DNA of 64,000 nt from Actinomycetes bacterium (lineage in GTDB: Bacteria; Actinomycetota; Acidimicrobiia; Acidimicrobiales; Bog-793): positions 1 to 64,000 of the forward strand of contig JAJZBI010000008.1 of assembly GCA_021798985.1 (NCBI GenBank). The letters are read 5' to 3'. Position 1 is the stretch's first letter. Each line of letters begins with the position of its first letter. The notes beneath the pieces are model-generated. The model was not told the DNA's origin and ran no database searches. It was given only the letters and a program-made list of their open reading frames with translations. Shown in pieces: positions 1-64,000 of the stretch. A program made the translations under genes and the position numbers.

Positions 1-101
1 GGATCGGCAACGACCGCAAGCTCCGCTCGCTCATCGATGAGTTGCGCGACGTCGCAGAAGCGGCGACCGACCTCATCCTTGAGACCGAGGTGAAGGTTTA
101 G
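1..101 (+). CDS. C-terminal end of an unidentified protein (partial)
   Basis: An open frame enters the window from the left edge and stops at TAG 99-101. The last 32 residues are charged and helix-prone, with the motif LRSLIDELRDVAEAATDLI and the end LETEVKV. No family can be recognised from so short a tail. The stop lies about 40 nt before the signal-peptide region of the amino-acid binding protein, so the genes may be co-transcribed. Confidence that it is coding rests on a plausible helical composition only. Confidence 0.4.
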   Translation, partial: IGNDRKLRSLIDELRDVAEAATDLILETEVKV

Positions 102-141
102 TTACAAGCTAAGCAAGGTCAACACGTCGGGGCTGCGTCGC

Positions 142-1022
142 TTGGCGGCCGGCGCGGTGCTCTCGGGTGTTGGGCTGGCCTTTGCCACCTCGGCGGTGGG
201 TGCTGCCGTGGCGCCGAAGGCCGCCCCCATCCCGACGCCGAAGAAGAACCCCAAGGCGGCGGCGCTCGTGCCCGCCGCATCCGCAAGGCGGGCAGCGTCA
301 CCTTTGCCGCCGACGCGACCTATGCACCCGATGAGTTCGTGGCGGCCGACGGCCACACGATCATCGGCATGGACGTCGACCTCGGCAAGGCCCTCGCCGC
401 GGTGATGGGGCTCAAGCCGCGCTTTGTCAACGCCACCTTCGACACGATCATCCCCGGCCTCGTGGACGGCCGCTTCGACGTCGGTCTGTCCTCCTTCACG
501 ATCACCGCGGCGCGCGAGAAGCAGGTCAACTTCGTGTCCTACTACCAGGCCGGCGAGGGCTTCTACGTCAAGGCCCACGGTGGCCCGGCGCTGTCGGGCC
601 TTGCCAGCCTGTGCGGCAAGAGCGTCGCCGTCGAGACGGGCACGACCGAGCAGACCGACGCGCGGCACCAGGTGGCGGCGTGCAAGAAGACCGGCAAGAA
701 GCCGGACACCGTCCTCAGCTTCAACACCCAGGACGAGGCCAACAGCGCCGTCGCCTCGGGGCGGGCTCAGCTCGGCTTCGCCGACTCCCAGGTGGCCGCC
801 TACATCGTCTTGCAGTCCCACGGCCTGTTCAAGCTCTCGGGCCACCCCTTCGAGGTGGCGCCCTATGGCATCGCGTTCCCCAAGTCCTCGAGCCTCGACA
901 AGGCGACGCTTGTCGCCTTGAAGGACCTGATGGCCAAGGGCATCTACGCGAAGATCCTCGCCAAGTGGGGGATCGCGAATGGCGCCATCCACAATCCGGT
1001 GATCAACCCCAAGGTCGGCTGA
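142..1022 (+). pseudogene. Polar amino-acid ABC transporter substrate-binding protein, frameshifted
   Basis: Family 3 extracellular solute-binding protein (SBP_bac_3), which would capture amino acids outside the cell for the permease that follows. The first frame (from about 118-142) encodes a hydrophobic signal segment, GVGLAFATSAVGAAVAP. Near 265-285 the reading moves to another frame that holds the mature domain, beginning KAGSVTFAADATYAP and running through GMDVDLGKALAA and FDVGLSSFTIT to the TGA at 1020-1022. Joining the frames needs about one inserted base between 260 and 290. No ATG lies near the 5' end; TTG 142 is the first start codon in frame, but the basic residues expected before a signal peptide lie upstream of it, so a second lesion is possible. 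It may be a true pseudogene or a sequencing error. The family assignment is secure. Confidence 0.8.
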
Positions 1023-1064
1023 TCAGGTCCGGAGGGCCGGTGCGGGGCGCGCGGGGGGGCTCGC

Positions 1065-2012
1065 GTGAGCGCACCGCGGCGCCCCGGCGACATCACGGCG
1101 GTGCCGGTCCGCCACCCGGGACGCTGGGTGGCGAGCGCGGTCGTGCTCGTGTTGGTGGCGATGCTGATCAACAGCCTCGTCACCAACACCCGCTATGGGT
1201 GGGGCACGATCGGCCACTACCTGTTCGAACGCTCCGTGCTCGACGGACTGGCGCTCACCTGGGGCCTGACCGGCGCGGCGATGGGCATCGGCGTCGCCGG
1301 CGGCATCGTGCTGGCGGTCATGCGCCTCAGCGCCAACCCGTTGCTGTCGGGCGTGAGCTGGTTCTACATCTGGGTCTTCCGCGGCACTCCCGTTCTCGTC
1401 CAGCTCTTCCTTTGGTACAACCTGTCGTACCTCTACAGCCACATCGCGCTCGGGGTGCCCTTTGGGCCCGAGTTCGTGCACGCCAGCACGAACACCTTGA
1501 TCCCCGCCGTCGTGGCGGGGATCTTGGGGCTCGGACTGAACGAGGCGGCCTATATGGCTGAGATCGTGCGCGCCGGCATCTTGGCGGTGGACCCCGGCCA
1601 GCACGAGGCGGCGAGCTCGATCGGCATGCGCCGCGTGCAGATCATGCGCCACGTCGTCTTGCCCCAGGCGATGCGCGTCATCGTGCCGCCGACGGGCAAC
1701 GAGGCGAACTCGATGCTGAAGACGACGTCCCTCGTCAGCGTGATCGCCGTCTATGACCTGTTCGGCACGACGCAGAACTTCATCGCCAGCACCTATGAGT
1801 CGATCCCGCTGCTGTTGATGGCGAGCATCTGGTACCTCGCCTCCTCGACGGTCCTTAGCGTCGCGCAGTACTACGTCGAGCGCTTCTACGCTCGCGGCGC
1901 CCAGCGGGCGCTACCGCCGACCCCGTTGCAGCGCCTGCGCGCCAACCTGACGACGCTGCGTCGCCCCCGCATCGACCTCGCGCCGGTTGCGCCGGCGTCG
2001 CGACGCCGGTGA
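1065..2012 (+). CDS. Amino-acid ABC transporter permease (HisM/GlnP type)
   Basis: Integral membrane subunit (315 residues) of a polar amino-acid importer. An N-terminal membrane segment (about residues 22-40) is followed by a conserved permease core of about five segments. The cytoplasmic EAA loop that contacts the ATPase is present around residues 180-200 (GQHEAASSIGMRR). The motif WVFRGTPVLVQLFLWY at about 103-118 is typical of His/Glu/Arg permeases. The GTG start at 1065 is 42 nt after the binding-protein stop. The 3' end overlaps the ATPase start by 4 nt, so the three genes form an operon. This is the only one of the three with an intact frame. Confidence 0.9.
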   Translation: MSAPRRPGDITAVPVRHPGRWVASAVVLVLVAMLINSLVTNTRYGWGTIGHYLFERSVLDGLALTWGLTGAAMGIGVAGGIVLAVMRLSANPLLSGVSWFYIWVFRGTPVLVQLFLWYNLSYLYSHIALGVPFGPEFVHASTNTLIPAVVAGILGLGLNEAAYMAEIVRAGILAVDPGQHEAASSIGMRRVQIMRHVVLPQAMRVIVPPTGNEANSMLKTTSLVSVIAVYDLFGTTQNFIASTYESIPLLLMASIWYLASSTVLSVAQYYVERFYARGAQRALPPTPLQRLRANLTTLRRPRIDLAPVAPASRRR

Positions 2013-2798
2013 GCGGCGGGGCCGCCGTGGCCGACAGCGACGCGGCGATGGTGCTCGCCGAAGGGGTCCACAAGCGCTTCGGGGCCCTCGAGGTGCTGCG
2101 CGGGATCGACCTGTCGGTGCGCCGTGGCGAGGTCGCCTGCATCATCGGACCGTCGGGCTCGGGCAAGTCGACCTTTCTGCGCTGCGTGAACCACCTCGAG
2201 AAGATCGACGCCGGGCGCCTGTTCGCCGACGGCGTCCTCGTCGGCTACGAGGAGCGCGGCGGGCGCCTCCACGAGCTGCACGAGCGCGAGGTCGCGCGCC
2301 GGCGCGCCGAGATCGGCATGGTCTTCCAGCACTTCTACCTCTTCCCGCACATGACGGTGCTCGACAACGTCTGCTCGGGGCCGCTGATCGTGAAGGGTGT
2401 CCCTCGCGCCGAGGCCGAGGCGCGCGCACCAGCTCCTTGAGCGGGTCGGCCTGGCCGCCAAGGCGGCGGCCTACCCCCGCCAACTCTCCGGCGCCCAGCA
2501 ACAGCGCGTGGCGATCGCCCGGGCGCTCGCGATGGATCCCAAGCTGATGCTCTTCGACGAGCCGACGAGCGCGCTCGACCCCGAGCTCGTCGGCGAGGTA
2601 CTGGCCGTAATGCGAGACCTCGCGCAGTCAGGCATGACCATGCTCGTCGTCACCCACGAGATCGGCTTCGCCCGCGAGGTCGGTCACCTGCTGTGCTTCA
2701 TGGACGGGGGCGTCGTCGTCGAGTCCGGGCCGCCCCGTGAGGTGATCGCCTCGCCGAGCGAGGCGCGAACGCGGGCCTTCCTCGAGGCGGTGCTCTGA
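2009..2798 (+). pseudogene. Amino-acid ABC transporter ATPase, frameshifted
   Basis: Nucleotide-binding subunit of the same importer (GlnQ/HisP type). The first frame carries Walker A GPSGSGKST, the Q-loop MVFQHFYLFPHMTV and then stops at TGA 2438-2440. A second frame from about 2397 carries the signature [15 protein letters not shown], Walker [14 protein letters not shown] and the H-loop VVTHE, and ends at 2798. The halves join at a GC-dinucleotide run near 2419-2432 (GAGGCGCGCGCACC), where loss of two bases or gain of one explains the shift. Both halves keep all catalytic motifs. That suggests either very recent inactivation or a base-calling error in a GC repeat. GTG 2009 overlaps the permease stop. 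Confidence 0.85.
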
Positions 2799-2826
2799 GC
2801 CGGACGCGGCCCCGCGGACCCGGCGT

Positions 2827-2855
2827 GTGACACCACCTTCCCAGCCGAGTATCCT
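2827..2855 (+). promoter_or_regulatory. Promoter for rplM-rpsI
   Basis: GTGACA (2827-2832) and TATCCT (2850-2855) are separated by 17 bp, a good housekeeping sigma arrangement. Transcription would begin near 2862, giving a leader of about 90 nt before rplM. No T-rich terminator was seen between the ABC operon and this promoter. Confidence 0.5.
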
Positions 2856-2950
2856 GTTCCGGCACGCCCGCGCCCAGGTCGGCTCCCGGCCCCTTGGCGC
2901 GCGCAACCATCGTCGGGGCGCTGCCCGCGGCGCGAGCAGAAGGAAGGACC

Positions 2951-3400
2951 GTGCGCACCTACTCCCCAAAGCCGAGCGAGATCGAGCGGGCCTGGCACGT
3001 CGTCGACGCTGAGGGCCTGGTGCTCGGCCGCCTCGCCACCACCGTGGCGAGCGTGCTGCGCGGCAAGCACAAGGCGACCTTCGCCCCCCACCTCGACACC
3101 GGCGACCACGTGATCGTGGTCAATGCCGCCAAGCTCGTCCTCACCGCCAACAAGGCGGAGGCCAAGATGGCCTACCGCCACAGCGGCTATCCGGGCAGCC
3201 TGCGGGCGACCAGCTACGCCGAGCTGCTCGAGCGCAAGCCCGACGAGCTCGTGCGCCGGGCCGTGCGAGGCATGCTGCCAAAGGGCCCCCTCGGACGCCA
3301 GATGCTCCACAAGCTGAAGGTGTACGCCGGCCCTGAGCACCCCCACGCCGCCCAATCGCCCCGCCCCCTCGAAGTCGCCGGCGCCCGGCGCGCTTCCTAG
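2951..3400 (+). CDS. rplM: 50S ribosomal protein L13
   Basis: Large-subunit assembly protein L13, 149 residues, close to the usual bacterial length of about 145. Hallmarks include [16 protein letters not shown], the [18 protein letters not shown] block and the C-terminal [20 protein letters not shown]. The frame is open further upstream, but GTG 2951 is preceded by AGGAAGGA (2941-2948 region) and begins the conserved [18 protein letters not shown], so it is the start used here. It is followed 23 nt later by rpsI in the conserved L13-S9 operon. Confidence 0.97.
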
Positions 3401-3423
3401 TCAGAAGATAGAGAGTCAGCGCC

Positions 3424-3816
3424 ATGCCCAAGCCGCTCGTGCAGTCCACCGGCCGCCGCAAGGCGGCGGTCGCCCGCGTTCGCCTCCGTCCGGGCTCCGG
3501 CGCGGTCTCGATCAACCGGCGCCCCATCGAGCAGTACTTCCCCTCGGCGGGTCACCGGATGCACGCCACCGAGCCGCTGCGCGTCGCGGGGCGCCAGGAG
3601 TCCTACGACGTGGACGCCACGATCGATGGCGGCGGGGTCTCCGGCCAGGCCGGCGCGCTGCGCCTCGGCATCGCCCGTGGCCTGGTCGAGGTCGACCCCG
3701 AGCTGCGCACCGGTTTGAAGCGGGCGGGGCTGCTCACCCGCGACGCGCGCGAGAAGGAATCGAAGAAGTACGGCCTGAAGAAGGCCCGCAAGGCGCCCCA
3801 GTACTCCAAGCGCTGA
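3424..3816 (+). CDS. rpsI: 30S ribosomal protein S9
   Basis: Small-subunit protein S9, 130 residues. The N-terminal [19 protein letters not shown] and the basic C-terminal tail ending [12 protein letters not shown], which reaches the P-site tRNA in ribosomes, are both intact. The ATG at 3424 is preceded by AGAGAG. glmM starts 9 nt downstream, so translation supply and cell-wall precursor synthesis are probably transcribed together, as in other Actinomycetota. Confidence 0.97.
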
Positions 3817-3824
3817 GCGCACCC

Positions 3825-5207
3825 GTGCCGTCGCGCATCGGCTCGCTGCGGCTCGGCTCGCTGCAGTTCGGGACCGACGGGCTGCGCGGCGTCGCCAACA
3901 GCGAGCTCACCCCCGAGCTCGCCCTCGCCCTTGGCCGGGCGGCGGCGCGCCACCTCGGCGGCGAGCGCTTCCTGCTGGGCCGCGACACCCGCCGCTCGGG
4001 GCCGATGCTCGCGGCGGCGCTCGTCGCCGGCTTGACGAGCGAGGGCGTCGAGGTGATCGACGTCGGGGTGATCCCCACCCCTGGGCTCGCCTGGCTTGCC
4101 GCCGACCGCCGTCTTCCTGCGGCGATGATCTCGGCGTCGCACAACCCCTTCCACGACAACGGCATCAAGCTGTTGTCCGAGGGCGGCACCAAGCTGCCGG
4201 ACGCCGTCGAGCAAGCCGTCGAGGCCGAGCTCGACCGGCTCTTGTTCCTGCCGCCCGGCTCGGGCGGCCAGCTCCCCCCGGCCGCCGCCGAGCGCGTCGG
4301 CGACCTCGTCGCCGACCCCGGTGCCATCGAGGGCTACGCCGACCACCTCGTCGGCTCGGTCGACCTCGCCGGCGCCAGCCTGCGGGTGGTCTGCGACTGC
4401 GCCAACGGGGCCGCGGCGCGCGTCGCCCCCGGCGTGCTCGCCCGCCTGGGCATCGACGCCGTCGTGCTCGCCGCCGAGCCCGATGGCACGAACATCAACG
4501 CCGGGTGCGGCTCGACCCATGCCGCCGGGCTCGGGCCGCAGGTGCGTGCCGCGGGCGCGGATCTCGGCCTCGCCTTCGACGGGGACGCCGACCGGCTGAT
4601 CGCCCTCGACGAGCGCGGCGAGGTCGTCGACGGCGACCGGTTGCTCGCGCTCTTCGCCGTCGACCTGCACGAGCGCGGCGAGCTGGCGGGCGGCGCGATC
4701 GCGGTCACCGTACTGTCGAACCTCGGTCTGCACCGGGCGCTGCAGGACAAGGGCATCGGGGTCGTGCAGACCCCCGTCGGCGATCGCCACGTCGCCGATG
4801 CCCTCGACGCCCACGGCCTCGTGCTCGGTGGCGAGCAGTCCGGGCACCTCATCTTCCGGCGCGAGGCGACGACGGGCGACGGCATCTTGACTGCCCTCAA
4901 GCTGATCGAGCTCGCCGTCCGCAAGCGCCGCCCCTTCAGCGAGCTGGCGGCAACGGCCATGTCCCGGATGCCCCAGGAGCTGCGCGCCGTGCCCGTCGCC
5001 GAGCCGCGCCGTCTGGCCGAGGCCGCGGCGGTCTGGGAGGAGGTCGGCCTCGTCGAGGCCGAGCTCGGCGAGGAGGGCCGGGTGCTGCTCCGGGCGAGCG
5101 GCACCGAGCCGGCGGTGCGGGTCATGGTCGAGGCCGAGACGATCGAGCGGGCCCAGGGCTACGTCGAGCGGCTGATCGCGGTCGTCGAGCGGGAGCTCAA
5201 CGGCTGA
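3825..5207 (+). CDS. glmM: Phosphoglucosamine mutase
   Basis: Converts glucosamine-6-phosphate to glucosamine-1-phosphate for UDP-GlcNAc and peptidoglycan. It has 460 residues, slightly above the family norm of about 445. The substrate-binding start FGTDGLRGVAN lies at about 15-25. The phosphoserine loop ISASHNPFHDNGIK gives Ser105 as the catalytic residue. The metal loop FDGDADR and the C-terminal phosphate-binding RASGTEPAVRVMVEA are present. GTG 3825 lies 9 nt after rpsI. glmS, which makes its substrate, follows from its own promoter. Confidence 0.96.
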   Translation: MPSRIGSLRLGSLQFGTDGLRGVANSELTPELALALGRAAARHLGGERFLLGRDTRRSGPMLAAALVAGLTSEGVEVIDVGVIPTPGLAWLAADRRLPAAMISASHNPFHDNGIKLLSEGGTKLPDAVEQAVEAELDRLLFLPPGSGGQLPPAAAERVGDLVADPGAIEGYADHLVGSVDLAGASLRVVCDCANGAAARVAPGVLARLGIDAVVLAAEPDGTNINAGCGSTHAAGLGPQVRAAGADLGLAFDGDADRLIALDERGEVVDGDRLLALFAVDLHERGELAGGAIAVTVLSNLGLHRALQDKGIGVVQTPVGDRHVADALDAHGLVLGGEQSGHLIFRREATTGDGILTALKLIELAVRKRRPFSELAATAMSRMPQELRAVPVAEPRRLAEAAAVWEEVGLVEAELGEEGRVLLRASGTEPAVRVMVEAETIERAQGYVERLIAVVERELNG

Positions 5208-5260
5208 GCGCGGCGCTGCCGCGTTCGACCGTTTCGGCCACGCGAACGCCTGAATGGGCT

Positions 5261-5266
5261 TAGCGT
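5261..5266 (+). promoter_or_regulatory. Leaderless -10 box for glmS
   Basis: TAGCGT begins exactly 12 nt before the glmS ATG (5273), so the first base of the start codon would be +1. No convincing -35 is visible. The same spacing recurs at several other genes in the window. Confidence 0.5.
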
Positions 5267-5272
5267 GGTGCC

Positions 5273-7120
5273 ATGTGCGGCATCTTCGGTGTCACCGGCC
5301 TTGCTGACCCGCTGGCGCTCGTGGCTGCCGGCCTGCGCGCGCTCGAGTACCGCGGCTATGACTCGGCCGGCATCGTCACCGCGGACGTCGAGACCCACGA
5401 GCTGTGGCGCTGCCGGGCCGCCGAGCGCGGACGCTCGATCGAGAAGCTCGAGACCCAGCTGCACGGGGCGCCGGCACATCCCGGCGCGACCCTCGGCCAC
5501 ACCCGCTGGGCGACGCATGGCGCGCCGAACGAGGAGAACGCCCACCCGCACCTCGACTGCAGCGGCCGGATCGGCCTCGTGCACAACGGCATCATCGAGA
5601 ACCACCGCGAGCTCGCCCTCGAGCTGAGCGCCGCCGGGCACGCGTTCTCGTCGGCGACCGACACCGAGACCTTCGTGCACCTCGTCGAGGCCAAGGTGCG
5701 TGCCGGCGCGTGCCTGCGTGAGGCGGTGGCGTCCTGTCTCGGCTCGGTGACCGGCGACTTTGCGGTCGCGCTCGTTGACGCCGCCGAGCCCCACACCATC
5801 GTCGCCGCCCGGCGGACCTCGCCCTTGATCTTCGGCCGCACCGACTCGGGCGCGATCGTCTCCTCCGACATCGCCGCCGCCTTGCCGACCACCCGGGACC
5901 TCTACCAGCTCGGCGACGACCAGATCGTCGAGCTCTCGCCCGACGCCGTGGTGGTGATCGACGCCTCGGGCGCCCCCGCGACGGCGCGGCGCCTCGAGGT
6001 CGCCTGGAGTGTGGAGGCGGCCCAGAAGTCCGGCTACCCCGACTTCATGTCGAAAGAGATCGCCGAGCAGCCCGTCGCCCTCACCCAGACCCTGCTCGGC
6101 CGCTTCAGCCCGGCCGGCGTCCCCGAGCTCGAGGAGCTCGCGCTGTCGGGCCCCGAGCTCGCGGCGTTCCGCCGCGTGGTCCTGGTCGCCTGCGGCTCGA
6201 GCTACCACGCCTGCTTGTCGGGGCGCGACGCCATCGAGCGCCTCGCCAAGGTGCCCGCCGAGGTCGACATCGCGAGCGAGTTCCGCTACCGCGAGGCGGT
6301 GCTCGGCGCCGACACCCTCGTCGTCGCCGTCAGCCAGTCCGGCGAGACGATCGACACCCTGCACGCGCTGCGCGAGGCGCGCCGTCGGGGCGCCAAGGCA
6401 ATCGCCGTCTCCAACGTCGTTGACTCGGTCATGGCCCGCGAGGCGGACGGTGTCATCTACACCCATGCCGGCCCGGAGATCGGGGTCGCCTCGACCAAGT
6501 GCCACCTCGCCCAGCACGCCCTTTTGGCGGTCTTTGCCCTACACCTCGCCCATCACCGCGGCGAGCTGTCCGGCGAGCGGCTGGCCGCCGCCGCTGCCGA
6601 GCTGACCGCCCTGCCGGGCCTTGTCGAGGCGGCGCTTACCCGCTCGGAGGAGCACGCCGCGGTGGCGCGGCGCTACGCCGGCGTGAACGACTTCTATTTC
6701 CTCGGCCGGCGCAGCGGCTTCACCGTCGCCGCCGAGGGGGCGCTCAAGCTGAAAGAGCTCGCCTACGTGCGTGCCGAGGCCTATCCGGCAGGGGAGATGA
6801 AGCACGGGCCCATCTCACTGATCGAACCGGGCGCCGTGGTCGTCGTCATCGCCCCGCGCGACGCCCTGTGGGAGAAGGTGATGGCGAACGTCGAGGAGAT
6901 GCGGGCCCGCGGCGCCACCGTCGTGGCCGTGTGCGAGGAGGGCGACCAGGAGACCGAGGCGGCCGTGGACGCCGTGCTGCGGGTGCCGAGCACCGGCGCG
7001 CTGGCGCGGCCGATCGTCGGCGTCGTACCGCTACAGCGCTTCGCGTACGAGATCGCCCAGGCGCGGGGCAACGACGTCGACCGCCCGCGCAACCTCGCCA
7101 AGGTCGTCACGGTCGAGTGA
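5273..7120 (+). CDS. glmS: Glutamine--fructose-6-phosphate aminotransferase (isomerizing)
   Basis: Makes glucosamine-6-phosphate from fructose-6-phosphate and glutamine, the first step towards UDP-GlcNAc. It has 615 residues. The N-terminal Ntn glutaminase domain begins MCGIFGVTG, so Cys becomes the nucleophile after Met removal. It continues with [25 protein letters not shown] and HNGIIEN. Two SIS isomerase domains follow from about residue 295 ([18 protein letters not shown]) and about 465 ([18 protein letters not shown]). The C-terminus [13 protein letters not shown] is canonical. There is no Shine-Dalgarno sequence, which fits the leaderless promoter. Confidence 0.97.
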
Positions 7121-7125
7121 GCGGG

Positions 7126-7494
7126 ATGGGCGGCGGGGTCGGCCTCGACCTCGTCGAGATCGAGCGCTTCCGCGGCGTGCTGGACCGCCGGCCACGCATC
7201 GCCGAGCGGCTCTTTTGCGAGCACGAGCGCGCCGCCGCGGCGCGGCGGGCCGACCCGGTGCCCTCGTTGGCGGCGCGCTTTGCCGCCAAGGAGGCGGTGA
7301 TGAAGGCGCTCGGCGTCGGGCTCGGGGCCTTCGACCTCGCCGAGGTCTGCGTGCAGCGCCTGGACTCGGGCGCGCCCCGACTCGAGCTCAGCGGGCGCGC
7401 CGAGCGCCTCGTCGCCTTGCTCGGCATCGTCCGCCTCGACGTCTCGCTCAGCCACACCGCCCAGATGGCGGCGGCGGTGGTGGTGGCGCGATGA
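7126..7494 (+). CDS. acpS: Holo-[acyl-carrier-protein] synthase
   Basis: Transfers 4'-phosphopantetheine from CoA to acyl carrier protein. It is 122 residues, the usual length. The two signature motifs are [10 protein letters not shown] near the N-terminus (Mg-binding Asp) and [13 protein letters not shown] in the middle. ATG 7126 is chosen. GTG 7117, overlapping the glmS stop as GTGA, is an in-frame alternative three codons earlier. The 3' end overlaps nnrD by ATGA (7491-7494), so the genes are translationally coupled. Confidence 0.93.
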
Positions 7495-8897
7495 GGCCCG
7501 TGCTCACGGCGGCCGAGATAGCCGAGGTGGACGCCCGCGCCCAGGCCGAGATCGGCATCGAGGCGCTGATCCGCCGCGCCGGCCAGGCGGTCTTCTCGGC
7601 CGCGATGGCGCGCCTTGGCGGCACCTACGGCCGGCGCGTCGTCGTGGTGGCCGGCCGTGGCCACAACGGCGACGACGGCAAGGTGGCGGCCGCGCTGCTC
7701 GCCCGACGCGGGGTCCGCGCCCAGGTCCTGGCGGCGAGCGACGCGCCCGAGCGGCTCCCCGAGTGCGATCTCGTCATCGACGCCGCCTACGGCACCGGAT
7801 TTCGCGGCGCGTACCGCGCGCCCCGAACGGGCGCGGTCGTGCTCGCCGTCGACGTGCCCTCGGGGGTGCGCGCCGACACCGGCGCCGCTGGGGAGGGTGC
7901 CGTGGTCGCCGAGGAGACCGTCACCTTCGGCGCGCTGAAGCCGGGACTGCTGCTCGAGCCGGGGCGGGCGCACGCCGGCCTCGTCCACCTCGATCCGATC
8001 GGGCTCGACGCGAGCTCGGCCCGCACCTTTGAGGTCGAGGACGCGGACGTCGCCCACCGCCTGCCGTACCGTCCCCGCGAAGCCCACAAGTGGCAGAGCG
8101 CGTGCTACGTGGTGGCGGGCTCGCCGGGGATGACTGGCGCGGCGGCGATGTGCGCCCGTGCCGCCGGGCGTGCGGGGGCCGGCATGGTCCGCCTCGGCTC
8201 GCCGGGGGCTGAGCCGGGCTCGGTGCCCTTCCTCGAGGCCGTGGCGCGCCCGCTGCCGGCGACGGGCTGGGCCGAGGCGGTGCTCGGTGAGATCGGGCGC
8301 TGCAAGGCGCTCGTGTGCGGCCCCGGGCTCGGCCCGGACGCCGCGACGTCGGTGCGCGAGCTCGTCGCCGCCGCCGAGGTGCCCATGGTGCTCGACGCCG
8401 ACGGCCTGAACGCGCTCGGCGAGATCCGATCGGGCGACGGCCCGCTCGCCCGGCGGCGGGCCCCGGTCGTGCTCACCCCCCACGCCGGGGAGTTCGCGCG
8501 CCTCGCCGGCTCGCCGCCCGGCGAGGACCGCATCGCCGACGTGCGCGACCTCGCCCGGCGCGCCGGCGCCGTGGTCTTGTTGAAGGGAGCCACCACCGTG
8601 GTCGCCGATCCCGACGGCCGGGTGCTGATCGCCGCCACCGGCTCGCCACGGCTCGCCACGGCGGGCACGGGCGACGTGCTGTCGGGCGTGATCGGCGCCT
8701 TTTTGGCCCGCGGCCTGCCAGCGCTCGAGGCGGCTGCGCTCGCCGCGCACGTGCACGGGCGGGCCGCGGCGCTCGGCCGTGACGAGGGGCTGCTCGCGAA
8801 CGACTTGCCCGAGCTCGTCGCCGACCTGCTCTCGACGGCGATGCCGGCCGCGACGCGGCGCTCGCACCCGCTGCACCCGTCCCTCGCCGGTGACTGA
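7491..8897 (+). CDS. nnrD: Bifunctional NAD(P)H-hydrate epimerase / ADP-dependent dehydratase
   Basis: Repairs hydrated NADH and NADPH. The N-terminal YjeF_N epimerase half (about 1-200) has [20 protein letters not shown] and [13 protein letters not shown]. The C-terminal carbohydrate-kinase-like dehydratase (about 205-455) has [35 protein letters not shown] and the [17 protein letters not shown] nucleotide motif. The 468 residues match the fused actinobacterial enzyme. The start overlaps acpS (ATGA) and the end overlaps alr by 8 nt. Confidence 0.94.
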
Positions 8898-10047
8898 GGT
8901 CTTCCGGCCGGCCTGGGTCGAGGTCGACCTCGGCGCGATCCGCGCCAACGTGGCGGCGCTGTCGGCGCTCGTCGCCCCGGCCGGGGTGTGCGCCGTGGTC
9001 AAGGCGGACGCCTACGCCCACGGCGCGACCGCCGTCGCCCGCGCCGCCCTCGAGGGCGGGGCGAGCTGGCTGGCGGTCGCCCTCGTCGAAGAGGGGGTGG
9101 CGCTGCGCGAGGCAGGCATCGACGCGCCGATCCTGTTGCTGAGCGAGCCGACACCCGAGGGCATCGACGAGGCCGTCGCCCGCGACCTCACGCTCAGCTG
9201 CTATCGCGCCAAGGCGATCGCCCGCGCCGCGCGCGCCGCGGCGTCGCTCGGGGTGACCGCCGAGGTGCAGCTCAAGGTGGACACCGGGATGCACCGGGTG
9301 GGCTGCGCGCCCGCCGAGGCCCCCGCCCTCGCAGCGGCGATCGCCGCCGCGCCATCGCTGCGCTTCGGCGCGCTGTGGACCCACTTCGCCGTGGCCGACG
9401 AGCCGGACCACCCCTTCACCGCGCGGCAGCTCGCGCGGCTGGAGGAGGTGGCGGCGGTGCTCGGCGCTCACGGGCTGCGCCCACCGCTCCTGCACGCTGC
9501 CAACTCCGCTGGCGCGCTCTTGCATCCCCGCAGCCGCCTCGACCTCGTGCGCTGTGGGATCGCTACCTACGGCTACCACCCCACCCCACACCACCGGCCC
9601 GTCGCGCTCAGCCCGGCGCTGTCGTGGAAGGCCAAGGTGCAGCTCGTGCGCGAGCTCGAGGCGGGCGAGGCCGTCAGCTACGGCCTGCGCTACCGCCTCG
9701 AGCGCCGCTCGCGCATCGCGGTGGTCCCGCTGGGCTACCACGACGGGGTGCCGCGCCGCCTCGCCGCGGCGGGGGGCGAGGTGCTGATCGGCGGCCGCCG
9801 CCGGCCGATCGCTGGCACGGTCACGATGGACCAGCTGATGATCGACTGTGGGCCGGCCGGTGAGGGCAAGGTGGCCGTCGGCGACGAGGCGGTGCTGATC
9901 GGCCGCCAGGGCGCCGAGGCGATCAGCGCCGACGAGTGGGCGCAGCGCCTCGGCACGATCAGCTACGAGGTGCTCTGCGCGATCGGCCCCCGGGTGCCGC
10001 GCCGGGTCGTCGACACCGGCTGGCCCGGCGCCCGAGCTCGGGGCTAA
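8890..10047 (+). CDS. alr: Alanine racemase
   Basis: PLP enzyme interconverting L- and D-alanine for peptidoglycan, 385 residues. The start GTG 8890 overlaps nnrD and leads directly into RPAWVEVDLGAIRANV. Lys38 in VVKADAYAHGA forms the PLP aldimine. The second catalytic base is the Tyr264 region (AVSYGLRYR). The C-terminal barrel carries VTMDQLMIDCG and SYEVLCAIGPRVPRR. Its stop overlaps the stop of the convergent small gene by 4 nt. The usual neighbour tsaE has been displaced by about 1.6 kb. Confidence 0.96.
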   Translation: MTEVFRPAWVEVDLGAIRANVAALSALVAPAGVCAVVKADAYAHGATAVARAALEGGASWLAVALVEEGVALREAGIDAPILLLSEPTPEGIDEAVARDLTLSCYRAKAIARAARAAASLGVTAEVQLKVDTGMHRVGCAPAEAPALAAAIAAAPSLRFGALWTHFAVADEPDHPFTARQLARLEEVAAVLGAHGLRPPLLHAANSAGALLHPRSRLDLVRCGIATYGYHPTPHHRPVALSPALSWKAKVQLVRELEAGEAVSYGLRYRLERRSRIAVVPLGYHDGVPRRLAAAGGEVLIGGRRRPIAGTVTMDQLMIDCGPAGEGKVAVGDEAVLIGRQGAEAISADEWAQRLGTISYEVLCAIGPRVPRRVVDTGWPGARARG

Positions 10048-10250
10048 GCGGCCGGCACCGGCGCCTTGGCGCCGGCCGGGCCGGCGAGGTGCACGCCGAG
10101 CTCGATGAGGGCGAGGCCGGCGCGGCGCCGCAGGTGGCGGGAGAGGCCGGCTCGTTGCGGCAGGACGCGAGCCGCCTGGGCGGTCGCCGCCTCGGCGGCG
10201 AGCTCGGCCTGGTGCTGGCGGGCCATGGCGATAGTGCGCTCGGGGTGCAT
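10044..10250 (-). CDS. Small coupled protein downstream of the ArsR-like regulator
   Basis: Encodes about 68 residues, or 69 from the GTG one codon earlier. It starts MHPERTIAMARQHQAEL, continues with an Ala-rich helical stretch, an Arg-rich patch (LSRHLRRRAG) and a short hydrophobic segment (LALIELGVHLAG). The ATG overlaps the regulator stop as TGATG, a strong sign of coupled translation. The final codons overlap the alr stop on the other strand. The function is unknown. The helical, basic-then-hydrophobic layout would suit a peripheral membrane or regulator-binding role, which is inference only. Confidence 0.6.
   Translation of the reverse strand: MHPERTIAMARQHQAELAAEAATAQAARVLPQRAGLSRHLRRRAGLALIELGVHLAGPAGAKAPVPAA
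10058..10075. terminator. GC-rich hairpin between convergent alr and the ArsR cassette
   Basis: CCGGCGCC and GGCGCCGG pair perfectly around a TT loop just after the alr stop. The site lies inside the last codons of the minus-strand small gene. There is no U-tract; it could terminate either direction. Confidence 0.35.
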
Positions 10251-10864
10251 CACGCCTCCTTTGGGGGCGGTGGGGCGATCGGGTAGCCGAAGACCAACAG
10301 CTCGACGGGAAGCGCCTCGGCCGGGCGGGACTCAGGGTCGTCCCGGCGCTCGGCGTAGCGGTCGCGCAGGAGTTCCACGAGCTCGTCGACTAGGCCGCCG
10401 AGCTCGTCTGGGGTCAGGAACATCACGAACTCGCTGTGGGTCGCGGCCTCCCGCCACGCCGGCGGATAGGCCGCCCGCGTCTCGGTCCAGTGCTGGTAGC
10501 GGGCGAGGTGGCGCTCGCTCATCAGCCGGGCGAGGGCCTGCGCGGCGACGGCGGTGTTGGGGTCGGCGTCCTCGTTGGAAAAGCTCATCCCCCGGGCACT
10601 CGTCCTCCAGGGCCGGGCGCGGCCCTTGCCGCCACCTGCCTCTTCGACAAAGCCGTACTGGGCGAGCTGGCGGAGGTGGAACGAGCAGGTCGTGGGGGAC
10701 TCACCGATGCGCTCGCCGACCTCGGTGGCCGTCATTGGGCCGTAGATGCCGAGCGCCTCGAGGAGGGCGAGGCGGACCGGGTGGCTGAGGGCCCGCATCG
10801 CCCGGGGGTCGGTGATGTGGGGGAGGGGCGGCGGCGGGGGACGCTCACCGGGCGGGGTGTCCAT
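10250..10864 (-). CDS. ArsR-family-like winged-helix transcriptional regulator
   Basis: It has 204 residues. A proline-rich start is followed by a winged HTH of the HTH_20/ArsR type at about residues 20-90: RAMRALSHPVRLALLEAL, then TATEVGERIGESPTTCSFHL and RQLAQYGFVEE. There is no metal-binding Cys motif, so metal sensing is not indicated. The C-terminal half (about 100-200) resembles the ligand/dimerisation region of uncharacterised actinobacterial regulators. It separates alr from udg, genes that with tsaE normally form one block. The ATG at 10862-10864 lies 13 nt after a TACAAT -10 box, so the mRNA is probably leaderless and autoregulated through the palindrome in that promoter. Confidence 0.8.
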   Translation of the reverse strand: MDTPPGERPPPPPLPHITDPRAMRALSHPVRLALLEALGIYGPMTATEVGERIGESPTTCSFHLRQLAQYGFVEEAGGGKGRARPWRTSARGMSFSNEDADPNTAVAAQALARLMSERHLARYQHWTETRAAYPPAWREAATHSEFVMFLTPDELGGLVDELVELLRDRYAERRDDPESRPAEALPVELLVFGYPIAPPPPKEA

Positions 10865-10871
10865 ATCCTCG

Positions 10872-10900
10872 ATTGTACTCTCTCGAGAGACAGTTGTCGA
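10872..10900 (-). promoter_or_regulatory. ArsR-like gene promoter with embedded palindromic operator
   Basis: On the minus strand, TCGACA (10900-10895) and TACAAT (10877-10872) have a 17-bp spacer. The spacer contains the perfect palindrome TCTCTCGAGAGA (10879-10890). CTCTCGAGA recurs at 10951-10959. A GTCGA-type element repeats at about 10896, 10910 and 10924. A repressor bound to the palindrome would block polymerase directly. Confidence 0.6.
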
Positions 10901-11047
10901 CATAGATCTGTCGAAAAGATCATGTCGAAAATTGATGCTTCGAGCATTTGCTCTCGAGATTTGCCCGTGACGACCCTCCCCGGGTGCTCGCCGAGCGCCG
11001 GGCGGCGGTGTCCCGGCTGGTCCCGGTGGGGGCGCGGTGTGCGGCGG

Positions 11048-11053
11048 TACCAT
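11048..11053 (+). promoter_or_regulatory. Leaderless -10 box for udg
   Basis: TACCAT begins exactly 12 nt before the udg GTG (11060), predicting transcription from the start codon itself. Confidence 0.45.
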
Positions 11054-11059
11054 CGCCCG

Positions 11060-11629
11060 GTGCCCACGCTCGACGAGCTCGCCGCGACCGTGCGGGGCTG
11101 CACCCGCTGCCGTCTGGCAGAGGGGCGCACCCAGACGGTCTTCGGCATGGGCGACCCGTGTGCCGACCTCGTCTTTATCGGCGAGGGCCCCGGCGCCGAG
11201 GAGGACCGCCAGGGCGTGCCCTTCGTCGGGCGATCTGGCCAGCTCCTCGACCGCCTGATCGGCGAGGAGCTCGGCATCACCCGCGACGCCGTCTACATCT
11301 GCAACGTCACCAAGTGCCGCCCGCCGAACAACCGGGACCCGCTTCCCGACGAGGTCGCGGCCTGCAGCCCCTACCTCGCCCAGCAGCTCGAGCTGATCGC
11401 TCCCAAGGTGATCGTCACCCTCGGCAACTTCGCCACGCGCGTGGTCCTTCGGACCAACGAGGGCATCACCAAGCTGCGCGGAGCCGTGCACGAGGCCGAC
11501 GGCCGCGTCGTGGTGCCGACCTTCCATCCCTCGGCGGCGCTGCGCGGCGGCGGGGCGGTGCTCACTGCGATGCGGGCCGACCTCGTGCGCGCCAAGCAGG
11601 CGCTCGGCGACGGCGCCGCGCGCCGATGA
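11060..11629 (+). CDS. udg: Family 4 uracil-DNA glycosylase (Fe-S)
   Basis: Removes uracil arising from cytosine deamination. It has 189 residues. The four cluster-binding cysteines are Cys14, Cys17, Cys86 and Cys102, in the C-x2-C and C-x15-C pattern of family 4. Active-site motif GEGPGAEEDRQGVPFVG lies at 41-57, NVTKCRPPNNRDP at 82-94 and the HPS motif at 156-158. A much longer frame is open upstream. GTG 11060 is chosen because it starts the conserved domain and sits 12 nt after TACCAT. It overlaps tsaE by ATGA. Confidence 0.93.
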   Translation: MPTLDELAATVRGCTRCRLAEGRTQTVFGMGDPCADLVFIGEGPGAEEDRQGVPFVGRSGQLLDRLIGEELGITRDAVYICNVTKCRPPNNRDPLPDEVAACSPYLAQQLELIAPKVIVTLGNFATRVVLRTNEGITKLRGAVHEADGRVVVPTFHPSAALRGGGAVLTAMRADLVRAKQALGDGAARR

Positions 11630-12153
11630 ACGACACCTTGCAGCTCGAGTCGTCCGTCGAGGTCGGGCGGTTGGTGCTGCTCAGCCCGTCGGCGGCGAGC
11701 ACCCGCGCGCTCGGCGCGCTGGTGGGCCGGCTGCTCGAGCCCGGCGAGGTGGTGCTGCTGTCGGGGGGACTTGGGGCCGGGAAGACGACCTTCACCAAGG
11801 GCCTCGTCGCGGCGCTCGGCTCGAGTGAGGAGGTGACGAGCCCGACCTTCACCTTGCTCCGCACCTACGCGAGCACCCCCGTCGTCGCCCACGTCGACTG
11901 CTGGCGCCTCGAGGACCTGAACGAGGTGGTCGACCTCGCCCTCGAGGAGGTGCTCGATGAAGGGGGGATCGTCGTCGTCGAGTGGGGCGAGGCGGCGGCG
12001 CCCCTCCTCGGCGCCGAGGCGCTGGTCGTGACGATCAGCGACCCGGGCGAGCTCTGCGGCTCGGCGCGCCGCGTCGAGCTCTGCGATCCGAGCGGCCGTT
12101 TTCGCGAACGCCTGGCGGCGCTCGCCCCGCGCCTTGCCAGGGTGGGGCGATGA
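11626..12153 (+). CDS. tsaE: tRNA t6A biosynthesis ATPase TsaE
   Basis: ATPase that acts with TsaB and TsaD to form N6-threonylcarbamoyladenosine on ANN-decoding tRNAs. It has 175 residues. The Walker A GGLGAGKTTFTKGL is at about 47-60, the switch-like TSPTFTLLRTY at about 75, and the Walker B-like HVDCWRLED near 85-95. It is coupled to udg and tsaB by ATGA overlaps at both ends. Confidence 0.94.
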   Translation: MNDTLQLESSVEVGRLVLLSPSAASTRALGALVGRLLEPGEVVLLSGGLGAGKTTFTKGLVAALGSSEEVTSPTFTLLRTYASTPVVAHVDCWRLEDLNEVVDLALEEVLDEGGIVVVEWGEAAAPLLGAEALVVTISDPGELCGSARRVELCDPSGRFRERLAALAPRLARVGR

Positions 12154-12887
12154 CCCTGGCTCGCGCCGGGCGCGCCGGCCTGGTCCTGCTCGCCATCGAA
12201 TCGGCGACCGTGGAGGTCGGCGCAGCGCTGTGGGGTGAGGACGGCCTGCTCGCCACGGCCTCGGAGCGCCCGGGCCGTCAGCACGCCGAGCGGCTGCACC
12301 CGTTGATCGCCGAGGTGCTCGACGTCGCCGGGCTGCGGCCGGAAGCGCTCGGCGCGCTGGCGGTCGACCGTGGGCCCGGCCTGTTCACCGGGCTGCGCGT
12401 GGGCATCGCCGCCGCCAAGGCGATCGCCTTCGGCCTTGGCCTGCCGCTGTATGGCCTGAACAGCACGGCCGTGCTGCGAGCGGCCGCGGGCGAGCGGCCG
12501 GGCGGCGTGGTGGCGGTCGTGGACCTGCGCCGTGGCGAGGTGGCGTGGTCGGCCGGGACCGGCCTCGAGCGGGGCAGCCCCGAGGCGCTCGCGGTGGCGC
12601 TGGCGGCGATGGCGGCGCCGCTCGTGCTGGTCGGGGACGGAGCGATCCGCCACGGCGCCGAGCTCGTCGAGCGCCTCGTCGCTGCCGGGTGCGCCGCCCC
12701 CGAGATCGCCGGGGACGAGCTCGCCGCGCCCCCCGTGGACGTGCTCGCCCGAGTGGGCTTCGCGGCGGCCGAGCGCGGCGAGGGGGGCGACCCCTTCGCG
12801 CTCGAGCCGGCGTATCTGCGCGAGGCGGACGTGAGGATCAACTGGACGACCCGTCACGACGAGGCGCGCCGGGCGGTGCAGGCGTAG
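12150..12887 (+). CDS. tsaB: tRNA t6A biosynthesis protein TsaB
   Basis: Inactive ASKHA-fold partner that dimerises with TsaD in the t6A complex. It has 245 residues. The phosphate-1-like LLAIESATVEVGAALW is at about 14-29 and the diagnostic VDRGPGLFTGLRVGIAAAKA follows near 70-90. The ATG overlaps the tsaE stop and its TAG overlaps the rimI GTG by one base. Confidence 0.93.
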   Translation: MTLARAGRAGLVLLAIESATVEVGAALWGEDGLLATASERPGRQHAERLHPLIAEVLDVAGLRPEALGALAVDRGPGLFTGLRVGIAAAKAIAFGLGLPLYGLNSTAVLRAAAGERPGGVVAVVDLRRGEVAWSAGTGLERGSPEALAVALAAMAAPLVLVGDGAIRHGAELVERLVAAGCAAPEIAGDELAAPPVDVLARVGFAAAERGEGGDPFALEPAYLREADVRINWTTRHDEARRAVQA

Positions 12888-13463
12888 TGGCCGTCCGCTT
12901 CCCCCACCTGCGCGGCGAGCCGACCGTGCCGCGCCCGCGGCCCGAGGCGGTCATCGAGATCGTGCCGATGCGCCGGCGCCACGTGCGCGCCGTGGTCGCC
13001 ATCGAGCAGGGGATCTTCCCCCGCCCGTGGTCCACGGGGCTGTATCTGAGCGAGCTCGCCCAGCCCGAGACGCGCGCCTACTTTGTCGCCCTCGCCGAAG
13101 GCGGGGTGATCGGCTACGTCGGCTCGATGATCGTCGCCGGCGAGGGCCACATCACCACGGTCGGAGTGGCGCCCGCCTGGCAGCGCCGCGGCGTCGCCAC
13201 GCGCCTGTTGCACCGCGTCGCCACCGAGGCCCGCGCGCGGGGCGCCGAGGCGCTGACCTTGGAGGTGCGGATGTCGAACCTCGGCGCCCAGTCGCTCTAT
13301 CGCGCCTTTGGCTTCGCCCCGGCCGGGGTGCGCAAGAACTACTACGCCGAGGTCAACGAGGACGGCCTGGTGATGTGGGCCCACGACGTCCACACCGACG
13401 CCTACCGCGAGCGCATCGACGCGCTGTTGGCCCGCGCCCTTCGACCGCCGAGCGGGGCGAGCG

Positions 13464-13471
<8 letters not shown>
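12887..13471 (+). CDS. rimI: Ribosomal protein S18 alanine N-acetyltransferase (RimI family)
   Basis: GNAT acetyltransferase of 194 residues, expected to acetylate the N-terminus of ribosomal protein S18. The acetyl-CoA loop VGVAPAWQRRGVATRLL is at about 102-118, followed by LTLEVRMSNLGAQSLYRAFGF and a conserved YYAEVNEDGLVMW near the end. GTG 12887 shares a base with the tsaB stop. The 30-residue N-terminal extension is not conserved, so a later start is possible. The 3' end overlaps tsaD by 8 nt. Confidence 0.88.
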
Positions 13472-16518
<3,047 letters not shown>

Positions 16519-16562
16519 CAGGCGACATCGCAGTGGCCGGGCAGGTCCCGGCGACCGAAGAG

Positions 16563-16592
16563 AGAGGGGGCGGGCGCGAGCCCGCCCCCTCT
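16563..16592 (+). terminator. groESL terminator hairpin
   Basis: AGAGGGGGCGGGC pairs perfectly over 13 bp with GCCCGCCCCCTCT around a GCGA (GNRA) tetraloop, 45 nt after the groEL stop. Only a weak T-run follows. It probably also serves the convergent regulator gene. Confidence 0.75.
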
Positions 16593-16671
16593 TGTCGCAT
16601 CGCAGCACCGCTCGCGGGATCGTCGCAGTGCTCGGTTCGCCGCCATGACGGACGATCGGCGCGCTCGAAGC

Positions 16672-17469
16672 TCAGGTGCTGCTGGCGCCATCTCCATGGG
16701 GGCGAGTCGTTCCCGTCGCGGGCTCCTGCTTGCGCGCGAGAGCGAGAAGGCTTCGGGTTGCCGCGGTGGCGAGCTCACTGTCGCCGGCGCGGATTGCATC
16801 CAGCACCAGGCGGTGCCCCGACAGCGCCTCGCGCCTCCAGCGTTCGGTCGACCGTACGGAATGGATGCGGGTGAACAGCGCCGCCTCGATGATGGGTTCC
16901 AGCTGAGAGAAGAACTCGTTGCCAGAGGCGTCAAGCATGGCGGCGTGAAAGCTCCGATCGGCCTCGGTGAACGACTCTGCATCACTGATCGACTGTTCCA
17001 TCGCTGCGAGCGCGACCTCCATTCGGCCAAGGTCGGCATCGCTTCTGCGCTCGGCGGCGTAGCCGGCGGCCGTTGGTTCGACGGCGAGACGGAACTCCGC
17101 GAGCGAGTCGAGAAAGCGCTGTTTGGGTTGGGTTTCGTAGTGCCAGCGCAACAGGTCAGGGTCGAGCAGATTCCACGCCGACCGCTCGGTCACGAACGTC
17201 CCGGTCCCCTGGAGCGCATCGACGAGCCCCTTGGAGGCGAGTACCTTCAGCGCCTCGCGGAGGGCTGTCCTGCCGAAGCGCAGCTCGTGCTCGAGCCGGG
17301 GGAGATCGATGAGCTGGCCGGCTGCGAGCCCCCCGCTCACGATGCGCTGGCCCAGTGCGTTGACTGCGGCAGCATGTGAGCCACGACCCCGAAAGCCTCG
17401 CCGCGGCGCGCCAGGTGCCACGCGAGCGGCCGCGTTGGCTTCATGGGGAGATGACCTGCCCTGCGTCAT
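16672..17469 (-). CDS. GntR/FCD-family transcriptional regulator (DgoR-like)
   Basis: It has 265 residues. After a basic N-terminal stretch, a GntR winged HTH occupies about 30-100 (LGQRIVSGGLAAGQLIDLPR, FGRTALREALKVLASKGLV, TGTFVTERSAWNLLDPDLL). An FCD ligand domain follows at about 105-245 with metal-type residues in EFRLAVEPTAAGYAA and DRSFHAAML. The phrase WNLLDPDLLRWHYE just after the wing is typical of galactonate repressor DgoR and relatives. It is divergent from an operon containing D-galactonate dehydratase, so a sugar-acid-responsive repressor of that operon is the natural inference. Confidence 0.85.
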   Translation of the reverse strand: MTQGRSSPHEANAAARVAPGAPRRGFRGRGSHAAAVNALGQRIVSGGLAAGQLIDLPRLEHELRFGRTALREALKVLASKGLVDALQGTGTFVTERSAWNLLDPDLLRWHYETQPKQRFLDSLAEFRLAVEPTAAGYAAERRSDADLGRMEVALAAMEQSISDAESFTEADRSFHAAMLDASGNEFFSQLEPIIEAALFTRIHSVRSTERWRREALSGHRLVLDAIRAGDSELATAATRSLLALARKQEPATGTTRPHGDGASST

Positions 17470-17478
17470 GAGACGCTA

Positions 17479-17484
17479 ATCGTA
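17479..17484 (-). promoter_or_regulatory. -10 box of the GntR regulator gene
   Basis: On the minus strand TACGAT begins 15 nt before the regulator ATG, giving a leader of about 3 nt. It overlaps a TACTAG motif (17483-17488) that recurs in the divergent promoter, consistent with autoregulation. Confidence 0.35.
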
Positions 17485-17559
17485 CTAGGCCGCCCTCGCT
17501 CTCCTTGCGTTGATCTCCTCGCCTCCAAAGAGCAGCAGGCCAGCTCCATCGGGCGCGCT

Positions 17560-17593
17560 TGCAGACGTCTTACTAGACCGTTAATCTGATTAC
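17560..17593 (+). promoter_or_regulatory. Promoter and probable operator of the galactonate cluster
   Basis: TTGCAG (17560-17565) and TAATCT (17583-17588) have a 17-bp spacer. TACTAG (17572-17577) sits in the spacer and the palindrome TAATCTGATTA (17583-17593) covers the -10. The 304-nt gap 17470-17773 otherwise holds a leader of about 180 nt with two small hairpins: CGGGTG/CACCCG at 17714-17727 and GGCCGCA/TGCGGCC at 17732-17754. The second lies just before the ribosome binding site AAGGAGGGG. Confidence 0.55.
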
Positions 17594-17773
17594 CGCCCTC
17601 GACGGACGAGCGTCGGTGGCACGGGGGTGGGGGGCTCGGTCGCGTGGTGATGCGCCAACGGGCGTGGTGCCCATGCTCCGGCGAGACTCGGCGCCGCTGG
17701 CTCGCGCGCGATGCGGGTGCACACCCGTTTCGGCCGCAGATGAGCGATGCGGCCACGACAAGGAGGGGAAGCC

Positions 17774-18805
17774 ATGCACGCCAACTCTGGACGCAGCCGC
17801 ACGCTGCTGCGTCGAGCACTTCGCCTGGGGGCGAGCGCCGGCGCACTCGGAGCGCTCGCCTGGTCTGTCTCGCCGACAGCGAGCTCGGGCGCTGCGACTG
17901 CGGTGAAGCACCCGACCTTCGTCTATCTGCAGACGGATGGATCGCAGTCCTACTTCGTTCTCGAGGGCGACGGCGCCAAGGCCGAGGCATCCAAGCTCGG
18001 CGCCACCGTCAAGGTTGAGAACGAGTCGAGCAGCTCCTCGACGACGATCAGCGACATCCAGACTGGGATCGCGGATCATGTCAACGGCTTCATCGTCGTG
18101 GCGCCAGCAGCGTCGTTGGGGCCGCGCATGGTGAGCCTCGCGAACGCAGCGCACGTGCCGATCATGGCGTCGGACAACGGCTTTGCCGGCAGCAACAACA
18201 AGCAGGTGCCTTTCGTGGGCATTGACGCCGCACAGTTCGGCGCCAACTCCGGCAAGTTGATGATGAACTTCTACAAAGCGCTGAAGTGGAAGAGCAGCAA
18301 CAGCTACATGTTGCTCATTACGAATCCGGCGCTGCCCACGATCGTCCAGCGCACGACGGCCGAACAGAAGGCAGCGATCGCCGCGGGCTTTCCAAAGAGT
18401 CACATCATCGACGTGCCGACGACCGACAACACCACCGAGCAGGCATACACGAACACCGGCCCGGTCAAGACGGCCCACCCCCAGGCTCAGCACTGGCTAG
18501 TGACGGGCGGCAACGACGACGTCGCCTTCGGTGCGGCCAAGGCGCTTGTGGCGGCGGGTGTTAAGCCGCAGAACATCGACGCGGTCGGACTCGGTGGCGA
18601 TCTCGCTTGCCAGATCTGGGCCAAGGGCGCACCGAACGTCGGCTTCCGTGGGACCAACTACATCTACCCGAACGCCATCGGGGCGACTGCGGTGAAGGAG
18701 CTGTACAACAACGTGGTGCACCACGCGGCCTTTCCTCGCAATACCTACGTCTCCCCGATCCGCATGACGAGGGCAACCCTCCACAAGGTCGACAAGGCCT
18801 GCTGA
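17774..18805 (+). CDS. Sugar ABC transporter substrate-binding protein (AraF-like)
   Basis: Periplasmic-binding-protein type 1 fold, 343 residues. A basic, hydrophobic signal sequence covers about 1-40 (LLRRALRLGASAGALGALAW). The body parallels L-arabinose-binding protein AraF: AQKAAI-type helix AEQKAAIAAGFPKSHIIDVP, then AHPQAQHWLVTGGNDDVAFG, equivalent to the AraF HPEVKHWLIVGMND region. AraF also binds D-galactose and D-fucose, which fits the galactonate dehydratase downstream. ATG 17774 has an AAGGAGGGG ribosome site; the frame opens nine codons earlier. A large stem-loop follows the gene. Confidence 0.88.
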   Translation: MHANSGRSRTLLRRALRLGASAGALGALAWSVSPTASSGAATAVKHPTFVYLQTDGSQSYFVLEGDGAKAEASKLGATVKVENESSSSSTTISDIQTGIADHVNGFIVVAPAASLGPRMVSLANAAHVPIMASDNGFAGSNNKQVPFVGIDAAQFGANSGKLMMNFYKALKWKSSNSYMLLITNPALPTIVQRTTAEQKAAIAAGFPKSHIIDVPTTDNTTEQAYTNTGPVKTAHPQAQHWLVTGGNDDVAFGAAKALVAAGVKPQNIDAVGLGGDLACQIWAKGAPNVGFRGTNYIYPNAIGATAVKELYNNVVHHAAFPRNTYVSPIRMTRATLHKVDKAC

Positions 18806-18825
18806 CCGGTCTTCGAGGAGTCCGT

Positions 18826-18868
18826 CGACCGCCGTCGTCCTGATGATCGATCCGGGCGACGGCGGTCG
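18826..18868 (+). other. Intercistronic stem-loop between binding protein and permease
   Basis: CGACCGCCGTCG and CGACGGCGGTCG form a perfect 12-bp stem with a 19-nt loop, 20 nt after the binding-protein stop. There is no strong U-tract. A partial terminator or 3' stabiliser that keeps binding-protein mRNA in excess over permease mRNA is the usual role of such elements. Confidence 0.6.
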
Positions 18869-18906
18869 TCTTGCCAGGCAATGCTGCGCCGGAGGAGAAC
18901 GCATTG

Positions 18907-20013
18907 ATGTCAACGCTTGCTGAAGCAGGAAAGCACAACGGTGATATCGTCGCCCCGGACCCTCAGGCGTCGGCGCTTGATTCCCGCAGACGGCTCACCG
19001 GCACCCTGTCTCGTGACGTCCTGATCGATATCGCGCTGGTCGTCGCGCTCGGACTGCTCATGGCGATCTTTGGCGTGGCGAGTTCTGGCAAGGAGTTCCT
19101 CGGAACGAATATCGTCGCCATCTTTGACTCAGGTGCGATTCTCGGCGTCGTTGCCGTCGGCGAGGTCATCGTGATGATCGCTGGTGCGCTCGATATCTCG
19201 GTTGGATCCAACGCGGGGCTCGTGACCGCGGCCGTCGCCGAGGTCATGCTCCATCAGCGGAACGATCTCCCCCTCGCGATCGTCGTGGGCCTCCTTGTTG
19301 GCGCTCTCGCGGGGGCAATCAATGGTCTTGCGGTGGCGTACCTTCGCGTCAACGCCGTCATCGCGACGCTCGCCACATATTCGGCCTTCCTCGGCGCAGC
19401 CTTGCTGGTCACGAACGGCAATCAAGTCGGTGTCGTGAGCAGCTTCCTGGCGACCCTCGGGACGGGGTCGGCGGCCTCTGTCCCGTATCTCGTCTTCATC
19501 CTCGTGGTCGTCGTCGCGATTGCGATGTTCGCGATGCGGTCCACGCTGGCCGGGCACCGCGTCTATGCGGTCGGGGGTGGCCCGACCGCGTCGCGGCTCG
19601 CCGGTATTCGCGTCCAGCGCTACCTTCTCGGCGTCTTCGTGGTGAGCGGCCTGTGCGCAGCGGTCGCAGGGGTCATGCTGGTTGGCCAGACGGGCACGGC
19701 ACAGCCCACCGAGGGCAGTGTCGGCCTTGAGCTGACGGCGATCACCGCAGTGCTGCTCGGCGGCACCGGGCTGACCGGCGGAACCGGGACCGTGCTTGGC
19801 GCGGTCTTGGGTGTGCTTGTCTTGTCGACGCTGGACAATGGTTTGCTCTTGATTGGTGTGCCGTCGTTCTGGCAGGAAGTGGCGACCGGCGGGTTGCTGC
19901 TTGTTGCGGTCCTGCTCCAGGACGTGGGCGGACATCGGGCCCGCTGGCGCGCGGTTCGAGCGGCGAGGCGGAGAGCCGCGCGCTCGGGTGCAGCGATGGC
20001 GGTACGGCCGTGA
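18907..20013 (+). CDS. Sugar ABC transporter permease (RbsC/AraH family)
   Basis: Inner-membrane subunit of 368 residues with about eight to ten hydrophobic segments. A polar N-terminal arm of about 40 residues precedes the first segment (DIALVVALGLLMAIFGV). Family motifs are VAVGEVIVMIAGALDISVG, GLLVGALAGAINGLAVAYLRVNAVIATLAT and LGGTGLTGGTGTVLGAVLGV. ATG 18907 is preceded by GGAGGAG at 18892-18898. Its stop overlaps the ATPase start (GTGA). Only one permease gene is present, as in RbsC-type homodimeric transporters. Confidence 0.92.
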   Translation: MSTLAEAGKHNGDIVAPDPQASALDSRRRLTGTLSRDVLIDIALVVALGLLMAIFGVASSGKEFLGTNIVAIFDSGAILGVVAVGEVIVMIAGALDISVGSNAGLVTAAVAEVMLHQRNDLPLAIVVGLLVGALAGAINGLAVAYLRVNAVIATLATYSAFLGAALLVTNGNQVGVVSSFLATLGTGSAASVPYLVFILVVVVAIAMFAMRSTLAGHRVYAVGGGPTASRLAGIRVQRYLLGVFVVSGLCAAVAGVMLVGQTGTAQPTEGSVGLELTAITAVLLGGTGLTGGTGTVLGAVLGVLVLSTLDNGLLLIGVPSFWQEVATGGLLLVAVLLQDVGGHRARWRAVRAARRRAARSGAAMAVRP

Positions 20014-20777
20014 GCGGGTTCGCTGGCGAGCCGTCGGTGGTCGTCGCTCGCCTCGCGGCTGCGCATTTGTCAAAGCGCTACGGGCATGTTGCCGCGCTCA
20101 ACGACGTGTCGGTCGAGTTCCGCCCGGGTTTGACCGGGATCATCGGCGACAACGGCGCCGGAAAGTCGACGCTGCTCAAGATCTTCAGCGGTGTTGAGGT
20201 GCCAGATGAGGGCGCGGTGCTGATCGACGGCGAGCCCGTATTGCTCGACTCGGCCCGTGCCTCGCGCCGTGTAGGGATTGAGTCGCTCTATCAGGACCTT
20301 GCACTTGTCGAGACAATGTCGATTGCCCACAATATCTTTCTCGGTCGTGAGATCACCCACCGAATCGCCGGCCTGCGCCTGATCGATCGGCGCAAGATGC
20401 GTCAGGTCGCCGACGAGGCGCTCACCAAGGTGCGCATCGCCATGCCCTCCTCCCGAACGGGCGTGCGTCAGCTGAGCGGCGGACAGCGCCAGGCGGTCGC
20501 CTTGGCGCGGGCGATGCGCTTTGGCGCTCGGGTCGTCCTGCTCGACGAGCCGACTGCCGCCCTCGGACCACGCGAAACCGCGGCCGTGCTTGGGATTGTG
20601 CGCGACATGGCCGATCGTGGCGAGACCGTCGTCATGGTCGGTCACAACCTTCCCCAGATGCTGGAGCTTGCCGACAACCTGCTCGTCATGCGCGCAGGGC
20701 GCGTGGTAGCGACCCCGGATCCGAGGACGACAACCTTGCGCGACCTGACGGAGTTCATGGTGGGTTCCCTTGACTGA
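20010..20777 (+). CDS. Sugar ABC transporter ATPase (single-domain)
   Basis: Energises the importer. It has 255 residues with one nucleotide-binding domain: Walker A GDNGAGKST, Q-loop ESLYQDLALVETMSIAHNIF, signature LSGGQRQAVALARAM, Walker B VVLLDEPTAALG and H-loop VGHN. Relatives for ribose and arabinose (RbsA, AraG) are double-length, so this is a half-size form that must homodimerise, like FrcA-type ATPases. GTG 20010 overlaps the permease stop. Confidence 0.92.
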   Translation: MSGFAGEPSVVVARLAAAHLSKRYGHVAALNDVSVEFRPGLTGIIGDNGAGKSTLLKIFSGVEVPDEGAVLIDGEPVLLDSARASRRVGIESLYQDLALVETMSIAHNIFLGREITHRIAGLRLIDRRKMRQVADEALTKVRIAMPSSRTGVRQLSGGQRQAVALARAMRFGARVVLLDEPTAALGPRETAAVLGIVRDMADRGETVVMVGHNLPQMLELADNLLVMRAGRVVATPDPRTTTLRDLTEFMVGSLD

Positions 20778-20778
20778 C

Positions 20779-21534
20779 ATGCCATTGCGCCTGTTGGGTC
20801 GCACGGCGATCGTGACTGGAGCGGCGAGCGGCATTGGCGCGGCGTCGGCGCAGCGCCTTGCCGACGAGGGTGCACGGGTCGTACTCGTCGATGTCGACGA
20901 GGCCTTGGGTAGCGCGACCGCCGCCAGCATCAGTGCGCGCGGTGGGGACGCCGAATTCGTGTGCTGTGACGTCGCTCAGGCGACCGACTGGATGCGGCTT
21001 CGCGAGCACGTCCTCGCGGGATCGCCCGCGGTGCACGTGCTGCACTCCAACGCGTATGTCGAGACCGTTGCCCCAGCTGCAGAGCTCGGCGAGGAGGACT
21101 GGGACCGCCAGCTCGCAGTCTGTTTGAAGGCGACCTACCTCGCGATCAAGACATTCGCGGATGCGCTGCGGCGCGAAGGAGCTTCGATCATCATTACCTC
21201 ATCGGTGCACGCGTTGTTCGGGCTCCCCGGGCACCCGGCCTACGCTGCCGCCAAGGGGGGTCTGAGCGCGCTGACCCGCCAGCTGGCGGTCGACTACGGG
21301 CCCACGGTCCGTGTCAACGCCATCGTCCCGGGGCCGATTGCGACGCGGGCATGGGACCAAATCAGCAATGAGGAGCGGGAGCGCAGCGCCGCCGCGACCG
21401 TGCTCGGCCGCCTTGGCCGTCCCGAGGAGGTTGCCGCAGTGGTCGCCTTTCTCGCTTCCCCAGAGAGCTCGTATGTCACCGGAGCGAACCTCGTCGTCGA
21501 CGGCGGATGGAGCGTGTGCAAGGAGTCATCGTGA
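20779..21534 (+). CDS. SDR-family oxidoreductase, candidate galactose dehydrogenase
   Basis: Short-chain dehydrogenase/reductase of 251 residues. The NAD(P)-binding TGAASGIG is at about 12-19 and the Asp after beta-2 (VLVDVDE) indicates NAD preference. HSNAYVE stands in place of the usual NNAG. Catalytic Ser lies in ITSSVHALFG and YAAAKGG supplies Tyr and Lys. TTG 20770 is an alternative start three codons earlier. Context between a sugar importer and galactonate dehydratase suggests oxidation of an aldose (D-galactose or D-fucose) to its lactone. Substrate specificity cannot be read from sequence. Confidence 0.85.
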   Translation: MPLRLLGRTAIVTGAASGIGAASAQRLADEGARVVLVDVDEALGSATAASISARGGDAEFVCCDVAQATDWMRLREHVLAGSPAVHVLHSNAYVETVAPAAELGEEDWDRQLAVCLKATYLAIKTFADALRREGASIIITSSVHALFGLPGHPAYAAAKGGLSALTRQLAVDYGPTVRVNAIVPGPIATRAWDQISNEERERSAAATVLGRLGRPEEVAAVVAFLASPESSYVTGANLVVDGGWSVCKESS

Positions 21535-21580
21535 CGAGTCCAACGCTGTGCGTTGTTGTGGGTCGAGCCGAGGGGGGGCA

Positions 21581-22726
21581 ATGAAGATCACAAGGCTGGA
21601 GACTTTTCTTGTCGCTCCGCGCTGGCTGTTTCTGCGTCTTGAGACCGATGAGGGACTCGTCGGCTGGGGTGAACCGATCGTCGAAGGCAAGGCGGAGACC
21701 GTGCGTAGCGCGGTCAAGGAGATCGCTGAGCTCCTGATCGGCGAGGACCCACTGCGCATCGAGCACCACTGGCAGACCCTCACCAAGGGCGGCTTCTACC
21801 GAGGAGGTCCGGTGCTTTCGAGCGCCGTGGCCGGGATCGACCAGGCGCTGTGGGATATCGCGGGCAAGGCGTTGTCAGTTCCCGTTCATCAGCTCCTGGG
21901 GGGAGCCGTGCGCGAGCGCGTCCGCGTCTACGCCTGGATCGGAGGGGACGTGCCCGAGGCGCTCGCCGAGGGGGCCCTCGCGCAGGTCCAAGGCGGCTTC
22001 ACTGCGGTAAAGATGAACGGGTCGGCGCAGACAGAGCCACTCGAGACACGCCATGCGATCGATGCCATTGTCGAGCGGGTCGCGGCGGTCCGCGAGGTGA
22101 TCGGTCCGTCGCGCGACCTCGTCATCGACTTCCACGGTCGGATGTCGACGGCACTCGCGCGCACCTTGCTACGGGCACTCGAACCACTGGCGCCGCTCTT
22201 TGTGGAAGAACCAATACTCCCCGAGTTCGCACGGGACTTGCGCCCACTGGTGCAGTCGACGACGATCCCGCTTGCCACGGGCGAGCGTCTCTATTCACGC
22301 AACGACTTTCGCGACGTCGTCTCGACGGGCATCGCCGTGGCACAGCCCGATGTTTCCCATGCTGGAGGGATTTCAGAAGTGCGCCGCATCGCGGCGATGG
22401 CCGAGCCGTTTGATGTCTTGGTGGCGCCGCACTGCCCGCTCGGTCCGATTGCACTCGCCGCGAGCCTCCAGCTGGCGTTCTCGATGCCGAACTTCCTCAT
22501 CCAAGAACAGAGCATCGGCCTGCACTACAACGATGGTGCCGAGGCGATCGACTACCTCATTGATCCAACGCCGTTCCGCTTCGTGGACGGCTATGCCGCG
22601 CCGCTCATGGCCCCCGGTCTCGGAATCGACATCGATGAAACGGCGGTGCGCCGTGCCGCAGCGGTTGGTCACGCCTGGCGCAATCCGCGCTGGACGCACC
22701 GTGACGGTTCCTTTGCCGAGTGGTGA
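21581..22726 (+). CDS. dgoD: D-galactonate dehydratase
   Basis: Enolase-superfamily enzyme converting D-galactonate to 2-keto-3-deoxy-D-galactonate. It has 381 residues, the DgoD length. It begins MKITRLETFLVAPRWLFLRL and keeps the DgoD blocks ETDEGLVGWGEPIVEG, FYRGGPVLSSAVAGIDQALW and LIQEQSIGLHYNDGAE. Metal ligands are Asp183, Glu209 and Glu235; catalytic His185 (DFHGR) and His284 (APHCPLGP) are present. The C-terminus WRNPRWTHRDGSFAEW is also family-specific. ATG 21581 has GAGGGGGGG upstream. This is the anchor assignment for the whole cluster. Confidence 0.93.
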   Translation: MKITRLETFLVAPRWLFLRLETDEGLVGWGEPIVEGKAETVRSAVKEIAELLIGEDPLRIEHHWQTLTKGGFYRGGPVLSSAVAGIDQALWDIAGKALSVPVHQLLGGAVRERVRVYAWIGGDVPEALAEGALAQVQGGFTAVKMNGSAQTEPLETRHAIDAIVERVAAVREVIGPSRDLVIDFHGRMSTALARTLLRALEPLAPLFVEEPILPEFARDLRPLVQSTTIPLATGERLYSRNDFRDVVSTGIAVAQPDVSHAGGISEVRRIAAMAEPFDVLVAPHCPLGPIALAASLQLAFSMPNFLIQEQSIGLHYNDGAEAIDYLIDPTPFRFVDGYAAPLMAPGLGIDIDETAVRRAAAVGHAWRNPRWTHRDGSFAEW

Positions 22727-22783
22727 TCAGCCGTCCGCGATGGCCCGCGACTCTCCCGCGCTCGGGCTGGCTGCCGAGGCCCC

Positions 22784-23596
22784 ATGGCACTGAGCGCGCG
22801 GATTGAGCTCCAGCGGGGCGGGCGGATCGCTTCGTTGAGGTCGAGCTCGGGGGACGAGTGGCTCTGGCATCACCTAGCGGCACGTCATCGGGACGGTCTT
22901 GGACCGTCGCCGAGCTTTGTGGACATCGGGGGAGTCGATGAGTGCATCCCGACCATCAGCGGGACCCCGGACCACGGGGCGGTTTGGTCGCGGGCATGGG
23001 AGGGGAGCGCCGAGAACGCCACCGTCACGACTGAGGAGTTCGAGTTACAGCGCCAGATCACCTTCGGCGATGCACTCGTGCTCGACTATCGCCTGCTCGC
23101 CGAGCCTGGCTATGAGTTCGTCTGGGCTTGGCACGCCCTCATCGAGCCCGAACCTGGCCTGGAGTTGTGCGCCCCGGCGGGGCACACGGTTCGTGCCTGG
23201 CCAGCCCACGACGGCGAGGCGGTAACCACGCGCTGGCCAGCCGTGCTCGGCCGACAAGGTTTCGACGTCTTGGCTCGAGAGGACGACGGGACCGCGCTGT
23301 TTTGCCTACTGCCTGGCCTCGGAGAGTTCGCGGTCAGAGGACGACGGGGCGGGTTGAGCTGGTCCCTCGACGGTGAAGGCCAGCCGGTCGCCATGGGCAT
23401 CTGGCGCAACCTCGGTGGGTTCCCTTCTGTGCCCGGGACTGCGCGATACCGCAGCCTCGGCATCGAGCCCATGCTCGGTCATGTCCACAACGTCGCCAAG
23501 GCGCGCCCCGGCGAGCGTGCCCGAGTGCCGGCGAGCGGGGTGCTCGCTTGGCGGCTCATCGTCAGAGAAATCCATGGCTCTTCACCTCATCGTTGA
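22784..23596 (+). CDS. Aldose 1-epimerase (galactose mutarotase-like) protein
   Basis: It has 270 residues with a beta-rich galactose-mutarotase-like fold. Recognisable parts are the N-terminal ELQRGGRIASLRSSSGDEWLW, the motif SFVDIGGVDECIPTI, and the end of the domain GIEPMLGHVHNVAKARPGE, where a conserved Glu acts as base in the family. It would supply the anomer required by the dehydrogenase. It is 57 nt downstream of dgoD and last in the cluster. Similarity to GalM proper is distant, so the exact sugar is unknown. Confidence 0.7.
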   Translation: MALSARIELQRGGRIASLRSSSGDEWLWHHLAARHRDGLGPSPSFVDIGGVDECIPTISGTPDHGAVWSRAWEGSAENATVTTEEFELQRQITFGDALVLDYRLLAEPGYEFVWAWHALIEPEPGLELCAPAGHTVRAWPAHDGEAVTTRWPAVLGRQGFDVLAREDDGTALFCLLPGLGEFAVRGRRGGLSWSLDGEGQPVAMGIWRNLGGFPSVPGTARYRSLGIEPMLGHVHNVAKARPGERARVPASGVLAWRLIVREIHGSSPHR

Positions 23597-23705
23597 ACGA
23601 GCCGTTCGCGCGCGAAGCACCAGGTCAGCCAACTGCTGAAAGAGCAGTGCGGGGATTGGCAGAAGATGCCCGTGGTTCGCGCGTGCGACAGGGCAACCCC
23701 AGGGG

Positions 23706-23735
23706 TGACGGCCCGCGTGCGTCCTGGGGCCGTCA
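23706..23735 (+). terminator. Possible terminator after the galactonate cluster
   Basis: TGACGGCC and GGCCGTCA (8 bp) flank a 14-nt loop about 110 nt after the epimerase stop, at the border where composition returns to the high GC of the core genes. No U-tract follows. Confidence 0.35.
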
Positions 23736-23762
23736 GGCTCCGCCCTGGTCGGAGCGGTCGCC

Positions 23763-23768
23763 TAGCCT
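23763..23768 (+). promoter_or_regulatory. Leaderless -10 box for the NUDIX gene
   Basis: TAGCCT begins exactly 12 nt before GTG 23775 and decides that start. Confidence 0.5.
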
Positions 23769-23774
23769 CGCGGC

Positions 23775-24491
23775 GTGGCTCGCAGGTTCCGCCAGGTCGT
23801 CCCGCGTCCCGAGCGCTCGCGCCCGGGGACGACGCCACCCTGGTCACGGCTCTCCCCGTGCGAGCGCGGGCGTGTCGATCTCGCGAGGGTGCGCCGGGCG
23901 CTCGCGGTGGCAGGGCTCTCGGGCAGCGGACCGCACGGGCAGGGCGCGTCGTCCGGGCCAGCTGCCACCGCCCTCGTCGACGCCGCCGTGCTCGCCGCGC
24001 TCTACGAGCAGGACGGCGAGGCGATGCTGGTCTTGATCCGGCGCGCGGCGGCGCTCGAGCGCGATCCGGGCCACGTCGCGCTGCCCGGTGGGCGCGTCGA
24101 GCCGGGCGAGCCGGCACTTGCGGCGGCGTTGCGCGAGGCGCAGGAGGAGATCGGCCTCGACCCTGCGGCGGTCGAGGTGCTCGGCCACCTGCCGCCGATG
24201 CGCCGCCAGAGCGCCGCCCACCACGTCGCGCCCTTCGTCGCCGCCTTACAGGACCGTCCTCGCCTCGCGCCGAGCCCCGAAGAAGTCGAGGCGGTCTTCG
24301 AGGTGCCGCTGGTCGAACTGCTCGCCGACGGCGTCGCTTGGGAGGAGCACTGGGGTGAGGAGCCCGCCCCCGCGGCCCACCCGGTGTGCTTTTTCGCCGC
24401 ACCTTCCCTCGGCGACGACCTGCTGTGGGGCCTGACGGGCCGGGTCGTGTGGCAGCTGCTTGAGCTCGTGGCCGCGGTGCCGCCGCGATGA
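23775..24491 (+). CDS. NUDIX hydrolase (CoA pyrophosphatase-like)
   Basis: It has 238 residues. The Nudix box is complete in GRVEPGEPALAAALREAQEE followed by IGL, matching G-x5-E-x7-REU-x-EE-x-GU. The preceding LVLIRRAAALERDPGHVALPGG matches the UPF0035 element of CoA-diphosphatases (NudL-like), so cleavage of CoA or a similar nucleoside diphosphate derivative is likely. The first 70 residues are basic and poorly conserved. The start is supported by the TAGCCT box. It overlaps the next gene by ATGA. Confidence 0.85.
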   Translation: MARRFRQVVPRPERSRPGTTPPWSRLSPCERGRVDLARVRRALAVAGLSGSGPHGQGASSGPAATALVDAAVLAALYEQDGEAMLVLIRRAAALERDPGHVALPGGRVEPGEPALAAALREAQEEIGLDPAAVEVLGHLPPMRRQSAAHHVAPFVAALQDRPRLAPSPEEVEAVFEVPLVELLADGVAWEEHWGEEPAPAAHPVCFFAAPSLGDDLLWGLTGRVVWQLLELVAAVPPR

Positions 24492-26206
24492 GCCGCGCCC
24501 GCGGCGCGCCGAGCGCGCGCGTGGCGCCGTCTGTGGGCGCGCCCGCTGGCCGAGCGAGCGCGCCGCCGCGGCGCGGCCCCCGCAAGGCGCGGGTGTTCGC
24601 GCTCGCCATGGCCCTCGTGTTCTGCGCGATGGCGCTGTGGAGCGCGGCGACGCCGCTGTACGCGGCGCCCGACGAGCCGGTCCAGGCGGCCAAGGCCGCG
24701 GCGGTGGTCCGCGGCGAGCTGGCCGGCGCGCGCTATTCACCCCAGGTCAAGGCGCTCGGCCTCGTGCACGTGCCGGCCTTCTTCGCCCTGCCGGCAAACC
24801 GCAACGACCCGACCTGTTACCACCGCCAGCCGACGATCCCGGCGAGCTGCGCGCCTCGGTTGGTGGACGCCGGGAACGCGCTGACGCCCTCGTGGATCTA
24901 CGTGGCGCGCTACCCGCCCCTGTACTACGCGATCGTCGGCCTGCCGAGCCTGTTCGGCAGCGGGCCGCTCACCGTGTACCTGATGCGCCTCGTCGCCGCC
25001 CTCTTGAGCGCCGTCTTCATCGCCCTGGCGGTGATGTCGGCGGTCGTGTGGTCCAAGCGCCGCCTGCTGCTCGCCGGCGTCCTCGTCGCCACGACGCCCA
25101 TGGTCCTGTTCCTCGGTGGCGTCGTGAACCCGAGCGGCCTCGAGGTCGCCGCCGCGATCAGCGTCTGGACGTCGGGCACGCTGCTCGTCACCGAGCACCT
25201 CCACGACCCCCCGCCCGGACTGGTGGCGGTGCTCGGCGGCTCGGCGGCCGTCTTCGAGCTCGTGCGGGCGCTCTCGCCCTTCTGGCTGGCCCTCATCGCG
25301 CTCGCGCTGGTGGGCATCGCCGACCGGCGCGGGCTCGCCGCCTTGTTCCGCCGTCGCCAGGCGCGATGGGCGCTCGCTGGCGTGGCGCTCGTCGGTGTGG
25401 TGGCGGTCGCTTGGATCCTCGGCGAGCACGCCACCGACGTCTACTCGAGAAGCCCGCTCGGGCCGGCGCCCGAGACGACGATCCTCGAGACGTCCTTTGC
25501 CCACAACGACTTCTACCTGCAGGGGATGATCGGTGTCTTCGGCTGGTTCGACACCTTCTCGCCGACGTTCACCTACGTCGCGTGGTACGGGCTCGTCGGC
25601 CTGCTCGGCCTGATGGCGGCGATCGTTGCGCGGGCGCGCCAGGTTCTCGTGCTCGTCGTGCTCACGGCGGCGATCGTCGTCGTGCCGGTCGCGATCTCGA
25701 GCTCGCAGGTGCACCGCTACGGCTACACCTGGTCCGGCCGCGACACCCTGCCGCTCGCGGTCGGCCTGCCGCTCGTCGCCGCGGCGCTGATCGCGTCGAG
25801 CGACCTCGCGCGCCACGGCCGCCGCCTCGTCGCCGGGGCCGGCCTCGTCGCCTTCCTCGCGCAGTTCGCCGCCTTCTTCGAGGCGCTGCGGCGCTACGGC
25901 GTGGGGACTCGGGGCCCCGATTTCGGCTTCGTGCTGCGGGCCAGCTGGTCCCCCCCCACCGGCTTCGTCTTCCTCCTCGTCGCCGAGGCCGTGGTGCTGG
26001 CGCTGTTGTGTGCCGGCGCGGCGGCCGTGGTTCCCCGCCCGGCGTTCGCCCGGGGCGCCCACGCCGCCGGACGCCGTGCCGAGGCAGAGCAGGACGCGCC
26101 CGAGCGAGGCGAAAAGGGCGCGGTAGTGCTCGGGGAGGATGGGCGGGAGACGGAGGTCGAGCCGGGCGCGGCGCCCCTTTCTGCCCCGACCGGGCCCAGC
26201 CAGTAG
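24488..26206 (+). CDS. DUF2142-type polytopic membrane protein
   Basis: It has 572 residues with roughly eleven to twelve membrane segments starting at about 37 (VFALAMALVFCAMALWSAA). The first external loop contains YAAPDEPVQAAKAAAVVRGE, an acidic D-E-P motif resembling the catalytic loop of GT-C glycosyltransferases and characteristic of DUF2142. YPPLYYAIVGLP follows. The last 60 residues are hydrophilic and acidic. A role in lipid-linked cell-surface glycan assembly is inferred from fold class only. It is translationally coupled to the NUDIX gene. Confidence 0.75.
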   Translation: MSRARGAPSARVAPSVGAPAGRASAPPRRGPRKARVFALAMALVFCAMALWSAATPLYAAPDEPVQAAKAAAVVRGELAGARYSPQVKALGLVHVPAFFALPANRNDPTCYHRQPTIPASCAPRLVDAGNALTPSWIYVARYPPLYYAIVGLPSLFGSGPLTVYLMRLVAALLSAVFIALAVMSAVVWSKRRLLLAGVLVATTPMVLFLGGVVNPSGLEVAAAISVWTSGTLLVTEHLHDPPPGLVAVLGGSAAVFELVRALSPFWLALIALALVGIADRRGLAALFRRRQARWALAGVALVGVVAVAWILGEHATDVYSRSPLGPAPETTILETSFAHNDFYLQGMIGVFGWFDTFSPTFTYVAWYGLVGLLGLMAAIVARARQVLVLVVLTAAIVVVPVAISSSQVHRYGYTWSGRDTLPLAVGLPLVAAALIASSDLARHGRRLVAGAGLVAFLAQFAAFFEALRRYGVGTRGPDFGFVLRASWSPPTGFVFLLVAEAVVLALLCAGAAAVVPRPAFARGAHAAGRRAEAEQDAPERGEKGAVVLGEDGRETEVEPGAAPLSAPTGPSQ

Positions 26207-26209
26207 CCT
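26204..26209 (+). promoter_or_regulatory. -10 box upstream of guaB3
   Basis: TAGCCT at the very end of the preceding gene predicts transcription from about 26216, leaving a leader of about 82 nt before guaB3. Confidence 0.35.
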
Positions 26210-26297
26210 GACCGGCCGGACCTGGCGCCGCTGGCGCCGACCCCCCGGGCAAGGGCGCCCGGGCCCAGCGCAGCCGGCACCGGGAGGCAGGCGGGAG

Positions 26298-27431
26298 ATG
26301 GCGGAGCTCGAAATCGGCAGCGGCAAGTCGGCGCGCCAGGCCTTCGGCCTGGACCAGCTCTCGATCGTGCCTGCCCGGCGGACGCGGGACGCGGCCGACG
26401 TGGACATCTCCTGGCAGCTCGATGCCTTCCGCCTCGAGCTGCCGCTCGTCGCCGCCCCGAGCGACGCCGTCGTCAGCCCCGCCCAGGCGATCGAGCTCGA
26501 TCGGAAGGGCGCGCTTGCGGTGCTCGACCTCGAGGGGCTGTGGACGCGCTATGAGGATCCGGCGCCGCTGCTCGCCGAGCTCGGGCGCCTGCCGGCCGGG
26601 GCGGTCGCCGCCCGGCTGGCCGAGCTGTACGCCGAGCCGGTGCACCACGAGCTCGTCACCGCGCGGGTGGCGGAGATCGCGAGCTCGGGTGCGGTCGCCT
26701 GCGGGGCGGTCAGTCCCCAGCACGCCGCGGCGCTCGCCCCGGCGGCGCTTGCGGGAGAGCTCGATGTGCTCGTCGTGCAGGGCACCGTCGTCTCGGCGGA
26801 CCACGTCTCCAAGACCGCCGAGACCCTCGACCTGGCGGCGCTGATCCGTGAGCTCGACGTCCCCGTCCTCGTTGGCGGGTGCGCTTCGTACCAGGCCGCG
26901 CTGCACCTGATGCGGACCGGCGCCGTCGGCGTGATCGTCGGCACCGGGCCGGGTGGCTCGTCGACCGCGGCCGACGTGCTCGGCATCGGCGTGCCGCTCG
27001 GCACGGCGATCGCCGATGCCGCCGGGGCGCGCTCGCGCCACTTGGAGGAGACCGGCGTCTACGTCCATGTCGTGGCCGAGGGCCCGATCGCCACGGGCGC
27101 GGACGTCGCCAAGGCGCTTGCCTGCGGGGCGGACGCCGTGATGCTCGGCACGCCGCTCGCGGGCACGGCGAGCGCGCCGGGGGCCGGCCGCCACTGGACC
27201 GGCGCCGCCGCCCATCCGCGCCTCCCCCGAGCGGTCTGCTCACAGGTCACCACGCAGGCGACGCTCGACGAGGTGCTCTTCGGCCCGGCCCGCGCGGCCG
27301 ACGGGCGTACCAACCTCGTCGGCGCGCTGCGAAAGACGGTCGCGCTGTGCGGCTACGCCAACGTTCGGGAGTTCCACAAAGCCGACGTCGTCGTGGCTCC
27401 CTCGGCGGGCCGCGCTCCGGTCGCCGGCTGA
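26298..27431 (+). CDS. guaB3: GuaB3-family IMP dehydrogenase-related protein
   Basis: TIM-barrel member of the IMPDH/GMPR superfamily without CBS domains, 377 residues. It starts MAELEIGSGKSARQAFGLDQ, followed by SIVPARRTR, as in mycobacterial and streptomycete GuaB3. The phosphate-binding region is GAVGVIVGTGPGGSSTAADV. The loop that holds the catalytic Cys in IMPDH has Gly-Ser-Ser here, with no Cys. ACGADAVMLGTPLAG and the C-terminal NLVGALRKTVALCGYANVRE are conserved. ATG 26298 is preceded by GGCGGGAG. Proximity to guaA supports a purine role; the reaction is uncertain. Confidence 0.9.
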   Translation: MAELEIGSGKSARQAFGLDQLSIVPARRTRDAADVDISWQLDAFRLELPLVAAPSDAVVSPAQAIELDRKGALAVLDLEGLWTRYEDPAPLLAELGRLPAGAVAARLAELYAEPVHHELVTARVAEIASSGAVACGAVSPQHAAALAPAALAGELDVLVVQGTVVSADHVSKTAETLDLAALIRELDVPVLVGGCASYQAALHLMRTGAVGVIVGTGPGGSSTAADVLGIGVPLGTAIADAAGARSRHLEETGVYVHVVAEGPIATGADVAKALACGADAVMLGTPLAGTASAPGAGRHWTGAAAHPRLPRAVCSQVTTQATLDEVLFGPARAADGRTNLVGALRKTVALCGYANVREFHKADVVVAPSAGRAPVAG

Positions 27432-27436
27432 CTGCC

Positions 27437-29884
27437 GTGGCCCAGGGGAGGGCCCGGGCCGACCTAGTGGCGCTCGGGTGGCTCGTCCTCCTCGTCTTGT
27501 TGTACCTCTCGCCGGCGATCAAGGACGGTCCGAGCTTTGGCCCCGCGGACCTCGGCCAGGGCCTCTCGCACCTCACGGCGCTCGCCCATGCGGCGCCGAA
27601 CCACAACATCATCAACGGCGACCAGATCGACCAGGCGATCCCCTGGAACACCCTCGACTGGCGCCTCGTGCACCGCGGCGAGCTGCCGCTGTGGAACGAC
27701 CTGTCGGGGACCGGCTTTCCCCAGCTGGTGAACTTCGAGTCGGCGCCGCTCGCCCTGCCGAGCCTCGTCGGCTACCTCTTCCCGCTCTCGCTCGCCTTCT
27801 TGGTGACGATCGCCATCAAGCTGTTGATCTGTGCGACCGGTGCCTATGTCTGCGCCCGCCTGCTCGGCTGCCGCCCCCTCGCCGCGGCGCTCGCCGGCTC
27901 GACCGCGATGCTCTCGGGGAGCTTTGCCGGCTGGCTCGGCTGGGCCATCTCGGGTCCACTCGCCTGGGCCGGCTGGATCCTCGCGGCGGCGATCTGGTGT
28001 GCGCGCGCCCGCCGATCGCTGGCGCCGGTGGCGCTGCTGGCCGTCTCGGCCGCCTTTTGCATCTACGGCGGCTTCCCCGAGGACTACGCGCTGATGGCCT
28101 TCGGCCTCGGTCTCGTGCTCGCCATTGCGGGCGTCATCGCCGTGGCGCGGCGCCGCCTCGTGCCCGCCGCCGTCGGCCGGATCGCCCTCGGCGCCGCCCT
28201 GGGCGCCGCCCTGGCGGCCCCGTTGTGGCTGTCGGGGCTGTCGGGGATCGGCAGCTCGGCGCGCGCCGGCACCGCGGCAGCGACTGGCTTGCCGCTGTCG
28301 GACCTGTCGCTGCTCGTCGCCCAGGGCTACAACGGCCTGCCGATCCGCAACAGCTACTACTTCGGCAGCGCCGACTACTACGAGTCCGCCGCCTACGTCG
28401 GGGTGATCGCGCTGGTGCTGGCGCTGGTGGCGCTGTGGTGCTGCTGGCGCCGCAGCGCGGTGGTCTCCCTCGGCGTCGGCCTGTTGGGCTGCCTGCTCCT
28501 CGTCTACCGCCTCGGGCCGGCGGCACCGGTGCAGCATCTGGTCAGCCACCTCGGCCTGCTCGGGACCGTCGCCCTCCAGCGCGCCCTGCCGCTCGTCGGC
28601 CTGTTCCTCGCGCTCTTGGCCGGCGTGGGCGCCGAGGCGGTCCTCGCCCGCTGGCGAGAAGCACGCGTGCGCGCCGCGCTGTTGGGGGCGGCGGTCGTGC
28701 TCGCCAGCGTCGTCGGATGGCTGTGGGCGGATGTCGGTGACGCCACGATGCCCCCCGCCGACGCGGCGCAGTACCACGTGCTGCCGTCATCCGCCGCCCT
28801 GCCCGGCGTCCTCGCCGGCCTGCGCCGCGCCGCCCTGATCTGGCCGAGCGTGATCGCCGGCGTGTTGGTGCTCGGCGTCGCGGTCGCCTCCCACCTCACG
28901 GCGTCGCGCCGCCGGGCACACGCCGTCGCGTCGGCGCGCCGTCGCGTCGGCGGCCTCGCCCTCGTCGGTCTCCAGGGGGCGTTCTTGGTCTTCGCGGGGG
29001 TGGGGATCAACTCCTATGCGGCGACGAGCTTTCCGAAGACGGCGGCGACGCGCCAGCTGGCGGCGGCGGCGGGGACGCGCCTCGTGGCGCTCGACGGCGG
29101 GAACGTCGCCGACCTGCGCCAGTGGACGGGCGTCGGCTTCTACCCCGAGATCAACATCGGCTATGGGATCGACGAGCTCGGGATGCACGACCCATTGATC
29201 CCCCAGTCCTACTTCGACGCCTGGCCGGTGCCCGACACAGGCCAGGACGCCGGGGGGACCAACCTGTTCGTCCCCGCGGTTGACTCCGCCACCCTCGCGC
29301 GCCGCTACGGGGCGGCGGAGATCCTCGCCTCGGCGAACGTGCCCGCTCCGGCGGGGACGACGAAGCTGGCAAGCATCCCGGCCAATGACGGCAACCCGCA
29401 CCAGGCGATGGTGCTGTACGCGGTGCCCGGTGGGTCGCGGTTCTCCTTCTCCGGGGCGAGCGCGCTCACGGCGACGGCCGCGTCGGCCTCCCCGGGCGCT
29501 CGAGGTGCCAGCGGGGTCGCGCGGCGCGGCACCGACCGCGTCGTCTCGGCCAGCCACCCCGGCGACGCGCGCTATGTCGTGCACGTCGTCACGCCCCACT
29601 CGGGCGAGCTCGCCGCGGCGATCACCGCGGTGGCCGGGTGGCGGGCGAGCGCGGACGGCCATGGGCTGTCGGTCGCGCACCGAGCCGGCATGCTCGTGGT
29701 CGCGGTGCCGGCGGGGACCAGCACGCTCACGCTCAGCTACCGTCCCCCACGCTTCGCGCTCGCCACCGCCCTCGCGTTGTGTGCACTTGTCGTGTTGATA
29801 GTTTGGGTGGTCTTCGACGCCTGGCGCCGGCGCCGGGCGGGCGGGGGTGGCGCTGGGCCGCTGGTAGCCTCAACGGGTGGCTGA
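27437..29884 (+). CDS. YfhO-like large membrane protein
   Basis: It has 815 residues: about twelve hydrophobic segments to residue 530, then an extracytoplasmic C-terminal domain of about 250 residues and a final membrane anchor ([19 protein letters not shown]). The first loop [20 protein letters not shown] and [11 protein letters not shown] resembles YfhO/GT-C family proteins that handle lipid-linked sugars. The frame is open for 186 codons upstream over guaB3. GTG 27437, 5 nt after the guaB3 stop, is the sensible start. Its last 20 nt carry the guaA promoter. Confidence 0.75.
29865..29870 (+). promoter_or_regulatory. Leaderless -10 box for guaA
   Basis: TAGCCT begins exactly 12 nt before guaA GTG 29877 and lies inside the 3' coding end of the YfhO-like gene. 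Confidence 0.5.
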
Positions 29885-31448
29885 GAACGTCGCTTTGGGG
29901 CCAGATCCTGCCGGCTTCGACACGATCGCCGTCGTCGACTTTGGGGCGCAGTACGCGCAGCTAATCGCGCGGCGGGTGCGCGAGGCGCACGTGTACTCCG
30001 AGATCGTGCCGCACTCGATCACCGCCGCCGAGCTGGCGGCGCGCTCGCCAAAGGGCATCATCCTCTCGGGCGGGCCGAGCTCGGTCTACGTCGAGGGCGC
30101 GCCGCGCCTCGACCCGGAGATCTTCGAGCTCGACATCCCCGTCCTCGGCATCTGCTACGGCGCCCAGCTGCTCGCCCAGCAGCTGGGCGGCGAGGTGGCC
30201 CGCACGGGGATCGCCGAGTACGGGCGCACGCGCCTCACCCGCGACCTCACCGCCACGAGCGCCCTCGTCGGCTCGTGGCCCGAGCGCTGCGACGTGTGGA
30301 TGAGCCACGGCGACTCGATCGTCGCCGCCCCGCCCGGGGCGATGGTCACGGCGGTGACCGACCAGGTGGCCGTCGCCGCCTTCGAGGACGGCGCGGCGCG
30401 CCGCTACGCCGTGCAGTTCCACCCCGAGGTGGTCCACACCGAGCGGGGCCACGAGCTGTTGAAGGCCTTCTGCCTCCAGGTCTGTGACTGCCGGCCGAAC
30501 TGGACCCACGTCTCGGTGATCGAGGCGGCGGTCGACCAGGTGCGCCAGGCGGTGGGCACCGGCCGGGTGCTGTGCGCGCTGTCGGGCGGCGTCGACTCGG
30601 CGGTGACCGCCGCTCTCGTGCACAAGGCGATCGGCGACCAGCTGACCTGCGTCTTCGTCGACACCGGGCTGATGCGCGCCGGGGAGGCCGAGCAGGTCGA
30701 GGAGACCTTCCGCCGCCAGTTCGGCCTCGACCTCGTCCACGTCAAGGCGAGCGACCGCTTCTTCGCCGCCCTGGCGGGCGTCAGCGACCCCGAGGCCAAG
30801 CGCAAGGTGATCGGCGAGCTGTTCGTGCGCGTCTTCGAAGAGGTCGCCTCGGAGGTGAGCGGGGTGGGCTTCCTCGCCCAGGGGACGCTTTACCCGGACG
30901 TGATCGAGTCGGGCAGCGGGCATGCCGCCACGATCAAGACGCACCACAACGTGGGCGGCTTGCCAGAGGACATGGAGCTCGAGCTCGTCGAGCCGCTGCG
31001 CCTGCTCTTCAAGGACGAGGTGCGGGCGATCGGCGAGGAGCTGGGGCTGCCCGAGGAGCTGGTCTGGCGCCAGCCCTTCCCCGGGCCGGGCCTCGCCGTG
31101 CGCATCGTCGGCGAGGTGACGCCCGAGCGTGTCGAGCTGGTTCGCGCCGCGGATGCCATCGTGCTCGAGGAGGTCCGCAACGCTGGGCTGTGGCGGGCGC
31201 TGTGGCAGTCCTTCGCGGTGCTGCCGGCCGTGCGCAGCGTCGGGGTGATGGGCGACGAGCGCACCTATGCCTACCCGATCGTCGTGCGCGCGGTGACGAG
31301 CGACGACGCGATGACCGCCGACTGGGCGCGGCTTCCCTACGAGCTGTTGGAGCAGATCGCCAAGCGGATCATCAATGAGGTGCCCGGGATCAACCGGGTC
31401 GCCTACGACATCACCTCCAAGCCGCCCGGCACGATCGAGTGGGAGTGA
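29877..31448 (+). CDS. guaA: GMP synthase (glutamine-hydrolysing)
   Basis: Converts XMP to GMP, 523 residues. The class I amidotransferase domain has GGPSSVY and GICYGAQ, with nucleophile Cys93, and [12 protein letters not shown] supplies the His-Glu pair. The ATP pyrophosphatase domain carries the PP-loop LSGGVDSAV at about 235-243. The dimerisation domain ends [11 protein letters not shown], the invariant GuaA terminus. The start overlaps the previous gene by 8 nt and the end overlaps pcrA. Confidence 0.97.
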
Positions 31449-33793
31449 GCCTGTTCGGCGACGCCGCTGGCGGGGACCTGTTCGATCTCGACGCCGAGCT
31501 CGGTGAGGCCGCGCCGGGCCCGCTCGAGGCACACGGGCGCCCGCGCCCGGTCGGTGACGAGGAGGCCGCGGCGGCGCTCGTCGCCGATCTCAACCCCGCT
31601 CAGCGCGCCGCGGTGGTGCACCGGGGCGGCCCGCTGGTCGTGATCGCGGGTGCCGGGTCGGGCAAGACCCGGGTCCTCACGCGGCGGATCGCGCACCTGC
31701 TCGCGACGGGCACGTCGCCCTATCGCGTGCTGGCGATCACCTTCACCAACAAGGCGGCCGACGAGATGCGTCGCCGCGTCGCCGCGCTCGTCGGCCCGGT
31801 GGTCGACAAGATGTGGATCTCGACGTTCCACTCGGCCTGCGTGCGCATCTTGCGGCGCAACGCCGAGGCCGCCGGCTACCGCGCCGGATTCACGATCTAC
31901 GACGACGGCGACAGCCGCCGCCTCGTCGACCACGCGCTCGAGGACCTCGGCATCGATGCCAAGCGCTTCCCCGCCCGCGCCGTGCTCGGCGCGATCAGCG
32001 CCGCCAAGGCCGAGCTGCTCGACCCGGCGCAGTACGCGGAGCGGGCGTACACGATCTATGAGCGCAAGATCGCCGAGGTCTACGCCGAGTACGACCGCCG
32101 CATGCACGAGGCGAACGCGCTGGACTTCGACGACTTGCTGCTCGCCACCGTGGCGCTGTTGCGCCGGGACGAGGCCGTGCGCGCCGAGTACGCCGAGCGC
32201 TTCGAGCACCTGTTGGTCGACGAGTACCAAGACACCAATCGCGCCCAGAACGAGATCGTCACCTTGCTCGGCGCCACGCACCGCAACGTCTGCGTCGTCG
32301 GCGACTCCGACCAAAGCATCTACCGCTTCCGCGGGGCCGAGATCCGCAACCTGTTGGACTTCGAGGTCGCCTTCCCGGACCAGACGACGATCGTGCTCGA
32401 CCAGAACTACCGCTCGACCCAGACGATCCTCGATGCCGCCAACGCCGTCATCGGCAACAACCTCGTGCGCCAGGACAAGCGGCTGTGGAGCGCGCTCGGA
32501 GCCGGGGAGAAGATCAAGCGCTTCCGCGCCGGCGACGAGCGCGCCGAGGCGAGCTTCGTCGCCCACGAGATCGCCACCTTGCGCCGCGAGCACGGCGTGC
32601 GCCTGGACGAGGTTGCCGTCTTCTACCGCACGAACGCCCAGTCGCGCGCCATCGAGCAGGCGCTCGCGGACCGGGGCCTTGCCTACAAGGTGATCGGCGG
32701 CACGCGCTTTTACGACCGCCGCGAGGTCCGCGACCTCCTCGCCTACCTCCGCCTCGTCGTCAACCCGACCGACGAGGTCTCCTTGCGCCGCGTCATCAAC
32801 GTGCCAAAGCGCGGGGTCGGGGCGACGAGCGTCGCCAAGCTGGCGACCTTTGCCCGCGAGCAGCGCTGCAGCTTCGCCGAGGCCCTCGAGCGCGCCGGCG
32901 AGGCGGGTGTGACGGGCAAGTCGGCGGCCGGCATCGCCAGCTTCGGCTCCCTCGTCGTCGCCCTTGGCGGCCTTGGCGACCGGGCCCCCGCCGACGTCGT
33001 CGCGGAGGTGCTCGCCCGCACCGGCTACCTCGATGCCCTCGAGGCCGAGGCGGCGAGCGGGGCCGCGAGCCGCGTTGAGGCCGAGGGGCGGATCGAGAAC
33101 CTCGAAGAGCTCGAGACCGCCGCGGCCGCCTACGACGACCTCGCCGTTTTCCTCGAGGCCTGCTCGCTCGTCGCCGCCACCGACGATCTCGAAGACGGCG
33201 ACGGCCGGGTCGCGCTGATGACCCTGCACGCCGCCAAGGGGCTCGAGTTCGCGACGGTCTTTTTGACCGGCATGGAAGAGGGCGTCTTCCCTCACGACCG
33301 CGCCCTTTCGGAGCCCGACGACCTCGAGGAGGAGCGGCGCCTGTGCTACGTGGGCATCACCCGGGCCCGCGAGCGGCTCTATCTCACCCACACCTTCGTC
33401 CGCACCCTCTTCGGGGCGACGCGCGACAGCCTGCCGAGCCGCTTCTTGCGTGAGATCCCCGACGAGCTCGCCGAAGACGTCGAGAGCGCGTTCTCCTCGG
33501 GCGGCTTCGGGCTGCGTGAGGCGGCCTGGGGCAGCCGGGTGGGCCTGCGCGAGCAGGTCGGCAACGCCCTCGGTGCCGCCAAGCCCGGTGCAAGCGCCCC
33601 GCGTCCGGTGGCCTCGACAGGGGCGGAGTCGCTCGGCCTGTCGGCCGGCGATCGCATCGTGCACGCCCGGTGGGGCGAGGGGACCGTCGTCTCGGTGCGC
33701 GGGGAGGGCGAGCGCGCCGAGGCGGACATCGCCTTCGTCCGCCAGGGCACCAAGCGCTTCCTCCTCGCCCTCACCCCCCTCAAGCGCGCGTAG
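31445..33793 (+). CDS. pcrA: ATP-dependent DNA helicase UvrD/PcrA
   Basis: Superfamily 1A 3'-5' helicase for nucleotide excision repair and clearing of replication conflicts, about 782 residues. Motifs: Q-motif [11 protein letters not shown], Walker A AGAGSGKT, Ia [74 protein letters not shown]-terminal Tudor-like module ([17 protein letters not shown]) binds RNA polymerase in PcrA. The first 50 residues are acidic and variable. GTG 31445 overlaps the guaA stop (GTGA); GTG 31439 is an alternative two codons earlier. Confidence 0.95.
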
Positions 33794-33794
33794 C

Positions 33795-33814
33795 GGGCCC
33801 CTCGTCCCGGGCCC
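33795..33814 (+). terminator. Hairpin after pcrA
   Basis: Two GGGCCC arms flank CTCGTCCC two nt after the pcrA stop, followed by TTT. A short intrinsic-type terminator is possible. Confidence 0.4.
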
Positions 33815-33915
33815 TTTGGCCTCAAGGCGCGACCGATCTCGCCGATAGATGACGAGGACCCTCCGCTGACCGTGGCGGCGGGCGAGAGGCCGCGAGACGC
33901 GGCGACGAGGATGCG

Positions 33916-36321
33916 ATGAGGACCCCGAAGCGCACAGAGGGAGCGACCCGCCTGCCGGCCACGCGCCTGAGCGCGCGCCGGGCGCGGCGCGGCGGCCTCG
34001 TCGGCCTCGTCCTCGTCGTCCTGCTCGGCCTGCTCTTTGCTGCCCAGCAGGCGGACTCGGCCTACGCGCAGGGCAATGCGCGCGCCAAAGAGGCGTTCCG
34101 CGCCGAGGGCTCCTCGGTCGCCTCGGCGCTGTTGACCTCGATCGAGCGCGATCAGGATTACATGGCGACGCTCCGCTCGCTGTTCTCTCAGTTCCCCGGG
34201 ATTACTAACCGCCAGTTCGCCCGCTGGAGCGCGGGCCTGCGCACCGCCTCGCGCTATCCCGGCGACATCGGATATGGCTATATCGAGCTGGTCCGGCGGG
34301 CCGACCTGCCGCGCTTTCGCGCCGAGATCGCCGCCGATCCGCCCCTTGGCCACACGCCCGCCCCCTTCTCGATCCTGCCGGGCGGCTCGCGGCCGACCTA
34401 CTGCCTGATGCGCCTGGCGGCAGGCGCCCGCTTTGTCATCGAGCGCCAGGCGCTCAGCTTCGACTACTGCTTCCCCTCGCCCCTCTCCCCATTCCACGCC
34501 AGCTTCCCGCTCGCGGTGCGGCGGGGAGCGCTCGCTGCTGCCGGGCCGATCTCGATGTTCCCCGACGTCTTTTTCATGGTGGAGCCGGTCTTTGCCGGTG
34601 CCACCGTGCCGAAGAGCGTGGCGGCGCGCCAGCGCGCCCTTCGGGGTTGGGCGGTCGGGACGTTCTCGGCGAGCGCCACGGTCACCCCGGCGCTTCGCGG
34701 CCAGCAGCACCTCGCCGTAAGGTTGCGCTTCCTCGTCCCCGGCGAGCGCCCGATCACCCTCGCCACCCTCGGCGGCCATCCCCGCGGCCGCCATCTCGCC
34801 CTCGCGGACCCCGCCGGGGCGGGGGCATCCTGGCAGGTCGTCGTCACCGGCGGGCCGGGCTCGGGCGCACTTGGTGACGCGCTGACGATCGGTGGCCTCG
34901 TGCTCGGCCTCACCGTGGTCCTGGCGCTGCTGGTCCTCCAGCTCATCCGCTCGCGCACCCGGGCGCTCACCCTCGTCGACGAGCGCACCGGCGAGCTGCG
35001 CCACCAGGCCCTGCACGACTCGCTCACCGGGTTGCCGAACCGGGCGCTGGTCGTGGACCGCGCCGAGCAGATGCTGGCGCGCGCCCAGCGCGAGGATGTG
35101 GCGACGGGGATCTTGTTCGTCGACCTCGACAACTTCAAGGACATCAACGACAGCTTCGGCCACCAGCGCGGGGACGAGCTGCTGCAGGCGGTGGCGCGGC
35201 GCCTGGTCGCCGTGGTGCGGCCGAGCGACAGCGTCGGGCGGCTCGGTGGCGACGAGTTCGTCGTCCTCGTCGAGGACCGCTCGGTGGACGAGGCGTCCGC
35301 GCTCGTCGCCGGGCGCATCCTCGAGGCGCTGCGTGAGCCCTTCGAGCTCGAGGGCCTGGCCGGGGTGAAGCTCGCGGTGCGTGCCAGTGTCGGCGTCGCC
35401 TTCTCCAAGGCCGGCAGCGCCGAGGAGCTGCTGCGCGACGCGGACGTCGCCCTCTACCAGGCCAAGCAGGCAGGCGGGGGCCGCTACGTCGTCTTCCACC
35501 CCGACATGCAGCTGGCGGTGCTCGAGCGCCTCGGCCTCGAGATCGACCTGCGCCAGGCCATCGAGGAGCGCCAGCTCTACGTCGACTACCAGCCGATCTT
35601 CGACCTGAGCAGCATGGAGATGACCGGCGTCGAGGCGCTCGTGCGCTGGCGCCATCCCCAGCGCGGCGTGCTGGCACCGGACGTCTTCATCCCCCTCGCC
35701 GAGCGGACGGGCCTGATCGACGGCGTGGGGCGCTTCGTTCTGACCGAGAGCTGCGCCCAGGTGGCGCGCTGGGCGCAGGCCGGCCACATCGTGCACCTGT
35801 CGGTGAACATCTCGGGGCGTCAGCTCGACTCCGACGCACTGCGCGACGACGTGCGCGCCGCGCTCGCCCACAGCGGCCTCGACGCCCGCCAGCTCACCTT
35901 GGAGCTGACCGAGACCGTCTTGATGAACGACGCCGACAGCACGCTCGCCCGGCTCCGAGCGCTGAAGGAGCTCGGGGTGCGGATCGCCATCGACGACTTC
36001 GGCACCGGCTACTCCTCGCTCGGCTACATCCGCCAGTTCCCGATCGACACCTTGAAGATCGACCGCTCCTTCATCGCCGCGGTGCCTCGCTCGCCCGAGG
36101 CCCGTGCGCTGCTGCAGACCCTCGTCCAGCTCGGCAAGTCGCTCGGCCTCGACACCTTGGCCGAGGGCATCGAGGACGAGACCCAGCTCGTCGAGCTGCA
36201 GCGCCAAGAGTGCGACCAGGGCCAGGGCTTTCTGTATTCGCGCCCCGTCGCCCCCGAGGCGATCGAGGAGCTGCTCGCCGGCGCCAAGCCGCGCCTTGAC
36301 AGCGCCGCGCGCCTCGGCTGA
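33916..36321 (+). CDS. Membrane-anchored CHASE-like/GGDEF/EAL cyclic di-GMP protein
   Basis: It has 801 residues. One membrane helix (about 27-45) is followed by an extracytoplasmic CHASE-like sensor (about 50-315; the RYPGDIGYGYIELV region is CHASE-typical) and a second helix (about 322-345). The GGDEF domain (about 365-520) retains the catalytic GGDEF motif at 444-448 and DLDNFKDINDSFGH. The EAL domain (about 535-790) retains EAL at 573-575, the Asp pair DDFGTGYSS and LAEGIED. Both halves therefore look catalytically competent. No c-di-GMP effector is adjacent. Confidence 0.92.
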   Translation: MRTPKRTEGATRLPATRLSARRARRGGLVGLVLVVLLGLLFAAQQADSAYAQGNARAKEAFRAEGSSVASALLTSIERDQDYMATLRSLFSQFPGITNRQFARWSAGLRTASRYPGDIGYGYIELVRRADLPRFRAEIAADPPLGHTPAPFSILPGGSRPTYCLMRLAAGARFVIERQALSFDYCFPSPLSPFHASFPLAVRRGALAAAGPISMFPDVFFMVEPVFAGATVPKSVAARQRALRGWAVGTFSASATVTPALRGQQHLAVRLRFLVPGERPITLATLGGHPRGRHLALADPAGAGASWQVVVTGGPGSGALGDALTIGGLVLGLTVVLALLVLQLIRSRTRALTLVDERTGELRHQALHDSLTGLPNRALVVDRAEQMLARAQREDVATGILFVDLDNFKDINDSFGHQRGDELLQAVARRLVAVVRPSDSVGRLGGDEFVVLVEDRSVDEASALVAGRILEALREPFELEGLAGVKLAVRASVGVAFSKAGSAEELLRDADVALYQAKQAGGGRYVVFHPDMQLAVLERLGLEIDLRQAIEERQLYVDYQPIFDLSSMEMTGVEALVRWRHPQRGVLAPDVFIPLAERTGLIDGVGRFVLTESCAQVARWAQAGHIVHLSVNISGRQLDSDALRDDVRAALAHSGLDARQLTLELTETVLMNDADSTLARLRALKELGVRIAIDDFGTGYSSLGYIRQFPIDTLKIDRSFIAAVPRSPEARALLQTLVQLGKSLGLDTLAEGIEDETQLVELQRQECDQGQGFLYSRPVAPEAIEELLAGAKPRLDSAARLG

Positions 36322-36378
36322 GCACCAGATGTGGCCGCGACCCTTGCGGGGGCGGCGACCAAAGCGCATGCTTCGCCG

Positions 36379-37497
36379 ATGGAGCTGCGCACGACGCCAC
36401 CGTTTCGCGCCGATCACGTCGGGAGCCTGCTGCGGCCGCCCGAGCTGCTCTCGGCGCGCGCCGAGTTCGCCGCGGGGCGCATCGGCGCCGGGGCCCTCAA
36501 GGCGGCCGAGGACCGGGCGATCGCGTGGGCGGTCGCCCTGCAGCGAGACGCCGGCCTGAAGAGCGTCACCGACGGTGAGTTCCGCCGCACCTCGTGGCAC
36601 ATGGACTTCATCTACGAGCTCGGCGGGATCGAGCCCGGCAGCGAGTCCTTGCAGGTGAGCTTCAAGAACGCAGCGGGTGAGACGTCCTTCACCTCGGCTG
36701 CGCTGCACGTCACCGGCCCGGTCCGGCTCGAGCACACGATCTTCGGCGAGGCCTATTCCTTCCTCGCCGCGCAGGCGGGCGACTCGGTTGCCAAGTTGAC
36801 GATCCCTTCGCCGAGCATGGTGCACTACCGCGGTGGCCCGGCGATGCTCGACCCGGCCGTCTATTGCGACCCCGAGCCGTTCTGGGCGGATTTGTCTGCG
36901 GCCTATGCCGAAGAGGTGCGCCGGTTGGGGGCGCTCGGGTGCCGCTACCTGCAGCTCGACGACACCTCGCTCGCCTACTTGAACGACCCCGCCCAGCGGG
37001 CGATGCTGAGCGCGCGCGGCGACGACGCCGAGCACCAGCACCTGCGCTACATCCGCCAGATCAACGCCGCCTTGGCGGGCCGCCCCGACACGATGGTGGT
37101 CACCACGCACTCGTGCCGTGGCAACTTCCAGTCCTACTGGGCCGCCGAGGGGAGCTATGACTTCGTGGCCGAGGCGCTGTTCAACGAGCTCGACGTCGAC
37201 GGCTTCTTCTTGGAGTACGACGACGAGCGCTCGGGCGGCTTCGAGCCGTTGCGCTTCTTGCCAAAGGGCAAGGTCGTGGTGCTGGGGCTCGTCACCACCA
37301 AGCGCGGCGAGCTCGAGTCCAAGGACGCGCTGAAGGCCCGCATCGAGGAGGCGGCGCGCTTTGCCCCCATCGAGCAGCTGTGCCTCTCGCCCCAGTGCGG
37401 CTTCTCCTCGACGGTCGAGGGCAACAAGCTCACCGTCGACGACGAGATCGCCAAGCTCCGCTTGATCGTCGAGGTGGCCGAGGAGGTCTGGGGCTGA
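36379..37497 (+). CDS. MetE-like cobalamin-independent methyltransferase (YxjG/YxjH type)
   Basis: It has 372 residues, half the length of MetE, corresponding to the C-terminal catalytic barrel. The start MELRTTPPFRADHVGSLLRP is typical of the short family; GTG 36331 would add 16 unconserved residues. The zinc site is visible as His244 and Cys246 (THSCRGN), an acidic LEYDDERSGG region and Cys340 (QCGFSST). SVTDGEFRRTSWHMDF is characteristic. It probably transfers methyl groups to a thiol or homocysteine-like acceptor; the methyl donor is unknown. Confidence 0.85.
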   Translation: MELRTTPPFRADHVGSLLRPPELLSARAEFAAGRIGAGALKAAEDRAIAWAVALQRDAGLKSVTDGEFRRTSWHMDFIYELGGIEPGSESLQVSFKNAAGETSFTSAALHVTGPVRLEHTIFGEAYSFLAAQAGDSVAKLTIPSPSMVHYRGGPAMLDPAVYCDPEPFWADLSAAYAEEVRRLGALGCRYLQLDDTSLAYLNDPAQRAMLSARGDDAEHQHLRYIRQINAALAGRPDTMVVTTHSCRGNFQSYWAAEGSYDFVAEALFNELDVDGFFLEYDDERSGGFEPLRFLPKGKVVVLGLVTTKRGELESKDALKARIEEAARFAPIEQLCLSPQCGFSSTVEGNKLTVDDEIAKLRLIVEVAEEVWG

Positions 37498-37516
37498 GCC
37501 CGCTCCGGCCCGCGTG

Positions 37517-37541
37517 CGTCGCCCTTGGAGCGCGGGCGACG
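37517..37541 (+). terminator. Hairpin after the MetE-like gene
   Basis: CGTCGCCC and GGGCGACG (8 bp) surround a 9-nt loop 20 nt after the stop. There is no U-tract. Confidence 0.35.
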
Positions 37542-37606
37542 ACGTGTGCTGGCGGGGATCGGGCGACGATCGCCAAGAAGGGTCCGGACGAGCAAGTGAG
37601 GTGAGG

Positions 37607-37978
37607 ATGTTGGGCCAAGACGACGCGGCGACGCCGGCTCCTGGCGTCTCGGTCGAGTTGCTGGCGGCGCTCGACCTCGGCCCAGAGATCACGGGCATGC
37701 AGGGCCGCCAGTTGCGCATGCGCCGGTTCACCTTCGCGCCCGGCGCGATCTTCGGTCCGGTCCACGAGCACAAGGACCGGCCCGGGCTCGTCTACGTCCT
37801 TCAAGGGACGATCACCGACCACCGGGCGGGGATCGCCAGGGACTACGGGCCGGGAGCCGGCTGGCCCGAGGAGCACGAGACGATGCACTGGCTCGAGAAC
37901 CGGGGAACGCTCCCGGCCATCGAGATCTCCGTCGACGTGGTTCGCCTTGGCGAGGAGCAGATCGCTCCGTCGCCATAG
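37607..37978 (+). CDS. Cupin-domain protein
   Basis: A small single-domain cupin of 123 residues. Motif 1 is GPVHEHKDRPGLVYVLQGTI, with two His and a later Gly. Motif 2 is weaker, around GWPEEHETMHWLEN. The N-terminal 35 residues are unconserved. GTG 37601 is an alternative start. Cupins bind a divalent metal and range from isomerases to storage or sensor roles; no substrate can be proposed. It converges on the heliorhodopsin gene with 175 nt between them, in which I see no further gene. Confidence 0.7.
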   Translation: MLGQDDAATPAPGVSVELLAALDLGPEITGMQGRQLRMRRFTFAPGAIFGPVHEHKDRPGLVYVLQGTITDHRAGIARDYGPGAGWPEEHETMHWLENRGTLPAIEISVDVVRLGEEQIAPSP

Positions 37979-38153
37979 GACAGCCGCGGTCGCTCGCGTG
38001 CCGGCGCGCCACGCCGCTCGGATCTGGCCGCCCGGGCGACGCCCATCCCTACTGGCCGGTGCCAAGCCGACGGACCTTGAACGCGGAACTCCCGCCAGCG
38101 CCCCAAACCAGCGTGCTCGCGCGACGGCGCGTGCGATCAGCGCCGGCGGGCGA

Positions 38154-38927
38154 TCAGTGGGCGGCAGTCGAGGCCAGCGTGGAGGCGAAGATCTGCCACG
38201 CGAGGAGGGTCTTTGCCGCCAAGGAGAGCGTGACGTAGACCCGCTCGCCCACCAGGTACTCGCGCCATCGCCCCACCCGGCGATATTGGAGCCATTGGTT
38301 GACGGCGAAGCAGTTGAACGCCGCGAACAGCGAGGCGAAGATCGCGTAGACGAACGCCGGAGGGTGGAGGTCGGCGCCCGGCCCGGCGAGGTAGACAGCG
38401 ATCGCTGCCCAGGGGACGATGCCGGCCAGGCAGCCGAGCCAGAAGGGGCCAAGGCTCCCCCCGGGCGGTTCGTCGCGCTCTTGAAGCCAGCCAAAGCCGA
38501 TCATCGAGGCGTTGACGCCGATCAGCGCGACGAGGGCGCCGACGTCATCGATGCCGACCAGCATGGCGATGAGCACGATCATGACCGACGCGCTGAGCGA
38601 GTACTCGAGCCATCGATAGGGATTGCGCTGGTTCGCCAGCTGGGCCTGGTAGGCGGGCCACGCCGGCCCGGCGATGGCGAGGTGGGCGACCGCAGACAGC
38701 GCGAAGAAGGCGGCGATTGCCCAGGCGAAGCGGAGGTCGAACAACGTGACGGTGCGAGTCCCGACCCCAGCGCCGGGCGGGCCAGTCATGTACGAGGCTC
38801 GCACCGGCAAGGAGAACGCGTTGGCGAAGACCACGACGGCGATGGCCTGCGCGGCATGCAGCATCCCAGCCGCCAGGTTGTAGGAACGGAGCCGAACCGG
38901 CACCGCCCAGCGCGCATGGGTGCCCAC
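38154..38927 (-). CDS. Heliorhodopsin
   Basis: Seven-helix retinal protein of the heliorhodopsin family, 257 residues (the type member 48C12 has about 253). Matching blocks are RSYNLAAGMLHAAQAIAV in helix A, the loop SYMTGPPGAG, NPYRWLEYSLSASVMIVLIA in helix C, NASMIGFGWLQE, FWLGCLAGIVPW, FAVNQWLQYRRVGRW and YVTLSLAAKTLLAWQIF in helix G. Lys239 is the retinal Schiff-base residue and Glu108 the counter-ion equivalent of Glu107. Family knowledge: heliorhodopsins have an inverted topology, slow photocycles and no established ion-pump activity. GTG 38927 gives the expected short N-terminus. No retinal or carotenoid gene occurs in the window. Confidence 0.95.
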   Translation of the reverse strand: MGTHARWAVPVRLRSYNLAAGMLHAAQAIAVVVFANAFSLPVRASYMTGPPGAGVGTRTVTLFDLRFAWAIAAFFALSAVAHLAIAGPAWPAYQAQLANQRNPYRWLEYSLSASVMIVLIAMLVGIDDVGALVALIGVNASMIGFGWLQERDEPPGGSLGPFWLGCLAGIVPWAAIAVYLAGPGADLHPPAFVYAIFASLFAAFNCFAVNQWLQYRRVGRWREYLVGERVYVTLSLAAKTLLAWQIFASTLASTAAH

Positions 38928-39059
38928 GCCTTCAGCAAACGCCGCCGGCGCAGCGACGGCCAGGGCCGAACGTCCCTTTGCGCCATCTTGTCGATCACGG
39001 CGGGGATAGGGCCAGACCCGTTGGTCCCGGCCCCCCCGTGCGTCGGGCGGCGCGCCGCG

Positions 39060-39779
39060 CTACTGGATCCCGCACACCTGACCGAGGGCGGCGGGGACCG
39101 CCACCGTCTGTCGCCCGTCGGCTGTGCAGTAGGGGTTGGGCCGCGCGAAGTCGACGGGATGCCATGTCCCGTGCCCGTAGCGCATCAAGGCGCCGTGTGG
39201 CGCGCCGACCGGCCCGGTGGAACCGGGTGCCAAGGCGTCGCTGCGCTCGATCATCACCGAGATCTCGGCCAGGTTCCCGGCACAGACGAGGTGCCCGTTG
39301 TAGACGACGCGGACCTTGCTGCCGTAGTCCGACTGGAGCGCCGCCAGCATCGGGGCGATGGCGCACGGCGCCTGGAGTGGCGCCTGCAACAGCGGCGAGG
39401 AGGCCGCCACGCGATAGGCGTATTGGACGACGCTGAAGCGGAGCCCGTCACGCGTCCGCTTCGGCGCAGCGAACCTGAGCGTCGCGAGATAGCGCACCAC
39501 GCGGCCGCGGGCGCAGCTCGGCGTGCACGAGTTGTGCACGTAGACGGCGGTCGCCGTCGCCGAAGCTGCCGTCCAGCTCGTCCAGTGGATCTTCTCCAAA
39601 GAGGCGCTCGCGTCCGTGCAGGACAAGGCGTAGCGCGCCGGCCGGACCACTGCTTCGCCCTGGCAGGTGAGCACGCGTACCGCGCTGGGGGCGCTCGTCG
39701 CGCTGGGGGCGCGACCTGCGAGCGGCACGATGGCGACGCTGAACGCTCCAAAGAGCGCCAACCCGGCGAGTTGGTTCAC
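39060..39779 (-). CDS. Secreted cysteine-rich hypothetical protein upstream of heliorhodopsin
   Basis: It has 239 residues. The signal segment is VNQLAGLALFGAFSVAIVPLAG. The mature part has an actinobacterial extracellular module: VLTCQGEAVVRPARYALSCT, then IHWTSWTAASATATAVY and NSCTPSCARGRVVRYLATL, a Cys/Trp pattern seen in many secreted proteins of the phylum. Further Cys in APCAIAPM, LVCAGN, PYCTADG and QVCGIQ suggest disulfides. GTG 39779 has an AGGGAGG ribosome site; the frame is open 39 codons further but without a signal-like start. It lies 132 nt upstream of the heliorhodopsin in the same direction. Function unknown. Confidence 0.75.
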   Translation of the reverse strand: MNQLAGLALFGAFSVAIVPLAGRAPSATSAPSAVRVLTCQGEAVVRPARYALSCTDASASLEKIHWTSWTAASATATAVYVHNSCTPSCARGRVVRYLATLRFAAPKRTRDGLRFSVVQYAYRVAASSPLLQAPLQAPCAIAPMLAALQSDYGSKVRVVYNGHLVCAGNLAEISVMIERSDALAPGSTGPVGAPHGALMRYGHGTWHPVDFARPNPYCTADGRQTVAVPAALGQVCGIQ

Positions 39780-40053
39780 AAGGGCCGCGCCTCCCTTCCT
39801 CCACCAGCATTGCGGCGCTCGAGGCCGAAGGCCAGCCAGCACCCATCGCGTGCACTGTGCCAGGTTCGCCTCGCTGGGATTAGGGCCAAAGGTCACCTCG
39901 GCGCCCGTGGCGCACCCGTTCGCCCTCGATCGTGTCTCCGGCTCGACGGGCGAGGTGCGGCCGTGTGCCCTATGGCCTTGGCCGGCCGCGTGTCGTCCTT
40001 GGGCGAGGCTGAGGGCAGCGGCACGCCCCGACGCCCCGGTCGGGACCTTGGTC

Positions 40054-41145
40054 TCAGGGTGTGAAGCTGATTCCGCCCTTCGCCTGGGCGGTCGTCATCA
40101 GCTCCACCCAGGTCCGGCCCGGTGCGAGACCGACGGGGTTCCCGGCGGCGTCGGTGAACGTCGTCGCCGCGCTGTCGCTCGCGCGATGCCAGGTCACCGG
40201 GAGGTAGTGGCCGTCGCGCAGCACGTAGCCCTGGCCGCTCCCGGTCGTCTGGCTCTCCACGTCCCCGCTGCCACCCGGGCTCTCAATGTAGGGGCCGAGG
40301 CGGTAGTTGACGATCTCGACCACGACGTTGGTGGTACTGACGGGCTGGTTGGTGAGGGCGTCGACGTCAGGGCTATTAGCATAGGTGTGCAGCCAGTCTT
40401 TGCCAGCGGCGTTCCAGTGCCAGACGACGTCGGTCCCCGCGGAGAAGTTGAGGGCCGCGGCGGACAGCGGTTTCGCGCTCTTTGGAAGCGAGGAGGTGTA
40501 GGTGAATACCGGGGCGGGCGGCGTGTGGTCTTTGGGGAACAAGCCATAGAGGGCCTGGGTGCTCGTGTAGAGGTTGTCGGGCGGCACGCGATTGGTCGTG
40601 CGCACGCCGACGGGGCTCGAGAAGTCGAGCAGGTCGACGCTGTGCAGCCAGTGGTCGGCCTGGACGGCCTGCAGGTTGGGGTCGATCCCCCCGGCGAAGG
40701 CGAGGATGGGGGAGCCGAACTGGCCGGCGAGGTGGTAGTCGACCCAGCGCAGCGAGCGATCGGGGCCGATCATGGAGGCGTTGGTGCACTGGTAGACGGC
40801 CATGTAGCGCATGATGAAGCCCTCGGCGGGCGTGTCGTAGACGATGTCCGCCTCGTTCAGGCCGCTTTGGGGACGGGCGCCGTTCGGCTCGTTGCCGATC
40901 TTCACCAACAGCGCGGGGCGCTGGGGCACCTTTCCACCCGGAGCCGGCAGGTCGGTCAGCGGGCAGCGGCTCGTCGCCACCGCCGCCGGGGCGCTTTCGG
41001 CGTGGCTCGGGTGGTGCTTGGTCGCCAGCACGGCGCCGGCAGCGGCGGCCGCGATGACGACGACGAGCGCGGCGGCGACGCCGAGGCGCCGGCGGCGGAT
41101 GGTTGCGGCCGAGGGCGCGGCGGGCTTGCGGGTATGGGCGGGCAC
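40054..41145 (-). CDS. DUF3048 (YerB-like) membrane-anchored extracytoplasmic protein
   Basis: It has 363 residues. A basic stretch IRRRRL and a single hydrophobic segment (GVAAALVVVIAAAAAGAVLA) anchor the protein. The exported body holds the DUF3048 core: RPALLVKIGNEPNGARPQSG, LNEADIVYDTPAEGFIMRYM and later FPKDHTPPAPVFTYTSSL and RDGHYLPVTW. The function of the family is unknown. GTG 41145 is chosen because TAACTT lies 13 nt upstream; a TTG six codons earlier is also open. It is on the same strand as the heliorhodopsin and its neighbour. The 274-nt gap downstream (39780-40053) shows no gene. Confidence 0.85.
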   Translation of the reverse strand: MPAHTRKPAAPSAATIRRRRLGVAAALVVVIAAAAAGAVLATKHHPSHAESAPAAVATSRCPLTDLPAPGGKVPQRPALLVKIGNEPNGARPQSGLNEADIVYDTPAEGFIMRYMAVYQCTNASMIGPDRSLRWVDYHLAGQFGSPILAFAGGIDPNLQAVQADHWLHSVDLLDFSSPVGVRTTNRVPPDNLYTSTQALYGLFPKDHTPPAPVFTYTSSLPKSAKPLSAAALNFSAGTDVVWHWNAAGKDWLHTYANSPDVDALTNQPVSTTNVVVEIVNYRLGPYIESPGGSGDVESQTTGSGQGYVLRDGHYLPVTWHRASDSAATTFTDAAGNPVGLAPGRTWVELMTTAQAKGGISFTP

Positions 41146-41152
41146 GGCCGAG

Positions 41153-41158
41153 AAGTTA
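41153..41158 (-). promoter_or_regulatory. -10 box for the DUF3048 gene
   Basis: On the minus strand TAACTT begins 13 nt before GTG 41145, predicting a leaderless or 1-nt leader transcript. Confidence 0.4.
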
Positions 41159-41235
41159 AACAATCTGCGGCCGGATGTGGGGGCAGGCGCCCCAACCGTG
41201 CCGACGCGCGCCCCAACGGTGCGATCGCCGTCGCC

Positions 41236-42945
41236 TCAGTGCCGGGCGAGGGCTGCGGCGCGCCGCGCGGCGACGACGGCGCGCCAGTGTCGCGGCGACA
41301 GCAACGGCGCGAGCTTGGGGTAGCGGCGTCGGACATAGACGGACGCGCCGGGGTCCGGCAGGCGGATGAATTGGTGGGCGAACCAGCGCGAGAGCCCCGG
41401 GGTCCACGGCACCCGTCGGGCGTCGGTGCCCGACTCGACGAAGAACTCGGTGTGCGCGAGCCAGTGGTGCCAGATCTTGGCGAGCCCGGGCACCTCGGTC
41501 GCGCTCGCCGGTCGCGGCCCACCGGCCGAGAGGGCCAGCAGCGTGCCCTCGGGGTCGACCACCACCGGGCACCCGGGCCGGCTGGCCAGGTAGCGGTTGG
41601 CGCTCACGAGCAGGATCGGTGCGTCGCTGATCGCGCAGGCGCCCGGCGGGATGGCGGCGTCGATCGCGAGGGCCGGGTCGCCCGCCCCCTTGGTGGCAGC
41701 GACGTCGAAATCGATCTCGCCGGCAACAAGTGCTGCGACGAGCACGAACACCAGGGCTGCCGCGGCGATCGGGAGACGGGGAGCCGGGTGGCCCTTGGCC
41801 ACCGCCACGCGCGCCAGCAGGCGGCGGGCGCGGCTTGCCGCGCAGCCAGCCACCAGCGCGGCGAAGGCGGCGGGGAAGGCCCCGTAGTGGTCGTAGAAGT
41901 CCGGCGCGCCGAGCACCGCGGCGACGGCGGTGGCCGTGGCGAGGAGGAAGTAGCGCTCCTCGGTGGCGCTGACGTCCAAAAGCGCCGGCCAGAGGCTTGC
42001 CCACCCAGCCAGCGCCAACAAGACGGCGGCGACGCCGAGGGGGATCGCCAGGCCCGCAGGGGCAATGCCGGCGATCCCGTGGAGCCCAGTGAGCACGTCG
42101 AGCCGGTTGGCCAGCAGGTGCTGGGGGGCCGAGCGCGAGAGCTGGGTGATGATGACGTCGTGGACGAAGCGCCCCGGCGCGAGGGCGAAGAACGGGCCGC
42201 AGATCGCGCCGAACCCGACGGCGGTGCCACCGATGAGGGGGAGCACCGCCCGGCGCAGGCCGCCGCGCGCGCCGTCGCGCCGCAGCGCGAGCGCCGCCAG
42301 GCAGACGAGCGGCAGCACGGCCCATGCCTTGATCGCCCCGCCGAGCCCGAAGCACGCGCCGGCGAGCGCGAGCCGCCCCGGCCCGCCGAGGCGGCCCTTG
42401 GGGAAGGCGAGCGCCGTCGCGCCGAGCAAGCAGGCGACAAGGTAGGGCTCGAGCAGCACCGTGCGGTCCGCGAAGAAGGCCGCCGGGTAGATGGCGACGC
42501 CAAGGCCCGCGATCGCCGACGCGCTCTTGCCCCGATGGCGCAGCACGAAGGCGGCGAGGAAGGCGTCGAGCCCGGTGACGAGCGCGGTGAGGAGGCGGGC
42601 GACGCCGAGGCCGACGCTGCTGCCCGCCCCATGGGTCAACCAGACGACCGGGGTGAGCAGGACGGCGATGCCGGGGGGCTGGACGAAGGTGAAGTCGCGA
42701 TAGGGCAGGACGCCATGGCTGAGCTGGGCTGCGGCGCCGTAGTAGGCGCCGTCGTCGTACTGGGTCACCCCGTGCAGCGCGCCGGGCTGGACCAAGGTGA
42801 CGAGCACGATGGCCATGGCGAGGGCGCCGCAGCCGAGCGCGACGGCAAGCGAGCGCGAGGCGGCGCGCACCGTTGCGTCGCGGACGCGCCGGGCGATGCC
42901 GTGCTCGGCGGGCGGCGTCGCGGCCTGCAGCACCCCGGCCGTCAC
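41236..42945 (-). CDS. GT-C fold glycosyltransferase-like membrane protein
   Basis: It has 569 residues with about ten to twelve membrane helices. The first extracytoplasmic loop TQYDDGAYYGAAAQLSHGVL, followed by PYRDFTFVQPPG, matches the PMT/ArnT superfamily, with an Asp-Asp motif at the expected catalytic position. A hydrophilic extracytoplasmic tail of about 130 residues follows the last helix (CAISDAPILLVSANRYL). It probably transfers a sugar from a polyprenyl-phosphate donor to a surface acceptor; donor and acceptor are not readable. A 90-nt gap separates it from the DUF3048 gene. Confidence 0.75.
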   Translation of the reverse strand: MTAGVLQAATPPAEHGIARRVRDATVRAASRSLAVALGCGALAMAIVLVTLVQPGALHGVTQYDDGAYYGAAAQLSHGVLPYRDFTFVQPPGIAVLLTPVVWLTHGAGSSVGLGVARLLTALVTGLDAFLAAFVLRHRGKSASAIAGLGVAIYPAAFFADRTVLLEPYLVACLLGATALAFPKGRLGGPGRLALAGACFGLGGAIKAWAVLPLVCLAALALRRDGARGGLRRAVLPLIGGTAVGFGAICGPFFALAPGRFVHDVIITQLSRSAPQHLLANRLDVLTGLHGIAGIAPAGLAIPLGVAAVLLALAGWASLWPALLDVSATEERYFLLATATAVAAVLGAPDFYDHYGAFPAAFAALVAGCAASRARRLLARVAVAKGHPAPRLPIAAAALVFVLVAALVAGEIDFDVAATKGAGDPALAIDAAIPPGACAISDAPILLVSANRYLASRPGCPVVVDPEGTLLALSAGGPRPASATEVPGLAKIWHHWLAHTEFFVESGTDARRVPWTPGLSRWFAHQFIRLPDPGASVYVRRRYPKLAPLLSPRHWRAVVAARRAAALARH

Positions 42946-42953
42946 GGGCAGCG

Positions 42954-42959
42954 ATCGTA
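42954..42959 (-). promoter_or_regulatory. -10 box for the GT-C gene
   Basis: On the minus strand TACGAT begins 14 nt before GTG 42945, leaving a leader of about 2 nt. Confidence 0.35.
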
Positions 42960-43021
42960 CCGGGGCGGCGCCACGCCGAGCGGCGGCGCCGGCTCAACTG
43001 TCGCCCCGCTCTCGCCCTGCG

Positions 43022-43027
43022 TAGTAT
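43022..43027 (+). promoter_or_regulatory. -10 box for sucC
   Basis: TAGTAT predicts transcription near 43034 and a leader of about 36 nt containing GAGGAGGA before sucC. The -35 region is weak. Confidence 0.35.
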
Positions 43028-43069
43028 CGGCGGGCCGACGAGCCGCCGCAGCTGAGGAGGACCGCGCCC

Positions 43070-44218
43070 GTGGATCTACTCGAATACCAGGGCAAGCAGT
43101 ACTTCGCCCGCTACGGGGTCCCCGTCTCTGACGGCGAGGCCGCCGACGACGTCGAGACGGCCGTCGCCGCCGCCGAGCGGATTGGCTACCCGGTGGTCGT
43201 GAAGGCCCAGGTGCGGGTCGGCGGCCGGGGCAAGGCTGGTGGGGTCCGTCTCGCCAACACCACCGAGGAGGCGCGCGCCGCTGCTGAGGCCATCCTCGGC
43301 CTCGACATCAAGGGCCACGTCGTCCGCCGGGTGTGGGTCGAGCACGCGACCGACATCGCCAAGGAGTACTACGCCAGCTTCACCTTGGACCGGACCGCGA
43401 AGAGCCACCTGTGCATGCTGTCGGCACGCGGTGGCGTCGACATCGAGCAGGTCGCCGACGAGAGTCCCGAGGCGATCGCCCGGCTCGAGGTCGATCCGCT
43501 GGACGGCATCGACGCCGACGCGGCGCGCCGCCTCGCCCAGCAGGCGGGCATCGACGCCGAGGCTATCGACGGCGTCGCCAGTGTCCTCGTCAGCCTGTAT
43601 CGCTGCTATGAGGAGGGCGACGCCGACCTCGTCGAGATCAACCCGCTCGTGCTCACCACCGACGGCCGCGTGCACGCGCTCGACGCCAAGGTCACCTTGG
43701 ACGACTCGGCGGCCTTCCGCCATCCCGACTGGGACGTCTGGCGCGACCTCGACGCGTTGGAGCCCCGCGAGCGCCTCGCGCGCGAGAAGGGCTTGCAGTA
43801 CGTGGGCCTGGACGGCACCGTCGGCATCATCGCCAACGGTGCCGGGCTGGCGATGAGCACCTGCGACGTGGTCAAGCAGGTCGGTGGCGAGCCTGCCAAC
43901 TTCTTAGACATCGGTGGCGGGGCGAACGCCGAGGTGATGGCGAGCGCGCTCGAGGTCATCACGACCGACGAGAAGGTGCGCGCGATCTTCGTCAACGTCT
44001 TCGGCGGTATCACCCGGGGCGAGGAGGTCGCCAAGGGCATTGTGCAGGCCCTCGAGCGCGTGCACATCGATGCCCCGATCGTCGTCCGCCTCGACGGCAC
44101 GAACGCCGAGCAGGGCCGGGCGATCCTCGCCGAGTACGGCTCGCAACAGCTGGTCTCTTCCCCGACGATGCTCGACGCCGCCCGCCGCGCCAGCGAGCTC
44201 GCCGCGCAGCGCGCCTGA
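43070..44218 (+). CDS. sucC: Succinate--CoA ligase, beta subunit
   Basis: ATP-grasp subunit of the TCA-cycle enzyme, 382 residues. It begins MDLLEYQGKQYFARYGVPV, with VVKAQVRVGGRGKAGGVR in the nucleotide-binding region, EINPLVLTTDGRVHALDAKV for metal binding, and GGGANAEV plus FVNVFGGITRGEEVAKGI in the C-terminal domain that meets SucD. GTG 43070 follows a GAGGAGGA ribosome site. sucD starts 11 nt downstream. Confidence 0.97.
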   Translation: MDLLEYQGKQYFARYGVPVSDGEAADDVETAVAAAERIGYPVVVKAQVRVGGRGKAGGVRLANTTEEARAAAEAILGLDIKGHVVRRVWVEHATDIAKEYYASFTLDRTAKSHLCMLSARGGVDIEQVADESPEAIARLEVDPLDGIDADAARRLAQQAGIDAEAIDGVASVLVSLYRCYEEGDADLVEINPLVLTTDGRVHALDAKVTLDDSAAFRHPDWDVWRDLDALEPRERLAREKGLQYVGLDGTVGIIANGAGLAMSTCDVVKQVGGEPANFLDIGGGANAEVMASALEVITTDEKVRAIFVNVFGGITRGEEVAKGIVQALERVHIDAPIVVRLDGTNAEQGRAILAEYGSQQLVSSPTMLDAARRASELAAQRA

Positions 44219-44228
44219 AAGGACGCCA

Positions 44229-45116
44229 ATGAGCATCTTCGTTGACGAGAACACCAAGGTCGTCATCCAGGGCCTCAGCCCGACGAGCCAGGGTTGCTAC
44301 CACGGCCTGCGCAACCGCGCCTATGGCACCCAGGTCGTCGCCGGCACCAATCCGCGCCGCGGCGGCGAGGTGATCGAGGGCATCCCCGTCTACTCGACGG
44401 TCGCCGAGGCGGTCGCCGAGACGGGGGCGAACGCCTCGTTCATCACCGTCCCGCCTGCCGGCGCGCCGGCGGCGATCCTCGAGGCCGCCGAGGCCGGGAT
44501 CCCCTTCGTCGTCTGCATCACCGAGTTCATCCCCGCGCACGATGAGGCCCGCGTCTTCGCCGCCCTGCGCCGCAATTTCCCCCGAACCCGCCTCCTCGGC
44601 CCGAACTGCCCCGGCATCATCAGCCCGGGCAAGGCGAACATCGGCATCACCGCCGGGGAGATCGCGCTTGCTGGCGGGCCGGTCGGCCTCGTGAGCCGCT
44701 CGGGCACCGTCTTCTACCAGGCGCTGTACGAGCTGACCCAGAAGGGGATCGGCCAGACGACCGGCGTCGGCATCGGGGGCGACCCGGTTCCGGGCACCGG
44801 CTTCGTGGACTGCCTGGCGGCCTTCCAGGCCGACCCGGAGACCAAGGCGGTGATCATGATCGGCGAGATCGGCGGCACCGAGGAAGAGCGCGCCGCCCGT
44901 TTCATCGCCGAGCAGATGGACAAGCCCGTCGTCACCTACATCGCCGGGGTCACCGCGCCTCCCGGCCGGAAGATGGGCCACGCCGGCGCCATCGTCTCGG
45001 GCACGAGCGGCACGGCGGCGGCCAAGATGGCCGCGCTCGCCGAGGCCGGGGCGCTCGTCGCGCAGAACCCCACCGAGGCGGGCGAGCTGATGGCCGACGT
45101 CGTCGCCGGCCTCTGA
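44229..45116 (+). CDS. sucD: Succinate--CoA ligase, alpha subunit
   Basis: CoA-binding, phosphohistidine-bearing subunit, 295 residues. The CoA-binding start is VDENTKVVIQGLSPTSQG. LGPNCPGIISPGKANIGI and VGIGGDPVPGTGFVDCL are conserved. The phosphorylated His is His251 in KMGHAGAIVSGTSG. The frame is open upstream inside sucC; ATG 44229 is the first start that gives the canonical N-terminus. glyA follows after 1 nt. Confidence 0.97.
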   Translation: MSIFVDENTKVVIQGLSPTSQGCYHGLRNRAYGTQVVAGTNPRRGGEVIEGIPVYSTVAEAVAETGANASFITVPPAGAPAAILEAAEAGIPFVVCITEFIPAHDEARVFAALRRNFPRTRLLGPNCPGIISPGKANIGITAGEIALAGGPVGLVSRSGTVFYQALYELTQKGIGQTTGVGIGGDPVPGTGFVDCLAAFQADPETKAVIMIGEIGGTEEERAARFIAEQMDKPVVTYIAGVTAPPGRKMGHAGAIVSGTSGTAAAKMAALAEAGALVAQNPTEAGELMADVVAGL

Positions 45117-45117
45117 G

Positions 45118-46380
45118 GTGTCAAGCGACTTCACCGCGCCGCTCGGCGAGCTCGATCCAGAGCTCGCCGGCCTGATCGACGCCGAGCTCGACCGAGAGCG
45201 CCACAGCCTCGACTGCATCGCGTCAGAGAACTTCGTCCCTGCGGCGCTCATGGAGGTCCAGGGTTCGGTCCTCACGAACAAGTACGCCGACGGCTACCCC
45301 GGCCGGCGCGACTACGACGGCTGCGAGGTGATCGACGAGGTCGAGCGCCTCGCCATCGCCCGGGCCAAGGCACTCTTTGGCGCCGAGCACGCCAACGTGC
45401 AGCCCTACTCGGGCTCGAACGCCAACTTCGCCGTGTTGCGCGCCCTGTGCGCGCCGGGCGACACGGTCCTTGGGTGGGACTTCACCCATGGCGGACACCC
45501 CACCCACTACGACGCCGACACCTTGACGGGGCGCTTCTACCGGGGCATCGCCTACCACGTGCGCCGCAGCGACCGCCTCGTCGACGTAGACGAGGCTGCC
45601 GAGCTCGCCATGACACACCACCCGAAGGTGATCTTTATCGGCTGGTCGTGCTACCCGCGCACCGTCGACTACGCGGCCTTCCGCGAGATCGCCGATCGGG
45701 TCGGCGCCTACCTCGTCGCCGACATGGCGCACGTGGCGGGCATCGTGGCCGCCAAGGCGCACCCGAACCCCGCGCCGCTCGCCGACGTCTGCACCTTCAC
45801 GACCCACAAGACCCTCGGTGGAGCGCGCGGCGGCGTGATCTTGTCCCGCGCCGACCTCGCCGAGCGCATCGACACGGCCGTCTACCCTGGCTCCCAGGGC
45901 GGCCCGCTGCCCCACGTCTTTGGCGCCCATGCCCTCGCCTTCCACCTCGCGGCGCGCCCGGAGTTCGCCGGGCGCATCGCCCAGACCCTGTCGGGCGCGC
46001 GCACTCTCGCCCGCGTGCTCGTCGAGGCCGAGGCGACGACGCGCTGTCAGGTCGTCACGGGGGGGACCGAGAACCACCAGGTCATCTTGGACGTCTCCCC
46101 CTCGGGGATGGACGGGGCCGCGGCGCTCGAGCGGCTGGAGGCGATCGGGATCAACGCCAACGCGATGCCGCTCGCCTACGACCCGGTTGCCGGGCCGATC
46201 GGCTCGGGGATCCGCCTCGGCGCGACCGCGCTCGCCACGCGCGGCCTCGACGACGATGCCTTCGCCGAACTCGGGGAGCTGATCGCCGCCGCGCTCGGCA
46301 GCGAGGGCCCGAGCGAGGCCGTGGAGGGCCGGGCCGCCCAGCTTGCCGCCTCCTTTCCGCTGTATCCGGCGCTCAGCTGA
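45118..46380 (+). CDS. glyA: Serine hydroxymethyltransferase
   Basis: PLP enzyme converting serine and tetrahydrofolate to glycine and 5,10-methylene-THF. It has 420 residues. Signatures are LDCIASENFVPAAL, LTNKYADGYPGRRDYDGCE, QPYSGSNANFAV and VADMAHVAGIVA. Lys231 in FTTHKTLGGARGG is the PLP lysine; the usual TLRGPRGG is slightly altered. GTG 45118 lies 1 nt after sucD, so it belongs to the suc operon. It supplies the one-carbon units used by purN, purH, folD and metF elsewhere in the window. Confidence 0.96.
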   Translation: MSSDFTAPLGELDPELAGLIDAELDRERHSLDCIASENFVPAALMEVQGSVLTNKYADGYPGRRDYDGCEVIDEVERLAIARAKALFGAEHANVQPYSGSNANFAVLRALCAPGDTVLGWDFTHGGHPTHYDADTLTGRFYRGIAYHVRRSDRLVDVDEAAELAMTHHPKVIFIGWSCYPRTVDYAAFREIADRVGAYLVADMAHVAGIVAAKAHPNPAPLADVCTFTTHKTLGGARGGVILSRADLAERIDTAVYPGSQGGPLPHVFGAHALAFHLAARPEFAGRIAQTLSGARTLARVLVEAEATTRCQVVTGGTENHQVILDVSPSGMDGAAALERLEAIGINANAMPLAYDPVAGPIGSGIRLGATALATRGLDDDAFAELGELIAAALGSEGPSEAVEGRAAQLAASFPLYPALS

Positions 46381-46404
46381 GCCGAGGGCAATGGGCGCTG
46401 CTGG

Positions 46405-46410
46405 TAGCCT
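46405..46410 (+). promoter_or_regulatory. Leaderless -10 box for purN
   Basis: TAGCCT begins exactly 12 nt before purN GTG 46417. Confidence 0.5.
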
Positions 46411-46416
46411 GCCGCG

Positions 46417-47004
46417 GTGATCGCCGCGCTCGCCTCGGGGACGGGCACGATCCTCGAGGCGCTGATCGCCGCAGAGCTGCCGATCGAGGTCGTGCTGGTC
46501 GACCGGCGCTGTGCCGCCGAAAAGGTGGCCGAGCGAGCCGGGATCGCGCTCGAGTTCGTCGAGCGCAGCTTCGCCGCAGGCTTCGACCGCGACACCTACA
46601 GCGAGTCGGTGCTCGCCGCGCTCGCGCCGCACCGGCCGCTCGTGCTTGCCATGGCGGGCTTTGGGACCGTGCTCGGCGCGTCGGTCTTTGCGGCCTACCC
46701 GGGGCGGATCTTGAACACCCACCCGTCGCTGCTCCCCGCCTTCAAGGGCTGGCACGCCGTCGCCCAGGCGCTCGAGGCCGGCGTGAGCGAGACGGGCTGC
46801 ACGGTGCACGTGGCCACGCTCGAGGTCGACGCCGGGCCGATCCTCGCCCAAGAGGCGGTGCCGGTCAGCGCGGACGACGACGAGTCGTCCCTGCATGAGC
46901 GGATCAAGCAGGTCGAGCGGCGGCTGTATCCGACCGCCATCCGTTGTTTCCTCGCCGGGATGCAAGCCGCCGGTGCACACCGCGGCGACAAGGAGGTGCC
47001 GTGA
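46417..47004 (+). CDS. purN: Phosphoribosylglycinamide formyltransferase
   Basis: Transfers formyl from 10-formyl-THF to GAR in purine synthesis, 195 residues. It opens with MIAALASGTGTILEALI, lacking a few residues usually found before the glycine-rich loop. The active-site Asn-His pair is in RILNTHPSLLPAFKGWHA, and SETGCTVHVATLEVDAGPIL carries the catalytic Asp. The short N-terminus agrees with the leaderless start. Its stop overlaps the purH GTG. Confidence 0.94.
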   Translation: MIAALASGTGTILEALIAAELPIEVVLVDRRCAAEKVAERAGIALEFVERSFAAGFDRDTYSESVLAALAPHRPLVLAMAGFGTVLGASVFAAYPGRILNTHPSLLPAFKGWHAVAQALEAGVSETGCTVHVATLEVDAGPILAQEAVPVSADDDESSLHERIKQVERRLYPTAIRCFLAGMQAAGAHRGDKEVP

Positions 47005-48539
47005 GGGCGCTGCTGTCCGTGTACGACAAGACCGGCCTCGAGGCCTTCGCCAAGGGCCTCGTCGCCCTCGGCTTCGAGCTCGTGGCGAGCGGCAAGACTG
47101 CCGCCGCGCTCGGGGCGGCGGGAATCGCCCACCTCGAGGTCGCCGAGGTGACCGGGGCACCCGAGATGCTCGATGGCCGCGTGAAGACACTGCACCCCGC
47201 CATCCACGGCGGCATCCTCGCCGATCGCTCCAAGCCCGAGCACCTCGAGGCGCTGGCCCAGCGAGAGATCGCCCCGATCGACCTCGTCGCCTGCAACCTG
47301 TACCCCTTCACCGCCTCGCCATCGGTCGAGATGATCGACGTCGGCGGGCCGACGATGGTGCGCGCGGCGGCCAAGAACTACGAGCACGTGGTGGTGATCG
47401 TCGATCCCGCCGACTACGGCGCGGTTCTCGACGAGCTGCGTCGGGAGGGCGCGGTCGGCGCGGCCACGCGCCATCGCCTGGCGCGCAGCGCCTTCGCGCA
47501 CACCGCCGCCTACGACGCAGCGATCGTCGGCTGGCTGGACAGCGGCGAGGCGCCGGCGACCCCGCCCGGCGACGACGTGCTGCCTCCAACCGTCCACCTC
47601 GCCCTCGAGCGGCGCCAATCGCTACGTTATGGCGAGAACCCCCACCAGGCCGGCGCCCGCTACGGCGTCGTCAACGCCGCGGCGAGCTGGTGGGACGGGG
47701 CCGTGCAGCACGGCGGCATGGCGTTGTCGTACCTCAACCTCTTCGATGCCGAAGCGGCGTGGCGGCTCGCGCACGAGCTCGGCGAGCTCGACCCGAGCGG
47801 CGCCGCGGCGGTGATCGTCAAGCACGCCAACCCCTGCGGAGCGGCGATCGCGCCCGACCTCGCGACCGCGTACGAGCGCGCCTTCGCGGTGGACCCGACC
47901 TCGGCCTTCGGCGGCATCGTGGCGCTGCCCGGCTCGATTGGCCGCGACCTTGCCGAGCAGATCGTCGCCAACGCCAAGGCTGACGTGCTCGTCGCCCGGC
48001 ACATCGAGCCGGACGCCCTGGAGCTGTTTGCACAGCGGCGCAAGAACATGCGCGTCATCACGGCAGATGCCCCTGGTCCCGAGCCGCTCCAGCTGCGCCC
48101 GCTCGGCAGCGACTTCCTCGTCCAGCAGCCCGACCGGTTCCTTGCCACCCGCGCCGAGTGGCGCGTGGCCACCAAGGCGGAGCCGAGCGAGGAGGTCTGG
48201 CGTGACCTCGAGCTCGCCTGGCGGGTCTGCGGCCGCACCAGCTCGAACGCGATCGTCCTTGCCAAGGGCGGCGTCGCCTACGGCATCGGGTGCGGGCAGC
48301 AGAACCGGGTCGACTCCGCCGCGATTGCCGCGCGCCGCGCGGCGGGGCGCGCCGAGGGCGGGGCGGCGGCGAGCGACGCGTTCTTCCCCTTCCGCGACGG
48401 CCTGGACGCCTGTGCGGACGCCGGCGTGCGGGCGATCATCCAACCAGGTGGGTCGCTGCGCGACGATGAGATCGTCGCCGCCGCCGATGAGCGCGGTCTC
48501 GCGATGGTGATGACGGGGGAGCGCCACTTCCGCCATTGA
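47001..48539 (+). CDS. purH: Bifunctional AICAR formyltransferase / IMP cyclohydrolase
   Basis: Last two steps to IMP, 512 residues. The N-terminal cyclohydrolase domain (about 1-195) has [37 protein letters not shown] and [15 protein letters not shown]. The C-terminal formyltransferase has [21 protein letters not shown] (the KHxNPCG motif) and [11 protein letters not shown], and ends [12 protein letters not shown] 47001 overlaps purN (GTGA) after an AAGGAGG ribosome site. Confidence 0.96.
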
Positions 48540-48643
48540 GGCGGCACCTGCCGCCGACTCGCCGCTCGTGTTGGCGGACGTCGGCCGCGCGCGGCGCGTC
48601 GGCGGGCACGGCGCGCGGCTCCGCCGTCGGGCTACCGCCTGGC

Positions 48644-48649
48644 TAGCCT
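48644..48649 (+). promoter_or_regulatory. -10 box upstream of folD
   Basis: TAGCCT in the 172-nt purH-folD gap predicts transcription near 48656, about 56 nt before the folD ATG. Confidence 0.35.
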
Positions 48650-48711
48650 GGGCCGAGCCAGCGTCGCGGTGGCGCGGCGAGGAGGGTCCCTGTGTCGTTG
48701 CCCCGCCAAAG

Positions 48712-49584
48712 ATGACGGCGATCACCCTGGACGGCGAGGCGGTCGCGGCTCGGATCCGCGCCGAGGTGCGCGTCGAGGCCGAAGCGCTGCGGGCGGCCGG
48801 ACACCACCCCGGCCTCGGCACGATCCTCGTCGGCGACGATCCCGCGAGCGCCCGCTACGTGGCGATGAAGCACGCCGACTGCGCCGAGGTCGGCATCGCC
48901 TCGGTGCACGAGCACCTGCCCTCTGACGTGCGCCAGGACGAGCTCGAGTCCGTGATCCGCCGCTTCAACGAGGACCCGGCGATCGACGCCTACCTCGTGC
49001 AGCTGCCCCTGCCCGCCGGGCTGGACGAAGAGGCCGCGCTCTTGGCGGTCGACCCCGACAAGGACGTGGACGGCCTGCACCCGGTCAATCTGGGCCGCCT
49101 CGTGATGGGCGCGCCCGGGCCGCTGCCGTGCACGCCGGCGGGCATCGTCGAGCTGCTCGCCGCCTTCGAGGTGCCCGTCGAGGGTCGCCACGTGGTGATC
49201 ATCGGTCGCGGCCTCACGATCGGCCGGCCGCTCGCACTGCTGATGGCGCTCAAGCGGCCGGGCTGCAACGCCGCGGTCACCGTCGTACACACCGGCGTGC
49301 CGGACCTCGCCGAGCACGTCCGGCGCGGCGACGTCGTGGTGGCGGCGGCGGGCAGCGCCGGGCTCGTGACGCCCGAGATGGTGCGGCCCGGCGCGGCGGT
49401 GGTTGCCGCCGGGGTCTCCTGGGACGGGCGGCGGGTGCTGTCCGACGTCGCCGACGACGTCGCCGAGGTGGCCGGATGGCTCTCTCCGCGCATCGGCGGG
49501 GTCGGCCCGATGACGCGGGCGATGCTCTTGCGCAACACCGTGCGCGCCGCAAAGCGCCACCTGGGCGCCTCGGTCAGCGGCTGA
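48712..49584 (+). CDS. folD: Methylenetetrahydrofolate dehydrogenase / methenyl-THF cyclohydrolase
   Basis: Interconverts 5,10-methylene-THF and 10-formyl-THF, the donor for PurN and PurH. It has 290 residues. [14 protein letters not shown] supplies the catalytic Lys; [11 protein letters not shown] and [15 protein letters not shown] are conserved; the NADP-binding motif is [15 protein letters not shown], where Leu replaces the usual Ser of GRSxxVGxP. The C-terminus [16 protein letters not shown] is canonical. The ATG is the only in-frame start before the conserved [13 protein letters not shown]. Its end overlaps the convergent MFS gene by 11 nt. Confidence 0.94.
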
Positions 49585-50911
49585 GCGGATCGGGGGCGGG
49601 CGCCGCGCTGGCCTCGGGCTCGCGGGCCGGGGCGGCACGGTGCCGGCGGCGCCAGCCGACGCGGCCGGCAAGGGCGGCGCTCAGCCGGTTGTCTTGGGCC
49701 GGGCTGAGGCGCGTGCCGAGCTGCAGGCTGGCGAACACGCCGAGCCCGGCCAGGATGACGAGGGCGAGCACGAGCGGTCCGCCGAGGGACGCACCGAGTA
49801 AGACGCCGATGACCGCCGGGGCGAGGATGTTCGCGCTCTGGATCACCGACCAGCTCACCGCGTTGTACCGGCCGCGCAGCTCCTCGGTGGCGAGCGCGTT
49901 GACGAGGACGTTACGCACCGGGCTGAGCGCCATCTCGCCGACCGCGAAGATCGCCCCGAAGCTGATCACGAGGACCTTGGCGGCCACCGAGCCGGGGAAG
50001 CGCCCCGCCGTCCACTCCGCCAGCCAGGCGAGCGCGATGGCCGAGGAGGCGATCGCCAGGGCGAGCGAGCGGGGGATGCGCTCGACGATGCGCGACGCCA
50101 CCTGCTGGAGGCAGACGATTACCACGAAGTTGACGACGAAGGAGTCGGCGACGAGCGACGGGCTGACGCGCACCGACGTCACCGAGTAGCCAACGAAGCC
50201 TGCGTCGACGGCGCCGTAGCCGACGAGGAAGATCGCGCCGAGCAGCATCACGTAGCGGAGGAAGACCCGGTTGGCGAGCACCAGGCGATAGGCGCTCGCC
50301 GGTCGCCTGGCGCGGGCGCGTTGCTCACCGGTGGGCCGGGGCGCCCGCCTCGGCAAGGTGGCGCTACCGACCGCCGCGGCGACGAAGCTCGCCGCATCGA
50401 GCAGGTAGATCAGAGTGAAGGTGCCGGGGCGGTGGACCGCGACAACCTCGGCGGCGACGAGGGCTCCGGCGGCCAGGCCCAAGTTGACGAACATGAAGTT
50501 GAGCGAAAAGGCGCGGGTCTGCAGCACCGGGTCGCGGATGAGCTGGGCGAACAGCGTGTTGACGGCGGTCGCGATGCCAGCCGTGCCGAGCCCGTAGAGG
50601 GCGAGGGGTCCGATGGCGCTCGGCGCGGAGCCGATCACGGGCAACAGCGCGCTGCCGGCCGCCGCGGCGAGGGCGGAGGAGAACAGCACCGCGCGTGCCC
50701 CCAAGGTGTCGACGAAGCTGCCGGCAAGCGGCGTGGCGATGAGGCCGACCACCGCGGGGAGCGCCATCAACAAGCCGGTGCCGCCGAGGCTGATGTGGCG
50801 GACGTCGTGGAGGTAGACGAGCAGGAACGGGTAGGTCAGCCCTGAACCCAGGCAGGAGACCAGCGCCATGCTGAGCATGACCCGGATCGGTCGCGGAAAG
50901 GCTGGCGCCAT
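49574..50911 (-). CDS. Major facilitator superfamily transporter
   Basis: It has 445 residues with twelve predicted helices in two six-helix halves joined by a basic loop ([16 protein letters not shown]). The loop 2-3 signature is recognisable in [14 protein letters not shown]. An MdtH-like drug-efflux identity is plausible but not demonstrable. A proline/alanine-rich tail follows the last helix. It is divergent from moaE and convergent with folD, so it is probably monocistronic. Confidence 0.85.
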
Positions 50912-50923
50912 GGTCGAACCGCA

Positions 50924-50929
50924 ATCCTA
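50924..50929 (-). promoter_or_regulatory. -10 box for the MFS gene
   Basis: On the minus strand TAGGAT begins 18 nt before the ATG at 50911, leaving a leader of about 6 nt. Confidence 0.3.
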
Positions 50930-51004
50930 CCGAGCGGTCTGCCCGGTCGCCGGTGCATTTTCGTGACCGCCGGGGTCTCGACCGCCGCGCGCCGTGTCGC
51001 TCGC

Positions 51005-51010
51005 TAGCCT
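51005..51010 (+). promoter_or_regulatory. Leaderless -10 box for the moaE-moaA-moaD-fdhD operon
   Basis: TAGCCT begins exactly 12 nt before moaE GTG 51017. No riboswitch-sized leader exists, so a Moco riboswitch is excluded here. Confidence 0.5.
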
Positions 51011-51016
51011 TCGTGG

Positions 51017-51496
51017 GTGGTCCTGATCCCGCCCGAGGGCGCCGACTGGCTGGCCGTCACCGACGCCTCGTTGCCCGTCGCTCAGGCGCTCGACTTTGCC
51101 GGCGATCCCAGCTGTGGGGGCGTCGTCTGCTTCTGCGGGACGGTGCGCGACCACGCCGAGGGGCGCCCGGGCGTCGAGACGCTCACCTACGAGGCCTATC
51201 GCGAGGGCGCCGAGCGGGCGCTCGGCGAGCTGGCGGCAGCGGCCCGGGCGCGCTGGCCGGAGCTCGGGCGCCTCGTCATGCTCCACCGCACCGGCACGCT
51301 CGTCGTCGGCGAGGTCGCCGTGGTCGTGGTGGCGAGCGCGCCGCACCGCAACGAGGCCTTTGACGCCGCCCGCTACCTGATCGACGAGCTGAAGCGTACG
51401 GTGCCGATCTGGAAGCACGAGCGCTGGGCCGGCGGGAGCGGCTGGAGCGAGTGCGCCGAGCCGCTGAGCGCGCAGCCGGCGATCGAGCTGAGCTGA
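51017..51496 (+). CDS. moaE: Molybdopterin synthase catalytic subunit
   Basis: Large subunit of molybdopterin synthase, inserting sulfur from MoaD into precursor Z. It has 159 residues. Typical blocks are GGVVCFCGTVRDHAEG, LTYEAYREGAERAL, MLHRTGTLVVGEVAV, SAPHRNEAFDAARYLIDELK and the catalytic TVPIWKHERW. Its stop shares a base with the moaA ATG. Confidence 0.95.
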   Translation: MVLIPPEGADWLAVTDASLPVAQALDFAGDPSCGGVVCFCGTVRDHAEGRPGVETLTYEAYREGAERALGELAAAARARWPELGRLVMLHRTGTLVVGEVAVVVVASAPHRNEAFDAARYLIDELKRTVPIWKHERWAGGSGWSECAEPLSAQPAIELS

Positions 51497-52479
51497 TGGG
51501 CGCGCTCAGCGATCGCTTCGGGCGCGTGCACGATGACCTGCGCCTGTCGATCACCGACCGCTGCAACCTGCGCTGCGTGTATTGCATGGACGACGACGTG
51601 CGCTTTCGCCCCCGTGAGGAGCTGCTGAGTGTCGAGGAGATCGGGCGAATCGCCAAGGTGGCGCGCTCGTTGGGGGTGCGGTCGGTGCGGGTGACCGGCG
51701 GAGAGCCGCTCGTGCGCAAGGAGGTCGTCGAGATCGTCGCCACCCTCGCCGAGATGGGCTTCGAGGACCTCTCGCTCACGACCAACGGCACGCGCCTCGC
51801 CCGGCTGGCGGCGCCGCTCGTCGCGGCCGGCCTGCAGCGGGTCAACATCAGCTGCGACTCCCTGCGAGCCGACCGCTTCCCCGAGATCCGGCGTCGGGGC
51901 CGCCTCGAGGAGGTGCTCGGTGCCATGGAGGCCGCCGAGGCGGCGGGCCTGGTGCCGCTCAAGGTGAACGTCGTCCTCGCGCGGGGCGTGAACGACGATG
52001 AGATCCTCGACTTCGCCGAGTTTGCCCGCACCCAGGGGCGCATCGTCCGCTTCATCGAGCTGATGCCGCTCGACTCGGCCGGGGCGTGGCGACGCGATCA
52101 GGTGGTGGCCTCCGACGAGGTGATCGCCACGATCGCCCGGCGCTACCCCCTCGAGCCGGTGCACGTCCCCGGCGATCCGGCGCCGGCCGAGCGCTACCGC
52201 TTCGTCGACGGCGCCGGGGAGATCGGCGTCATCGCCACGGTGACGCGGCCGTTTTGCGGGACCTGCAACCGTCTGCGTGTGACCGCGGACGGTGCGGTGC
52301 GCAACTGCCTGTTCTCCGACGAGGAGCGGTCGCTTCGCGACCTGATCCGGGCGGGGGCGGACGACCGGGCCCTCGTGGGCGCCCTGCTGGGCTCGCTCGC
52401 CGACAAGCGGGCGGGCCACGGGATCGATGAGCCCGGCTTCTTGCGGCCGCGGCGCTCGATGTCGATGATCGGCGGCTAG
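51496..52479 (+). CDS. moaA: GTP 3',8-cyclase
   Basis: Radical-SAM enzyme for the first step of molybdenum cofactor synthesis, 327 residues. The SAM cluster cysteines are Cys23, Cys27 and Cys30 (CNLRCVYC). The second cluster uses Cys254, Cys257 and Cys271 (FCGTCNRLRVT). VTGGEPLVRKE, TTNGTRLARLA and NISCDSLRADRF are typical. The C-terminus ends GG, as required for MoaA activity. It is the second gene of the operon, directly followed by moaD. Confidence 0.96.
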   Translation: MGALSDRFGRVHDDLRLSITDRCNLRCVYCMDDDVRFRPREELLSVEEIGRIAKVARSLGVRSVRVTGGEPLVRKEVVEIVATLAEMGFEDLSLTTNGTRLARLAAPLVAAGLQRVNISCDSLRADRFPEIRRRGRLEEVLGAMEAAEAAGLVPLKVNVVLARGVNDDEILDFAEFARTQGRIVRFIELMPLDSAGAWRRDQVVASDEVIATIARRYPLEPVHVPGDPAPAERYRFVDGAGEIGVIATVTRPFCGTCNRLRVTADGAVRNCLFSDEERSLRDLIRAGADDRALVGALLGSLADKRAGHGIDEPGFLRPRRSMSMIGG

Positions 52480-52719
52480 GTGGTCACCGTCCGCCTCTTT
52501 GGGCCGGCGCGCGACCTGTTCGGCGCGCCCTCGTGTGTGCTCGATGCGACGGCGCTCGACGTGCTGCGCGACGAGCTCGCGGCTCGCGGCGGGCCGAGCT
52601 TCGCTGCGCTGCTCGCCCGCTCGGCGCTTTGGGTCAACGGCGAGCCCGCCGGCGCCTCGCTGGCGCTCGCGGCAGGCGACGAGGTGGCGGTGCTGCCGCC
52701 GGTGTCCGGTGGTTGCTGA
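52480..52719 (+). CDS. moaD: Molybdopterin synthase sulfur-carrier subunit with an extra C-terminal Cys
   Basis: Ubiquitin-like sulfur carrier of 79 residues: MVTVRLFGPARDLFG, ALWVNGEPAG and the tail DEVAVLPPVSGGC. Functional MoaD must end in Gly-Gly for adenylation and thiocarboxylation, but here one Cys follows the diglycine before TGA. Either the Cys is removed after synthesis, as in the QbsE sulfur carrier whose GGCF tail is trimmed, or the protein is inactive. GTG 52480 immediately follows the moaA stop; fdhD overlaps by 11 nt. Confidence 0.9.
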   Translation: MVTVRLFGPARDLFGAPSCVLDATALDVLRDELAARGGPSFAALLARSALWVNGEPAGASLALAAGDEVAVLPPVSGGC

Positions 52720-53551
52720 GGCGGCGGCGGCGGGCGGCGGCCGGCCGACCGCCGCGGTGCGGGTGCTGGCACTGCGCGGCGAGCGCCGGCTCGCCTGGCC
52801 CGAGACCGTCGTTGGCGAGGAGCCGCTCGAGATCCGCGTCGCCCAGCCCGATGGCCGGGCCGAGACCGTGGCGGTGACGATGCGCACGCCGGGGCACGAC
52901 TTCGAGCTCGCCATCGGCTTCTTGCGCGCCGAGGGCCTGCTGGGGCCCGCGACGATGCCGCGCGCCGTGCGCTACTGCGTGGACGCCGGCGAGCGGTGGC
53001 ACAACGTCGTCACGGTGGACCTCACCGAGCCGGTGAGGATCGCGCGCCGGCGCGATTTCACCGTGAGCGCCAGCTGCGGGGTCTGCGGCAGCGCCTCGAT
53101 CGACGACCTCGCCGAGCGTTGCGACGCGCTCCCACCGGGCCCGGTGCTCGATCCCGCCCAGCTGCTCGCCCTGCCCGAGGCACTGCGCGCCGCGCAGCCG
53201 CTCTTTGACGCGACGGGCGGCGTGCACGCGGCCGGCCTGTTCGACCGAGACGGCCGGCTGCTCGCCGCCCGCGAGGACGTCGGCCGCCACAACGCCGTCG
53301 ACAAGCTGCTCGGCTGGTGCGCGCTCGAAGCGCATCGCCCGGACGCGGCGGTCTTGTGCGTCTCGGGCCGCGTCAGTTTCGAGATCGTCCAAAAGGCGGC
53401 GGTCGGCCGCTTCCCGATCTTGATCGCCGTCTCGGCACCCTCGAGCCTCGCTGTGGACACGGCGCGCCGCCTCGGCCTGACGCTGATCGCCTTCGCCCGG
53501 GGGCGGCACGCCAACGTCTACGCGGGCCCAGAGCGCGTTGGCGCGCGCTGA
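52709..53551 (+). CDS. fdhD: Formate dehydrogenase sulfurtransferase FdhD
   Basis: Transfers sulfur to the molybdenum centre of formate dehydrogenases. It has 280 residues. The essential CxxC is Cys123/Cys126 in SASCGVCGSASID. MRTPGHDFELAIGFLRAEGL, HAAGLFDRDGRLLAAREDVG and RHNAVDKLLG are conserved family blocks. The frame is open well upstream; GTG 52709 is the first start downstream of the moaD body. Its presence implies a formate dehydrogenase elsewhere in the genome. Confidence 0.95.
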   Translation: MVAEAAAAGGGRPTAAVRVLALRGERRLAWPETVVGEEPLEIRVAQPDGRAETVAVTMRTPGHDFELAIGFLRAEGLLGPATMPRAVRYCVDAGERWHNVVTVDLTEPVRIARRRDFTVSASCGVCGSASIDDLAERCDALPPGPVLDPAQLLALPEALRAAQPLFDATGGVHAAGLFDRDGRLLAAREDVGRHNAVDKLLGWCALEAHRPDAAVLCVSGRVSFEIVQKAAVGRFPILIAVSAPSSLAVDTARRLGLTLIAFARGRHANVYAGPERVGAR

Positions 53552-53558
53552 GGGGCGA

Positions 53559-53786
53559 TCAGTCCCCGAGCTCGGCGGACAGCGCGCGCGCCGCGTCGAG
53601 CGCCTCGGCGGGGGATCGCCCCGCGCGTGCCGCGAGGTAGCAGGTCACCGGGGCTGCGGTGCGCTCGGAGGCGTGCGCCGCCACGCCCGCGGCGGCCAGC
53701 AGCGCGTCGATCTCCTCGGCGCTGAGCGGCTCCACGCCCAGCCGCTGCGCATAGCGCTCGAGCCACTCGCTTGCCGGTATCGCCAT
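53559..53786 (-). CDS. DUF6457 protein (Moco-cluster associated)
   Basis: A small helical protein of 75 residues: MAIPASEWLERYAQRLGV, SAEEIDALLAAAGVAAHASE and ERTAAPVTCYLAARAG. This is the DUF6457 pattern, found next to or fused with molybdenum cofactor guanylyltransferase genes in actinobacteria. Function unknown. It lies antisense between fdhD and moaC, 7 nt from the fdhD stop, and is divergent from moaC with which it shares a 59-nt promoter region. Confidence 0.8.
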   Translation of the reverse strand: MAIPASEWLERYAQRLGVEPLSAEEIDALLAAAGVAAHASERTAAPVTCYLAARAGRSPAEALDAARALSAELGD

Positions 53787-53792
53787 GGACCG

Positions 53793-53798
53793 AGCCTA
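53793..53798 (-). promoter_or_regulatory. Leaderless -10 box for the DUF6457 gene
   Basis: On the minus strand TAGGCT begins exactly 12 nt before the ATG at 53786. Confidence 0.45.
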
Positions 53799-53806
53799 AC
53801 CGGGCA

Positions 53807-53812
53807 TAGTTT
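53807..53812 (+). promoter_or_regulatory. -10 box for moaC-mobA-moeA
   Basis: TAGTTT predicts transcription near 53819 and a leader of about 27 nt with the ribosome site GGAGGTGGG before moaC. Confidence 0.4.
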
Positions 53813-53845
53813 TGGCGGCAGGAGCCGGCGCCATGGAGGTGGGAT

Positions 53846-54370
53846 GTGCCCGAATACGGCCGCCTGACGCATCTCGACGAGCACGGCCAGGCGCACATGG
53901 TCGATGTTTCGGCGAAGGCCACCACCGCGCGGCGGGCGGTCGCCGCCTGCCGGCTCGTGATGGAGGCCGACACCGCCGCGGCGTTGATCGCTGGCAAGCT
54001 CCCCAAAGGCAACGACGTGCTGGCGATCGCCCGGGTGGCCGGCGTGCTGGCCGCCAAGGCCACGCCGCAGCTCATCCCGCTGTGCCACAAGGTGCTGCTC
54101 GGCGACGTCGCCGTCGACTTCTCGATTGGTGAGCGCGAGGTGCGCGTCGAGGCGAGGGTGGCGGCGCGGGACCGCACGGGCGTCGAGATCGAGGCGCTCA
54201 ACGCCTGCCTGGCGGCCGCCCTCACGGTCTATGAGGGCTGCAAGTCGCTCGACCGTTCGATGGTCATCGAGGACCTCACGCTGCTCGAGAAGTCCGGCGG
54301 GCGCTCGGGGAGCTGGCAGCGACTCGCGGACGGCTCGGTGCGCCACGACGTGACCGGGGGCGAGCCATGA
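53846..54370 (+). CDS. moaC: Cyclic pyranopterin monophosphate synthase
   Basis: Forms precursor Z from the MoaA product, 174 residues. Conserved motifs are HMVDVSAKATTARRAVA, LPKGNDVLAIARVAG, LIPLCHKVLLGDVAVDF, the KSLDRSMVIEDL region and the catalytic-type EIEALNACLAAALTVYEGCK. GTG 53846 is preceded by GGAGGTGGG. It overlaps mobA by 4 nt (ATGA). Confidence 0.95.
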   Translation: MPEYGRLTHLDEHGQAHMVDVSAKATTARRAVAACRLVMEADTAAALIAGKLPKGNDVLAIARVAGVLAAKATPQLIPLCHKVLLGDVAVDFSIGEREVRVEARVAARDRTGVEIEALNACLAAALTVYEGCKSLDRSMVIEDLTLLEKSGGRSGSWQRLADGSVRHDVTGGEP

Positions 54371-55029
54371 GCCCCTTCACGCCGCGCTCGGGCCTCGTGC
54401 CGACGGCGGGGCTGCTGCCCTCCGAGGGAGGAGCGACGCGCCCTCCCGTCGGCGGGATCCTCCTCACGGGCGGCGCCAGCAGCCGCATGGGCCACGACAA
54501 GGCGCTGCTGCGCATCGCCGGGGAGCCGAACGCCCGGCGCATCGCGGCGATGCTGTCGCGCGTCGCCCACCCCGTGGTTGAGGTCGGCCCGGCGGTGTCG
54601 GGACTGGCCTCAGTGCGCGAGGAGCCGCCGCTCGGCGGCCCGCTCGTCGCGATCGCCTGCGGCGGCCGGGCGCTGCGCGCCCTCGGCCACTCCGGTCCGG
54701 CGCTCGTGCTCGCCTGCGACCTGCCCTTCCTTACCGAACCGTTGTTGAGCTTCCTCGCCGAGCGCGACGGCGACGGCTCGGTCGTCCCCTCGGTCGAGGG
54801 CGAGTCCCAGCCGCTGTGCGCCCGCTGGTCGGCGGTCGACCTCGCCGTCGCCGGAGCGCTGGCGGCGGCCGGCGAGCGCTCGCTGCGCGCGATCCCCTGG
54901 GAGCCGAGCACCGACCGGCCCGACGAATCCGCGTGGTCGCCCGTGGCGAGCGCGCGCACCTTTGCCGATGTCGACTCGCCGGCCGACCTCGAGCGGCTCG
55001 GCCTGTCGATGGAGGACGTCTTTGAGTAG
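54367..55029 (+). CDS. mobA: Molybdenum cofactor guanylyltransferase
   Basis: Attaches GMP to molybdopterin, making the bis-MGD form used by formate dehydrogenases. It has 220 residues. After a variable 28-residue start, the nucleotide-binding GGILLTGGASSRMGHDKALL is clear; EPPLGGPLVAIACG and VLACDLPFLTEPLL follow. The late FADVDSPADLERLGL ends the fold. Coupling to moaC by ATGA and the neighbouring fdhD support an MGD-type product. Confidence 0.92.
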   Translation: MSPFTPRSGLVPTAGLLPSEGGATRPPVGGILLTGGASSRMGHDKALLRIAGEPNARRIAAMLSRVAHPVVEVGPAVSGLASVREEPPLGGPLVAIACGGRALRALGHSGPALVLACDLPFLTEPLLSFLAERDGDGSVVPSVEGESQPLCARWSAVDLAVAGALAAAGERSLRAIPWEPSTDRPDESAWSPVASARTFADVDSPADLERLGLSMEDVFE

Positions 55030-56338
55030 CGGACTCGTTCCTTTGGCGGACGCCCAGCGCCGCCTGGCGGCGCTCGTCTCCCCGCTCGCGCCGCATCAGG
55101 TGCCCCTCGCCGAGGCGGTCGGGCTCGTCCTCGCCGAGGACGTGGCGGCGGCTGAGGCTGTGCCGCCCTTTGCCTGCTCGGCGATGGACGGCTACGCGCT
55201 CGCCGCCACCGCTGAGCCGGCGCCGCTCACCTTGAAGGTCGTGCGCCGCATCCTCGCCGGCGACGTTCCGGGCGACGCGATCGGCCCCGGCGAGGCGGTG
55301 CGCATCATGACGGGGGCACCCCTGCCGCCGGGCGCGGACGCCGTGTGCATGCTCGAGGACAGCGAGGCGGCACCCGACGGCGCGGTCGTGGTGCTCGGGC
55401 ACTCGCCGGCGCTAGGCGAGCACGTGCGCCACGCCGGCGAGGACGTGGCGGCGGGCGCCGTGGTCCTCGAGCGCTCGTCCACGCTCGGCCCGCGCCATCT
55501 CGGCGTGCTGGCGAGCCTTGGCCGCACCGCCGTGCTCGCGCACCGCCGCGCGGTCGTCGGGGTGCTCTCGACCGGCAGCGAGCTCGTGGCGGCGCCTGCT
55601 CGGCTCGCGCCGGGCCAGATCCGCGACTCGAATCGCCAGGCGCTCCTCGCGCTCGTCGCCGCCGCGGGGGCGAGCGCGCTCGACCTCGGTCTCGTGCGCG
55701 ACGACGAGGATCTTGCGGTGGCCGCGGTGCGCGCGGGCGCCGAGCGCTGCGATCTGCTGGTGACGAGTGGCGGCGTGAGCGTCGGGGACAAGGACGTCGT
55801 GAAGGCGATCATCGATCGGTGCTGTGACCACACCGAGGTGCTCCAGGTGGCGATCAAGCCCGCCAAGCCGCTCGCCTTCGGCCGCCTCGAGGGTGGTGGG
55901 GTGCTGATCGGCCTGCCGGGAAACCCGGTCTCTTCTGTGGTGAGCTTCGAGCTCTTCGTCCGTCCCACCATCGCCGCGCTCGGTGGCGGCGAGGCGCCGG
56001 GGACGGTGCAGGCGATCGCCGGGGAGGCGCTCTCGCGGCCAGTTGACGGCAAGCTCCATCTCCTCCACGTGCGGGTCGAGGTCGACGGCGACGGCCGCCT
56101 CGTCGCCTGGCGCTCGGGCGGGCGCGCCTCGCACCTGCTCGCCTCGACGGTGGCGGCCAACGCGCTGGCGCTCGTGGCCGACGGGCCGGGCGTCCCCTCG
56201 GGTGCCGTGGTGCCGGTGCTCCCGCTCACCGGAGCACGCTGGCCCGCCTCAGTGCGGCCGCTCCCCGGCGAGCAAGCTGAGCGCGTGGGGGACAAGGTCG
56301 AGGACGGACTCGAGGGACTCGACGGCGCCTGCTGTTGA
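55022..56338 (+). CDS. moeA: Molybdopterin molybdotransferase
   Basis: Inserts molybdate into adenylated molybdopterin, 438 residues. Motifs: VPPFACSAMDGYAL, RIMTGAPLPPGADAV, VGVLSTGSELVA, IRDSNRQALLAL, VTSGGVSVGDKDVV and GLPGNPVSSVVSFELFV. TTG 55022, overlapping the mobA stop by 8 nt, gives the expected N-terminus SGLVPLADAQRRL; no ATG or GTG fits better. Its last 30 codons overlap the 3' end of mog on the opposite strand. Confidence 0.94.
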   Translation: MSSGLVPLADAQRRLAALVSPLAPHQVPLAEAVGLVLAEDVAAAEAVPPFACSAMDGYALAATAEPAPLTLKVVRRILAGDVPGDAIGPGEAVRIMTGAPLPPGADAVCMLEDSEAAPDGAVVVLGHSPALGEHVRHAGEDVAAGAVVLERSSTLGPRHLGVLASLGRTAVLAHRRAVVGVLSTGSELVAAPARLAPGQIRDSNRQALLALVAAAGASALDLGLVRDDEDLAVAAVRAGAERCDLLVTSGGVSVGDKDVVKAIIDRCCDHTEVLQVAIKPAKPLAFGRLEGGGVLIGLPGNPVSSVVSFELFVRPTIAALGGGEAPGTVQAIAGEALSRPVDGKLHLLHVRVEVDGDGRLVAWRSGGRASHLLASTVAANALALVADGPGVPSGAVVPVLPLTGARWPASVRPLPGEQAERVGDKVEDGLEGLDGACC

Positions 56339-56743
56339 GCCGGGCAGGTTGATGATCAAGCAGCCGCCGACGCAGCCGCAGATGCCCCGGGAGAGCGGGG
56401 CTCGGGCATCGGCGCGCCGGATCACCTCGGCGAAGCCGGGCACGGCGCGCTCGATCACCTGGGCGGTCGCTTCGGGGGTGAGGTCCCGGGGCGACAGCCC
56501 CGTCCCGCCGGTGGTGAGGAGCAGTCCCGCGTAGCCCGCCGACAGGCGCCGGAGCGCCGCGGCGACCGGCTCGATGCCGTCTGGGCAGACCTCCGTGGCG
56601 AGGACGCGAAAGCCCGCCCGCTCGAGGCGGAGCCAAAGCGCCGGGCCGCTCTCGTCGCGCCGCGTGCCGGCGACGACGCCGTCGGACACGGTGAGCACCT
56701 TGGCGTCGCGAAGGATCGGCGCGGGCGCCGTTGGGCCTGGCAC
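56249..56743 (-). CDS. mog: Molybdopterin adenylyltransferase (MogA/MoaB)
   Basis: Adenylates molybdopterin before MoeA action, 164 residues. The domain starts AKVLTVSDGVVAGTRRDESG, contains LLLTTGGTGLSPRDLTPEAT and ends NLPGSTAGAVESLESVLD. The CVGGCLIINLPG segment replaces the usual GxxxxLPG. The frame is open far upstream across the next gene; GTG 56743, 13 nt after a TAGCGT box, gives the normal length. Its 3' end overlaps moeA by 90 nt antisense. Confidence 0.9.
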   Translation of the reverse strand: MPGPTAPAPILRDAKVLTVSDGVVAGTRRDESGPALWLRLERAGFRVLATEVCPDGIEPVAAALRRLSAGYAGLLLTTGGTGLSPRDLTPEATAQVIERAVPGFAEVIRRADARAPLSRGICGCVGGCLIINLPGSTAGAVESLESVLDLVPHALSLLAGERPH

Positions 56744-56750
56744 GACGGTG

Positions 56751-56756
56751 ACGCTA
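56751..56756 (-). promoter_or_regulatory. -10 box for mog
   Basis: On the minus strand TAGCGT begins 13 nt before GTG 56743 and supports that start. Confidence 0.45.
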
Positions 56757-56845
56757 TCGAGCGATCGGGCCCACCGCCCCTCGCCGCGCCCATCCGCCAC
56801 CGGCCCACCGGCGTAAGGGGGCGGCAGAACGGGCAGCGATGGGGT

Positions 56846-57763
56846 GTGGTCGCCCCGCCGGTGCTCGACGCGCCCGTGCGCCTGCACGTGGTGCTGACCG
56901 GCTTCCAGGTCGATCCCGCCACCTTGATCGCCGATGCCACGCTGGCGCTCGCCATCATCGGTGAGATCGCGGCGACGCGCCACTTGCGGCGCCGCCACCG
57001 CCGCGCCATGGCCCGGGCCCTCGCGTTGTGCGCGGGCATCACCGTGCTCTTCGTCGCCGTCGGGTCGGGCGTGGCCGCCTACGACGACACCAACGCGGCG
57101 ATGCACGTCCTGCAGCACCTGATGCTGATGATGCTCGCGCCGCCGCTGCTCGCGCTCGGCCGCCCGATCACCACCCTCGCCCAGGCCGCCCCGCGCCCGG
57201 TCCAGCGCCTCGTCGTGCGCGTCGCCAACTCGCGCGCGTTCGGCGCGCTCGGCAGCGTCGCGCTCTGGCCGGTGTACTTCGGCGCGATGTGGGCGGCCTT
57301 TCTCAGCCCGCTGTACCGCCTCGACCTCGAGAACTCCGCTGTGCACGACGCCACCCACGTCGGACTCGTGCTGATCGGCTACTGCTACTGGCAACAAGTC
57401 GTCGGCAAGGAGCCCGCGCCGCGCCGCGCCACGCCCGCGCGACGTGCCCTGGCACTGCTCGTCGGGGGGCCCTTCGAAGGGGCGCTCGGCGTCGTCCTGC
57501 TCGTCACCCCGCACCCGCTGTTCCGCAGCACGCTCGCGGCGACGCACCTTGCCGGCGCGCTGTTCCTCGTCGGCGCGATGTTGATCTCGGGCCTGGCGCT
57601 GGCGCTCGTCCTGTACGACTGGGCCCGTCAGGACGAGCAGCGCACGCGTCGGCTCGACGCGGCGGTGGCCGCCGAGGAGCTGCTGGTCGAGGCGAGCGAG
57701 GCGACCGCCTGGTCCGCCAGCGCCCTCAACCAGCGACCGCCGGCGAGCTCGACGCCGAGCTGA
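56846..57763 (+). CDS. ctaG: Cytochrome c oxidase assembly factor, CtaG (caa3) family
   Basis: It has 305 residues and about seven membrane helices. The family pattern is visible in FVAVGSGVAAYDDTNAAMHV, where the first conserved region is normally D-x6-H, then LQHLMLMMLAPPLLALGRPI and FLSPLYRLDLENSAVHDATH. Conserved His residues in MHVLQHLML and HDATHV may bind copper. The Bacillus homologue is needed for caa3 oxidase assembly. Here it converges on the oxidase genes 85 nt away. The last 45 residues are hydrophilic. Confidence 0.85.
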   Translation: MVAPPVLDAPVRLHVVLTGFQVDPATLIADATLALAIIGEIAATRHLRRRHRRAMARALALCAGITVLFVAVGSGVAAYDDTNAAMHVLQHLMLMMLAPPLLALGRPITTLAQAAPRPVQRLVVRVANSRAFGALGSVALWPVYFGAMWAAFLSPLYRLDLENSAVHDATHVGLVLIGYCYWQQVVGKEPAPRRATPARRALALLVGGPFEGALGVVLLVTPHPLFRSTLAATHLAGALFLVGAMLISGLALALVLYDWARQDEQRTRRLDAAVAAEELLVEASEATAWSASALNQRPPASSTPS

Positions 57764-57847
57764 GGCCAGCGCCCCACTCCGGCTGCATGCGCCCGCTCCG
57801 GGGGACGTCGCGCCAAGCCGATCCGCGCCGGCCGGCCGAGCGCGGGC

Positions 57848-58518
57848 TCAGCGAGCGCGGGGACGCTCGCTTGCCCGGGCGAGGCGCTCGGCGAGGTCTT
57901 GGTCGACGAGCGGTGCCATCTCCTGGCGCCGCCCGAGGCGCGCCGCCAGCGCGGCGGCGCCGAGGGTGGCGAGTGCGCCCGCCAGCGCGGCCCGGCGCCG
58001 CCCGCGCCGCGGGGGAACCAGCGCGCGCACGGCCTCGCCGAGGCCGGTCGTCGGACGCGGCGGGGGGTCGTAGAGGCGGTAGGGGGCGAGCCGCTCGATC
58101 GGCTGGGTGGGTGGCACCTCGCCCGGTCGCAGCCCGTCCACGATCGGCGTCATCGTCTCGAACTGGGAGCGGTGGGGCTTGGCGCGGTGATCCAGCCACG
58201 CGAGCACGAGCGCGACGCCGATGAAGGGCGAGCCGAAGTACAGCGGCCAGGGCCAGAAGCTGAGACCGAGACCGTCGATGACCACCCCGAGCGCGCCGAT
58301 GCAAGCCGGCAGCGCGCTGCGCGGCAGGAAGAACAGCTCGCGCCCGGCCGGCCGCCGGCTGGCGGCGATTGCGACCGTCAGGGCGAACAGCTCGATGATG
58401 CCGAAGGCGGTGCCGTAGAGCGCGAGCTCGACGCCGGTCCCGCCAAAGCCACGCAGCACGAGCACGAGGGCGCCGTTGAGCAACCCCCAGCACAGCAGCA
58501 CCACCGGGGCGGTGACCT

Positions 58519-58522
<4 letters not shown>
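57848..58522 (-). CDS. Membrane protein coupled to ctaD
   Basis: It has 224 residues: two N-terminal helices (VVLLCWGLLNGALVLVL; ALYGTAFGIIELFALTVAIA), a third near 85-115 covering LPACIGALGVVIDGLGLSFW and SPFIGVALVLAW, a long polar stretch with PRPTTGLGEAVRALVPP, and a hydrophobic segment AALAGALATLGAAALAARLG. It starts with ATGA overlap on ctaD and is last in the ctaC-ctaD operon, the position of small accessory oxidase subunits in actinobacteria. No sequence family is recognised. Confidence 0.65.
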
Positions 58523-60216
<1,694 letters not shown>

Positions 60217-60226
60217 GGTGGGCCCC

Positions 60227-60874
60227 TTAGGCGGCGGAGTGGACAGAAGCACGCTGCGAGCGCAGCCACGAGTCGAATGCCGACGCGCTGACCGCCTTCA
60301 CCCGGAAGTCCATCCGGTAGTGGAAGATGCCGCAGTAGACGGCGCAGCGGCCCACCCAGTCGCCGGGGTGGGTCGCCCTCACGTCGAAGCTGTTGACGTG
60401 GTGCGGGAAGGCCTCCATCTTGAAGCGGAAGTACGGCACCCAGAACTCGTGCACGACGTCGTTCGAGGTGAGGTCGATCCGGACGTCCTCCCCGACGGGG
60501 AGCATCAGGGTCGGATCCTGGGACTTGGTCAGGCACGTGCCGGTGACGGTGACGGGGGTGTGCTCGTAGTGGAAGCTCCAGCACCACTGAAAGCCGACGA
60601 CCCTGACCGAGAGCTGGGGCTTGCCCAGGCCGCGGCGCTCTTGGCCATTCACGTGGGCGACGAAGATCGACAGCCCGAGGGCGATGATCACGAGCGCCAC
60701 GACGTAGAGGGGCTCGGCCACGGGGTGCTTGGCCACCTTGGAGGGCTCGTGCCCGCGCCCGGCGCGGTAGCGGATCACGGTGAAGGCGACGATGGCGCAG
60801 ATGATCACCATCACGGCGATGGCGATCGGCGCCTCCACCCCGAACACCTCGTTGAAGTCGTGGCGGAAGTTCAT
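60227..60874 (-). CDS. ctaC: Cytochrome c oxidase subunit II (CuA)
   Basis: It has 215 residues. Two membrane helices (about 13-35 and 53-73) precede the cupredoxin domain. The electron-entry aromatic cluster is GFQWCWSFHYEH at 94-105. CuA ligands are His142, Cys177, Cys181, His185 and Met188 (CAVYCGIFHYRM). The residue between the cysteines is Val179 where Glu is normal. There is no C-terminal heme c domain. No lipobox or long signal peptide is seen; the N-terminus is short, which also fits alternative SoxH/CoxB-like forms. Confidence 0.93.
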   Translation of the reverse strand: MNFRHDFNEVFGVEAPIAIAVMVIICAIVAFTVIRYRAGRGHEPSKVAKHPVAEPLYVVALVIIALGLSIFVAHVNGQERRGLGKPQLSVRVVGFQWCWSFHYEHTPVTVTGTCLTKSQDPTLMLPVGEDVRIDLTSNDVVHEFWVPYFRFKMEAFPHHVNSFDVRATHPGDWVGRCAVYCGIFHYRMDFRVKAVSASAFDSWLRSQRASVHSAA

Positions 60875-61019
60875 CGGTCTGCCATTCGGTCTGCGGCGTT
60901 CTGAGGGCTGGCGCCGCGCGGCCTAGGGAACGTGCGCCACCAGGTGGGACAGCGACCGCCTACCCTTCGTTGCAATTAGGCAAACGAGCGCCACCCGCCC
61001 GCCGTGCCAAGCTGGCGCG

Positions 61020-61871
61020 GTGCCCAGCGTTCTCGACCTGCTCGCGCGCGGACCGACCGTCTCGGTCGAGCTGTGGCCGCCGCGCACGCCCGAGGCGGCC
61101 GAGCGGCTGCGGGCCGCGATGGGCGAGCTCGAGGCGCTGCGCCCGGCGTTCGCCTCGATCACCTACGGGGCCGCCGGCTCGGCGCGCGAGCGCACGCACG
61201 ACCTCGTGCTCGAGCTGCACGCCCGGGGCGCCATCGTCCCGATGGCCCATCTCACCTGCGTGGCGCACGCCCGCCACGAGCTCGAGGAGATCCTCGAGCG
61301 CTACCGGGCTGCGGGGATCGAGAACCTGCTGGCGTTGCGCGGGGACCACCCAACGGGCGAGCCGGCCGCTCGCCCCGGGGAGCTCGCGCACGCCATCGAG
61401 CTCGTCCACCTGGCCAAGGCGCGCGGCTTTTGCGTCGCGGTGGCGGCGCACCCCCACGGCCATCCCGAGGCGAGCGACCCCGCTGCAGACCTCGATCACC
61501 TTGCTGCCAAGCTCGAGGTGGCAGATCTCGGGATCACCCAGTTCCTCTACAGCGCCGAGGAGTTCCTGCGGCTGCGCGACGCCCTCGCCCGGCGCGGGGT
61601 CGACCGACCGCTGCTGGCCGGGATCATGCCGATCACCGGTCCGCGCACCCTCACCCGCATGGCCGAGCTCTCCGGCGTGCCGGTGCCCGACGCCCTGGTC
61701 CGCCGGGTAGCGGCCGCCGGTGAGGAGCTCGCGGCCGTGCGCGAGGTCGGGGTCGAGATCGCCACGCAGCTGTGCGCCCGCCTGCTCGCCGAAGGCGTCG
61801 ACGGTCTGCACTTCTACACGATGAACCAGATCGCGGCGACCGCCGAGATCTGCAGCCGCCTTCACCGGTAA
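61020..61871 (+). CDS. metF: Methylenetetrahydrofolate reductase
   Basis: Reduces 5,10-methylene-THF to 5-methyl-THF for methionine synthesis, 283 residues. The TIM barrel shows VSVELWPPRTPEAAERL (catalytic Glu), FASITYGAAGS, AHLTCVAHARHELEEIL, NLLALRGDHP and GIMPITGPRTL; the C-terminal VDGLHFYTMNQIA is canonical. GTG 61020 is the first start in frame; a weak CAAGCT sits 12 nt upstream. It is divergent from ctaC across 145 nt. Confidence 0.94.
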   Translation: MPSVLDLLARGPTVSVELWPPRTPEAAERLRAAMGELEALRPAFASITYGAAGSARERTHDLVLELHARGAIVPMAHLTCVAHARHELEEILERYRAAGIENLLALRGDHPTGEPAARPGELAHAIELVHLAKARGFCVAVAAHPHGHPEASDPAADLDHLAAKLEVADLGITQFLYSAEEFLRLRDALARRGVDRPLLAGIMPITGPRTLTRMAELSGVPVPDALVRRVAAAGEELAAVREVGVEIATQLCARLLAEGVDGLHFYTMNQIAATAEICSRLHR

Positions 61872-61897
61872 GCCCGGCCACCCACGGCCACCCGGCG

Positions 61898-61916
61898 CGA
61901 GCGCCGCCGGCGCTCG
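61898..61916 (+). terminator. Hairpin after metF
   Basis: CGAGCGCC and GGCGCTCG pair over 8 bp around a GCC loop, 27 nt after the metF stop. There is no U-tract. Confidence 0.45.
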
Positions 61917-61997
61917 GCCGCCTCACCACGCGCTGCGCCGCGGCACGAGCGCGGACCGTGGGCGGCGGGCTCGTGTGGCGGGCGTCGCCACAGCTGA

Positions 61998-62042
61998 GCA
62001 GGGGCCGTTTGCACGGCCAGGGCGGCGGGGTAGCGCCCCTGC
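61998..62042 (+). other. Alternative stem-loops in the qcrB leader
   Basis: GGCCG/CGGCC (62003-62018) forms a small hairpin. GCAGGGGC (61998-62005) can instead pair with GCCCCTGC (62035-62042). The two stems share bases and are mutually exclusive. They lie 34 nt before the qcrB start. A regulatory role is speculative. Confidence 0.3.
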
Positions 62043-62075
62043 GGCGTCGGTGCTCGTGCGCCGCGAGGAGGGCGT

Positions 62076-63488
62076 GTGGTCGGCCGCATCGCGAAGTGGG
62101 TGGACAACCGACTCGCGTTCTCGCGCTCGGGCCGCAAGATGATCGACTACATCTTCCCCGAGCAGTGGTCGTTCCTGCTCGGCGAGATCGCCGCCTACTC
62201 CTTCATCGTGCTCGTCATCACGGGCATCTTCTTGACGTTCTTCTTCGTTCCGAGCTCGGCGACCGTCATCTACCACGGCTCGTACGCGCCGCTGCACAAC
62301 CAGCCGATGTCGGAGGCCTACCGTTCGGCACTCGATCTCTCCTTCAACATCCGTGGCGGCCTGCTCTGCCGCCAGGCGCACCACTGGGCGGCGCTCATCT
62401 TCATCGGGGCGATCGTCGTGCACATGGGCCGGGTGTACTTCACCGGCGCCTTCCGGCGCCCTCGCGAGCTCAACTGGATGGTGGGCGCGACGCTGCTGTT
62501 GCTCGCGATCTTGAACGGCTACCTCGGCTACTCGCTCCCCGGCGACCTCGACTCAGGCCAGGGCATCCGGATCGGTTACTCGATCCTCGAATCGATCCCC
62601 TTCGTCGGCAGCTATCTCGCCGAGTTCCTCTTCCACGGCCAGTTCCCCGGCACGGGCATCTACGAGGAACGGTTCTTCATCTTCCACGTCTTGCTCCTGC
62701 CGTTGCTCATCATGGGTCTCCTCGGCGTGCACATCTTGTTGATCATCAAGCCGCACCACACCCAGTTCAAAGACACGGATAAACGCGGCGACAATGTCGT
62801 CGGCTCGCCGATGTTCCCGTCGTACGCGGCCAAGAGCACCGGGCTGTTCTTCATGGTCTTCTCGGTGATCCTCGGCCTGGCGGCGGTGGTGCAGATCAAC
62901 CCGATCTGGCAGTTCGGGCCCTACCTTCCCTTCCGGGCGACCGACGCGAGCCAGCCCGACTGGTACGTGGGCTGGCTGGAGGGGGCGCTGAGGATCTGGC
63001 CGAACTGGGAGATCAACCTGCCGGGTCACATGGTGCCCGAGCAGTTCTTCCCCGCGGTCTTCCTGCCGGCGGTCACCTGGATCGGCCTGTACCTCCTCCC
63101 CTTCGTCGACCGCTTCCTCACCGGCGACCGGCGCGAGCACCATCTCCTCGCACGGCCCCGCGAGCATCCGGGCCGGACGGCCTTCGGCGTGGCGATGTTC
63201 ACCTTCTACGCCGTGCTCTTCGTCGCTGGCGGCGACGACGTGCTCGCCCAGTACTTCGGGGTCGGCGCGCACGCCATCGTCTGGTTCTTGCGGGTGACCG
63301 TGATCGTCGCGCCCTTCGTCGCCTACGCCGTCACCTGGAAGATCTGTCGAGAGCTCGGCCGGGCTCCGATCGCCACGGCGTCCCAGCGCTACGTGGTCGC
63401 GGTGCGCCAGGCGGACCGCTCGGTCGCGCTGCACGAGCTGCCTCGGGAGATCGAAGAGCCCGAGCCCGAACCGGTCGAGCTCGGCTGA
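62076..63488 (+). CDS. qcrB: Cytochrome b subunit of the bc complex
   Basis: It has 470 residues with about nine membrane helices, joining the cytochrome b core and subunit-IV-like part. The start MVGRIAKWVDNRLAFSRSG and FPEQWSFLLGEIAAYSFIVL is the actinobacterial QcrB type. Heme b ligands are His102/His116 (13-residue gap) and His204/His219 (14-residue gap, as in b6-type). The quinol-site motif is PDWY in QPDWYVGWLEG. GTG 62076 follows GAGGAGG. The genes usually upstream, qcrC and qcrA, are absent; metF precedes it instead. Confidence 0.95.
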   Translation: MVGRIAKWVDNRLAFSRSGRKMIDYIFPEQWSFLLGEIAAYSFIVLVITGIFLTFFFVPSSATVIYHGSYAPLHNQPMSEAYRSALDLSFNIRGGLLCRQAHHWAALIFIGAIVVHMGRVYFTGAFRRPRELNWMVGATLLLLAILNGYLGYSLPGDLDSGQGIRIGYSILESIPFVGSYLAEFLFHGQFPGTGIYEERFFIFHVLLLPLLIMGLLGVHILLIIKPHHTQFKDTDKRGDNVVGSPMFPSYAAKSTGLFFMVFSVILGLAAVVQINPIWQFGPYLPFRATDASQPDWYVGWLEGALRIWPNWEINLPGHMVPEQFFPAVFLPAVTWIGLYLLPFVDRFLTGDRREHHLLARPREHPGRTAFGVAMFTFYAVLFVAGGDDVLAQYFGVGAHAIVWFLRVTVIVAPFVAYAVTWKICRELGRAPIATASQRYVVAVRQADRSVALHELPREIEEPEPEPVELG

Positions 63489-63535
63489 TCCCTCGGCGCG
63501 CCGCGCTCGATCTGACCGCGACGGCGGCGGAGGGA

Positions 63536-63541
63536 TAGCCT
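63536..63541 (+). promoter_or_regulatory. -10 box for mdh
   Basis: TAGCCT begins 13 nt before mdh ATG 63549, so the leader is 0-1 nt. An inverted repeat, ATCCCTC (63488-63494) with GAGGGAT (63530-63536), ends at this box and could close the qcrB transcript. Confidence 0.45.
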
Positions 63542-63548
63542 GCCGCCG

Positions 63549-64000
63549 ATGACGACAAGCGCCCCTTCCTCAGCGCCGGTGCAGGTCACCGTCACCGGCG
63601 CAGCCGGCCAGATCGGCTACTCGCTCCTCTTCCGCATCGCCTCGGGTCAGCTCCTCGGGCCGAACCAGCCCGTGGTGCTCCGCCTGCTCGAGATCGAGCC
63701 GGCGATGAAGGCGCTCGAGGGCGTCGTGATGGAGCTCGACGACTGCGCCTTCCCCTTGCTCGCCGATGTCGTGACGACCTCGGAGCTGAAGACCGCCTTC
63801 GACGGCACCTCCTACGCCCTCCTCGTGGGCTCGGTGCCGCGCAAGGCCGGCATGGAGCGCAAGGACCTCCTCGGGATCAATGGCGGGATCTTCAAGCCGC
63901 AGGGCCAGGCGATCGCGGCGCACGCCGCTTCGGACGTGCGCGTCCTCGTCGTCGGCAACCCGTGCAACACCAACTGTCTGATCGCCCGCTCCAACGCCCC
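63549..64000 (+). CDS. mdh: Malate dehydrogenase (partial, cut by window end)
   Basis: The first 150 residues are present. The NAD-binding start [20 protein letters not shown] identifies the cytosolic-type malate dehydrogenase also found in mycobacteria. [17 protein letters not shown] and [19 protein letters not shown] follow, then [13 protein letters not shown], where the usual ANPANTNALI carries Cys substitutions. The catalytic His-Asp lies beyond the window. It completes a TCA step near sucCD and qcrB. Confidence 0.95.

Follow-up and report, generated by a model that had tools for sequence, protein, structure and literature searches.

A lone heliorhodopsin gene behind an OsdR/DevR-like box in an acidimicrobial genome without detectable retinal synthesis genes

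The window, by which we mean the whole 64,000-nucleotide stretch of DNA that was analyzed, comprises bases 1 to 64000 of contig C59 in a 3.76-Mb genome (G000) that is 97% complete. Related contigs are labeled Acidimicrobiaceae, Acidimicrobiales, or Actinomycetes, and several bear bog or fen isolate names; other related genomes, going by their isolate names, presumably come from mine sites. The window contains a heliorhodopsin (HeR) gene at 38154 to 38927 on the minus strand, encoding 257 residues from a GTG start, which is exactly the open reading frame that an earlier note on this DNA had claimed. A cupin-domain gene (37607 to 37978, plus strand) is convergent with it and is not a conserved neighbor. 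On the other side lie a gene (39060 to 39779, minus strand) whose product is small, looks secreted, and has no Pfam match, which adjoins the HeR gene and ends 132 nt before it, and a DUF3048 gene (40054 to 41163, minus strand), which directly adjoins a HeR remnant in the sister species G002. Other genes near HeR in the window are pcrA, a CHASE-GGDEF-EAL gene, a methionine-synthase-like gene, and sucCD. Beside sucCD, at 45118 to 46380, is a glyA-type gene that shares only about 49% identity with another copy, on contig C67.

By sequence and predicted fold, the product is a complete heliorhodopsin and an ordinary member of its family. Heliorhodopsins are light-sensing proteins whose function is unsettled. 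The Pfam profile PF18761 matched the product over positions 1 to 242 of 242 (E = 2.7e−94; 315.5 bits against a cut-off of 26.7), and the NCBIfam equivalog NF038020 for HeR scored 306 bits against a cut-off of 100. A PDB search found HeR 48C12 (6su3) with an E-value of 1.3e−71 and 120 of 241 aligned residues identical. The AlphaFold model (28 homologues; pLDDT 89.9) had the same 6su3 as its best Foldseek match (TM 0.92, rmsd 1.4 Å); against the 48C12 structures overall it gave TM 0.91 to 0.92 and rmsd 1.4 to 1.5 Å, compared with TM of about 0.45 to 0.66 for the listed type-1 rhodopsins. Both profiles, the PDB search, and the model thus agree on the family named in the earlier note. 48C12, from an uncultured freshwater actinobacterium (PDB 6su3 and 6uh3), has the same fold and 50% identity; this comparison is of the proteins only, and the OsdR/DevR-like box and the genome without known retinal synthesis described below belong to the window HeR.

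A hallmark of heliorhodopsins is a retinal-binding lysine in TM7, within an SxxxK motif (PMC8612252). Here the motif reads S235-L-A-A-K239 and aligns with S237 and K241 of 48C12, and Glu108 aligns with Glu107 in TM3, in keeping with the Schiff-base and counter-ion roles that had been proposed for Lys239 and Glu108; the helix G lysine is thus placed by sequence alignment, in a model whose fold matches that of 48C12. Using the set of hydrogen-bond network residues given for 48C12 in PMC9726877, we found N16, H23, Q26, S76, H80, Y92, R104, S111, E149, E230, S237, and W246 (48C12 numbering) to be conserved as well. By analogy with its family, the protein would have an inverted topology with a cytoplasmic N terminus, and would bind retinal and go through a slow photocycle without pumping.

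Where would the retinal come from? The earlier note had remarked that the window holds no retinal-forming gene, and this extends to the genome. A profile search of this genome and 13 relatives found no BCD (PF15461; BCD/Blh) in any of the 14 and was therefore widened to 296 genomes of the class Acidimicrobiia, of which 3 have BCD and 143 have HeR; the 3 positives show that the profile works. In all three BCD genomes, BCD and a type-1 rhodopsin gene lie no more than about 2 kb apart, and two of the three also carry HeR. Hence, where BCD is found in the class it adjoins type-1 rhodopsins, and nearly all HeR genomes are without it. The G000 genome yielded no type-1 rhodopsin, RPE65-type carotenoid oxygenase, phytoene synthase, or CrtI-family desaturase above the cut-off, with the proviso that it is 97% complete and such a gene could lie in the missing part. 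Its two SQS_PSY genes were rejected as evidence of carotenoid synthesis, being HpnC and HpnD (the latter slightly under its cut-off, 268.5 against 278.6) in a hopanoid cluster; the cluster, at L078:3380-11256, comprises HpnH, squalene-hopene cyclase, polyprenyl synthase, HpnE, HpnD, and HpnC. A CrtI-like protein on contig C46 was likewise set aside, since its score of 98.6 falls short of the cut-off of 238.1, and CrtO, to which it matched best, likewise came far under its own cut-off. With no known retinal-making gene detectable, the retinal would have to come from outside or be made by an unfamiliar route. HeR genomes without retinal synthesis genes have been reported before, for "Ca. Actinomarinales," in which two nuo operons always flank HeR and the genomes also have a proton pump (PMC7771536). 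In contrast, HeR varies in place among the relatives of the window genome, and we found no type-1 rhodopsin in the G000 genome.

Upstream of the HeR gene, at 38962 to 38976 on the minus strand, is the box GGGACGTTCGGCCCT, the only exact match within the window, 34 nt before the GTG and centered about −42 from the start codon. In the HeR tree, the window gene falls within a clade of nine (100/99 support), and all nine intact HeR genes of this clade have the box at ≤2 mismatches; the intact HeR genes that were tested outside the clade gave none at ≤2 mismatches. The form shared by the upstream regions of the nine is close to [AG]GGACGTTCGNCCCT, and their flanks are otherwise unlike. The distance from box to start is exactly 34 nt in seven of the nine and 35 in one; in the last it is either 33 or 36, according to which start is used. 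The nine genes are related and hence do not represent nine independent events. A −10-like hexamer, TTTGCT, lies 7 to 12 nt before the start codon (38934 to 38939, minus strand), at a position where relatives have TGTGCT, TCTGCT, or TATCCT. The arrangement of a box at −42 and a hexamer at −12 to −7 suggests an activator site that overlaps the −35 region of a promoter giving a leaderless transcript. In its 16-nt form, AGGGACGTTCGGCCCT, the box shares 14 of 16 bases with the OsdR consensus AGGGCCGATCGGCCCT, a match to a Streptomyces consensus and made by consensus only; that consensus agrees with the DevR site (PMC5069765). The S. coelicolor OsdR regulon (PMC5069765) and the M. tuberculosis DevR (DosR) regulon (PMC5309233) have a closely similar palindromic box.

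Besides HeR, about 20 genes in this genome have the box in front of them, many with redox, anaerobic-energy, or stress functions. At ≤1 mismatch the genome has 24 sites, compared with 2 for the reversed pattern. Of the 23 sites that were located, 22 are intergenic though 86% of the sequence is coding (binomial P of about 4e−18 over 2.0 Mb of stretches, which were picked on box-bearing contigs, so that site densities are not genome averages), and forty shuffled patterns gave a mean of 1.1 and a maximum of 4 intergenic matches. Genes beside the boxes were called by a simple codon-usage script, so their starts and distances are approximate. They include those for a 2-oxoacid:ferredoxin oxidoreductase, a 4Fe-4S protein, thioredoxin, OsmC, peroxiredoxin, hemerythrin, a cyclic-nucleotide-binding protein, and DoxX, as well as a phosphoribosyltransferase gene beside one for nicotinate phosphoribosyltransferase, and a GAPDH gene followed by a PEP-synthase-like gene; among them are also genes for SLAC1, an MFS transporter, and an ABC-type permease, along with unknowns. 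Phosphoribosyltransferase and nicotinate salvage are target types that overlap with the OsdR and DevR regulons, the M. tuberculosis dormancy gene table including Rv0571c (phosphoribosyltransferase) and Rv0573c (nicotinamide recycling) (PMC5309233). The small secreted-looking protein next to HeR has a weaker box (2 mismatches; 39882 to 39896) upstream of its gene, and a paralogue with 48% identity over 130 residues (L161:2614-3324, plus strand, contig C62), likewise small, secreted-looking, and unmatched in Pfam, has a box upstream too. Two further paralogues, 37% identical to each other and without a Pfam match (L157:1912-2442 and L158:1940-2482, both minus strand), lie 37 to 58 nt behind a box. 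HypF/HypC/HypD-like genes for hydrogenase maturation, recognized by eye from translations, occur near boxed genes on contig C18 (L163:16665-19999).

We hypothesize, with a probability of roughly 55%, that the gene is part of an OsdR/DevR-like redox regulon and encodes a stand-alone HeR light sensor or switch that uses scavenged retinal. It would be a functional sensor or switch and not a pump; the predicted fold is complete, and the lysine, the counter-ion, and the proton-relay residues are present. As in other members of the family, light would isomerize the retinal on Lys239, and a proton would move via Glu108 toward His82/His24, with a change in shape. The retinal itself would be scavenged from other organisms. 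A NarL-family response regulator would switch HeR on from the leaderless promoter upon a change in oxygen or redox state, and the cell would thereby become light sensitive in the changed state; the driver may be a relative of DevR/OsdR and the signal may be low oxygen. The transporters and unknowns among the boxed genes count against such a regulon, as does a box that matches by consensus only. The box predicts that HeR is coexpressed with the 2-oxoacid:ferredoxin oxidoreductase, thioredoxin, peroxiredoxin, and phosphoribosyltransferase genes upon such a change.

The alternative that survives best keeps HeR in the same regulon and assigns the box to a different regulator that is no relative of DevR/OsdR, which is possible if somewhat unlikely. 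A search of 2.38 of the 3.76 Mb (63% of the genome) yielded four NarL-family response regulators. Among the three compared with PDB, the best match was DevR for one and VraR for two, and none of the four could be assigned to the box as a DevR/OsdR orthologue, which leaves room for a different regulator, as does the inner TT that is fixed here where the OsdR consensus has GAT. However, the 14 bases shared with that consensus, the GGGnC...GnCCC layout, and some of the target types agree with OsdR/DevR.

Could HeR instead work with a dedicated partner encoded alongside it, such as a glutamine synthetase, a photolyase, an ABC transporter, or a histidine kinase? Such linkages have been reported for other HeRs (PMC8612252, PMC9529153, PMC9769723, PMC11109279). 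AbHeR (glutamine synthetase; PMC9529153), TfHeR (photolyase; PMC9769723), and OcHeR (ABC transporter; PMC11109279) belong to the same family and have been assigned a sensory or modulating role, and the CHASE-GGDEF-EAL gene lies about 2 kb from HeR in the window. Unlike those three with their identified partners, the window HeR has no conserved neighbor: 37 related HeR loci contained no consistent operon partner and almost no recurring neighbors, the cupin gene runs toward HeR from the opposite strand, and 132 nt separate HeR from the end of the next gene upstream. The gene stands alone and is differently placed in nearly every relative, and we consider a partner encoded alongside improbable.

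The distribution of HeR among relatives suggests both movement and loss. GuaA served as the housekeeping marker for comparison because GlyA, which was tried first, is duplicated. Relative to the window genome, G038, from another family, has 82% identity in HeR and 61% in GuaA, whereas G022, from the same family, has 77% and 75%, respectively. L045 and L046 have 85% in HeR and 61 to 62% in GuaA, and two contigs labeled Dormiibacterota have 71 to 73% and 58 to 59%. Across families HeR is thus more alike than GuaA, and its identity does not track the genome. This mismatch suggests a transfer of HeR between lineages, which is supported but not proven by these identities; a binning error or a transfer of GuaA itself could also produce it.

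At least four relatives have a decayed HeR, and most genomes of the host family have none. G002 has its remnant in the same place, beside DUF3048 and at a contig end, with 73% DNA identity compared with 86% in the flank. The G001 copy is frameshifted and its counter-ion motif reads RWLGHS. The broken remnant of G006 and the intact gene of G023 lie in neighborhoods with three genes in common, one of them thiE-like, and L073 has a remnant, with the box retained, where L045 has the intact gene. These remnants and absences would suit a HeR that is a passenger heading for loss, already useless and still unbroken. We regard this as quite unlikely for the window gene, which retains its full-length frame, its functional residues, and its box, and whose dN/dS against 15 homologues is low (0.09 to 0.24, for whole pairs and not for the terminal branch of the window gene); intact copies among the relatives are under purifying selection. 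The decay in some lineages means that the benefit of HeR is probably conditional.

That the box is merely inherited sequence near the gene, without a role in HeR expression, is very unlikely: its nine carriers do form one HeR clade, yet synonymous divergence within that clade is 0.6 to 1.1 and the upstream regions are scrambled while box and spacing are kept, and the same box precedes other genes of the genome.

More tentatively, we propose that in an Acidimicrobiia clade of acidic habitats HeR may travel as a one-gene unit with its own box, which would be wired on arrival into the hypoxia or redox (dormancy-type) regulon of the recipient and supplied with retinal from other organisms. Such a gene would be mobile and would link light sensing to oxygen limitation. 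What is new is the combination: the HeR gene is intact, lone, and apparently mobile, its genome lacks known retinal synthesis, and its conserved OsdR/DevR-like box is common to a largely redox and anaerobic gene set. To our knowledge, no rhodopsin belongs to the OsdR or DevR (DosR) regulon; our literature search found no paper linking rhodopsins to DosR, and, by title and abstract, papers naming heliorhodopsin and hypoxia made no such link. Neighboring genes have so far supplied most of the clues to the role of HeR, and these are uninformative here.

Some related loci have upstream and downstream features of their own. The HeR genes of L050 and L051, both labeled Dormiibacterota, have a conserved sequence upstream of position 8001 that is unlike the box. 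In both L039 and L040, HeR has P-type-ATPase-like genes nearby, and L040 has a second box, GGGACCTTCGACCCT (L040:8819-8833), just downstream of HeR and 147 nt before another gene.
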